Source: a virus. From it: DNA of 37,906 nucleotides. A program made the translations under genes and the position numbers. Shown piece by piece: positions 1 to 37,906 of the stretch (positions are counted from its first letter, which is position 1; every line of letters starts with the position of its first letter). Below the pieces are notes generated by a model. It had not been told where the DNA came from. It worked only from the letters and a program-made list of their open reading frames with translations, and made no database searches. The DNA is taken from the IMG/VR virus record IMGVR_UViG_3300036760_000519, positions 1-37,906 of that record; one strand, given 5' to 3'.

Positions 1-3000
1 GTCCATCAGGAGGAAGTTGGACATCACATTGTTCATGTGCACCACAGGACTGCGGGCAGTCTTGTTCAATTTCCAACTTGTCAGAATCTTCCGCCACAGG
101 TTCGGGCGGTTCATGATCTGAAGCTCGTTGATGTCGCGCCACACCTCTTGCCGCACGAACTTGCCGGAGAGCGCGCCGTAGCGCTTCTTCCCGCCAGTGT
201 CGCTGATCGTGGCGTCCGGCACCTTCACCCACTTCACCGTAGAGTCGTTCCAGTAGCGGTTGAAGTCGGCGGCCTCGATCCAGCGCTCGGCGGGCGCTCC
301 CGTCTTCGTCCACTCCTCGTTCTCGGCGATGTCCTTGTAGAAGCGGCCCGTCGCCAGGTCGTGCGCCATCAGCATGAACGTCTTGGCGATCGTGTAGCGG
401 GAGTCGAGGATTTCCCCCATGCTTTCCCGCTCCGGCTTCGTGTAGTCGCGCCAGAGCGTGACTTGGCGGCCGTGCATGCCGCGCACCTCCCAGGCACCGC
501 GGTCGGTGTAGTCCTGATAGCGCGGCGGGATCGGCTGGTCGGCCGGCCAGAAGACGCGATCGACAACGCGCGGCTGGCCCCGCGGCCGCTCGTCGAGCTG
601 CAACTCGTCCTGCTCCGGCAAGCGATCCAGCATCAGGATGCGATCTCCTTTGACGACGCGCCCCGTGGTGCCTTCCTGGTAGCCCGGCACGTCGCGCATC
701 ACCCTCGGCATCTCGACGTCCATGAACATGCCGCGGCCCTTGAGCTGGTCGCCGATGATCTTTTTGCGCTTGCGGCCCATGAACTGCCCGACCCATTTGC
801 CGAGCACCGTCGCGTCTTCCTCGTGCTTCATGTAGACGCGATGCAGGTAGGTGCCGCGATTCCGGTCGAAGGACTCCGGCGACACCAACCCCAGGCTGAC
901 CGCTTCGGCGCCGAGATCATCGACAGCTTGGCGGATCGGCGCCGCCAGCGCCGCCATCTCGGCATCGTTGACGCGCTCGCCGGTCAGGATCGCCTGCAAC
1001 ACCTTCGCCTCTTCGGTGTTGACGGCGTGATCCTTGAGCGTCTTCAGGATCTCGGAGCCCTGCAGCATGACGCGGCGCTCGTCGAGGGCGCGCTTGCGGT
1101 CGCGGCTGACGTATTCGTCGGACAGGCCGTAGCGGTCGATCAGACCGGCGCGCGCGGTCTCAAGGATGGGGTTCGCCCAGGCCATGCGGCCCTCGACCCC
1201 GAACTTCGCCTCGCCGATGATGCGGCCGGCCGCCTTGGTCAGGCGAAGGCCAGGCTTCCAGCGCCCCTGCTGGTCGACGCCGCCTGCCCAATCGAAGGGC
1301 ATGCGCAGGATGCGGTCGATCGGCTGGCCGCGGGAGAGCCAAGATTGCATATTGCGCTGGCGCGCGGCCGTCGTCGGCGTGCCATCAGGCATCTCGCGCC
1401 GATAGTCCGGCGCCTGCTCGAACAGGATGCCTTGCTTCGGCGCATTGGTATCGAATAGCGGGAGTTCGCTCGTGTCTTTCTGCGGACGCCTGGCCTTCGC
1501 CGGCCCTTCGGCCTTGCGCTCGATCAGCGCGCGGTCGGTGATCCGCTCGGCACCGGGGATGACTTGCTGTTCGCCTTGGCCGGTGACTTCTGTGGCTCCC
1601 GGCGCTTTCTCGCGATTGTCCGCTCCGCTTCCCTGATACTGAACTGGACCAGTGAACCGTCCTTGGGCAAGCCCCGCAGTCCCCCCAGGTATTGTTCCCA
1701 CCTCGCCAGCGTGTCGAAGGGGCTCGGCGGATCGATTAAGCCTGTCCACTTCCGCTGCTTTGACATTGCCGCCTCCTATCAGTCTCGCCACCTGGGTGCG
1801 GGCTTCCTGCACGGCAGCAGCGACCGCTTTCTGAAAATGGTCCGCCTGATCGAGAAAGGCAAGATCGACGTTCGTCGAGAATCGGATGAGGCCGCCGCGG
1901 TCGAGCGCGTGCATGAGGATCAATTGATGCGCGCCCGGCGCGTCCTCGACGGTCAGGCGCCCGGCCCAGACTGCTGGCCGCAAGACCTTGTAGATTCTCT
2001 CGTTGACCGCCGCCGACATGGCCGCGATGCGCTGTTTTCTCGGCTCGATGGCGCTGACAACCCATTTCCCGCTGCTGAGCCCCATGGCCTTCCTGGCAGC
2101 ATCCGTGAGTGCGGCCCGGTAGGAGTTGCCATCATGTCCATGTGCCCAAATCGCCGTCATGCCGGGATACCCCAGCTGGGCGATGTCCTGCGTGCTCAGG
2201 GTGGTGTTGTCGGGGTGGTTGTGGTGGATCACGACCTGTCGGTCGCCGTTGAGCAGAGCGTCGTCCAGGGTGCTGGAGAAATTGATGAAATCCGCGCCAC
2301 CAGCGAGTGCCGCGGTGGTCTTCCCATTGGCATCGATGCCGACCAGAAATTCCCGGTTGGTCGCCATGCCACGTTCGCGCACGAACGCCCGCGCCTCCTG
2401 GCCGGTCGGTTCGCGGTCGCCAAGGAATGACTGCCATGCCGCTGTCTCATCGGATGTGTCTGGGCCGAGTGACGACCCCGGCTGACCGAGTCCGCCGAGG
2501 AGCTTCATTCCGGCGATCAGATCGCCAACGGCACTTTCGGCTCGGTAGCGCGCCTCATCGGCGGCTCTCTCGGTCGCCTGCTTCTCCTGGTATTCGACCT
2601 CGGCACCGACATCTTTGGCCGCGACTTGGCGTTTGCCCCCGAACTCGGAGGTAATCGCGTCCAGCAGATCGTTGATGCTCGTCGTCTGATGGGCGTGGCT
2701 CGGCCTGATGTAGCCCGCCTCCTCCGCCATTTCGCGCATGCGGTCGTAGTCGTAGCCGGTGCGGTTGTTGATGATGCCGGGGCGTTGTAGGCGGGCATCC
2801 ATGGCCGCCAGTTCGCCGGTATCGTCCTTGATCCCGCCCTTTCGTACGATGAAGGACAGCAGGCTCTCCGGCTTCTTCACCTTGCCGGGATCGACGTAGC
2901 CCAGCGGCCGCTTCGTATTGCCGCTGGTCACCCAATCCTTGAACTCGGGCACGGTCATCGTCTTGATGGCGCCGACGCGTTGCGGACCCGAGCCATCGGA

Positions 3001-4887
3001 GAACGCCGCATCATAGGTCGCCATCGCGTGATCGACCGATGAGAAGCCTATGAACGATTTGTGTTCATCGAACTTTCGCGTGCGCGGATTGATCTGGTCG
3101 ACCACGTAGACGTGTGGCGCCTCTGCATGGTCGCCGAGATAGACGTCGACTTGGTCGCCGTCCTTGCCCTCCGTGCCCTTCACGTAGCCATAGGCGGCCG
3201 GCATTTTGACCTCCCACGGCTGCGCGGCGCCGGGCTTCGATCGTCGAATGCCGCCCTTTTCGGTCTCGATGGCGATCGGCAGACCTTCCCAGGTCAGGTG
3301 GCGCTTCTGATAGTTGCCGGCTTCGGCTTGCGCCGGCGTCGGTTGCGCAGCCGGCGCCGCGAGCGTGCCCTTGAAGTCCATGCGCGACCGGGCATCCGCG
3401 ATACGCCCGTCGAGGACGGCAATGTGAGCAGTGTATCTTCTCCCTAAATTGTTCTGCTTCAGTATTTCGCGCTTGCGGATGTCCTCAAGGAGCGGCTGGC
3501 TGCGCTCCTGTAGGTCAACAACACGCCGGTTCAGATCGGCAATCTGTTGCCCAAATCTTCCCCCGACGTTGTTGGCCTCGAGGCGCTGCTTCTCCTTAAC
3601 CAGCTCGCGCAGGTGGCCGTTGATCTGGCGGGCTTCGGGTTGGGCGCGGTGCTCGCGTAGAAGTTCGGCGAAAGACGGGCTGGCGGGCTGCGCCGGAGTC
3701 GCGGGTTGCGAAGCGGATGCCGGAACGGTCGTCGGAGCGCTCGGGGAGATGGCCGCTCCTGGGCCTCCCGGTGGGCTTGGCGGGGCGGGTTCGGTTGGGC
3801 CTGGCGGAGTTGCTCCGATCACCGCCTCGGCCGGTTGTGCACCGGCAGGAGCGCCAGCCGCAACATCGGCGCCCGGTTGCGCAACGGCGTGCTGCTTCCC
3901 CGGTAGGACGAGACCGGTCAGGGTCTCCATGAGCGCGCCGACCGTGAACCCGGCGGCCGCGTTCGGGCCGGCGCCCGTGAACAGCCCGCGTTTCCGGTCA
4001 TAGAGGTCTTGCGCAATCGCGTTTTGAGCGACTTGCTGATAGAGTTCCTGCAGCCCTTCCTCGGTGCCTTGCTTGACGGTGCGGATGACCAAATCGCGGA
4101 GCTTGCCGCCGCCAAGCTTGTCGAGCCGGTCGAGCCAATGGCCGATGGGAACCGCTTCTGACGCGCCCGAGGGGATGCTCTGATAGGCGGCATTGATGGC
4201 GGTCTTGATCGACGCGCCTTTGCTCAGAGCATCCTGGAACTGCTGTGGCGCAGTGGAGGTAACGCCGAGCGCGGCCACTGCCGGTGTCTCCGGGATGCGT
4301 CCCGCGCGCGCCGCCAGCGCCGTGGCGGCAAAGCCAACCGTCGAGCCGATGCCTTGCGGCAGGACGTCGGCCAGAAACTCACCCTGATAGGCCGGATCGG
4401 TCGGCAGGATCTTCTTGGTGGCGTCGGCGATGGCTTCGCCGGCCTTGTAGAACGAACTTTCGCGGGGATCGGTGACCTGCTTTTCGGCATCCGCTCGCAT
4501 GGCGGCGCGCTTCGCCGCATCGGCTTGCTGATATAGCCAGGCATTGCCGCCGTTCGCGGCATCGGCAAGATCGGGCTCCTCGCCGCGATCGATCTGATCG
4601 AAAGCCGTCAACAACCGATTCGTCGCCGCGGATCGGCTGATCGCCATCGATTCGGGAACGCCGGCGATGGTTGAAACGAGCCCCTGCGCCGCGGAGCCGG
4701 CAGCGGATCGAGCCCGCGATATGGTGGGCGTCGCCGTCGTGCCGGCCGCAGCCGCCAGCCCGATCTTGACCGGCAACTTGACCTTGCCGCTCAGCACGTC
4801 TTTGACGGCGCGCTGAATGATCTCCGGCTTCGTGCCGTCGGGGAATTGGAGCACCCGACCATCGGCAAGCCGCGCCTTGACGCTCAC
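1..4887 (-). CDS. Giant polyvalent virion protein (partial, 3' end off window)
   Basis: A single minus-strand frame is open from the GTG at 4887 to the left edge (1629 codons, no stop), which explains why no other gene is seen here. The GTG overlaps the upstream gene's TGA (GTGA). Seen in the translation: an Ala/Gly-rich N-terminus; a Pro/Ala linker near residues 335-400; a coiled coil near 420-478; a pyrophosphatase-like region at about 530-650 with D576-G-D578-Q-V-D581; a JAB/MPN-like region with H889-N-H891-P and S898-x-x-D901; an 'IPGAER' element near 1110; then a long helical region. Family knowledge: InPase and JAB domains are combined in phage and plasmid 'polyvalent proteins' that are injected with DNA. 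The end resembles large polyvalent-protein-associated domains (LPD38-like), which is tentative. I infer an internal virion or ejected protein that acts on the host early in infection. The fold assignments come from motifs only. Confidence 0.8.
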   Translation of the reverse strand, partial: MSVKARLADGRVLQFPDGTKPEIIQRAVKDVLSGKVKLPVKIGLAAAAGTTATPTISRARSAAGSAAQGLVSTIAGVPESMAISRSAATNRLLTAFDQIDRGEEPDLADAANGGNAWLYQQADAAKRAAMRADAEKQVTDPRESSFYKAGEAIADATKKILPTDPAYQGEFLADVLPQGIGSTVGFAATALAARAGRIPETPAVAALGVTSTAPQQFQDALSKGASIKTAINAAYQSIPSGASEAVPIGHWLDRLDKLGGGKLRDLVIRTVKQGTEEGLQELYQQVAQNAIAQDLYDRKRGLFTGAGPNAAAGFTVGALMETLTGLVLPGKQHAVAQPGADVAAGAPAGAQPAEAVIGATPPGPTEPAPPSPPGGPGAAISPSAPTTVPASASQPATPAQPASPSFAELLREHRAQPEARQINGHLRELVKEKQRLEANNVGGRFGQQIADLNRRVVDLQERSQPLLEDIRKREILKQNNLGRRYTAHIAVLDGRIADARSRMDFKGTLAAPAAQPTPAQAEAGNYQKRHLTWEGLPIAIETEKGGIRRSKPGAAQPWEVKMPAAYGYVKGTEGKDGDQVDVYLGDHAEAPHVYVVDQINPRTRKFDEHKSFIGFSSVDHAMATYDAAFSDGSGPQRVGAIKTMTVPEFKDWVTSGNTKRPLGYVDPGKVKKPESLLSFIVRKGGIKDDTGELAAMDARLQRPGIINNRTGYDYDRMREMAEEAGYIRPSHAHQTTSINDLLDAITSEFGGKRQVAAKDVGAEVEYQEKQATERAADEARYRAESAVGDLIAGMKLLGGLGQPGSSLGPDTSDETAAWQSFLGDREPTGQEARAFVRERGMATNREFLVGIDANGKTTAALAGGADFINFSSTLDDALLNGDRQVVIHHNHPDNTTLSTQDIAQLGYPGMTAIWAHGHDGNSYRAALTDAARKAMGLSSGKWVVSAIEPRKQRIAAMSAAVNERIYKVLRPAVWAGRLTVEDAPGAHQLILMHALDRGGLIRFSTNVDLAFLDQADHFQKAVAAAVQEARTQVARLIGGGNVKAAEVDRLNRSAEPLRHAGEVGTIPGGTAGLAQGRFTGPVQYQGSGADNREKAPGATEVTGQGEQQVIPGAERITDRALIERKAEGPAKARRPQKDTSELPLFDTNAPKQGILFEQAPDYRREMPDGTPTTAARQRNMQSWLSRGQPIDRILRMPFDWAGGVDQQGRWKPGLRLTKAAGRIIGEAKFGVEGRMAWANPILETARAGLIDRYGLSDEYVSRDRKRALDERRVMLQGSEILKTLKDHAVNTEEAKVLQAILTGERVNDAEMAALAAPIRQAVDDLGAEAVSLGLVSPESFDRNRGTYLHRVYMKHEEDATVLGKWVGQFMGRKRKKIIGDQLKGRGMFMDVEMPRVMRDVPGYQEGTTGRVVKGDRILMLDRLPEQDELQLDERPRGQPRVVDRVFWPADQPIPPRYQDYTDRGAWEVRGMHGRQVTLWRDYTKPERESMGEILDSRYTIAKTFMLMAHDLATGRFYKDIAENEEWTKTGAPAERWIEAADFNRYWNDSTVKWVKVPDATISDTGGKKRYGALSGKFVRQEVWRDINELQIMNRPNLWRKILTSWKLNKTARSPVVHMNNVMSNFLLMD

Positions 4888-7388
4888 TGGATCAGCTCGC
4901 CGTTGTCGTCGTAATTGTAGATCGTATCCTGGTTGTCCGTTCCGTCGGCATTGTCGGTCTCGCTCCCCGCCTCGCCGCCGAGCGCCCCGTAGAGTTTCCG
5001 GCCTTCATCGAGCGCCTTAGTGTAATCGTCGCCAGTGCCGAACTGACCGACCTTGCCGCGGGCGTAGCCCTGCGCGAGCCGTTCGATCGCCGCCTTATTG
5101 TCGGTGCTGGCACCGTGAGCCATGCGCACAGCGTCGGAGTAGGCGATCTTCTTCCCGCTCGCCTTCGCGTCGGCGAGGATATTCGAGATGATGAGCGCGG
5201 TAGCGTTGCCGGCGCCGCCGGCACCAGCGCGAGCGTTGAGCGACTTGGTGCGATCGACATAGGCGGTCGTGCGCGCCTTGCTATCCTCGGCCTGCGACGC
5301 GCGATAGGCGGCCAACCCTTCGGCGCTCGTCGCCTGATTGGCCTCGGTCGCTTGGTTGTGGCGAGAGGCCTCGGTGTCGCGGTCAATCTCGCGCTGGATC
5401 TTCTCCGCCTCGGTCGCGTTGGCCGAGTCCTGGCGCTTCTGGTCGATATAGGAAGAAAGGCCCGCGATGCCGGCTTCGCCGATCGCGCCGAGCATGCTCG
5501 GATTCCGGCTGGCTGCCATCGACAATCCCATCACCATCAGCGGCATGGCCCACGATGGCGCATCCTTCGCGTCTGCGCTGGCACCACCAGCCTGCTTCAC
5601 GATCGATTGCGCATCGGCATCGGCGATGCCACGGCCGCCACCCGTCATGATGCCGCGCCGCCCGGCACCGGCATCGCCGTAGTCGTAGCTGGAGATGCCC
5701 TGATCCTCCATCGGCGGGCCGCCGTTGTGGCCGATCGTCGGCTTGCGCGCCGGTAGCGGGAAGCGCGGGCCAGTATCCGTCGCAGACGGCCCCGGCATCG
5801 AGGCGCTGGCAATGCCACCATCCAACGGCGGCTCGCCGCGGAAGCGCTGCCCAGGCTGCCCGCGCATGCGCGTCGAGGCGGTGTAGTCGGGCAGCGAGTC
5901 GTCGTGGCCGCCGCCGGCGTCCGCAGCCATGGTATCGCGGCCACCCCGCCAGTCCGGCACCCAATCGGGAATCTTGACGCCCGGCAGCCCGGCGATGCCC
6001 AGATCGGAGAGATCGGCGGCTCGCGATGGACGCGAAGGGAAATCCCCGGCTCCGGAATAATGAGGTTCGCCAGAACTGCTGTCACTAAGGCGACCATTGT
6101 AGAACTCGGCACCCGATTGTCCTGGCTCGCTGAACCGCTTGAGCGGCGGAACCCCGGCGATGCCGAGATCCGGAAGCCCCAGCGGGCGAGAACCGTTCGA
6201 TATCGTTGGCGCGATGCCTCTTCGCCCCGTCGTGAGCCGACGCACATACTCGTCGTAGGCGTCCGCATTGCCGGCGTCGACCATGCGGCCGAGGTCTTCG
6301 TTGGAGAGGCCGGCATAGACGTCGACCGTGCCGCCCGGAGCGTAGCTTGCGATTCCACCGCTGGCGTAACCGCGCACCCGTCCACCCCGCGCCATGCGCT
6401 TGGACGACCGGCGGTTGTAGCTGACGATGCCGCCGCGCCGGAACAGCCACCCGTTCGAACCGAACGCGCCCGACTGTCCGAGGCCGGCGATGCCGGCGAT
6501 GCCGAGGCCGGCGGCTTGCGTCCACGGGTTGGCGCCCGACGCGGTCTGCGTCTGCGTCGTGTCATACGGCGTTCCCCGATAGATCGAACTGAGGTATTGC
6601 GCCTGCTCGGCGGGGTAGCCGCGCTGCGCCAGGAAGTCCGAGTACGCGGTATCGAGGCCCCGCTGCTCTTGCCCCTGCTGCGCTGCGCCAGCGCCATATT
6701 GCGCCTGGGCGCCGGTCAGGCCGTACTGCTGTTCGGCACCGCCGATCCCTACATACTGGCCCGCCGCAGCGGCAGCGCGGCCCGCATCGTTCTGGCGAGC
6801 GGCCAGCGCCCGGTTCTGCTCGGTGTTGAATTGCCCCTGCGCGAGGTTCTGCGCCTGGCTATAGCCCTGCGATCGCAACTGCCCGATCGTGCGCGCTGTG
6901 GCGTCCGATTGGTCGCGCCACTGTTCCGAGCGCTCAAGCGTGGCCCGGTCCGACGGTCCGTAGCTGCCGATGCCGCCGCCGACGCCAGCGCGCGCGTCGA
7001 GATCGCGGCGCGCGATCTCGCCCTGGCGGTTGATGTCGGCGAGGGTCGCGTCGACGACCTGTTGCTGGTAGGGGTCGTCATACGCCTTGTAGGAGTTCGG
7101 GTCGTACGAGCCGATCGTTCCTTCGAGCGGCATCGCCGAGATGCCGGCCTGCTCCCGCGCCTTGTCGAGATCGGATTGGAAGGCGCCGGATGCATCGCGG
7201 ATGCCCTGGAAGCTCGCGATCTGGTCTGGCGTGAATTCGGCAACGCGTTGCCCCCCATAGGGCGTGTACGGCAGGTTGGAGACGTCCTCGCCCCGCTGCA
7301 GTAGGCCCTTGTACCTGTCCTCCAACCAAGACGGCAACTTCGTGGTGGTCGTGGAGGTCTGATCGCCGCCGCCGCAACAGCTGCTCAT
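4884..7388 (-). CDS. 834-aa internal virion / DNA-ejection protein candidate
   Basis: The 834-aa protein starts MSSCCGGG and overlaps the acetyltransferase gene upstream by 4 bases and the giant gene downstream by 3. The first 300 residues are Gln/Ala/Arg-rich and helical, with a 'YTPYGGQRVAEFTPDQ' style N-terminus that I recall from podovirus virion proteins. The middle is disordered and carries Gly-rich motifs (ARGGRVRGYASGGI, then repeated LGIAG elements). Near 575 there is 'IGHNGGPP', a short motif common in phage virion proteins. The C-terminal quarter is helical (residues about 620-780) with an acidic tail. Its place beside the giant polyvalent protein suggests an internal core or ejectosome protein. 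No enzyme domain is recognised, and the precise role is unknown. Confidence 0.7.
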   Translation of the reverse strand: MSSCCGGGDQTSTTTTKLPSWLEDRYKGLLQRGEDVSNLPYTPYGGQRVAEFTPDQIASFQGIRDASGAFQSDLDKAREQAGISAMPLEGTIGSYDPNSYKAYDDPYQQQVVDATLADINRQGEIARRDLDARAGVGGGIGSYGPSDRATLERSEQWRDQSDATARTIGQLRSQGYSQAQNLAQGQFNTEQNRALAARQNDAGRAAAAAGQYVGIGGAEQQYGLTGAQAQYGAGAAQQGQEQRGLDTAYSDFLAQRGYPAEQAQYLSSIYRGTPYDTTQTQTASGANPWTQAAGLGIAGIAGLGQSGAFGSNGWLFRRGGIVSYNRRSSKRMARGGRVRGYASGGIASYAPGGTVDVYAGLSNEDLGRMVDAGNADAYDEYVRRLTTGRRGIAPTISNGSRPLGLPDLGIAGVPPLKRFSEPGQSGAEFYNGRLSDSSSGEPHYSGAGDFPSRPSRAADLSDLGIAGLPGVKIPDWVPDWRGGRDTMAADAGGGHDDSLPDYTASTRMRGQPGQRFRGEPPLDGGIASASMPGPSATDTGPRFPLPARKPTIGHNGGPPMEDQGISSYDYGDAGAGRRGIMTGGGRGIADADAQSIVKQAGGASADAKDAPSWAMPLMVMGLSMAASRNPSMLGAIGEAGIAGLSSYIDQKRQDSANATEAEKIQREIDRDTEASRHNQATEANQATSAEGLAAYRASQAEDSKARTTAYVDRTKSLNARAGAGGAGNATALIISNILADAKASGKKIAYSDAVRMAHGASTDNKAAIERLAQGYARGKVGQFGTGDDYTKALDEGRKLYGALGGEAGSETDNADGTDNQDTIYNYDDNGELIQ

Positions 7389-7900
7389 CGTCCGGCCCCT
7401 CCTACGAAGATCTGCCCCACCAGCCGGTTATGGCGGGCGAAGAAATCGCATTTGCGCAGGGTATCCTCCTTGGTGACCACGCTCAGGTAGACGGGCACGC
7501 CGAGCCTCTGGCCGATCGCGTTCACGGTCTTCATGAGGCGCACCGCGTGCGAAGAGCAGCGATGGTTGGAGTGGATGAAGAAGAAGTTTTCGCCGAGGTG
7601 GTCGTCGTCGCTGTACCAGAGCTTCGCGAAGAACAGGCCACAGGCACCGACGACGCGCCCACGGTCCACCGCCAGCACGACCATGCCCTCGCCGATCAAC
7701 TTCTCGACGCGCGCCCGCACCTTGGCCTCGTTCAGGCTGGCCATCCCGATCTCGGCATGCATCAGCCGCAGCAGGGACATGATGGCGTCGGCGTCGTTCG
7801 CAGTTGCGAGACGAACCCCTTGTCCCTTCTTCGGGCGGTCCCCATCATTGAGAGAACCTGCTGCGTCCGCGTGATGGAGAGAATCGTGTCCATTAAGCAT
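7385..7900 (-). CDS. GNAT-family N-acetyltransferase
   Basis: A 171-aa protein. The fold is suggested by an N-terminal beta strand plus helix (VRLATANDADAIMSLLRL), a central hydrophobic strand with 'VVGACGLFF', and an acetyl-CoA-binding-like segment HRCSSHAVRLM followed by a helix, as in GNAT enzymes. The P-loop-like RxxGxA motif is degenerate (R-C-S-S-H-A). I chose the ATG at 7900, which has AAGGAG about 14 bases upstream. A longer frame to 8302 exists, but that part is only the antisense of the lipoprotein gene. Its start overlaps the 5' end of the plus-strand lipoprotein gene by 15 bases. Acetyltransferases are found in podovirus structural regions, where they may modify a virion or host protein. 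The substrate cannot be read from the sequence. Confidence 0.72.
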   Translation of the reverse strand: MLNGHDSLHHADAAGSLNDGDRPKKGQGVRLATANDADAIMSLLRLMHAEIGMASLNEAKVRARVEKLIGEGMVVLAVDRGRVVGACGLFFAKLWYSDDDHLGENFFFIHSNHRCSSHAVRLMKTVNAIGQRLGVPVYLSVVTKEDTLRKCDFFARHNRLVGQIFVGGAGR

Positions 7901-8239
7901 GTCGTGCTCTTGATCTCCTTGGTCGTTCTGTTGGTGGCGTGTGCATCGCGAGAGGAGCGGCAGGCCCGTGTCGCCACCGAGGATCGCAATACCTGCCTGT
8001 CGTGGGGCACTTCGATCGGCAGCGCGGCTTATGTCGAGTGTCGCCGGACGCTGGTCGACAATCGCGCGCGCACGGACGCCCAGAACCGCGCCGCCTGGGC
8101 TGGCGTCACCAATCTCGGCGTCGGCATCTACAATTCGGCCCAGCCGCCTGCCGTCTACGCACCGCCAGCGCCGCGCACCTACGACACGAACTGCTACAAC
8201 TATGGCACCGACGTGCAGTGCCGGACGACCGGCTATTGA
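7886..8239 (+). CDS. Small predicted lipoprotein (plus strand)
   Basis: A 117-aa product read against all flanking genes. I chose the GTG at 7886 because GGAGAG lies 4 bases upstream. An in-frame ATG at 7874 lacks a comparable site. The N-terminus is a short basic stretch, a long Leu/Val/Ile core, then the lipobox L-V-A-C with the lipidated Cys at residue 19. This predicts signal peptidase II processing and membrane anchoring. The mature part is short, with paired Cys residues and a Tyr/Pro/Ala-rich tail (PPAVYAPPAPRTYDTNCY). No family is recognised. Phage-encoded lipoproteins often act in superinfection exclusion or lysogenic conversion; that role is inferred here from the topology and the moron-like setting. 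A strong stem-loop follows the stop codon. Confidence 0.78.
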   Translation: MSIKHVVLLISLVVLLVACASREERQARVATEDRNTCLSWGTSIGSAAYVECRRTLVDNRARTDAQNRAAWAGVTNLGVGIYNSAQPPAVYAPPAPRTYDTNCYNYGTDVQCRTTGY

Positions 8240-8241
8240 AC

Positions 8242-8269
8242 GGGAGTGGCGACCGAAGTCGCCACTCCC
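8242..8269. terminator. Strong stem-loop after the lipoprotein gene
   Basis: A perfect 12-bp inverted repeat (GGGAGTGGCGAC / GTCGCCACTCCC) encloses a CGAA tetraloop, 3 bases after the plus-strand stop codon. It lies between two convergent genes (lipoprotein on plus, Cas7-like on minus). There is no good T-tract on either side (CCTTGCTTTG on plus), so it may be a weak intrinsic terminator or an mRNA 3'-end stabiliser rather than a canonical rho-independent site. The 73 bases between it and the minus-strand stop hold a second weak GCCTCG/CGAGGC hairpin and no gene. Confidence 0.6.
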
Positions 8270-8342
8270 CCTTGCTTTGCAAAACCGGGCCGGGCCATAC
8301 AACGCATAGCCTCGCCCCGCTCCGCCGAGGCACGCTCTGCTT

Positions 8343-8930
8343 TTAAGCGGCTTTCCTTAGCGTCTCCGCGACTTCAGCCCACTGTTTCACAATGAACCGG
8401 CCGAACGGTCCCTTGCGGGCGGGTCGATAGTCACCGAGGCCGATCTTCTTCCCGGCGTCGTCGACAAGTGCGCGGACCAAATTCGGACCGAACACCGTCG
8501 TGTCAACATCGAGCGTGAACGTCAGCGACCACTTATCGACACGCGGCCGGTGGCACATGATGCGCCCGCCAGTCGACGGGATGACGACGGAACGGCTGTC
8601 GACCTCCCACTGATCGGTGTTGAGTGAGCAGACCAGTTCGTCGATTTGGATGCCAGCCGGGACAAGGCTCGTCTTCATCGTCGTAATCTTACTCTTGCCA
8701 GCCTTGTGGAATGTGCCGGCCGCAATCAGCGCGGCGAAGATGTTGGGGCCGGGAACGTACAGCTCGCCCTTGTCGTCGGCGTAGCACTTCGGCGTTGCCT
8801 GTTCACGCGGCGTGCCTTTCGAGCCGCGGAGAGTGACGGACGTTCCGCCTGAGACGGCGACCTCGTTCGCTTCGGTAAAGCGGTTCATCAGCAGCGGGCT
8901 GATGCCTTCGATAGTGACTTTGATCTTCAT
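8343..8930 (-). CDS. Stand-alone RAMP/Cas7-like protein of unknown function
   Basis: A 195-aa protein starting MKIKVTIEGISPLLMNRF. Visible features: a first beta strand ending in SPLLMNRF (residues 11-18), 'YVPGPNIFAALIAAG' (58-72), a basic segment 'GRIMCHRPRVDKWSL' (122-136), and 'DYRPARKGPFGRF' (167-179). The layout (hydrophobic strand then 'sPLhh', a 'hPGsslxgAL' helix start, and a Gly/Arg-rich loop near the C-terminus) resembles RRM-fold RAMP proteins such as Cas7. I recall uncharacterised stand-alone homologues with the KGPFGRF ending, but I cannot name a characterised family. No CRISPR array or other cas gene is in the window. It is flanked by a plus-strand HTH gene and a lipoprotein gene. 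RNA or nucleic-acid binding is an inference, and function is unknown. Confidence 0.6.
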   Translation of the reverse strand: MKIKVTIEGISPLLMNRFTEANEVAVSGGTSVTLRGSKGTPREQATPKCYADDKGELYVPGPNIFAALIAAGTFHKAGKSKITTMKTSLVPAGIQIDELVCSLNTDQWEVDSRSVVIPSTGGRIMCHRPRVDKWSLTFTLDVDTTVFGPNLVRALVDDAGKKIGLGDYRPARKGPFGRFIVKQWAEVAETLRKAA

Positions 8931-9163
8931 GACGGTTCCTCGCTAAGGTTTGCGGTGCAAGGCGACGCAGCGCATTGCCCCACCCAACATTGCCTCGTCC
9001 CTGCCCCGCTTCGCTCGACCGCACAGGACCGAACATGGCATCGCTAGACACTGCAATGTTTACAAACGCAACCCTAGCGTATACATTCAGAACCATCAAG
9101 GACAAAATAACCGAGGGGGATACTATCTTGCCCGTAACGTCAGTTGCCGCCTACCCTGCGGCC
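8931..9163. promoter_or_regulatory. Divergent regulatory region between Cas7-like and HTH genes
   Basis: About 230 bases separate two divergently transcribed genes, and the central part is clearly more A/T-rich than its surroundings. On the plus strand a TTTACA (9059-9064) and a TATACA (9080-9085) are 15 bases apart, a short-spaced sigma-70-like promoter candidate. A pseudo-palindrome GTTTacAAAC (9058-9067) overlaps the -35 element and a GTATAC palindrome overlaps the -10, both plausible operator sites for the adjacent HTH protein. GAGGGGG at 9113-9119 is a good ribosome-binding site for an in-frame TTG at 9128. A minus-strand promoter for the Cas7-like gene must lie here too, but I see no convincing one. 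Confidence 0.4.
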
Positions 9164-9409
9164 ATGATTACTCCAGGTCAGATCCGTGCTGCTCGCGCCC
9201 TACTCGGCTGGAAACAGACCGACCTCGCCAAGGCGTCCGACGTGTCAGAGATCAGCATCAAGAATGTCGAGCGCGGCGCGACCGACGCGCGTGGCAGCAC
9301 GCTCGCGAAAATCCAGGGCGCTATCGAAGCGGCTGGCGTCGAGATCATCCCGCAGAACGGCGCCAGTATCAGCGGCGGCCCAGGCGTGCGACTGCGGCGC
9401 TCCTTGTAG
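9164..9409 (+). CDS. XRE-family helix-turn-helix regulator
   Basis: An 81-aa small DNA-binding protein. Its start MITPGQIRAARALLGWKQTDLAKASDVS and 'ISIKNVERG' follow the Cro/C1-type HTH pattern: helix 2 'KQTDLAKAS', turn, recognition helix 'SEISIKNVERG'. A second half ends 'LEAAGVEIIPQNG', as in many short proteobacterial XRE regulators. I use the ATG at 9164 because family members begin with MITPxQ. The in-frame TTG at 9128 has a better ribosome-binding site and would add 12 residues. The stop codon directly abuts the stop of the convergent 360-aa gene (9409/9410). It probably controls its own promoter and the divergent Cas7-like gene. Confidence 0.85.
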   Translation: MITPGQIRAARALLGWKQTDLAKASDVSEISIKNVERGATDARGSTLAKIQGAIEAAGVEIIPQNGASISGGPGVRLRRSL

Positions 9410-10492
9410 TCATCGCCTCGGTGGCGGCAAATTCTTTAACTTGCGTACCGTATCTGCGCGAATCTGTTTCACGAGCGCATCTAATTTATTGGCTCCATGG
9501 CGATGACTGCCGCCGCCATGAGCGGCCACAGCGTGAGGCGGGATTGCGAATTCTCCGCCGCTGACTCTGATCGGTACGCGGCCGCCACGGGCCATGCCCG
9601 GCATCGGCGCTCCCTGCCCTGGCTGCGCGCCGGTACGCTGCAACATTGCTTGTACCGCCTTGTCGAGGATCGCCCTCCCAGCGTCGGTGTTGCCCTCGCC
9701 GACCGCTGAGACGACGTCGGCTGGCACGATGTAGGTGCCCTCCTCCGCCTCGGTCTCGATCGCATCCGAGCGCCCCGGCGTTGCCGACCGAATGCCGCCG
9801 GCGATGCCCCCATCGGCGAACCCGACGCGGCCGCCGCGCGCGCGTGCCGTTCCGTAACCGGGCCCGCCGGTCGCATTGCCGGAGCCGATGCCACCGCCCG
9901 CGCGCGCCCCGCCGTTGCCGCCGCCACCGTTGCCGCGAGCTGCCGCGCGCGCCGCGGAGCCAGGATTCCCGTGCATGCCGGCAAAGGGATCGGCATCGCG
10001 GAACGATTGCCGGTCCGCTTGGTTGTTCTCGGCCTCGCCGCGTGTCATGCGGCCCTGCTTCACCGCGTCGATGAGATCGGGATCATAGCTCGAATAACCA
10101 GGGATATCCTGCCATCCGCCGAGGTTGATGCCCGTCGCGTGGCCGAGCGCCATCTTCGCGGTCGCGCTGAGCGGATTCGTGACGCCCATCGCGTTGCCGA
10201 TCGCCGCCATGAGACCGGCCCCGGTGAATGGCGCGCGGCCGCGTCTCATCATCTCGACGTCCCGTCCGCGGATGCCGTAGGCACCGCCTCCAAACTCGCC
10301 GCCGCTGTCCCTCTCGGGCCGCATCGGCGGCTGCCACGCTGCTATGCCGGCCGGACGCGGCGTCGGAGTCGGCACGTCGCCTGACGCCCCCGGCAGCGTC
10401 GACGCGGCGGTGTCCCATAGGAAGAATTGATGCTCGGGCCCGCTGGCATAATCGCCGATGCCGCCCTCGATCGGGGCATAGGTCCTATTCAT
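9410..10492 (-). CDS. 360-aa Gly-rich virion-associated protein
   Basis: The protein is mostly low-complexity Gly/Ala/Arg in the middle (residues about 185-225). Its C-terminal domain contains 'ARGGRVGFADGGIAGG', 'EEGTYIVPADVVSAVGEGNTDAG', 'MARGGRVPIRVSGGEFAIPPHAV' and a Lys/Arg-rich end. The paired 'hVPxxVVxxxGxGxxxxG / GEFxIPP' elements recur in phage tail and internal proteins I have seen, but I know no function for them. It shares the ARGGRV-type motif with the 834-aa protein and the 65-aa protein in this window. Its start overlaps the 92-aa gene by 4 bases, so it belongs to the tail operon. It is the last gene before the plus-strand cassette. An internal virion or tail-completion role is inferred. 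Confidence 0.62.
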   Translation of the reverse strand: MNRTYAPIEGGIGDYASGPEHQFFLWDTAASTLPGASGDVPTPTPRPAGIAAWQPPMRPERDSGGEFGGGAYGIRGRDVEMMRRGRAPFTGAGLMAAIGNAMGVTNPLSATAKMALGHATGINLGGWQDIPGYSSYDPDLIDAVKQGRMTRGEAENNQADRQSFRDADPFAGMHGNPGSAARAAARGNGGGGNGGARAGGGIGSGNATGGPGYGTARARGGRVGFADGGIAGGIRSATPGRSDAIETEAEEGTYIVPADVVSAVGEGNTDAGRAILDKAVQAMLQRTGAQPGQGAPMPGMARGGRVPIRVSGGEFAIPPHAVAAHGGGSHRHGANKLDALVKQIRADTVRKLKNLPPPRR

Positions 10493-10767
10493 CCGATGAT
10501 GCTCCGTTGTTTCAGGTCGCCGACCAGCGTGCCCAGCTGCTCGCGCACCTGCGCCGCCGTGTCAGCCGACGAGTCGAGAGTGCGGTTCGGCGTAGGATTG
10601 GTGACGGTCCAACCGACGCCGGCCTGCGTCGAGAGTTGATCCAGGGCACTCTCCACCGTCCGAACGAGATCGCGTGCCCAGCCTTCAAGCGCCTGGACGT
10701 AGTTCCGCAGATCGACGTCGTTCTTGACGAACCGGCTCTGCGGCGGTTCCGGCAACCGGACGCTCAT
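10489..10767 (-). CDS. Small 92-aa tail-region protein
   Basis: A 92-aa protein with 4-base overlaps at both ends (start with the 594-aa gene's end, stop with the 360-aa gene's start), so it is translationally coupled in the operon. The sequence is helical, with 'NYVQALEGWARDLVRTVESALDQL' and a C-terminal 'AAQVREQLGTLVGDLKQRS' that could form a short coiled coil. I recognise no family. Small helical proteins between tail-completion genes are often tail plug, needle or chaperone proteins, but nothing in the sequence decides this. Confidence 0.6.
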   Translation of the reverse strand: MSVRLPEPPQSRFVKNDVDLRNYVQALEGWARDLVRTVESALDQLSTQAGVGWTVTNPTPNRTLDSSADTAAQVREQLGTLVGDLKQRSIIG

Positions 10768-12548
10768 GCCCGACCGTCCCGCGCCACCAATATCCGCGGC
10801 TTACCCATACGCCAGCTCATTCCCGCCGTGCTGCCTTCGAACCGCAGCGCCGCTTGGCGCCCGCGGCCGCTCAGCGTGACGACCTTGTCGGTCGGCGAGA
10901 TCGCAACCGGCCCGATGATGGTCCGATCGCCCTCGGGGGCGTCACGCAGCAGCAGCGAGACATCGACGCTGCCGCCGTTCTCCATCTTGAAGTTCGGATA
11001 GAAGTCGTCGGTGTACATGAAATAGTCGGACTCATCGAGATCGAAATCTCCGGTCTCGACGAACCATTCCATCGGAGCGCCGTCATCGTCATGACCGAAC
11101 TCATGGTAGTACATCTTGCCGTTCGACGTGTGCGTTGCCAGCGGGAACCCGAAGACGTCGCCGCTGTCCCAGGCTGTGCGCGGCAGGTTGCCGTGAGACC
11201 ACAGGTTCTCCACGAAGTTGTAGGAGACGAAGTGGGCGTTCTCGACATCGTGCCCGTGCGGGAAGAACCACATGATCGAATCTGTCCGCGCGTTGAGTCC
11301 AGAGAAAATCTTCGCCTTCTGCAACAGATTGAGATCCTCGAAGACTTCGTCCCAGACCGTGCAGGCGATGATCTCGGGCGCACCGCCGCGGTAGACGTAG
11401 AACTGCTTGTTGTTGCCCATCCACCAAGCGACACCGTTGTGCACGACGGCGGCATTGGGACCGATCAGACCGCAGCCGGAGCCTAACTTGTCGAAGCGGA
11501 AGACGTAGGGCGGTCCGGTGAAGCGCATCGCATGCAGCGCGGTGTCGGTCCAAATCAACGTTTCGCGTGCCGAGGTCTCGCCGGAGACGATCTCGGAGCC
11601 GTCGCTGAGGCGCCATGACCCGGCGGCATTGGTCGCCGTCGCCGTCCAGTCGACGAAGTCCTCGGCGTCCGACCAGCGCACGAGCATCGGGTCCTGGACG
11701 CCGCCGACGTCGCCGCCCAACGAGACGACGTGCCGCTCCGGGGTGCTGATCAGCATCCAGTTGTTGATGGTCGGCGCGTTGGTCAGCACGACCGCGCGCG
11801 GGCCCACGCCGGCGCTGGCGTCCCAGGTGTAGATCTTGCCCTTGCGGACGCAGGCGATCAGATCCTCGCCGAGGAGATCGAAGGCCCACAGCCGCGGGTC
11901 GAGGACGGTTGACGAGACGCTACGCGGCGTGCCCCATGTGCCGCTACCCCAAGTGCCGGCACCCCAGCCAAAACCGGGATTGGCGTCACAGGTGCCGATC
12001 GGCAGCAGATAGCTGTAGGCCACCGCAGCGCCACCGCCGGAGCCGCTGGCATTGGCGACCGTCAACGCGACGACCGTGAAGTCATCGACGCCGACCACCG
12101 TTGCGACGACGAACTCACCATTCATCGTCACGTTGTTGAAGGTCGCCGCACCCGACCAGATGACGTGGTCGCCGACGCTACGACCATGCGCGACATGGTG
12201 CACCGTCACGATGTTCGAGAGGTTGACGGTCGTGAACGGGTTATTGGCCTCGGTACCCGAGATGTCGACCGGCGTGATGTCGTAGTAGAGGCCGCCCTGG
12301 AAGATCTGCAGCCGGGTATCGGCGCCGAGCGCGGCGTTCTTCTGGCCCGCGATCTGTGCCCACGACAGCAGCGCTCGGCAGCAACCGGAGAAGGTCTGCC
12401 CCATCGCAACGTTGGACCAACCCCCCATCTTCTCGGCGAGTCCGTCGCGGAAGATGACGTTGGCGGCATCCGAGAACCCCCCTTCGTTCAGGAGGGCGGT
12501 GAATTGCTTGTTGATGCCCGGCCGGAAAGTCAGCGGGGTGAGAGGCAT
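10764..12548 (-). CDS. Tail stabilisation / completion protein (gp10-like candidate)
   Basis: A 594-aa protein starting MPLTPLTFRPGINKQFTALLNEGGF, followed by 'FRDGLAEKMGGW'. This N-terminal pattern (PGIN..T....EGG(F/W)..A..V.FR.G..EK.GGW) recurs in many podovirus virion proteins. The rest is beta-rich with regularly spaced Trp and Gly motifs (WSDAEDFVDW, LIWTDTALHAMRF, WWMGNNKQFYVYRGG), consistent with a repeated blade or propeller-like structure. By position after the connector and fibre genes and by length it could match the P22 gp10 / packaged-DNA stabilisation role. The N-terminal pattern is seen; the gp10 role is inferred. Confidence 0.65.
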   Translation of the reverse strand: MPLTPLTFRPGINKQFTALLNEGGFSDAANVIFRDGLAEKMGGWSNVAMGQTFSGCCRALLSWAQIAGQKNAALGADTRLQIFQGGLYYDITPVDISGTEANNPFTTVNLSNIVTVHHVAHGRSVGDHVIWSGAATFNNVTMNGEFVVATVVGVDDFTVVALTVANASGSGGGAAVAYSYLLPIGTCDANPGFGWGAGTWGSGTWGTPRSVSSTVLDPRLWAFDLLGEDLIACVRKGKIYTWDASAGVGPRAVVLTNAPTINNWMLISTPERHVVSLGGDVGGVQDPMLVRWSDAEDFVDWTATATNAAGSWRLSDGSEIVSGETSARETLIWTDTALHAMRFTGPPYVFRFDKLGSGCGLIGPNAAVVHNGVAWWMGNNKQFYVYRGGAPEIIACTVWDEVFEDLNLLQKAKIFSGLNARTDSIMWFFPHGHDVENAHFVSYNFVENLWSHGNLPRTAWDSGDVFGFPLATHTSNGKMYYHEFGHDDDGAPMEWFVETGDFDLDESDYFMYTDDFYPNFKMENGGSVDVSLLLRDAPEGDRTIIGPVAISPTDKVVTLSGRGRQAALRFEGSTAGMSWRMGKPRILVARDGRA

Positions 12549-12758
12549 CTAGGCTTTCTTGGGCTTTGGTGGAAACCAGCAGGCGACGGCTTGCCAGCAC
12601 GGCACGCCGTCAGCCTCGCGCTTGCGGTCACGCTCCATGCTGACGTGGTCTGGCGCGCGACCCTGCCAGGGCTGGATGGTCGGCGCCTTCACCTCGGCGA
12701 TGGCCTGGTCACGATCCATCCAGTCGGATCGGATGCTGTGCACGATCGTCGACATCAC
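12549..12758 (-). CDS. Small 69-aa hypothetical protein
   Basis: A 69-aa frame that fits the operon exactly: its GTG overlaps the stop of the 602-aa fibre gene (GTGA, with an ATG as the next codon) and its stop abuts the start of the 594-aa gene (12549/12548). The product is hydrophilic with three Trp in the second half, 'DRDQAIAEVKAPTI' and a Lys/Pro-rich end (WFPPKPKKA). No family is recognised. The coupling at both ends is the main evidence that it is real. Confidence 0.5.
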   Translation of the reverse strand: MMSTIVHSIRSDWMDRDQAIAEVKAPTIQPWQGRAPDHVSMERDRKREADGVPCWQAVACWFPPKPKKA

Positions 12759-14563
12759 GTCACCTTTCTCCGCCCCAACACCGTCACCTTGCCGGTCGCG
12801 ATATTACCGGCCGACATCCGAAATTGGATTCCCTTGATCGCCGCTGCCGTCAGCCGCCGGCCGGTGCCGGTACCGGTGTTCAGGCGCGACGTGCTGGACT
12901 GAATCCCAAAAGCCCACGTCAGGAATCCAAAGGCGGCGGCCTGCGGTGCGTTGTGGACCAACAGCCTGAAACTCATGGTCTCATTCGCGGCATTGCCGAG
13001 AGTATCGCCGGCGTTGACCTGCATCGACGTGGCGCTCGCGCTGTTCGCCTGGGTTGCGCCCGCCGAAGTTTCCTCAAAGGTCTGGTAGGCGTAACTACCA
13101 GCACCGGAATCAAAAGTAGTGCCGTCCTGCGCCGTTCGCACCAACAGATCGACGGTGTCGCTCGCTGGCGCGATCATGGAGCCGATGAACTCGAAGTCTT
13201 CGAAATCCGTCGTGAACGCCGAAAAATCGAAGCTGAGATTTGCGCTGGCCGCCGCCGTCAATTCAGCTAGCGGCACCCAGCCACCGATCTCGCCGATGCG
13301 CCCCTTGCGCACAGCGCCAGCCGTGATGTCGTAGATCGGAACAAAGCCGCCGCTGGCCGGATTGTCGACGAGGGTCAGGGCGTTGACGTCGGCCAGGACC
13401 GCTACGCCGCCGACGAATAGGGCGATGAAGTTGCCGCTGCCGGCGCCTTTGTCGCCGCCCGTGACGCCGGGCGCGTATTGCCCCTGGCCGTAGCGGATGA
13501 CCTCGTTGTCGCCACCGGCCACCTTCGACCAGATCGCAACTTCCGAGTCTTCGCTGGCGTTCGTCGGGTCCAGCAGCTTGACGAGCAACTTAGCGCCAGT
13601 GCGCTTGATAGCGGCGGAACTGCGGGCCGACCAGATGATCGAGACCAGGAGATCGCCGGCCGCCGGTGAGGCGCTATCGCGGAACAGATCGAGAGCGGGG
13701 AACTCCGCCGCGCCGGCGTCCGTGCTCACGGCCTGCAAAGGCGTGGTCAGATCGCTGCGCGTGAAGGTCTCGGTGCCAGTGAAAGCGTTCGGATTGCCGG
13801 CCAGCGTGGCGACACCGGTCGGAGCGATCAGGGCAGTTCCGTCCGCGCGCGTGTAATTGTGGATGCGGTGCGTCGCCGTCGTGTCGGCGATGACCTCGTA
13901 GGTGTCGTCGACCTGCGTCGTGATGTTGGCGCCGCCCGGGCAAATCAGGTTGGCGCCGTTGGTGATCGTCAGGATGCCGGAGTGCCGCACTTTCCGGCGC
14001 GCGCCCGCTCGGGGTGCGGTCCCGAAGCTCGTGATTCCGGTTACGCCGGTGACGACCGAATAGTTGCCATCGGTCGCCCAGATGTTCGTGGTCGCGGCCG
14101 AGGCGATGTCGGCGCCCTTGCTTTCGTCCATTGAGCCGAGGATCGCGAGCTGGGTGACGGCGCTGAGGTCCTCGACGACGTTCACGCCGTCGCACCGCAG
14201 GAGCATTTTCCTTCCCTGCGGGACCAGAATGCCGGAGCCGGCGGCGGTCTTGATGGTGCGCGTGAAGGCACCGGTCGTGTTGTTGAAGACAGCGAAACGG
14301 CGTACCGAGGTCGGGACGATCACATTTGCATTGCCGGTGACGACGCCCGTCAGCTCGTAGGCCGCGTGCTGCGACTCGTTTAGCGAACCATCGGTATTGG
14401 TCAGCGTAGTGTCGCCGGCGCCGGCAACGGACTTCACCAGCGTTCCGCAGATCGCGCGCTCAAGGATGGCGAAATTTGTGTCGCAGCGGTCGCCCCACGT
14501 CGCCGAATTTTCGCCGTTGGTTTGATCGGTCAGGCGGAGGCTCGTCGTGTACACATCTGGCAT
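12755..14563 (-). CDS. Tail fibre / adaptor-type fibre protein
   Basis: A 602-aa protein. The N-terminal 130 residues follow a pattern common in phage fibres: 'SLRLTDQTNGENSATWGD', a 'TLTNTDGSLNESQHAAYELTG' strand region, then 'VIVPTSVRRFAVFNNTTGAFTRTIKTAAGSGILVPQGRKMLLRCDG'. This looks like the fibre segment that joins the particle. The rest is beta-rich with Gly/Ala/Thr, and the C-terminal about 170 residues ('FDFSAFTTDFEDFEFIGSMIAPASDT ...') resemble a globular tip domain of phage fibres. The start lies 2 bases past the stop of the GIY-YIG gene (TGA CC ATG). The exact receptor is unknown. Confidence 0.75.
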   Translation of the reverse strand: MPDVYTTSLRLTDQTNGENSATWGDRCDTNFAILERAICGTLVKSVAGAGDTTLTNTDGSLNESQHAAYELTGVVTGNANVIVPTSVRRFAVFNNTTGAFTRTIKTAAGSGILVPQGRKMLLRCDGVNVVEDLSAVTQLAILGSMDESKGADIASAATTNIWATDGNYSVVTGVTGITSFGTAPRAGARRKVRHSGILTITNGANLICPGGANITTQVDDTYEVIADTTATHRIHNYTRADGTALIAPTGVATLAGNPNAFTGTETFTRSDLTTPLQAVSTDAGAAEFPALDLFRDSASPAAGDLLVSIIWSARSSAAIKRTGAKLLVKLLDPTNASEDSEVAIWSKVAGGDNEVIRYGQGQYAPGVTGGDKGAGSGNFIALFVGGVAVLADVNALTLVDNPASGGFVPIYDITAGAVRKGRIGEIGGWVPLAELTAAASANLSFDFSAFTTDFEDFEFIGSMIAPASDTVDLLVRTAQDGTTFDSGAGSYAYQTFEETSAGATQANSASATSMQVNAGDTLGNAANETMSFRLLVHNAPQAAAFGFLTWAFGIQSSTSRLNTGTGTGRRLTAAAIKGIQFRMSAGNIATGKVTVLGRRKVT

Positions 14564-14565
14564 GG

Positions 14566-15546
14566 TCAGGCGCCCCAGAGATACTTGAAGTAGCGCTCGT
14601 TCTGGATGGCGTCGATGGATTGGGTCGTGACGCCGTGTTCGGCAGCGATCTCTTTGCGAGGCCGTTTATCGTCGTGGATGGCGCGAGCCTGCTCGTCGGT
14701 AAGTTTGGCACAGTACGGTTTGTTTCGCCGCCTGAACTTCGGCGCGATCAGCCCCTCAGTCGCCTCGCGCCAAGTCAGTCTACGGCGGATATGACTAACG
14801 GTCCCGTGGTCGATTCCAAGTTCCCTTGCGATCTCGCGACCAGGACGCTGGTCAATGAAGACCATCTTCGCTTGTGCCTGCGTGAGCTTCGCAGCTTCCG
14901 GCCGGGGCTTGCCTCGCGACTGCGCAGCCGAAGCCGCAACACCTTTGTGCCAAATTCCAGCAATATTGCGACGGCTGGATGCTTGTCGCCTTTCGGTCCA
15001 CCGCTTCCCCTGCCCCACCCTGATCGGTGCATAGATTCCGTTCAGGTGCGCCCAGCTATCGCCGCGCCGCGCATCCCGGACCGTGTCGCGCTTGGCCGCG
15101 ACGCCGAATTCAGCCTCCACCATCTCGACCATTTCGCGATTGACGATGTGAGCCTTGGCCGGGTCGCGGATGAACTCGACGATGTCGTTCGTCAGCAACG
15201 CTCGGTATTGATCCTCGCCACGCCGCAGCAGATGCTCGGCACCGTCTCCGCCAAGCGTGCAGTTGTAGCCACCACTCTTGACGTGCGTTCCATGGGCGCA
15301 AATCAGGCCACGCTCGACGGTCAGCAGTTCGTCGATGCTCGTCGCTTCGTACAGCGTGGCGATCGTGAAGGCATCAACGCCGCACTTCCGCATGTCGCGA
15401 TAGAGCGGGAGCGGGTTGCCGTTGTTCGCATCGAAGACGTGACAGGTCCACCGCCGACGCAGCCCGACCGTGCTGATCCCGATGTACGTCCTACCGTTGC
15501 GGCTGTTCACGATCTTGTAGACGATCATCCTGAATTTATACCTCAT
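14566..15546 (-). CDS. GIY-YIG homing endonuclease (free-standing)
   Basis: A 326-aa protein from the ATG at 15546, which lies 2 bases after the stop of the preceding gene (TGA GA ATG). An ATG at 15528 is an alternative, and a longer frame to 15591 has no support. The N-terminal domain has the GIY-YIG core: 'IVYKIVNSRNGRTYIGIS', then 'GLRRRWTCHV' with the conserved Arg and 'TVERGLI' with the likely catalytic Glu. The C-terminal half is a string of DNA-binding modules: 'PGREIARELGIDHGTVSHIRRRLTWR' and 'PRKEIAAEHGVTTQSIDAIQNERYFKYLWG' are helix-turn-helix repeats like those in I-TevI-type and HNH homing enzymes. It sits between two tail genes without disrupting either, as selfish homing endonucleases do. 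Confidence 0.9.
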   Translation of the reverse strand: MRYKFRMIVYKIVNSRNGRTYIGISTVGLRRRWTCHVFDANNGNPLPLYRDMRKCGVDAFTIATLYEATSIDELLTVERGLICAHGTHVKSGGYNCTLGGDGAEHLLRRGEDQYRALLTNDIVEFIRDPAKAHIVNREMVEMVEAEFGVAAKRDTVRDARRGDSWAHLNGIYAPIRVGQGKRWTERRQASSRRNIAGIWHKGVAASAAQSRGKPRPEAAKLTQAQAKMVFIDQRPGREIARELGIDHGTVSHIRRRLTWREATEGLIAPKFRRRNKPYCAKLTDEQARAIHDDKRPRKEIAAEHGVTTQSIDAIQNERYFKYLWGA

Positions 15547-15548
15547 TC

Positions 15549-15794
15549 TCACGAAGCGCAAAATGGAAGTGGGGTCTCGCTGTCGTCCCAATCGTTTTCG
15601 GCCGCCGTCACGTCCGCGTAGACGTTCGGCGCTTCGCTTGGGGCGGTGAAGTCGTTGATCGCGGGAGCTACATCGGCGAAGGCCGACGTCGCGATGTCGT
15701 TGTCAACCCATACCGAGAGCGCGGCGGCGACGACCATCCATGGCGGCTGGCAGTCGAGCGCCGCGGCTTTCGATCGCCAGAAGGTGAGGATCAT
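15549..15794 (-). CDS. Small 81-aa hypothetical protein
   Basis: An 81-aa protein between the Gly-rich fibre and the GIY-YIG gene (8 bases after the first, 2 before the second). It begins MILTFWRSKAAALDCQPPWMVVAAALSVW and ends with an acidic stretch (ENDWDDSETPLPFCAS). The middle repeats an Ala/Asp pattern (DVAPAINDFTAPSEAP, VYADVTAAENDW). No family is recognised. It may be a small tail or fibre accessory protein. Confidence 0.5.
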   Translation of the reverse strand: MILTFWRSKAAALDCQPPWMVVAAALSVWVDNDIATSAFADVAPAINDFTAPSEAPNVYADVTAAENDWDDSETPLPFCAS

Positions 15795-15802
15795 TCACTG
15801 AC

Positions 15803-17410
<1,608 letters not shown>

Positions 17411-17845
17411 CTAGTGTTTTCTTCCTTCCTGCCTGGCACGCCTGTCGTGGGCTTTTCTGCAGGTTCGGCAATGTCGGCGGCCAGTACGCGGGTTCGTATA
17501 GAGATTCATCCCAGAAAGGTCGTGACCTTCCGGGCAACGCGTCTTCGCGACGTTGCGCGCGGCCTGGGTACCGGCACCGCGCAGCAGATTCTCGCGATAG
17601 GTCACCAGTTCCAAGTGACCCGGATTCACGCACCATCTATTGCGGCACAGATGATCAAGGCAAACGCGCGCGCTCCGCGGAGGCAGCGTCAGCGAATGAT
17701 CTCTTTCGAACGCGAATCTATGTGCCAGCACGCGCTTTTTAATGCCGACATCATGGAACATTCCGTAGCCGGCGTTGGTGATTGGCCCGAGATATCGCCA
17801 GCATCCGTTGGCTTCATGTCGCACGCGCGTGTCAAAATCTGCCAT
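17411..17845 (-). CDS. HNH endonuclease (free-standing, homing type)
   Basis: A 144-aa protein. It contains the HNH core typical of phage proteins: 'CLDHLCRNRWCVNPGHLELVT' (residues 62-82), with D64-H65, N74 and H77 and structural Cys residues, preceded by 'AHRFAFERDHSLTLP'. A second metal-binding element follows, C104-P-E-G-H108 with C126-x-x-C129. The start directly abuts the stop of the 66-aa gene (TGA ATG) and the stop abuts the 535-aa fibre start. It probably nicks or cleaves DNA to spread itself. Its exact fit between two fibre genes suggests insertion without damage to the operon. Confidence 0.9.
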   Translation of the reverse strand: MADFDTRVRHEANGCWRYLGPITNAGYGMFHDVGIKKRVLAHRFAFERDHSLTLPPRSARVCLDHLCRNRWCVNPGHLELVTYRENLLRGAGTQAARNVAKTRCPEGHDLSGMNLYTNPRTGRRHCRTCRKAHDRRARQEGRKH

Positions 17846-18046
17846 TCAACTCTCCAACGCGATGCAGCCGCTGCCGTCTTCCAGCAGCAGTTTCGAGGTG
17901 CCGTCCACTTCCAGCACGAGGCACGACGCCGCGCCGGCCGCGACATTGCCGTGGCCGACGCCGAGCGTGCCGAGTTTGCCGGCGAGCGCCGCGCCGGAGA
18001 TCGCGCATAGCGCGAAGCTCAGCAGCCAAGCGAATGCGCGCATCAT
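17846..18046 (-). CDS. Small protein with Sec signal peptide
   Basis: A 66-aa product from the ATG at 18046, which overlaps the stop of the 955-aa gene (ATGA). The N-terminus MMRAFAWLLSFALCAISGAALAG is a textbook signal peptide with an ALA-G cleavage site. A mature part of about 43 residues follows, ending 'SCLVLEVDGTSKLLLEDGSGCIALES'. The LLLE-type beta repeat resembles short strand repeats in phage fibre tips. The longer in-frame start at 18241 only reads antisense-like Arg-rich sequence inside the 955-aa gene. Its function is unknown, and it is likely connected to the fibres. Confidence 0.7.
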   Translation of the reverse strand: MMRAFAWLLSFALCAISGAALAGKLGTLGVGHGNVAAGAASCLVLEVDGTSKLLLEDGSGCIALES

Positions 18047-20910
18047 GGGCCAGTGTATCCCGACAACACTACCGTCGCATTCACGGCCGCGCTCGTCGTC
18101 CAGCTCACCAGCGTGTTCGCCGTGATCTTGATCGGCGCCACGAAGCTCTTGGCGACGCCATCGCCTTTGCCGTTGCAGTAGTACTTGAACTTCATCGTCG
18201 TCGTGCCCTCCTCGATCGTCACGTCGTCGGCGGCGCTGCACGCGATGTAGATGTCGGTGATGTAGAGCGAGAGGCCGGCGCCGGGCGCCGCCTTCAGCGT
18301 GGTGTCCGTCACCGCGGACGACACCTCGGACGCGACGTGCCAGATGCGCGGCGGCGTCGGATGGGTATAGACCGCACCATCGCGGTCGACCGCGATATCG
18401 GTGGCATCCCCTTCGGCGGAGACCTCGGCCGAAGGCGCGGTATCGTCGGGCGTCTCGGCGCGGCCGCCCAGGAGCACGGGATTGCCGCTCACCGCCGCAT
18501 CATGCGCGGCGTCGCCCTGGACCTCGGCGTTCAGCGACGACGCCGTGGCCTGCGCCGCGTTGACCGTGAAGGCCGTGTTGTCCGACGCGATCGTGACCCG
18601 CGGCGTGCTGGTGCCGGCGGTGCCGTTGCCCGTACCTTGCAGCACGCCTGCGAAGGTCGGCTGAATGGCTTGGGCGCCGTTGCGCAAGTGCCAGGAGGCG
18701 ACCGCGTCGCCGTCGGCCGATACATCCGCCGGGGCTGCGGCGCTGGCCCGGCCGCCGTCGAGGAGCGGATTGGCCGTGACCGCCAGATCGCTGGCGACGT
18801 TGCCCTGCATGAAGGCGCCGCCAGCGGAATTGCCAGGGAAGCGGTCCCAGGTCGAGCCGTCGAAGACGTAGCCAAGGGCATTGACGCGCGGCGCCTGCGT
18901 GGCGTTGGTCAAGTTGTCGGCCGGCGTCTCCACCGTCGGCAGCTCGCTATCGACGGTCACGCTGTTGGTGATGGCGAGGACGCTGATCCGGCCGCTGGCG
19001 TCAACCGCCATGCGCTGGCCGCGGGTGGTGGCATCCTCGATCACCGCCACCTGGGCGCGCTTGCTGTCGATGCGTGCGGCGGCCACGTCGTTCTCAGTCA
19101 GGGCGGTGCCAGCGGCCTCATCGAAGATGAAGCCGGACGGGAGTACGCGAGAAGTTCCGTCCGTGAACCCCGCGTTGTCGACGAGCGAAGACGTGTCCTG
19201 TGTCGTGAAAGTGCCGGAGCCGCTGACGGTCACGGTGCCGTTGATGTTGACCGTCGGCCGGCCGCTGGCGTCGATATCCATGCGGTTGGCGTCGGTGCCG
19301 CCGACGATGCGGACCAGAAGTTTGCGGTCCAGCGTCATGCGGGGGATGCCGACATCGCCCTCGTCTACGCTATCGGTCGAGGCCTCATCGGCGAGCGCAC
19401 CCATTGGCGCCACGGAATCGGTGGCAATCGTGAAGGCGGCGTCGTCGGCCTTGCTCGGGCCGCCAGCACTGCCAGCGACGACATTGACGCGCATGGCGTT
19501 GTTGGCATCGTCCATGGCGCTGTCGCCGACGGAGTCGCGCACCGTCGTTGGCAGCAAGCCGGAACGCAGAACCCAGAGATTGGTGTTATCGCCATCGGCC
19601 GAGACATCGGTCGGCACGGTTGCCTGCGCGCGCCCACTGATACGAATAGGCCTCTCGGTGACCGCTGCATCGTGTGCGTCAGCGGCCACTGAAACTCGCT
19701 GCACGCCGGCGCTGGATACTCCGGCTCCCTCCAGAATGATATTGCCGTTGATGAGCGAGGAATCCGTAAAGATGCGTCCCTTCACGTCAACAGCGATGGC
19801 CGCATAGTCGCCGTTCGCGTCCGTCGTTGAGTTGGCCGCCGCGTCATTCCTGACTGCGAGCGCAAGCGTGCCAACGGCTCCGCTTGAATGTCCGGCATCT
19901 TCGGCAAACTGCGTCCCGCCAGAACAACCAGTGATGCAGTTGATCCGCAGCGCATTGTTCGCGTCGTCCATCGCCGAGTCGCCAGTAGAGTCGCGGATGA
20001 TCGTGTTCAGGGCGCCATTGCGGCTCAGCCAAAAATATGTGTCGTCGTCCTCGGCGCTCACCGCAGTCGGGATGGCCGTACTGCCGCGGCCTGCAACGGC
20101 GACGTTGAACCCCGTCAAAGCCGCATCGAAGGCATATTCGCCACGAACAACGACGGTCGGGCTGAAAGAGATGACATCGACCGGCAGCGGATTCGAAGAA
20201 TTCACGACGCCGAGCGCATTTGTCCCCGTGTCGGTCTCGAACATCATCGCGGTGCCGGTGATACTCGCGTCGGTATCGCCTTCGGTATATTGCGCTCCAC
20301 CGGAGCAGCCGGACAGGCAGGTAACGCTGAGACCAGCCGCAGACGTGCCCGGCAGCCGGTCCCACGTCGCGCCATCCCAGCCCATCATGAACGCTCCGAC
20401 ACCCGGCACAGTCGGGTTCGCGAAGTTGTCGGTCAGTGCCGCGGCGGCGGGAAGTTCTGTATCGGCGTCGACGTCGAGTTCGCGGTCGCTGCCGCACTTC
20501 ACGGCCGCGATGCTATTGGCCGGGCTGCTGTCGGTCGCCTCGATGCAACCCATCGGCGTAATCTGGGTCGTCCCGAGGGTGAAGCCGCTTTCATCGGCTA
20601 GGGCGGTGCCGCCGCTGCCGGCGCCAGCGATGATATTGACGCGAAGGGCATTATTCGCGTCATCCATGGCGGAATCGCCGACCGAATCGCGCAAGGTAAC
20701 GTGCAGGCTCCGTGCGGTCGTCATCCGCAGCGCGCCGGCATTGTTCTCGGTGACGGCGTCAGAACTGGTGTCGTCGACTTCGCCTGCGATCGGCGTCACG
20801 CGGGTGGCGTTCGGCGCGAAAGCCGAGTCGTCGATGATCGTCTGCGCCATGGCAGGGCCGGCCGCGAACCACAGAGCAGCCGTGATCAGGAGGGCGCGAA
20901 GGCGGATCAC
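18043..20910 (-). CDS. 955-aa repetitive beta-rich fibre protein with signal peptide
   Basis: The GTG start overlaps the preceding stop (GTGA). Residues 1-23, MIRLRALLITAALWFAAGPAMAQ, form a classical signal peptide with an AMA-Q site. The mature part is a beta-rich Asp/Ala/Thr repeat protein. A module with core 'RDS(V/T)GDSAMDDANNA(L/M)R(V/I)N' occurs three times (near residues 75, 305 and 460). Related 'SADGDxxxxWxLR' and 'GGRAxxxxPxDVSAxGD' elements recur about five times. Other landmarks are 'WDGATWDRLPG' and 'FDGSTWDRFPGNSAGG'. Such repeats fit an elongated trimeric fibre shaft. Its position between connector genes and other fibre genes supports a tail fibre. The C-terminal about 90 residues (from 'RIWHVASEVSSAVTDTTLK') look like a separate domain. 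Why a virion fibre carries a Sec signal is unclear. Confidence 0.75.
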   Translation of the reverse strand: MIRLRALLITAALWFAAGPAMAQTIIDDSAFAPNATRVTPIAGEVDDTSSDAVTENNAGALRMTTARSLHVTLRDSVGDSAMDDANNALRVNIIAGAGSGGTALADESGFTLGTTQITPMGCIEATDSSPANSIAAVKCGSDRELDVDADTELPAAAALTDNFANPTVPGVGAFMMGWDGATWDRLPGTSAAGLSVTCLSGCSGGAQYTEGDTDASITGTAMMFETDTGTNALGVVNSSNPLPVDVISFSPTVVVRGEYAFDAALTGFNVAVAGRGSTAIPTAVSAEDDDTYFWLSRNGALNTIIRDSTGDSAMDDANNALRINCITGCSGGTQFAEDAGHSSGAVGTLALAVRNDAAANSTTDANGDYAAIAVDVKGRIFTDSSLINGNIILEGAGVSSAGVQRVSVAADAHDAAVTERPIRISGRAQATVPTDVSADGDNTNLWVLRSGLLPTTVRDSVGDSAMDDANNAMRVNVVAGSAGGPSKADDAAFTIATDSVAPMGALADEASTDSVDEGDVGIPRMTLDRKLLVRIVGGTDANRMDIDASGRPTVNINGTVTVSGSGTFTTQDTSSLVDNAGFTDGTSRVLPSGFIFDEAAGTALTENDVAAARIDSKRAQVAVIEDATTRGQRMAVDASGRISVLAITNSVTVDSELPTVETPADNLTNATQAPRVNALGYVFDGSTWDRFPGNSAGGAFMQGNVASDLAVTANPLLDGGRASAAAPADVSADGDAVASWHLRNGAQAIQPTFAGVLQGTGNGTAGTSTPRVTIASDNTAFTVNAAQATASSLNAEVQGDAAHDAAVSGNPVLLGGRAETPDDTAPSAEVSAEGDATDIAVDRDGAVYTHPTPPRIWHVASEVSSAVTDTTLKAAPGAGLSLYITDIYIACSAADDVTIEEGTTTMKFKYYCNGKGDGVAKSFVAPIKITANTLVSWTTSAAVNATVVLSGYTGP

Positions 20911-21290
20911 TCGAACTCCTCGAGATAGCTGAGAGAGGCGTTGTTGATGTCGGCAATGGCGTGGATGGCAGCGCGAGATTGGACCACGACGCTTGCTCCC
21001 GAAAGCGCCGGAAGGTAGGCGCCAGCCCCGACCGAAACGCCACCAGCGCCGAGGTAGACGTCGCCCTGCCCCGCGATGCCGCGATGCCAGAACGTGATGC
21101 GCCGGCGAGTATTGTTTGCTGCCACGATCTGACCGCCGCCGACTGTCGCATTCGCCGAGCCGTGGCCGATGAACTCTGTGCCCACATCGGTGACGACCTG
21201 AGCGCGTGTGCTATCGGTCTGCGTCTTGGTCGAGATTGGAACGGCGCCGCCGCCCGTACCTGGATCTTCGAGAACGCTGTCGAACGCCAT
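20907..21290 (-). CDS. 127-aa structural protein
   Basis: A beta-rich 127-aa protein starting MAFDSVLEDPGTGGGAVPISTKTQ. It has 'GTEFIGHGSANATVGGGQIVAANNTRRRITFWHRG' followed by 'DVYLGAGGVSVGAGAYLPALSGASVVVQSRAAIHAI', which reads like a beta-sandwich of a virion or fibre-attached protein. It overlaps the 955-aa gene by 4 bases, which suggests coupled expression. No named family is recognised. It may be a head fibre or a tail-attached beta domain. Confidence 0.6.
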   Translation of the reverse strand: MAFDSVLEDPGTGGGAVPISTKTQTDSTRAQVVTDVGTEFIGHGSANATVGGGQIVAANNTRRRITFWHRGIAGQGDVYLGAGGVSVGAGAYLPALSGASVVVQSRAAIHAIADINNASLSYLEEFE

Positions 21291-21293
21291 GGC

Positions 21294-22004
21294 CTACTGC
21301 ACCGCGTTTTTCTCAGGAGCGGCCGTCTTCGACTCGTCGGCGTAGGAGCCGGACTTGCGGCGCCCCTCCTCCATCTGCGCGCTCGTCAGCAGCTTGCCGT
21401 ACATGGTCTCCCACGACATCGCCTGCTGCGGCTCGTCAGCCATGGCGCCGTAGTTCTTCTTGGAGCCGGCCACCTGCACCATTGCAGCCGCGAACAGCAG
21501 GTCGGGGTGGAAGGTCGAGAGGTAGGTAGTCTGCGAGCCGTCGCCTGGCGCTGCCACCGACAGCGAATCCGGCCGGAATGTCCCGGCGATCTCGACCTTG
21601 TAGGCGGCGTTTGGCGAAGGCGCCACGAGGGCCTGATTCGAACCGAGGTCGCACCAGAACCTGGGTAGGCCGGTTTGGCTGCGGTCCGGCCAGTAGTCGT
21701 TGATGAAGCTCTCAGTCTTACGATCGAGCGGGTTGCGCTTCGTGGTCGTGGCCACCGGCGTGAAAAACGTCAGCTCACGCACCACTAGCATCTCCGGCGG
21801 CGTGCCGAGGCGGCCGAGCACCGCCGCCAGCAGGCTGAACGTAGTCTGCGTGTACTTGCGCGAGACCAACATGTCGAGATCGCGCAGGATCCGCACCTCG
21901 GCATCGCCGAGCAGGTCCGGCCACAGCGCGTCAAACACGGTGTCGTTGGCGTTGATCTTCGCCTCGCCCTTCACCCGGGCGGTCAGGCTCGTGTAGGTGC
22001 TCAT
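21294..22004 (-). CDS. Head-tail adaptor-like protein
   Basis: A 236-aa protein. It starts MSTYTSLTARVKGEAKINANDTVFDALWPDLLGDAEVRILRDLDML, then has 'LVVRELTFFTPVATTTKRNPLDRKTESFINDYWPDRSQTGLPRFWCD'. Near the end is 'YLSTFHPDLLFAAAMVQVAGSKKNYGAM', a helix typical of podovirus adaptor proteins. I recall the pattern (helical ends, beta middle, 'P.fy...G......p.P...' core) from phage adaptor proteins. It lies directly after the gp4-like and zinc-ribbon genes, in the expected place for a connector component below the portal. Confidence 0.62.
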   Translation of the reverse strand: MSTYTSLTARVKGEAKINANDTVFDALWPDLLGDAEVRILRDLDMLVSRKYTQTTFSLLAAVLGRLGTPPEMLVVRELTFFTPVATTTKRNPLDRKTESFINDYWPDRSQTGLPRFWCDLGSNQALVAPSPNAAYKVEIAGTFRPDSLSVAAPGDGSQTTYLSTFHPDLLFAAAMVQVAGSKKNYGAMADEPQQAMSWETMYGKLLTSAQMEEGRRKSGSYADESKTAAPEKNAVQ

Positions 22005-22279
22005 GCGTCGATGAACCCGCTGTCATCCGGCCGCGGCTCTTCCGCTGGCTCGGGGTCGGGCTTGAGGATGATCGTGCGCAATTGCTCGTTGGGCTCGTCG
22101 AGGCAGCCCGGGCAGTGCCGTCCACCGGTCGGCATGAGGCTGTCGCCCGCCCACTCCATCTGCGGCTTGAGTGCGCTCAGGTTGAAGTGGCCGCCGCAGC
22201 GGTCGCACTGGCCGATCGGCTCGGGATTGTTGGGATCGACCGTGAAATTCTCGCGGAAGCCGAGGTTCTCGGTCGCCAT
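22001..22279 (-). CDS. Small zinc-ribbon protein
   Basis: A 92-aa protein with C25-x-x-C28 (QCDRCGGHFNLSAL) and a second HCPGC (C-x-x-C), forming a zinc ribbon, and an acidic Pro/Glu tail. I recall small phage proteins of the type 'CDRCG..y..seLr......l.vC.dC.D' near the head-completion genes, so this is probably a member. It overlaps the next gene by 4 bases and shares a base with the preceding gene (22279). The role is unknown. Zinc ribbons of this kind may bind DNA ends or a connector protein. Confidence 0.7.
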   Translation of the reverse strand: MATENLGFRENFTVDPNNPEPIGQCDRCGGHFNLSALKPQMEWAGDSLMPTGGRHCPGCLDEPNEQLRTIILKPDPEPAEEPRPDDSGFIDA

Positions 22280-22965
22280 CAGGTCACCCGATAGCCGGAG
22301 AAGTCGGGCCGGATGATCGTCTTGACGCGCTGCTGATACTCGCTCTTGAAGTCGGCAAAGGCCTCGATCGCCTCCTGCTTCTTCTCGGCGAAGCGCTCAG
22401 GCGCCCACTTCTCGGCGAAACGCATCGCCAGCCAGGCGCACAGCGCGTCGAGGCCGAGTTCGGGGAGGTCGACGGTCTCAGCGGCCGTCGTAACGCTCTG
22501 CAGGCGTCGCAGCCGGTAGTAATTCAGCGTGGCAGCGGCGCCGGCGCGCAGCACGGGCCAGACGTAGATGATCGGCGACGTCTGCCGGTCGAAATAGAAC
22601 TGCGTCGGCCGGTCGGATTCCTGAAGCTTGTCGGTCAGCGCGGCATAGGTCGAGCGGCTGATGGCCGTGATGATCAGATCGCGCGCCGGCGTGCCCGTGG
22701 TCACGTAGGCGTCGAGGACGGCAACCGTGCCCACCGGCGCCGGATAGTCGGGATCCGCCGCGGCGAGCGCCTGCATCTGCAGGTCGATCGCCCAGAGGTG
22801 GATACCCTTGGTCGCCCAGCGCTGCAGGATCAGGTTGACGGAGAAGCGGGCCGAGCGCGCGAGATCGCCAGGCATGCTGTCGCGCGCCTTGCCGATGCGC
22901 TCCCACGTCTCCGTGGCAAGGTCGGCGAACTCGGGGGCGAAGGTGAAGCTGCCGGACGTCGCCAT
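22279..22965 (-). CDS. Tail adaptor / head completion protein (P22 gp4-like)
   Basis: A 228-aa protein. Its helical N-terminus 'FAPEFADLATETWERIGKARDSMPGDLARSARFSVNLILQRWATKGIHLWAID' matches the gp4-family pattern of an (I/L)..A.ERIG....... A...LN.....W...G..LW arrangement. A beta region with 'ISRSTYAALTDKLQESDRPTQFYFDRQTSPIIYVWPVLRAG' follows, then a C-terminal helix 'DALCAWLAMRFAEKWAPERFAEKKQEA'. The gp4 family forms the ring under the portal and closes the packaged head in short-tailed phages. The family recognition is by pattern and position. Confidence 0.75.
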   Translation of the reverse strand: MATSGSFTFAPEFADLATETWERIGKARDSMPGDLARSARFSVNLILQRWATKGIHLWAIDLQMQALAAADPDYPAPVGTVAVLDAYVTTGTPARDLIITAISRSTYAALTDKLQESDRPTQFYFDRQTSPIIYVWPVLRAGAAATLNYYRLRRLQSVTTAAETVDLPELGLDALCAWLAMRFAEKWAPERFAEKKQEAIEAFADFKSEYQQRVKTIIRPDFSGYRVT

Positions 22966-23318
22966 CAGGCACCCAGATCAGGCGCCGTCGGCGGCCCGTC
23001 GATGTAACCGGAATCGGTCAGGTCGATCTCGACGTTCTTGTTCAGGATGCAGCCGTAGGCGAATGCCGGGATCAAGGCGCGCGGGATCCGGCCGCCAGCA
23101 CGCTGACAGACGCTCCATCGTCCTTCGTTGTCCCAGACCACCATGACATGGCCGGCGATGCCGCCATTGCCATCGTCACCGCCATAGAGCCGATCCATCA
23201 TGTGCGCATGCCGCATGAAGGCGGCGTTCTTCTGGTCGAAGCGCCGATTGAGCACCGTGACCTTCGGGCCGCCGTTCTTCATCTGCACCGACCGAAGTCG
23301 CGGGATGCTGGTCTTCAC
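22965..23318 (-). CDS. 117-aa hypothetical protein of the head-tail region
   Basis: A 117-aa protein with a basic N-terminus, 'HAHMMDRLYGGDDGNGGIAGHVMVVWDNEGRWSVCQRAGGRIPRALIPAFAYG' in the middle, and an acidic end. Tyr, Trp and Gly content suggests a small beta protein. It overlaps the 65-aa gene by 4 bases and the gp4-like gene by one base. No family is recognised. Its place between head and tail-adaptor genes suggests a virion component or assembly factor. Confidence 0.55.
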   Translation of the reverse strand: MKTSIPRLRSVQMKNGGPKVTVLNRRFDQKNAAFMRHAHMMDRLYGGDDGNGGIAGHVMVVWDNEGRWSVCQRAGGRIPRALIPAFAYGCILNKNVEIDLTDSGYIDGPPTAPDLGA

Positions 23319-23512
23319 TTGGACCCCCGAAACCGGTTGATGCGTCCGCCGTGGGCGAAGCCATGGCTCGATCGTGGCGCCTCGGAGCGGCGCGCCTCGC
23401 TCAGCGCGATCGCTTCGGCCTGCTTGGCGGGTCGCCCTGCCGACTCCAGCTCGGCGATGTTCTCGCCGATGACCTCTTCCGAGCTACCCGGCTTTAGCGG
23501 CATCCTGGCCAT
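23315..23512 (-). CDS. Small conserved phage protein (MPLKxGSS type)
   Basis: A 65-aa protein starting MARMPLKPGSSEEVIGENIAELESAGRPAKQAEAIAL. The pattern 'MPLKxGSSxxxIxxNIxELxxxGxPxxQAxAIAL' is a widespread small phage protein that I recognise from many head regions, although its function is not known. The C-terminus carries 'HGFAHGGRINRFRGSK', a version of the GGR motif seen in the larger virion proteins here. The start (ATG at 23512 or the ATG at 23503) overlaps the 131-aa gene by 20-29 bases in another frame. Confidence 0.75.
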   Translation of the reverse strand: MARMPLKPGSSEEVIGENIAELESAGRPAKQAEAIALSEARRSEAPRSSHGFAHGGRINRFRGSK

Positions 23513-23879
23513 CCTTGAGGGTCTTGTTCTCGAGCATGGCCGCTTCGAGCTTGGACTCGAGATCGGCGATCTTCGCGTGCGCGGCGGCGAACACGGATTC
23601 GGTCACGCGATCGGACAGCATGAGCCCGTAGGTGCCGTCGCCGACGAGGCAGACCGCGTCCTGCGGCACCAGCGGAAGTTCCCACTGCCATTCCACGATG
23701 TCGGTGCCGCCCTGCACGGCCGGCAGTCCGAACTGCACCAAGAGACGGCGGCCGCCCTGTTCGAGCATGATGCGGACGTAATCGCCGCTGGTGAGGCGGC
23801 GATAGGTGACCTGGTCCCACACCGTTCCGGCTGGGTCCGTGAACTGCTTGCCGGGGTCCGCGAGGTTTTGTTTAGCCAT
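23484..23879 (-). CDS. 131-aa head-region protein
   Basis: I use the ATG at 23879, which overlaps the 97-aa gene by 8 bases. The longer in-frame start at 24101 reads Arg/Ser-rich sequence antisense in style and inside the upstream gene. The product has 'FTDPAGTVWDQVTYRRLTSGDYVRIMLEQGGRRLLVQFGLPAVQGG', a beta-rich core with 'WQWELPLVPQDAVCLVGDGTYGLML', and a C-terminal coiled coil 'AHAKIADLESKLEAAMLENKTLKDGQ'. No family is recognised. It is probably a minor head or head-tail protein. Confidence 0.6.
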   Translation of the reverse strand: MAKQNLADPGKQFTDPAGTVWDQVTYRRLTSGDYVRIMLEQGGRRLLVQFGLPAVQGGTDIVEWQWELPLVPQDAVCLVGDGTYGLMLSDRVTESVFAAAHAKIADLESKLEAAMLENKTLKDGQDAAKAG

Positions 23880-24165
23880 AGCCGAACACCAGGGTGCAAC
23901 CGGCGATGACGGCGTGGATGCCGATGCGGAAGAGCACGCCGTCATCGGGGATATCGATGGTGAAGGCCACGGCGGCGGCGCCGAAAGTGACCGTCCCCAT
24001 CTTGCCCTCGCCGCCGGTGCCATCCAGGAGCGAGAAGCTGCCGGCGCCCGTCGGGCAGACGATGATCTGGCGCAGATGCGTCGGCCCGACCGCTTGGGCA
24101 ACCGCCGCCTTCTGCGCCAGGCCGGTGCCAGCGAGGGCGGCCGAGTAAAGTACTTGGCCCGCCAT
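23872..24165 (-). CDS. 97-aa structural protein
   Basis: A 97-aa protein starting MAGQVLYSAALAGTGLAQKAAVAQAVGPTHLRQIIVCPTGAGSFSLLDGTGGEGKMG, a beta-rich, small-residue sequence ending 'GIHAVIAGCTLVFGYG'. The strand pattern (RQIIVCPTGAGSFSLLDG ... VAFTIDIPDDGVLF) resembles a small beta-sandwich as in minor capsid or decoration proteins. It follows the 230-aa gene by 3 bases. No specific family is recognised. Confidence 0.6.
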   Translation of the reverse strand: MAGQVLYSAALAGTGLAQKAAVAQAVGPTHLRQIIVCPTGAGSFSLLDGTGGEGKMGTVTFGAAAVAFTIDIPDDGVLFRIGIHAVIAGCTLVFGYG

Positions 24166-24168
24166 GGC

Positions 24169-24861
24169 TCAGAACCGATTCCGGCCGGCCATCACGTAGT
24201 CGACGGTCATGGCCTTGGCGGCGGCGGCGCCGTTCTGCAGCGCGAAGGACATCGTCAGGTCGACGGTGTCCGGGAAGTTGGTCAGAGCCTCGGTGTACCC
24301 CTTTACCACATCATCCTGACCGTAGTAGAGCCGCGCGGCCGAGGCATCGTAGTACCACTGCAGTTTCGTCTGCGTGGCGTTGACCAGCGCGGCGACCGCG
24401 GCGACCGCGGCGACGGAACCGGCCGCAGCCTTGAATATCGCGAGATCGACGCTGGCCGAGCCGTTGATCTTGTTGAAGTAGATGCCGTCGCTCACGGCGA
24501 AGGGCGTGCTGTCGAGCGCCTGCATGCCGACGACCAACAGGCTGTTCACGACATCGGATAGTTCCAGCTTGGCCTCGAAGAAGGCGTCGCGCTTCTTGTC
24601 GAGACGCAGATTGGCGACGGTGCGCTGGTACGCCACCGTGTCGCCGTTGGCACCGGCGTTGGTGATCAGCAGGCGGCCGCCGTCGCCGGCGGTCAGCACG
24701 TTGGTGCCGGCCCCGATCTTGGTGACCGTCCAGTCCGCGAGGGCCTGCTTGAGGAACTCCTCGAAGTCGACGATCGCGCGCGCGGGGTGCGGGAACGCCA
24801 GCTGCTTCATGGGATGGGCTTGCAGCAGGTTGGTGATGCCGTTGGGGAAATGGGTGGTCAA
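24169..24861 (-). CDS. Head decoration-like / minor structural protein
   Basis: A 230-aa protein directly after the major capsid gene. It has a 'FEEFLKQALADWTVTKIGAGTNVLTAGDGGRLLITNAGANGDTVAYQRT' beta section, then 'KKRDAFFEAKLELSDVVNSLLVVGMQALDS...FAVSDGIYFNKINGSASVDLAIFKAA', and ends 'LTMSFALQNGAAAAKAMTVDYVMAGRNRF'. The jelly-roll-like strand pattern (damage-free Gly/Ala/Thr repeats, 'DGIYFNKING') is known to me from phage head proteins whose role is undetermined. A good ribosome-binding site AAAGGAG precedes the ATG by about 8 bases. Two stem-loops separate it from the capsid gene, so it may be made at a lower level. Confidence 0.6.
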   Translation of the reverse strand: MTTHFPNGITNLLQAHPMKQLAFPHPARAIVDFEEFLKQALADWTVTKIGAGTNVLTAGDGGRLLITNAGANGDTVAYQRTVANLRLDKKRDAFFEAKLELSDVVNSLLVVGMQALDSTPFAVSDGIYFNKINGSASVDLAIFKAAAGSVAAVAAVAALVNATQTKLQWYYDASAARLYYGQDDVVKGYTEALTNFPDTVDLTMSFALQNGAAAAKAMTVDYVMAGRNRF

Positions 24862-24886
24862 AGCAATCTCCTTTCAAGAGATCAGA

Positions 24887-24905
24887 GCTGGACGGTATGT
24901 CCAGC
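24887..24905 (-). terminator. Stem-loop 2 downstream of the capsid gene
   Basis: GCTGGAC / GTCCAGC form a 7-bp stem with a 5-base loop (GGTAT on plus). Read on the minus strand it lies 92 bases after the capsid stop codon and about 25 bases upstream of the next start. Together with the larger hairpin at 24943-24971 it could reduce read-through or protect the capsid mRNA. No T-tract follows. Confidence 0.5.
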
Positions 24906-24942
24906 CCCACTTTGGGTTGCGATGGAAGTAGACAGGGAGGCG

Positions 24943-24971
24943 GCTGGCGCTTCTGCAAGAGAAACGCCAGC
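24943..24971 (-). terminator. Stem-loop 1 downstream of the capsid gene
   Basis: GCTGGCG-c-TTCT-gcaag-AGAA-a-CGCCAGC folds into an 11-bp stem with one C/A mismatch and a 5-base loop, 25 bases after the capsid stop codon. It is the first of two hairpins in the only sizeable gap (135 bases) of the head operon. This is the usual place for a partial terminator or a 3'-end stabiliser after the most highly expressed gene. The minus-strand sequence after it is not T-rich. Confidence 0.6.
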
Positions 24972-24996
24972 GCGCTTAAAGTATTCGGCAAGTCAA

Positions 24997-25905
24997 TCAG
25001 GTCGGGAAGCTTGCGTATCCCGCTCGATAGTTGCGGAACCACAAGCTATAGCGCTCCTCGGCCGAAACTTTCAAAGACTTCGTATCGAAATCCGTGATCA
25101 TGTCGGTCTCCATGGGATCACGCTGCGTGTACGTGAACCCTTCCGGGCAGTCCGTCTTGAGGAACCACGCCTTGGTCGACGACAGGAAATCCATGACGAG
25201 ATAGCTGTCACGGATCGACCGCAGTTGCCGCAGGGCGTTGGGGTCGTTCTCGGCGGTGCCCGGCCGGAGCTGGGCGTTCATCAGGCGTTGCGCCACGTAC
25301 TTGAGTTCGGTCGGCACACCGAGGCGCACGATGTTGGCCAGGTAGCGAAGTCCGCGGGCGTCCTTGAAGCGACGCACGCCGATGTCGCCGGCCTCGAGCG
25401 CGGCCTCGCTCAGCTCGACGTCGACCGCAGGACGGTTGGCGTTCGTGCCGGTATCGTGCGGATGCGCGGTGCTGAAGAGGGCAACACCATCGCCGCCGGT
25501 CGTGGCGTCATACACCGTGCCGTTGTTGAGGATGTTCGCGGCGGTGATCTCCTTGAACTGCCGGAAAGACCGCTTGAGCGACTCCGCCGTCGGGTTGAAC
25601 TCCGACTTGTAGAGATTGTCGCGGATGGCCCACTTCGTGATGACGAAGCCGAGGGCCACACCCTGGTGGATGACGTTGTAGCTGATGCCGGAGCCGGCGC
25701 CGGAATCGTAGTGGATGGAGCCGGCTTCGGTCTTGAGCTGCGCCAGGCCGAACAGTTTCTTTTCCGTGGCCTTCTCGAAGTTCTTGTCCGAGTCGGGGCC
25801 GCGGTCGAACCATTGCGTCCACTGGTCCACGAGATCGGGATAGTCCCCGAAGACGCTGTAGAGGCCGGGCAGCAGGAAGTCCTTGATTGCTGCGAGATTG
25901 TGCAT
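24997..25905 (-). CDS. Major capsid protein (HK97-fold candidate)
   Basis: A 302-aa protein. It has an N-terminal helical arm (MHNLAAIKDFLLPGLYSVFGDYPDLVDQWTQWF), then 'FGLAQLKTEAGSIHYDSG' and 'YNVIHQGVALGFVITKWAIRDNLYKSEFNPTAESLKRSFRQFKE'. Next comes 'GDGVALFSTAHPHDTGT' and 'ARGLRYLANIVRLGVPTELKYVAQRLM', and the end has 'DFLSSTKAWFLKTDCPEGF'. The 'GxxLFSTxHP' element and the 'L(I/V)VP.....A..l' type region are typical of HK97-fold capsid proteins of the Mu gpT-like kind. Position after scaffold and decoration genes, size and the post-gene hairpins fit. A ribosome-binding site AGAGG precedes the ATG at 25905. Confidence 0.85.
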   Translation of the reverse strand: MHNLAAIKDFLLPGLYSVFGDYPDLVDQWTQWFDRGPDSDKNFEKATEKKLFGLAQLKTEAGSIHYDSGAGSGISYNVIHQGVALGFVITKWAIRDNLYKSEFNPTAESLKRSFRQFKEITAANILNNGTVYDATTGGDGVALFSTAHPHDTGTNANRPAVDVELSEAALEAGDIGVRRFKDARGLRYLANIVRLGVPTELKYVAQRLMNAQLRPGTAENDPNALRQLRSIRDSYLVMDFLSSTKAWFLKTDCPEGFTYTQRDPMETDMITDFDTKSLKVSAEERYSLWFRNYRAGYASFPT

Positions 25906-25920
25906 TGTCCAGGACCTCTC

Positions 25921-26499
25921 TTACAGACCGGTCGTCGAAGCCGCGTCGGCGCCGTTGAGGGCGACGATGATGCGGTTGTTCGCCGAGAGGTTGTCGTTGT
26001 CGACCGCCAGCTGCTGCTCCCAGATGCGGAGCGGCAGGGTCGCGGTGACGGCGACGGTTGCGTTGTCCAACACCTCGTCGCTCTGGCCGTCGAGGGTGCT
26101 GCCCGCGGTGGCCACAATGTCGGCGTTGGCACCCAGGTCGGCGAAGGCGGTCGGGCCGGCGCTGGACATGATCTCGAACAGGAGTTCGGGATCGGTGATG
26201 ACCTGGGCGATGGGGTCGCCAGACGCCGGCGCGGACGCCGGGTAGTGCTTGCTGTAGACCCATCGGGCGGCGGTCAGGTCGTAGTAGCGACACCCCCAGA
26301 ACACGCCGAGGCGGATAGCGTCGCCGGCGGCGGAGCGCTGGATGTAGCCGGTCGCCGCCTGCTTCACGAGATCGCCGCGGAAGATGGCGGTCGCGAAGGC
26401 GTTGACGATCTTCCGTTCGGTGAGGGGGCCGCCACTCCAGGGCGCGCCATCTCTGCGCTTTAGCGGGCGCAGTCCGAACGGAGCATTGGGATTTGCCAT
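25921..26499 (-). CDS. 192-aa head (decoration) protein
   Basis: A 192-aa protein starting MANPNAPFGLRPLKRRDGAPWSGG, a beginning shared with many phage head proteins next to the capsid gene. The beta-rich sequence includes 'ATGYIQRSAAGDAIRLGVFWGCRYYDLTAARWVYSKHYPAS', 'QVITDPELLFEIMSSAGP', and 'DNATVAVTATLPLRIWEQQLAVDNDNLSANNRIIVALN'. It lies between the scaffold-side genes and the capsid gene with only 15 bases to the latter. A stem-loop overlaps its ribosome-binding site. The decoration or cementing role is inferred from position. Confidence 0.65.
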   Translation of the reverse strand: MANPNAPFGLRPLKRRDGAPWSGGPLTERKIVNAFATAIFRGDLVKQAATGYIQRSAAGDAIRLGVFWGCRYYDLTAARWVYSKHYPASAPASGDPIAQVITDPELLFEIMSSAGPTAFADLGANADIVATAGSTLDGQSDEVLDNATVAVTATLPLRIWEQQLAVDNDNLSANNRIIVALNGADAASTTGL

Positions 26500-26508
26500 T
26501 TCAGTCTT

Positions 26509-26536
26509 CCTCTGACTCGAGGATTGTCGTCAGAGG
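26509..26536 (-). promoter_or_regulatory. Stem-loop covering a ribosome-binding site
   Basis: An 8-bp inverted repeat, CCTCTGAC / GTCAGAGG, with a 12-base loop lies just upstream of the 192-aa head gene. On the minus strand the second arm ends in CAGAGG, which continues to AAGA and forms the Shine-Dalgarno sequence 7-10 bases before the ATG at 26499. Folding would hide part of the ribosome-binding site, so translation could be adjusted here. Confidence 0.45.
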
Positions 26537-26554
26537 GTCGTGGGCGGGCCTGGC

Positions 26555-27115
26555 CTAGGTGAAGTCCTCGTCTTCGCCGAACGGCTGTCCGGTCGGTACG
26601 GGCTTCGCTGGCGGGACCCTCTCCGGACCCTCGACCGTCCGACTCACTCCCGGCTGCGTGCGGGGGAAGTTCTTCGGGTCTTCGGATTCGCCGAGTGCGG
26701 CCTCCTTGGCGGCCGTGAGCTCGGCGGTCTGGTTGTGGAAATACGTCTCGACCGCCTGGCAGATACCCTCCTGGCGCTCCATCAGCACCAGCCCGTCGAC
26801 CTCGATGAAGTCGGTTTTGGGCATGAGCACTTCGAGATTGCCGAGATTGCGATCGTGCCAGCGGTTGGCAGGAACGACCGACCAGCCCTCACGCTGTAGC
26901 TTCGTGAGGTTGGAGCGGTCGGGTTGGCCCATGACGAACGCCCGCTTCCACTCCAGGCGATACCCCCTGCGCTTCACGTGTTCGGGGACATCGAAGCGGT
27001 CGTCGGACGGGTTGAACGGCAGGATTGCCGGGTTGGCGGCGGCCGTGTCCGGTCGCGGCGGGTTCTGTGGCTTTGACGTGCGTGCCATGGCGGCGCGCGC
27101 GGGTTGCGTGCTCAT
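26555..27115 (-). CDS. 186-aa head-region protein
   Basis: A 186-aa protein with a Pro/Ala/Arg-rich N-terminus. A central compact domain 'DVPEHVKRRGYRLEWKRAFVMGQPDRSNLTKLQREGWSVVPANRWHDRN' and 'VEVDGLVLMERQ'-type sequence (here FIEVDGLVLMERQEGICQAVETYF) follows, and then an acidic Pro-rich tail ending GEDEDFT. The 'Y.leW......G..d.......reGW..V.a.r' pattern is one I recall in phage proteins upstream of capsid genes, though no function is known. It overlaps the scaffold gene by 4 bases. Confidence 0.6.
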   Translation of the reverse strand: MSTQPARAAMARTSKPQNPPRPDTAAANPAILPFNPSDDRFDVPEHVKRRGYRLEWKRAFVMGQPDRSNLTKLQREGWSVVPANRWHDRNLGNLEVLMPKTDFIEVDGLVLMERQEGICQAVETYFHNQTAELTAAKEAALGESEDPKNFPRTQPGVSRTVEGPERVPPAKPVPTGQPFGEDEDFT

Positions 27116-28140
27116 GCGAGCCCTTTCTGTTTCAGTTCACGCAGCATCTTCGAGTGCTGGTCGGCCGTGATCTGGCCGGCGCCCCGCATCTTGCCGAGCG
27201 CGTAGGCCTCGTCGGTCATCCGCATGGCGCGCGCATGCTGGCGCTCCTCTGTGGACAGTTCGACGCTGACCGGGCCGCCGGCCGGGGGTTTGTTCCCCAT
27301 CGAGCCGCGGGTCGGCGGCGTGGCGGTGCCGCCGTTGGGTTTCGCCGGCGCGGGATCGGCCGGCGGGTCCTCTTCGGGATCGCCGGTGTCTTCCTTGATG
27401 CCGGCATCGACGAGGCGTTGGTCGAGTGCCTGAAAGAACTCGTCCGTCCTCGGGTCGAGGCCCTCGGCGATGAGACGGTTGTTGAGAGCAACCGCCACCG
27501 CCCGGGTGCTCGGGTCGTTCATGATGTCCTCGTTGTCCTTGACCCAGGTCTGCGACTTGGGATTGAGAACAGTTGTCCAGCGGCCATCCGGATCGTCGCC
27601 GCCACGGCGGCGATCGGGGTCATTGGCTGACGCGGCGGCGGCTGCCTTGCGGCGAGCGACCGCGGCATCGAGCCGCGCATGTTCCGGCGCCCACTTCGCG
27701 AGGTTGGCTTGCGCCTCGACCTGCTTCGTGACGTCGCCGGCCTCGATCGCGGCTTGGAGATCGGCCTTGGCCTTCTCGAACTCGGCCTTGGCGTGGCTGA
27801 AGGCCGCCTCATCGGCGACCGTGCTGGAGGCAGCTAGACGGGTCTCGAGCTGAGCGATCTTGTCGAGCGCGCCGTCCAGGTGCCGGGTGGCCTCATGGCG
27901 CGCCCAATCGGCTTCGCGGATGCGTTGCTTCAGATGCGCGGGGAGTCGGTCGGGGACTTCCTTTTCGCGGCGGAACCGACCGCTGGCCGGCGACGTCGTG
28001 GTCCGTCTGTCCTTGTCGCCACCGTTCCGGGCAGCGGGTGTATCGGCAACCTTGGGAGGCTCGCCGGGAGTGGCGGAGAGTGTGACGGTAACGGGTCGCA
28101 CCTCCGCGTCCTGCGTTTGCAGGTTCGGTTCGTTGGGCAC
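27112..28140 (-). CDS. Capsid scaffolding protein
   Basis: A 342-aa, highly charged, helix-rich protein: a disordered N-terminus, a Lys/Arg/Glu coiled coil (residues about 80-160, 'DGALDKIAQLETRLAASSTVADEAAFSHAKAEFEKAKADLQAAIEAGD'), a conserved middle segment 'PKSQTWVKDNEDIMNDPSTRAVAVALNNRLIAEGLDPRTDEFFQALDQRL', a Pro-rich linker, and a basic helical C-terminus 'MTDEAYALGKMRGAGQITADQHSKMLRELKQKGLA'. The C-terminal basic helix is the usual capsid-binding part of phage scaffolds. Position between portal and capsid genes, composition and length all fit. Confidence 0.78.
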   Translation of the reverse strand: MPNEPNLQTQDAEVRPVTVTLSATPGEPPKVADTPAARNGGDKDRRTTTSPASGRFRREKEVPDRLPAHLKQRIREADWARHEATRHLDGALDKIAQLETRLAASSTVADEAAFSHAKAEFEKAKADLQAAIEAGDVTKQVEAQANLAKWAPEHARLDAAVARRKAAAAASANDPDRRRGGDDPDGRWTTVLNPKSQTWVKDNEDIMNDPSTRAVAVALNNRLIAEGLDPRTDEFFQALDQRLVDAGIKEDTGDPEEDPPADPAPAKPNGGTATPPTRGSMGNKPPAGGPVSVELSTEERQHARAMRMTDEAYALGKMRGAGQITADQHSKMLRELKQKGLA

Positions 28141-28158
28141 GGGCTTTTTCTCCGTGGG

Positions 28159-28377
28159 TTAAGCGAGCGCGAGGGCTCGGGTCAGTAATCCCCGGTAGGT
28201 CGCAGAGATTTGGCAGCGCTGTTCGGGGATGTTCTGCAGCGTTGCCAGGCGGGCCGACAGGTCCTTCTTGGCCAAGAGGCGGACCATGTCGGTCATTTCG
28301 GCGTCAGCCAGAGGCTTTCGCTCGATTTGCTCACGCGCGTAGCCGCGCGCGAGAAATTCGTCGACCGAGGTAATCAC
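28159..28377 (-). CDS. Small 72-aa hypothetical protein
   Basis: A 72-aa helical protein (SVDEFLARGYAREQIERKPLADAEMTDMVRLLAKKDLSARL) with a 4-base overlap with the upstream coiled-coil gene and 18 bases to the scaffold start. The basic/acidic alternation is typical of small phage assembly proteins. No family is recognised. Confidence 0.55.
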   Translation of the reverse strand: MITSVDEFLARGYAREQIERKPLADAEMTDMVRLLAKKDLSARLATLQNIPEQRCQISATYRGLLTRALALA

Positions 28378-28961
28378 TGCGTCGGTTGGGCGCTCGCGTC
28401 AGCAGAGGCGGCCGCCGGCGCGTCAGCCAGTGCGCTGGTTGCAGCCGGGGCGTCGGCGGGTGCGCTGGAAGCCGCGGCCGTTGCGGCAGCAGCCGGTGCC
28501 GCCGGTGCATCTACGGAATCGGACTGCGCAATCGGCGCGGGATTGGCGCTGGTGCCAGCAGGGCCGGGATCGGCCGCAGCAGGCTCGGCGGGATTCATCG
28601 CTGCCTGTAACTCGTCGATCTTCGCGTTGAGCGTGGCGATGCTGCTGGCCGCCGTCTCGAGGAGGTTCGCCTGCTGCAGGTTCTCGGCCTGGACGCTGGC
28701 GTTCTCCGCCGTCAAACCGTCGATGGTCGCCTGCATGACGGAGATGCGCTCATTGAGCGACGTTGCATTCGCGGCCATCTCCGCGAGCGTCTGCGTCTGC
28801 GCAGAGATCCCGGCGCTCTGAGCGTCCAGCTGTGCCTGCAGGTCCGAGGCATGCGCCGCGGCGCCGCCCTTCTTCACGATGTCGAACATCTCCTGCACAT
28901 CGGTGTACGCGACGGTGATGCCCTGCTCGATCTGAGCTTTCACCGCATCGAAGTTCTTCAT
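28374..28961 (-). CDS. Coiled-coil protein with Ala/Pro-rich tail
   Basis: A 195-aa protein. Residues about 35-120 form a long coiled coil with heptad-like spacing and few charges ('LQAQLDAQSAGISAQTQTLAEMAANATSLNERISVMQATIDGLTAENASVQAENL'). The C-terminal about 70 residues are almost only Ala, Pro, Ser and Asp. The tail seems disordered. It lies 30 bases after the GroES-like gene and overlaps the 72-aa gene. The coiled coil and location suggest an internal or scaffold-like head protein. No family is named. Confidence 0.6.
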   Translation of the reverse strand: MKNFDAVKAQIEQGITVAYTDVQEMFDIVKKGGAAAHASDLQAQLDAQSAGISAQTQTLAEMAANATSLNERISVMQATIDGLTAENASVQAENLQQANLLETAASSIATLNAKIDELQAAMNPAEPAAADPGPAGTSANPAPIAQSDSVDAPAAPAAAATAAASSAPADAPAATSALADAPAAASADASAQPTQ

Positions 28962-28991
28962 GGGCGGCCTCTCAAGGGTTGGGGTTGGGGG

Positions 28992-29417
28992 TCAATACAC
29001 GGTGTCGGGTGCGTCGATGACCATCTGCACATCGGCGTCCTCGATGATACGGCAGGGGACGCCGTTCCAGGCGATCATGCGGCCCGACTGCGGCGTGATC
29101 ACGATCCAGTCGCCTACCTGGCAGTACGGTTCGGCGAAATCCCGCCGGCTGTCGTTGCGATAGGCCTCGGCGCCGACCATGACGACGAAGTGCGCCTTGC
29201 CCTGCCAGATGTCCTCATCGCGGGTCTTGTCGGGCAGGTAGAGGGTGTGACCGCCCTTCACCGTCATCTGGTCCGGCCGGACATAGCTCGCGGCGAAGAT
29301 GCGACCGCCGCAGACCTTGCGCGGCAGCCGGCCCAGCATCTGGAGCAATTGCTGAGCCGGATCGACGTCGTGCTTCATCGCGTTCATCGGCGTCGCAGCT
29401 CGGGCAACAAGTGCCAT
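28992..29417 (-). CDS. GroES-like co-chaperonin (phage Cpn10 type)
   Basis: A 141-aa protein. The conserved pattern is 'GRIFAASYVRPDQMTVKGGHTLYLPDKTRDEDIWQGKAHFVVMVGAEAY', then 'VGDWIVITPQSGRMIAWNGVPCRIIEDADVQMVID'. This matches the GroES/Cpn10 beta-barrel order: mobile loop followed by (G)GI-L-PD, G-V-VG, VGD-V and a final R-I-ED-D(I/V) strand. Phage T4 gp31 and similar proteins replace host GroES so that GroEL can fold the capsid protein. Its place between portal and scaffold fits a capsid-folding role. It has a weak N-terminal extension of about 35 residues. The family call is by motif only. Confidence 0.72.
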   Translation of the reverse strand: MALVARAATPMNAMKHDVDPAQQLLQMLGRLPRKVCGGRIFAASYVRPDQMTVKGGHTLYLPDKTRDEDIWQGKAHFVVMVGAEAYRNDSRRDFAEPYCQVGDWIVITPQSGRMIAWNGVPCRIIEDADVQMVIDAPDTVY

Positions 29418-29420
29418 GGC

Positions 29421-29642
29421 TCAGGTCTCCTGCTTTGGTTGGGGCCTCGCGGGATCGACAAGGGCCTTGCGCTGGGCGTTGAGAATCGCCTGCGCCTGCC
29501 GCAATCCCCTGATGAAGCCGGTGTTGTGCTTGTACTCTGCGAAATCCTTCGCGGCGCCCTCGGTCAGCGGGCCCGCGTAGCTGACGATCTCCTTGGCGAT
29601 CGCCGCCGATGCGTTGTTGTAAAGCGCATCGAGCAGCTTCAT
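29421..29642 (-). CDS. Small 73-aa hypothetical protein
   Basis: A 73-aa helical protein (MKLLDALYNNASAAIAKEIVSYAGPLTEGAAKDFAEYKHNTGFIRGLRQAQAILNAQRK). It overlaps the portal gene by 4 bases (29639/29642) and ends 3 bases before the GroES-like gene. The 'EYKHNTGFIRGLRQA' segment is a recurring small-phage-protein pattern that I have seen near portal genes. The function is unknown. Confidence 0.6.
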   Translation of the reverse strand: MKLLDALYNNASAAIAKEIVSYAGPLTEGAAKDFAEYKHNTGFIRGLRQAQAILNAQRKALVDPARPQPKQET

Positions 29643-32137
29643 TTTTTCGGCCGCCTGCTGGCGCCATGGGCGCGTGCGGCCGCAGTCCGGGCCTGCGCTT
29701 CCTTCGCTCTCGCGTTGATCTCGGCGACCGTCTCCTTGCTGGCGAGTTCGCGCAGCTTGATGCGCTGGTCGATGCGGTGAAGGCCGCGGTCCTGCGCCGC
29801 CGCCTCCATCTCGGCGTAGTGCTTCTGGAGCGCCGCCCGCGCCTCAGCGAGCTGCACCCGGTTGTCGATCTCGGCGTTGCGGGCATCGGCCGCAATCTTC
29901 GCCGCCTTCACTTGGTTCTCCATCATCTTGACCATGTGCTCGTCGGCGCCGAAGGGACCGACGGCCATCTGCGCCATCTCCGCGTGGAGATCTCGCGTGA
30001 AGCTGGCGATCTCGCGCGACAGCAGCTGCTCCACCTGCGGCGGCAACGGCTGGCCCGGAGGAGGCAGCGGCATGCCGATCATGGATTCGACCAGTTGGCG
30101 GTAGTGCATGGCGAAGTGCTCGACGACGTGCGCCGCCAGCATCGGCACCATCTGGGGTGCCGCCTGTGCCGCCGGGCTCATCAGGATCGGCAGGTGCGAG
30201 GCGATGTGCGACTGGTGATCCTGGTGGATGTCGACCTTGAGCGGCATGCCCTGCATGACCGCGATGTTTTCCGAGGCCGGATCCATCGGCATCGCCTGCG
30301 GCGGGTCGGGATTGATCAGGTCGTCGATGTCGCCGAAGCCCATGATCGACATACGCCGCCGCAACGTGGCTTTCCGGTTGAGCTCGGCCGGATACTCCTG
30401 CTGCAGCCGGCCCAGCGCATCGGCGCGCACCATCCGCTGGACATGACTCGGCATGTTGGGATCGGATGCCGGGATGATGTTGACGAGTTTGAAATCCTCG
30501 CCCGTCGCCTCGCCGACCCAGCCGTCGTCGGTTTCGAAGCCCCATACCGCCTGCGGATTGCGGGCGAACTCGTCTTTCAGAAGCCGGAATTCGAGCGCCT
30601 GGCTGCGGTGCGCGCGCTTGTGCACCGCGCTGGTGATTTTCATCGCCTGCTCGATCAGGGCAAGCGTGGTGCCGACCGGCGCATCCTGCCGGCCCTCGCC
30701 GATTTGAAGCTCGGCCGTGCCGCCGACGCGCTCGCCGGCGCCGACCACCATCTGCAACATCTGCGCCAGCATGGCCGACGGCTCACGGAACGGCAGTTCC
30801 ATGACGACTTCCCTGATCGGCCGGCCGCCGGTCTTGATGCGGCGCCCCTCGCCCGGCGCCACGCGGATGGTGTTATCGCCCTTCTCGTCCTCGACGACGT
30901 CATCCTGCAGCCATGCCGGGAAGTTTCTGAACTGGCCGGCGTCGATCAGCTCGCGGAGCATCTGCGTCGCCGCGACTTCGGGATTGCCGATGATGTGGAT
31001 CAGGCCCAGCGAGTAGAAGCCGGGGCCGGGGACGTAGTCGTATTTGACGTACATCTGCTTCGGCCGGACCATCGGGTCGCCTTCGCGCCAGAAGCGCTGC
31101 ACTCGCAGGATGCGCCGGCTGTTGAGATCGGTGGTGACCAGCCAGGTCAGAGGCAGGTCGCTGTTCTCGCCGCGAATCTTGTGCTCGAAGCCTGGCAGGT
31201 CCTTCTCGCAGATGGTCTCGAACAGGGTGTGGCGGTCGTCTCTTCCGGAGACCCAGAGCGTCTTGCGACCTTCGATCTCGGCGAGCGCGGTGGCGATCGG
31301 GCTCATCAACTCGGTCGGGCGCTGGAGCGAAACTTTGCGGAAGAACTGGAGCAGCTGCAGTCGCCTGAGATCGCTCGTGCGCATGTGGATGCGGTTGGTG
31401 ACGCGCTGGGCGGTCTCGATCGACGATGCGTTCATGTTCACGATGACGTCGTCGGGCAAGAGGAAGGCCGACACCGGGCGCCCCAACAGCGGGCAAGTGT
31501 AGACCTTCTTGAAGGTCGTCCCGATCGCCGCTTTGTGGAACAGCATGCGGTCGAAATCGGGGTAATACTCGCTGGCGGTCTGCGTGAGGAAGAAGTTGAA
31601 GGCCTCGCGCACGCGCTCCGCGGCGTCATCGAGCTGTTGCGTCGACTTGCCGATCACCCGCGTTTTCGCCGGCCCCTCGGCCGGCAGCAGTTCGCCGTAG
31701 GCGGTGGCCTGATAGCGAAGGATTGCCTCGAGCAGCATCGGATGGCGCGCGGCCGACGCACCCTCGAACGGATGGCTCTGCGTCTCCTCGATCTTGAGGC
31801 CGAGTACTTTGAGGCCCTTGACGTAGTCGGTCTCCCAATCCTTCCGGCTCTGCAGATCGGTATTTATGCCTTCGAGCAGCTCGGCCGCCCACTGGTCAAG
31901 AACTTGGTCGGGCAGCGCCTCGGCGACGTTGGCGTTGTGGCCGTTGACGTCGACGTCGGGTCCGGTCTGCTGCTGGCCGCCGAAGCTGACCGTGGCGCCG
32001 CCGTCGCCGCGTTCGGTGACCATCGGCGTCGCCGGCGGGGCCAGCGCGATCGTGATGGGCGCCAGACCGGCGGCATCGAGGCCGTTCCGCTGGCGTAGCG
32101 GGTCATCGTAGGTGAGGCGGTCGGGGGCGACGGCCAA
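29639..32137 (-). CDS. Portal protein
   Basis: An 832-aa protein, in the size range of the large portals of short-tailed phages. Key patterns: 'WETDYVKGLKVLGLKIEETQSHPFEGASAARHPMLLEAILRYQATAYGELLPAEGPAKTRVIG' (clip and stem side) and 'FNFFLTQTASEYYPDFDRMLFHKAAIGTTFKKVY', the latter being a common portal core segment. Further on, 'YDYVPGPGFYSLGLIHIIG' and 'IREVVMELPFREPSAMLAQMLQMVVGAGERVGGTAELQIGEG' follow. The last 200 residues are a helical barrel-like region rich in Gln/Ala/Met. It lies between TerL and the capsid assembly genes. The start is 15 bases after the TerL stop. Confidence 0.88.
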   Translation of the reverse strand: MAVAPDRLTYDDPLRQRNGLDAAGLAPITIALAPPATPMVTERGDGGATVSFGGQQQTGPDVDVNGHNANVAEALPDQVLDQWAAELLEGINTDLQSRKDWETDYVKGLKVLGLKIEETQSHPFEGASAARHPMLLEAILRYQATAYGELLPAEGPAKTRVIGKSTQQLDDAAERVREAFNFFLTQTASEYYPDFDRMLFHKAAIGTTFKKVYTCPLLGRPVSAFLLPDDVIVNMNASSIETAQRVTNRIHMRTSDLRRLQLLQFFRKVSLQRPTELMSPIATALAEIEGRKTLWVSGRDDRHTLFETICEKDLPGFEHKIRGENSDLPLTWLVTTDLNSRRILRVQRFWREGDPMVRPKQMYVKYDYVPGPGFYSLGLIHIIGNPEVAATQMLRELIDAGQFRNFPAWLQDDVVEDEKGDNTIRVAPGEGRRIKTGGRPIREVVMELPFREPSAMLAQMLQMVVGAGERVGGTAELQIGEGRQDAPVGTTLALIEQAMKITSAVHKRAHRSQALEFRLLKDEFARNPQAVWGFETDDGWVGEATGEDFKLVNIIPASDPNMPSHVQRMVRADALGRLQQEYPAELNRKATLRRRMSIMGFGDIDDLINPDPPQAMPMDPASENIAVMQGMPLKVDIHQDHQSHIASHLPILMSPAAQAAPQMVPMLAAHVVEHFAMHYRQLVESMIGMPLPPPGQPLPPQVEQLLSREIASFTRDLHAEMAQMAVGPFGADEHMVKMMENQVKAAKIAADARNAEIDNRVQLAEARAALQKHYAEMEAAAQDRGLHRIDQRIKLRELASKETVAEINARAKEAQARTAAARAHGASRRPKK

Positions 32138-32152
32138 TTCGGTTGGGACCTC

Positions 32153-34762
32153 CTAGTCCACGGCGTAAAGGGGTTTCGGCGGCGGCTTCGGCCGCAGTTT
32201 GTCGAGATAGCGCTGGTCGACCTCGTCGGGCGGCATGATGTAGCCGTTGCGGCGCATCCAGATGAGCGCCTGCGTCACGGTGTCGACGCGATCCTTGATC
32301 CTGATCGCGGGAAATCCGCCGCAGTCCTCGATGACCGGGCCGGCCCAGGCTCGATCGAGCGCCCAGACCACGCCGAGCCGATCGACCGGCGCCTTGCCCG
32401 GCACCGCGTGACCGTTGGCCTTGATGACGGTGTCCTTGCCGGGGCTGAATATCCCCTGGCAGGCATAGGCGCGGTTGATCTTGTCGCCGTATCGCTTCGG
32501 ATCGAAGACGATGATCTGGCGCTCTTTGACGCGGCGCTGCAGCTCCTGCTGCACCGAGATTCCGTTGGCCTTGTTCTCGATCAGGATCGTCATCGGCCGG
32601 AAGCGCCGGATCAGGTCGTGGAGATGGTCGACGAGCTCGGGCTGTTCGAGACGGTCGCACCAGGCGTACATCAGCAGCGCCTGCGGCTGGCGCGTCTCCT
32701 GGTCGCGGAAGCGGCCCCACAACGTGGCAGCCGAGCAGTCATTAGCTTCCTTTTCGGTGTAGGCGGTGTCGATCGACAGCAGCCGGAAATCGGTCGCCGG
32801 GGGCTTGCGGTCCGGCCAGATGCGCCACCAATGTACTTTGAGGATGCCGCCTCCCCGCGGCACGGGGCGCTGTTGCAGCTGCCCGGCGCGGACGAAGTCG
32901 GTTTCCATGTCGTCCTTGAGCTTCTGCGCCTTCTCCGGCGTGAACATCTCGGGCCAGAGAATATCGCCGGGCTCGCGGCGCCAATCCTTTCGACAGCGGT
33001 TCGGATGGTCCGGCTCGTACTCGAACGGCAGACAGATGTGCCGGAAACCGCGCTTGATCAGGTACGCCGACAGGTCGTCGGTGTGCAGGCGCTGCATGAT
33101 GACGACGCGTCCACCGGAGCCGGGCGGCCGCATGCGTGACGACCAGACATCGCGCCACCAGTCCTGCACGCCCTGGCGCGCCAGTAGACTGTGGATCTTC
33201 ACCGCGTTATGCGGATCGTCGCAGGCAAGATGATTGGCTCCGAATCCGGTGCCGGCGCCGCCGATCGAGGCGATGGCGCGCGTCCCGGTGGCGGTGTTCT
33301 CGAAGCTGTCCTTCTCGTTCTGGTCGAGCGAGAGACTGACCTTGTGGCCCCAGCGCTCTTGAAACCATTCGCTTTCGATCAGCCGCCGGCACTTCCGGCT
33401 GTCGCGCTCGCTCAGGTTGTCCGAGTATGACGAAAACAGGAAGCGGCGGAACGGATTCCAGGTCCACTCCCAGGCCGGCCAGAAGACGCACAAGAGCAGG
33501 GAGTTGTGTGTAACCACGTTCGTGCGGCCGACGACGTACAGGCCGTCAGGACGGTCAACGCTCAGACAGTGGCCGATCTCCGGCGTAGTGGACTTACGCA
33601 CAGCGACGATGGCCCGCTTCCGACGCGCCCAGTCGAACCGATCGATCTGCTTGCGCGGGGTCGCGGTCGGGATCGGGCGATCAACTTGGAAGCCAATTTG
33701 ATAGACCCTCTTGTCGCTCGTGTACGCGCCGTACCCAGGAGCATCGGTAACCATGGTGTACGCCCGGAACCCGAGCGAGAAGACCAAGCGTTCGATCTGT
33801 CCCGCCAGTCGAGTGTCGCATGTCGAGATGCGAACGCGCCCACGCCGTCGATCCACATGGCCGTCCGTATCGACCAGGCCGGCCAGGAGTTCCAGGCGTT
33901 GATCTTCGGATGCCGTCACGTAGGCATCGGGAATGTGTTTGTTGTCGAACAGATCCAGATCACGCAGGCGCTCAACGACACCTTGCCTGGTGAAACAGGA
34001 TCGCTGTGAGAATCCGCTGCCGTCGCTAACTGTTTCCACACGATACCCCAGCGCACCGAGCTTCTCGATGTGGGCGTCGTCGCGGACGTCGTGTGTGATG
34101 CAAGGCTTGGTTGACGTCCCATCGCCAAGCCAGCAGCCGAGAAAATATGGATGCAGCGGCAACTCTTTGGCGTCGAATCTCAGAGAATGCGTGTCGGGGA
34201 TGAAGAACCGATTGCGGCCCCGCTCAACCGCCATGCCTGCCAGCGTGGTCGTATCCAGCGTCTTCCACTGTCTCGCCCACCGATCAAAGACCGTCCACAA
34301 ATGATCGCCGTTGCACTTGATCGTCTCGCCATTGCTGAACTCGACTTCATGGTCGGCCAACGCCTTTGACGAAACCGCACGGACACGTGTGGGCATCCCG
34401 TCCGGGCCGAAGACGAAATCTCCTGCCCGGATGTCGCCATGCCGGCGATACCCGGACGGCGTCGCGATCGGCGTACTGTCGGCGATCAGCTTCATGTGTC
34501 CCGGCGGGATGTTGAGCAGCAGGTCGGCGGTCTCGCCCCTGCTGACCATCTCCAATTCTTCGCAGATCAGCCGGATGTGCCGACCGTCTACGTACTCCTG
34601 TCCCGGCTCGACGACGTGCCAGCCATCGCGAACGAAGCGGTAGAGGCTTCGCTCGCAGGCCTCACGCTGTTCCGCCAGGCGGAGATGCGAGAAGAGCTGC
34701 GATACTTCTTTCGTCCACTCCGGCGGTACGGAATCGGGCGGCAAGCTCTGCTCTGGTCTCAT
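32153..34762 (-). CDS. terL: Terminase large subunit interrupted by an intein
   Basis: A TerL of 869 aa as translated; after removal of the intein (residues 92-420) it would be 540 aa, normal for the family. The ATPase domain has the P-loop 'NIPPGHMK' (84-91), which continues with S421 only after splicing, Walker B 'HLACDDPH' (D515-D516) and coupling-type 'MQRLHTDDL' (556-564). The nuclease domain has 'LLSIDTAYTEKEANDCSA' (D665) and 'TILIENKANG' (E729), RNase H-fold acidic residues. The enzyme packages DNA through the portal and cuts it. The start overlaps the TerS end by 101 bases, unusually long for this compact operon, so a later start is possible. Without splicing the P-loop is split, so TerL activity should depend on splicing. 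Confidence 0.92.
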   Translation of the reverse strand: MRPEQSLPPDSVPPEWTKEVSQLFSHLRLAEQREACERSLYRFVRDGWHVVEPGQEYVDGRHIRLICEELEMVSRGETADLLLNIPPGHMKLIADSTPIATPSGYRRHGDIRAGDFVFGPDGMPTRVRAVSSKALADHEVEFSNGETIKCNGDHLWTVFDRWARQWKTLDTTTLAGMAVERGRNRFFIPDTHSLRFDAKELPLHPYFLGCWLGDGTSTKPCITHDVRDDAHIEKLGALGYRVETVSDGSGFSQRSCFTRQGVVERLRDLDLFDNKHIPDAYVTASEDQRLELLAGLVDTDGHVDRRRGRVRISTCDTRLAGQIERLVFSLGFRAYTMVTDAPGYGAYTSDKRVYQIGFQVDRPIPTATPRKQIDRFDWARRKRAIVAVRKSTTPEIGHCLSVDRPDGLYVVGRTNVVTHNSLLLCVFWPAWEWTWNPFRRFLFSSYSDNLSERDSRKCRRLIESEWFQERWGHKVSLSLDQNEKDSFENTATGTRAIASIGGAGTGFGANHLACDDPHNAVKIHSLLARQGVQDWWRDVWSSRMRPPGSGGRVVIMQRLHTDDLSAYLIKRGFRHICLPFEYEPDHPNRCRKDWRREPGDILWPEMFTPEKAQKLKDDMETDFVRAGQLQQRPVPRGGGILKVHWWRIWPDRKPPATDFRLLSIDTAYTEKEANDCSAATLWGRFRDQETRQPQALLMYAWCDRLEQPELVDHLHDLIRRFRPMTILIENKANGISVQQELQRRVKERQIIVFDPKRYGDKINRAYACQGIFSPGKDTVIKANGHAVPGKAPVDRLGVVWALDRAWAGPVIEDCGGFPAIRIKDRVDTVTQALIWMRRNGYIMPPDEVDQRYLDKLRPKPPPKPLYAVD
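33503..34489 (-). mobile_element. Class 3-type intein with LAGLIDADG endonuclease in TerL P-loop
   Basis: The inserted 329 residues start LIADSTPIATPSGYRRHGDI (block A-like) and end GRTNVVTHN before S421. The first residue is Leu, not Cys or Ser, so the usual class 1 nucleophile is absent. Instead the WCT triplet is present: Trp156 in block B (GDHLWTVF), Cys399 in block F (GHCLSVDRPDGLYVV) and Thr418 in block G (VVTHN). This is the signature of class 3 inteins, which use the block F Cys. His419, Asn420 and +1 Ser are as expected. Two LAGLIDADG motifs, YFLGCWLGDG (206-215) and LLAGLVDTDG (292-301), indicate a homing endonuclease. Bethlehem phage TerL is a known class 3 example. Confidence 0.9.
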
Positions 34763-35210
34763 CTGCGGTCAGTCGGGCGAAATCGCCGGGGGCGCCGATC
34801 TCGTGCTTGTGCACGGCCACGCCGACGCCGACGTCGCGGCCGAGGATTTCCAGGTTCTTGCGCGCCTCGGCCCAATTGCGCGGGCGGCTGTCGATCACCC
34901 CCCCCTTGCCATCGAGGATGTCGATGAACTCGGCGGCGTGCTCGTAGAGGCGCCGGAAGCCGGTGACGACGTAGGCGCGGTCGATGAGCGCCTTCTCGGC
35001 AGCCTTCGCCCGCCGGCGCGCGACCTCATGGGCGATCTTGGCCGATTGGAAGAACAGCGAGGCCTGATTCCGGGCCGTCTTCTGCGTCTGGCCCTTCCAG
35101 AAGCCGGCCATCGAGTAGGCGTCCACCTTGGTGGCGCCGCTGAGGTAGTGATTGACGGCGGTCTCCTCCATGACGGTGAAGGGAGCCTCCGGGGTCCGAA
35201 TCTTTGGCAC
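34662..35210 (-). CDS. terS: Terminase small subunit
   Basis: I use the GTG at 35210 (VPKIRTPEAPF...), which has GGAG 7 bases upstream; the longer frame to 35255 has no such site. The 182-aa protein has 'MEETAVNHYLSGATKVDAYSMAGFWKGQTQKTARNQASLFFQSAKIAHEVARRRAKAA', an N-terminal helix-turn-helix-like segment as in TerS DNA-recognition domains. A long helix 'KALIDRAYVVTGFRRLYEHAAEFIDILD' and an oligomerisation-like 'RKNLEILGRDVGVGVAVHKHEIGAPGDFARLT' follow. It lies directly upstream of TerL, with overlapping ends. It binds phage DNA to start packaging. Confidence 0.8.
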   Translation of the reverse strand: MPKIRTPEAPFTVMEETAVNHYLSGATKVDAYSMAGFWKGQTQKTARNQASLFFQSAKIAHEVARRRAKAAEKALIDRAYVVTGFRRLYEHAAEFIDILDGKGGVIDSRPRNWAEARKNLEILGRDVGVGVAVHKHEIGAPGDFARLTADETRAELAARFRTAGVDERSIAALLASPPGGTA

Positions 35211-35265
35211 GGGCAATCTCCGTGGGTTGAGAGCGGCGCTAAGACCGCTGGGCAATGCGTCTAGG

Positions 35266-35472
35266 TTATCTTTGCTTGAGCGCCCGCAGCATGGCCGCGC
35301 GCCGCGCTCTGCGAGCGGCCGTTGCAGCCGCGCCGGTCGCCGCCCGCTCCATCCTCGTGGTCACATCGAAGCCTGGACACTCGATGATCGACTCCTCCTC
35401 GATCAGATAGGCTGGCAGTCCACATTTCGCGCAGTGACGCGCGGCATCCAATGAGTGCTGGTGTTTCTGCAT
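35266..35472 (-). CDS. Small Cys-containing protein
   Basis: A 68-aa protein from the ATG at 35472, chosen for GGAGG 9 bases upstream. A longer in-frame start at 35529 lacks support. It has 'HSLDAARHCAKCGLPAYLIEEESIIECPGF', with C-x-x-C plus a later Cys that may bind a metal, and a basic Ala/Arg-rich C-terminus 'AAATAARRARRAAMLRALKQR'. The basic tail and possible zinc site suggest nucleic-acid binding. No family is named. It lies 55 bases before the TerS start. Confidence 0.6.
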   Translation of the reverse strand: MQKHQHSLDAARHCAKCGLPAYLIEEESIIECPGFDVTTRMERAATGAAATAARRARRAAMLRALKQR

Positions 35473-35525
35473 AACGTGCGGCCTCCAGGTTATGAGCCTG
35501 GCGTCGGGCGCGCACATCGCCGGCG

Positions 35526-35828
35526 TCAAAGCTTGCGCCCGTTGGTCGGCAGGATCAGGGACGAGGCCGGCCCAGGCTGCACCACGATAGACACCGGGAT
35601 TTGCTTCTCGGGGTCGCGCTTGTGTTTACCGCACCAGTTGTCCGGCGGCACGTCGGGGAAGAAGCTGAACGGCATCGGCTCGATCTGGCTCGACACTTGG
35701 TTCGCCACGTGCATCAGTTGCCCCTTGATGGGCTCGGCGTGGCACGCGCCGAGCTCGGGGCGCTTCGGCAGGTGCTCGTAGAATTCGCAGGTCGCGCACA
35801 TGGCGCGGTCGCCCATGCTGTCTTTCAT
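35526..35828 (-). CDS. Small Cys-rich protein (zinc or Fe-S-binding-like)
   Basis: A 100-aa protein from the ATG at 35828 (MKDSMGDRAMCATCEFYE). A longer frame to 36104 is antisense-like Arg-rich sequence over the NusG-like gene. Cys residues are in the pattern C-A-T-C ... GACHAEP ... W-C-G-K-H, a small family with the 'CxxC...C....P......FP.V..d.WCGxh' layout that I have met in phages and bacteria. It could bind zinc or an iron-sulfur cluster. 116 bases separate it from the NusG-like gene; I see no gene or clear hairpin in that gap. Confidence 0.65.
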   Translation of the reverse strand: MKDSMGDRAMCATCEFYEHLPKRPELGACHAEPIKGQLMHVANQVSSQIEPMPFSFFPDVPPDNWCGKHKRDPEKQIPVSIVVQPGPASSLILPTNGRKL

Positions 35829-35944
35829 GGGTATGGCTTCTGCAGGCTGAAGCTGGGGAACGCGGTGCGCGGTGTGGACCAAGCGGTGCGCTTGCCAACC
35901 GGGCGGCGAACGGGCGGGAACATACGCGGCATTCGGTCCTCCTG

Positions 35945-36685
35945 TCAATAGGTGGGGGTTTGGAGCTTCTCCACCTGCAACGGGTCGTAGGCTTCGGTGT
36001 GGTCGGTTCCGAACATCTGGACGTGCGTGACGTTGACCGTTCCATCGGAACCGATCGATTCCACGACCGAGCGGCAGCCGGTCATCTCCTCGAAGCGCGC
36101 CCACTTGCCCGTCGTGCGCACACGATCGCCTTGCTTGAACTGCGCAGCCAGACCGACCGACGTCAGGTCAGGCGGCGATTCGAACAGCCCTGCATCGGGG
36201 TCGATCGGCACCGGCTCCTCGACAATGCCGGTCTTCGGATCGATGCGGACCGACTTGGCCCAGTCTAGCCAATTGCACTCCGGGCACAGCTTCTTGCGAT
36301 GTACGATGCAGCGGTCCCCGCACGCACAGTAGCCGAGCGCCGGCAGGTAGTGCGGATCGGTCTCGGACCACAGCACTTCGGCCACGTAGCGGGTTTTCTT
36401 GATGCGGGCGACGTCATCGGCGATGCGCTTCCGGCTGCTGGCGTCAACCGCCACGAAGATCCAGGGCGGGAAGTAGCCGCGTTTCACGGTAATCGGCTTG
36501 CGAGGCCGGCTGTTGCCCATCCGCGGCCGCGCCCAAACGTCGCGGTAGTGCATCCAGTAGGTTTTGAATCCCGCCTGTTGCAGATGGGCCAGCGCCGCCG
36601 GCTCCCCGCCACCGGAGCGGCCACCCATGAACCAGGGCAGGCTCTCTGCCTCGACCACAACCCAGCGCTGGCTCAGGGACGCCAC
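35945..36685 (-). CDS. NusG-like transcription antitermination factor with Cys-rich insert
   Basis: A 246-aa protein with GTG start at 36685, coupled to the 54-aa gene by overlap. Residues 6-105 fit the NGN domain: 'RWVVVEAES', helix 'EPAALAHLQQAGFKTYWM', loop, 'ITVKRGYFPPWIFVAVD' (the 'LFPGYVFV' strand of NusG), and a helical end 'DDVARIKKTRYVAEVL'. Residues 183-246 fit a KOW domain: 'FKQGDRVRTTGKWARFEEMTGCRSVVESIGSDGTVNVTHVQMFGTDHTEAYDPLQVEKL'. Between them is a Cys cluster C120-x-C122-x3-C126 ... C134-P-E-C137, a zinc-binding insert not in housekeeping NusG. Specialised NusG paralogues (RfaH, LoaP) keep RNA polymerase going through long operons. It lies at the start of the packaging and head genes, so it may do this for the late operon. 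Confidence 0.78.
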   Translation of the reverse strand: MASLSQRWVVVEAESLPWFMGGRSGGGEPAALAHLQQAGFKTYWMHYRDVWARPRMGNSRPRKPITVKRGYFPPWIFVAVDASSRKRIADDVARIKKTRYVAEVLWSETDPHYLPALGYCACGDRCIVHRKKLCPECNWLDWAKSVRIDPKTGIVEEPVPIDPDAGLFESPPDLTSVGLAAQFKQGDRVRTTGKWARFEEMTGCRSVVESIGSDGTVNVTHVQMFGTDHTEAYDPLQVEKLQTPTY

Positions 36686-36837
36686 CGGTACAGACCGAAA
36701 CGAACGGCCGCATAATTGGTGGCCAGATTGACGACTCCGGTCCTGACGGCACCGTCGATACCGTCTATGACATAGCCGACGATCACGGAGATACCGGCCG
36801 TCACCATGATCAGCCAGAACAGTTGGCGCCCGCTCAC
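36673..36837 (-). CDS. Small membrane protein (54 aa)
   Basis: A 54-aa protein starting at the GTG at 36837, which overlaps the stop of the 90-aa gene (GTGA). The longer in-frame start at 36897 has a Gly/Arg-rich extension with no support. One hydrophobic segment 'LFWLIMVTAGISVIVGYVI' is a likely membrane helix, and the end is 'NLATNYAAVRFGLYRWRP'. Its stop lies 13 bases into the NusG-like gene. It may be a holin-like or other lysis/inner-membrane protein, but no family is recognised. Confidence 0.55.
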   Translation of the reverse strand: MSGRQLFWLIMVTAGISVIVGYVIDGIDGAVRTGVVNLATNYAAVRFGLYRWRP

Positions 36838-37106
36838 GGCTGTTTCGGCTCCTCCGCCGGCGCCTCGTTCTGGCTTTTGGGCTTCTCCTCGACGCACCCC
36901 GCCACCTGGTAGCGCGAGAACACGTAGTCCTCGGGCTTGGTGCCGGCGGGGATCGGCAAGGGATTATCCCAATTACGCCTGAGCAGCGTCACCCGCATTT
37001 CCTCGCAGGCGGGCCTGTCGGCAAACGCGATGGTCTGGGCGGGCTTGGTCTCGACCGAGCCGTCGCCGTGGTAGAGGAGGGCGACGAAGGTTAGGATGAT
37101 ATTCAT
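36834..37106 (-). CDS. 90-aa hypothetical protein, possibly exported
   Basis: A 90-aa protein with ATG at 37106 and AAGGAG 6 bases upstream. The N-terminus MNIILTFVALLYHGDG is hydrophobic but short for a signal peptide. The middle has 'ADRPACEEMRVTLLRRNWDNPLPIPAGTKPEDYVFSRYQVAGCVEE' with two Cys, and the tail is charged Pro/Glu/Lys (EKPKSQNEAPAEEPKQP). It overlaps the 54-aa gene by 4 bases. No family is recognised. Confidence 0.6.
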   Translation of the reverse strand: MNIILTFVALLYHGDGSVETKPAQTIAFADRPACEEMRVTLLRRNWDNPLPIPAGTKPEDYVFSRYQVAGCVEEKPKSQNEAPAEEPKQP

Positions 37107-37170
37107 GGTCGGCTCCTTGGAGATTCGATATCAGCGGCGCGACGGCAGAGATAGCTGCGGAGCGGAGCGT

Positions 37171-37906
37171 TTACGTCCGACCCGCGATGTGCCGGTACTC
37201 GGCCGGCGGGATATCGTAACCCCACGCGACAGCATTTAGCGGCGTGGTCACGGTACTGGGAACGCGAAGGAAATATTTCTTCAAACTGCCATCCGCCTCG
37301 GGCGTCCCGTTCGTCACCTCGACGATCTGCACAGCCACGTCCCCGGCCCGTTCCTTCCGCCAGAGGATGCCGAACTCGTCTTCGCCCATCTTCACGGCCC
37401 CTCCATCCATGAGCCAGCGCTTGACCCCATAACGTTCGATCAACACGCGGCGGACCTCGACGTTGACCTCGCAATCGATCTGTGTGGCCGTGATGGTGTT
37501 GGGCTTCTCGATGACGAGCTGAGGCACTTGGGTGCCGCGCCAGAACCAGTAGCGGGAGTAATTGGGCCAGCTGACGGCGGGTCCATCTTCGGCGTGAAGG
37601 CGCTCGCCGAGGATCTTCATGACTGGCCTCTCGACTGCGATGACCTCGCACTTGGTCACCCACAAAATCCACAGTCCGGCCTCGTAGGCACTGACAAACG
37701 GCAACCAGATGCCGACCCAGCGGGTCAGGGCGGGATGATTTGTGGGAAGGGCGCTCTCCGCGGCGCTCCACGCGGCGCTCTCCGCGGCGTTCCACGCGGC
37801 GCTCTCCGCGGCGCTCCTCGCGGCGCTCCACGCGGCGCTCCACGCGCCGCTCCACGCGGCGCTCCTCGCGGCGCTCCACGCGGCGCTCCTCGCGGCGCTC
37901 TCCGCG
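37171..37906 (-). CDS. DUF6745-like protein with A-x-S-A repeat N-terminus (5' partial)
   Basis: The frame is open to the right edge (245 codons), so the gene starts outside the window. The visible N-terminus is 13 tetrapeptides of the form A-[E/R/W]-[S/N]-[A/G] encoded by the 12-bp repeat. The rest runs 'LPTNHPALTRWVGIWLPFVSAYEAGLWILWV...', 'RLHAEDGPAVSWPNYSRYWFWRGTQVPQLVIEKPNTITATQID', 'EVRRVLIERYGVKRWLMDGGAVKMGEDEFGILWR', and 'VEVTNGTPEADGSLKKYFLRVPSTVTTPLNAVAWGYDIPPAEY'. This order (LH..GPAV..., VRRV.IERYG, V.N.TPE.DGs.k.Y.LRVP.......AVAW) is that of DUF6745 proteins as I recall them. Function is unknown. A TTG at 37704 would give 177 aa, but nothing favours it because the homologous region continues upstream. 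Confidence 0.78.
   Translation of the reverse strand, partial: AESAARSAAWSAARSAAWSGAWSAAWSAARSAAESAAWNAAESAAWSAAESALPTNHPALTRWVGIWLPFVSAYEAGLWILWVTKCEVIAVERPVMKILGERLHAEDGPAVSWPNYSRYWFWRGTQVPQLVIEKPNTITATQIDCEVNVEVRRVLIERYGVKRWLMDGGAVKMGEDEFGILWRKERAGDVAVQIVEVTNGTPEADGSLKKYFLRVPSTVTTPLNAVAWGYDIPPAEYRHIAGRT
37751..37906. repeat. Thirteen 12-bp tandem repeats
   Basis: The window ends in exactly 13 copies of a 12-bp unit, consensus GCGCTCCACGCG on plus with variants GCGCTCTCCGCG, GCGCTCCTCGCG and GCGTTCCACGCG, and it continues past the edge. Twelve is a multiple of three, so each copy adds four residues (A-x-S-A) to the DUF6745-like protein on the minus strand. The third to fifth bases from the unit's 3' end vary, giving Glu, Trp or Arg at the second residue. 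Confidence 0.9.

Follow-up and report, generated by a model that had tools for sequence, protein, structure and literature searches.

A very divergent NusG-like protein with a putative zinc site, encoded upstream of the terminase genes of an uncultured phage

By the window we mean the whole stretch of DNA analysed, a 37,906-base fragment of an uncultured phage that is recorded in IMG/VR and has a GC content of 65%. On its minus strand an open reading frame with a GTG start (35945-36685) encodes a protein of 246 amino acids, recognised from the open frame, its coding GC pattern and a match to NusG/RfaH profiles. The GC content by codon position of this ORF (0.63/0.49/0.83) resembles that of the other real genes of the record, and the plus-strand frames that overlap it lack a coding GC pattern. 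The ORF is a genuine gene, with the coordinates and strand given by the first-pass annotation.

All neighbouring genes described here are also on the minus strand, in the order DUF6745 protein, 90-aa ORF, 54-aa ORF, NusG paralogue, 35-aa ORF, 100-aa Cys-containing protein, CxxC ORF, TerS, TerL and portal, with the structural genes following the portal and reaching position 1. The DUF6745 protein (37171-37704; E 8e-38) lies at the end of the record, and the 90-aa ORF (36834-37106) has a coding GC pattern and a Shine-Dalgarno sequence. The 54-aa ORF directly upstream of the NusG gene (36673-36837), read from the sequence, overlaps the NusG start by 13 nt, an arrangement of the translational-coupling type. 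Three small ORFs separate the NusG gene from TerS; they include the 100-aa protein (35526-35828), identified by a homologue in phage L037 that is likewise kept upstream of TerS (1773-2153, E 8e-10) in a genome without NusG at this place, and the CxxC ORF (35261-35515), also read from the sequence. Downstream lie the genes for the terminase small subunit (34662-35255; phrog_51, E 6e-5), the intein-interrupted large subunit (32153-34762; phrog_38, E 9e-70, with a LAGLIDADG_3 match) and the portal or head-to-tail connecting protein (29639-32137; phrog_1216, E 1e-9, and annotated homologues).

The location upstream of TerS/TerL was therefore as originally described, but the gene does not stand at the head of a packaging operon, as had also been claimed, because at least three ORFs of the same orientation lie ahead of it before the record ends. 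The gene is near the head of the cluster, not at it, and the upstream end of the cluster is missing from the record. The proposed operon of about 36 kb held in one respect, in that every ORF with a coding-like pattern is on the minus strand and about 36 kb is co-oriented, but gaps of 135-479 nt occur along it. Sigma-70-like sites showed no excess (2 compared with 2.0 in shuffled sequences), and terminator-like sites in the record were at chance level. The contig edge carries a 12-bp tandem array of 12.6 copies (37750-37900), possibly an assembly end.

Searched as a single sequence, the 246-aa protein matched nothing in Pfam, PHROG, NCBIfam or PDB, nor in phage, plasmid, IMG/VR or GTDB DNA. We therefore compared it with NusG profiles built stepwise from 8, then 11, then 21 members, the last alignment including added plasmid RfaH-like proteins, E. 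coli RfaH and a protein of phage G. Only a marginal match, at the N terminus, was obtained with the 8-member profile. The ORF became the best non-member among 8,329 ORFs with the 11-member profile (E 0.089), and with 21 members it was the top non-member in hmmsearch against the same number of ORFs (E 0.0014). Profile-profile comparison by hhalign with the 21-member alignment gave a probability of 95.5% (E 1.4e-8, score 55.4) over residues 16-243, covering both NGN and KOW, whereas the same comparison reached a maximum score of only 20.8 for shuffled sequences (n = 120) and 21.5 for the other ORFs of the window. With a 10-member alignment, a separate comparison reached 78% (E 1.7e-5), and a bacteria-only NusG/RfaH profile gave 70% (E 4e-5) with both domains covered. 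Among the sub-profiles, RfaH-like proteins alone produced the best NGN match (86.8%, E 4e-6), and a phage-only NusG profile was weaker and matched NGN only (37%, E 3.6e-4). Neither the NGN nor the KOW profile was significant when used separately, so the NusG assignment rests on the full collinear match. These comparisons support the view that the protein is a very divergent phage NusG paralogue with NGN and KOW domains. The first-pass annotation, made by eye, had thus named the family correctly where every single-sequence library failed, and the NGN and KOW resemblance that it reported is genuine, although visible only with a family profile.

From the profile alignments, the NGN domain spans approximately residues 6-115 (36341-36670; RWVVVEA..., GYFPPWIFVAVD, RIKKTRYVAEVL) and the KOW domain approximately residues 183-242 (35960-36139; FKQGDRVR ... 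VNVTHVQMFGTDHTEAYDPLQVEKL). Both domains of the NusG/Spt5 superfamily were found on the one chain: NGN by a profile match over residues 16-115 with controls, and KOW by the collinear continuation of that match to residue 243, which is weak when taken alone. The N-terminal pattern RWVVVEA...E..AL.HLQQAGFKTYW...KRGYFPPWIFVAVD...IKKTRYVAEVL aligns with NGN, its core motif being retained in the form FPPWIFV (compared with FPGYVLV), and the C-terminal pattern FKQGDRVR...SVVESI..DG.VNV.HVQMFG...QVEKL aligns with KOW. The equivalent of E. coli NusG F165, a contact to S10/Rho, is kept in 'MFG', and the Arg that follows it is lost.

AlphaFold2 models made with one or two sequences were of low confidence (pLDDT 39 and 50). 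Within them, the predicted order of secondary structure in the NGN region was b-a-b-b-a-b-a, with local pLDDT up to 81, and the order over the whole protein fits NGN followed by KOW, as far as low-confidence models can be read. A fold search with the weak model returned nothing significant; the NGN domain of E. coli NusG appeared only at rank 22 (E 0.09), and ACT, PII and S6 folds matched the model as well as the NusG NGN did.

The protein carries the cluster C120-x-C122-G-x2-C126-x2-H129-x4-C134-x2-C137 (36275-36328, minus strand), with the five Cys at exactly the positions first reported; the sixth Cys of the protein, at 204, lies outside it. Under random placement, five of six Cys would fall within 18 residues with a probability of ∼3.5e-4. 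Zinc binding is proposed because the spacing C-x-C-G-x2-C-x2-H-x4-C-x2-C is typical of zinc knuckles, and the cluster is probably a structural zinc site. A comparable cluster was present in none of the 21 NusG/RfaH family members, the nearest being a plasmid paralogue that has 4 Cys within 20 residues but arranged differently. A scan of IMG/VR with the Cys pattern for a sister protein hit at least 80 loci, and none of the 80 matches listed was NusG-like; among the matches listed in our IMG/VR searches, the window protein is the single known copy of a NusG with a Cys cluster. The Cys module is the new feature of this protein. The cluster had been described as part of a linker between NGN and KOW. 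It is real, but its placement is ambiguous. In the 21-member hhalign alignment it follows the last NGN helix and so belongs to the linker, whereas in the 10-member alignment that helix begins at EEPVPIDPDAGLF and the cluster occupies the loop preceding it. Either the linker between NGN and KOW or the last loop of NGN may therefore hold the cluster. Redox sensing by the cluster, also raised at the outset, was rejected as unsupported.

A NusG paralogue upstream of TerS/TerL is already present in annotated phage genomes and is not in itself new. In Sinorhizobium phages phi3LM21 and phi2LM21, Mesorhizobium phage MseS-P1 and Nostoc phage JY10 such a gene stands just before the terminase genes and itself usually follows a replication-initiation gene; Agrobacterium phage Rivra and Rhizobium phage PPF1 have it near the end of the record. 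The proteins of phi3LM21, MseS-P1 and Rivra, the annotated phages for which membership was checked, match PHROG 6386 ('transcription antiterminator'), as does that of L053, a relative of our phage by its portal protein. L053 encodes a PF02357 protein (42.5 bits; cut-off 22.2) directly before TerS, TerL and portal. It is the only one of 11 portal-family relatives, counted as those with at least 2 kb of sequence upstream of TerL, to have a NusG gene there; the closest portal relative, L037 (portal ∼70% identical), has none. PF02357 was found only in L053/L060 among the relatives of TerL, portal and virion proteins, no NusG was found in the capsid-protein relatives scanned, and a scan of GTDB contigs with the NusG alignment yielded no confirmed relatives. 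The same gene in the same place in related phages, for which the first-pass annotation had suggested a search, is therefore found in phi3LM21, phi2LM21, MseS-P1, JY10 and L053, with a sporadic distribution in the phage's own family.

The window protein can be compared with several known systems. Like the PHROG 6386 proteins (phi3LM21, phi2LM21, PPF1, MseS-P1, Rivra and JY10), it is phage-borne with NGN and KOW, and four of those six phages have the gene in the position of the window gene, just upstream of terminase; however, its divergence is too great for PHROG to be matched directly, the N-terminal extension of those proteins is missing from it, and they in turn have no Cys/His cluster like its own. 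The NusG proteins of A. aeolicus and T. maritima (PDB 1m1g, 2xhc) are enlarged chains related to the profile, with an extra inserted domain II; these inserts are not known to be Cys clusters. The best NGN sub-profile match was to RfaH and its plasmid and alphaproteobacterial relatives, proteins that serve long operons (PMC6391919), although the window protein differs from RfaH in its Cys insert and in that no ops element was found. LoaP and UpxY are also specialised NusG paralogues, and the genes for them accompany the long operon on which they act (PMC6391919), whereas we found neither a LoaP-type RNA hairpin nor an NCBIfam match for the window protein.

The reading that we favour, with a probability of roughly 55%, is that the protein is a NusG paralogue of the RfaH, LoaP or phage-antiterminator type that promotes RNA polymerase processivity over the late genes and carries a structural zinc site. 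RfaH and LoaP keep RNA polymerase processive over long operons (PMC6391919, PMC7819879). By analogy, the NGN domain would bind the clamp of the host RNA polymerase and displace host NusG, and the polymerase so modified would resist pausing and Rho across the long late gene cluster. As a small zinc knuckle with a structural role, the Cys4-6(His) module would make NGN or the linker larger or more stable, and it may also assist in recruitment to nucleic acid. The protein may act in cis on its own cluster or in trans. Antitermination of late genes is plausible by analogy with RfaH and LoaP; the NusG gene is co-oriented with, and upstream of, the terminase, portal and structural genes, and unrelated phages have NusG paralogues in the same position. 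Against this reading stand the failure to find a sister protein with the Cys cluster in the searches described, the low confidence of the structure models and the lack of a recruitment element: ops-like sites with two mismatches numbered 40 (43.7 expected), no Rfam family was found near the gene, no LoaP-type hairpin was found in a record whose upstream end is missing, and local RNA folds were near chance, although the real leader may be outside the sequenced fragment. Moreover, because most portal relatives, including L037, lack a NusG gene, late genes can be expressed without one.

The main rival to late-gene antitermination is a general anti-Rho or host-takeover role, in which the paralogue acts globally in the host, displacing host NusG and weakening Rho-dependent silencing of foreign DNA. 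We regard this as a tentative alternative. It draws on the same fold evidence from hhalign and its controls, on the lack of a recruitment element near the gene, and on the retention of the F165 equivalent with loss of the Arg next to it. Against it, unrelated phages repeatedly have such a gene next to terminase, which suggests a link with the late genes. It is unlikely that the gene is instead an accessory or decaying acquisition with no essential role, its divergence reflecting relaxed selection. The sporadic distribution in the family and the failure to detect a close relative in phage, plasmid, IMG/VR and GTDB searches would fit such a history, whereas the intact frame, the strong coding GC signature, the retention of both NGN and KOW and the ordered Cys/His module would not.

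We consider it very improbable that the protein is not a NusG at all, but a ferredoxin-like protein joined to a zinc finger whose resemblance to NGN and KOW is coincidental. The failure of single-sequence searches, the equal fit of the weak model to other folds and the lack of significance of the split profiles all point that way, but a full-length collinear match far above the controls, repeated with a bacteria-only profile, argues for NusG. More speculatively, the protein may be a NusG of bacterial type that has a zinc module of its own in the same chain, docked on NGN; convergent with Spt4/Spt5, it would set polymerase processivity or recruitment for the late genes and perhaps be modulated by metal. 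Spt4/Spt5 does pair an NGN domain with a zinc module, with Spt4 as a separate protein (PMC7819879). In the window protein, which is of bacterial type, the cluster is in the same chain. The likeness is one of analogy only, and we hold this idea to be a long shot.

Phage-encoded NusG paralogues are almost undescribed in the open-access literature that we searched, although NusG is, to our knowledge, the only universally conserved transcription factor family. A role analogous to that of lambda Q, which the first-pass annotation had proposed, is speculative: antiterminators of that type work from a qut site at the late promoter, and no late promoter was identified in the record. The repeated placement of NusG paralogues by terminase genes suggests a strategy for late-gene processivity different from that of lambda Q. 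To these paralogues the window protein adds a candidate metal site, and it demonstrates that proteins of this kind can go unrecognised by all standard annotation libraries.

An intein of ∼330 aa interrupts TerL at the Walker A site (PPGHMK / LIADSTP...VVTHN / SLLLCVFWPAW) and contains a LAGLIDADG domain. It has no Cys, Ser or Ala at position 1, the motifs GDHLW, HCLSV and VVTHN are present, and we infer from its sequence that it is a class 3 intein; it is shared with L002 and probably also with L003. Two homing-type or HNH endonucleases are encoded among the tail genes on the minus strand, one of the GIY-YIG/HNH homing type (14566-15591) and one HNH (17411-17845). Between the portal and capsid genes, a minus-strand ORF (28992-29417) weakly matches the GroES co-chaperonin (phrog_3188, E 8e-5).
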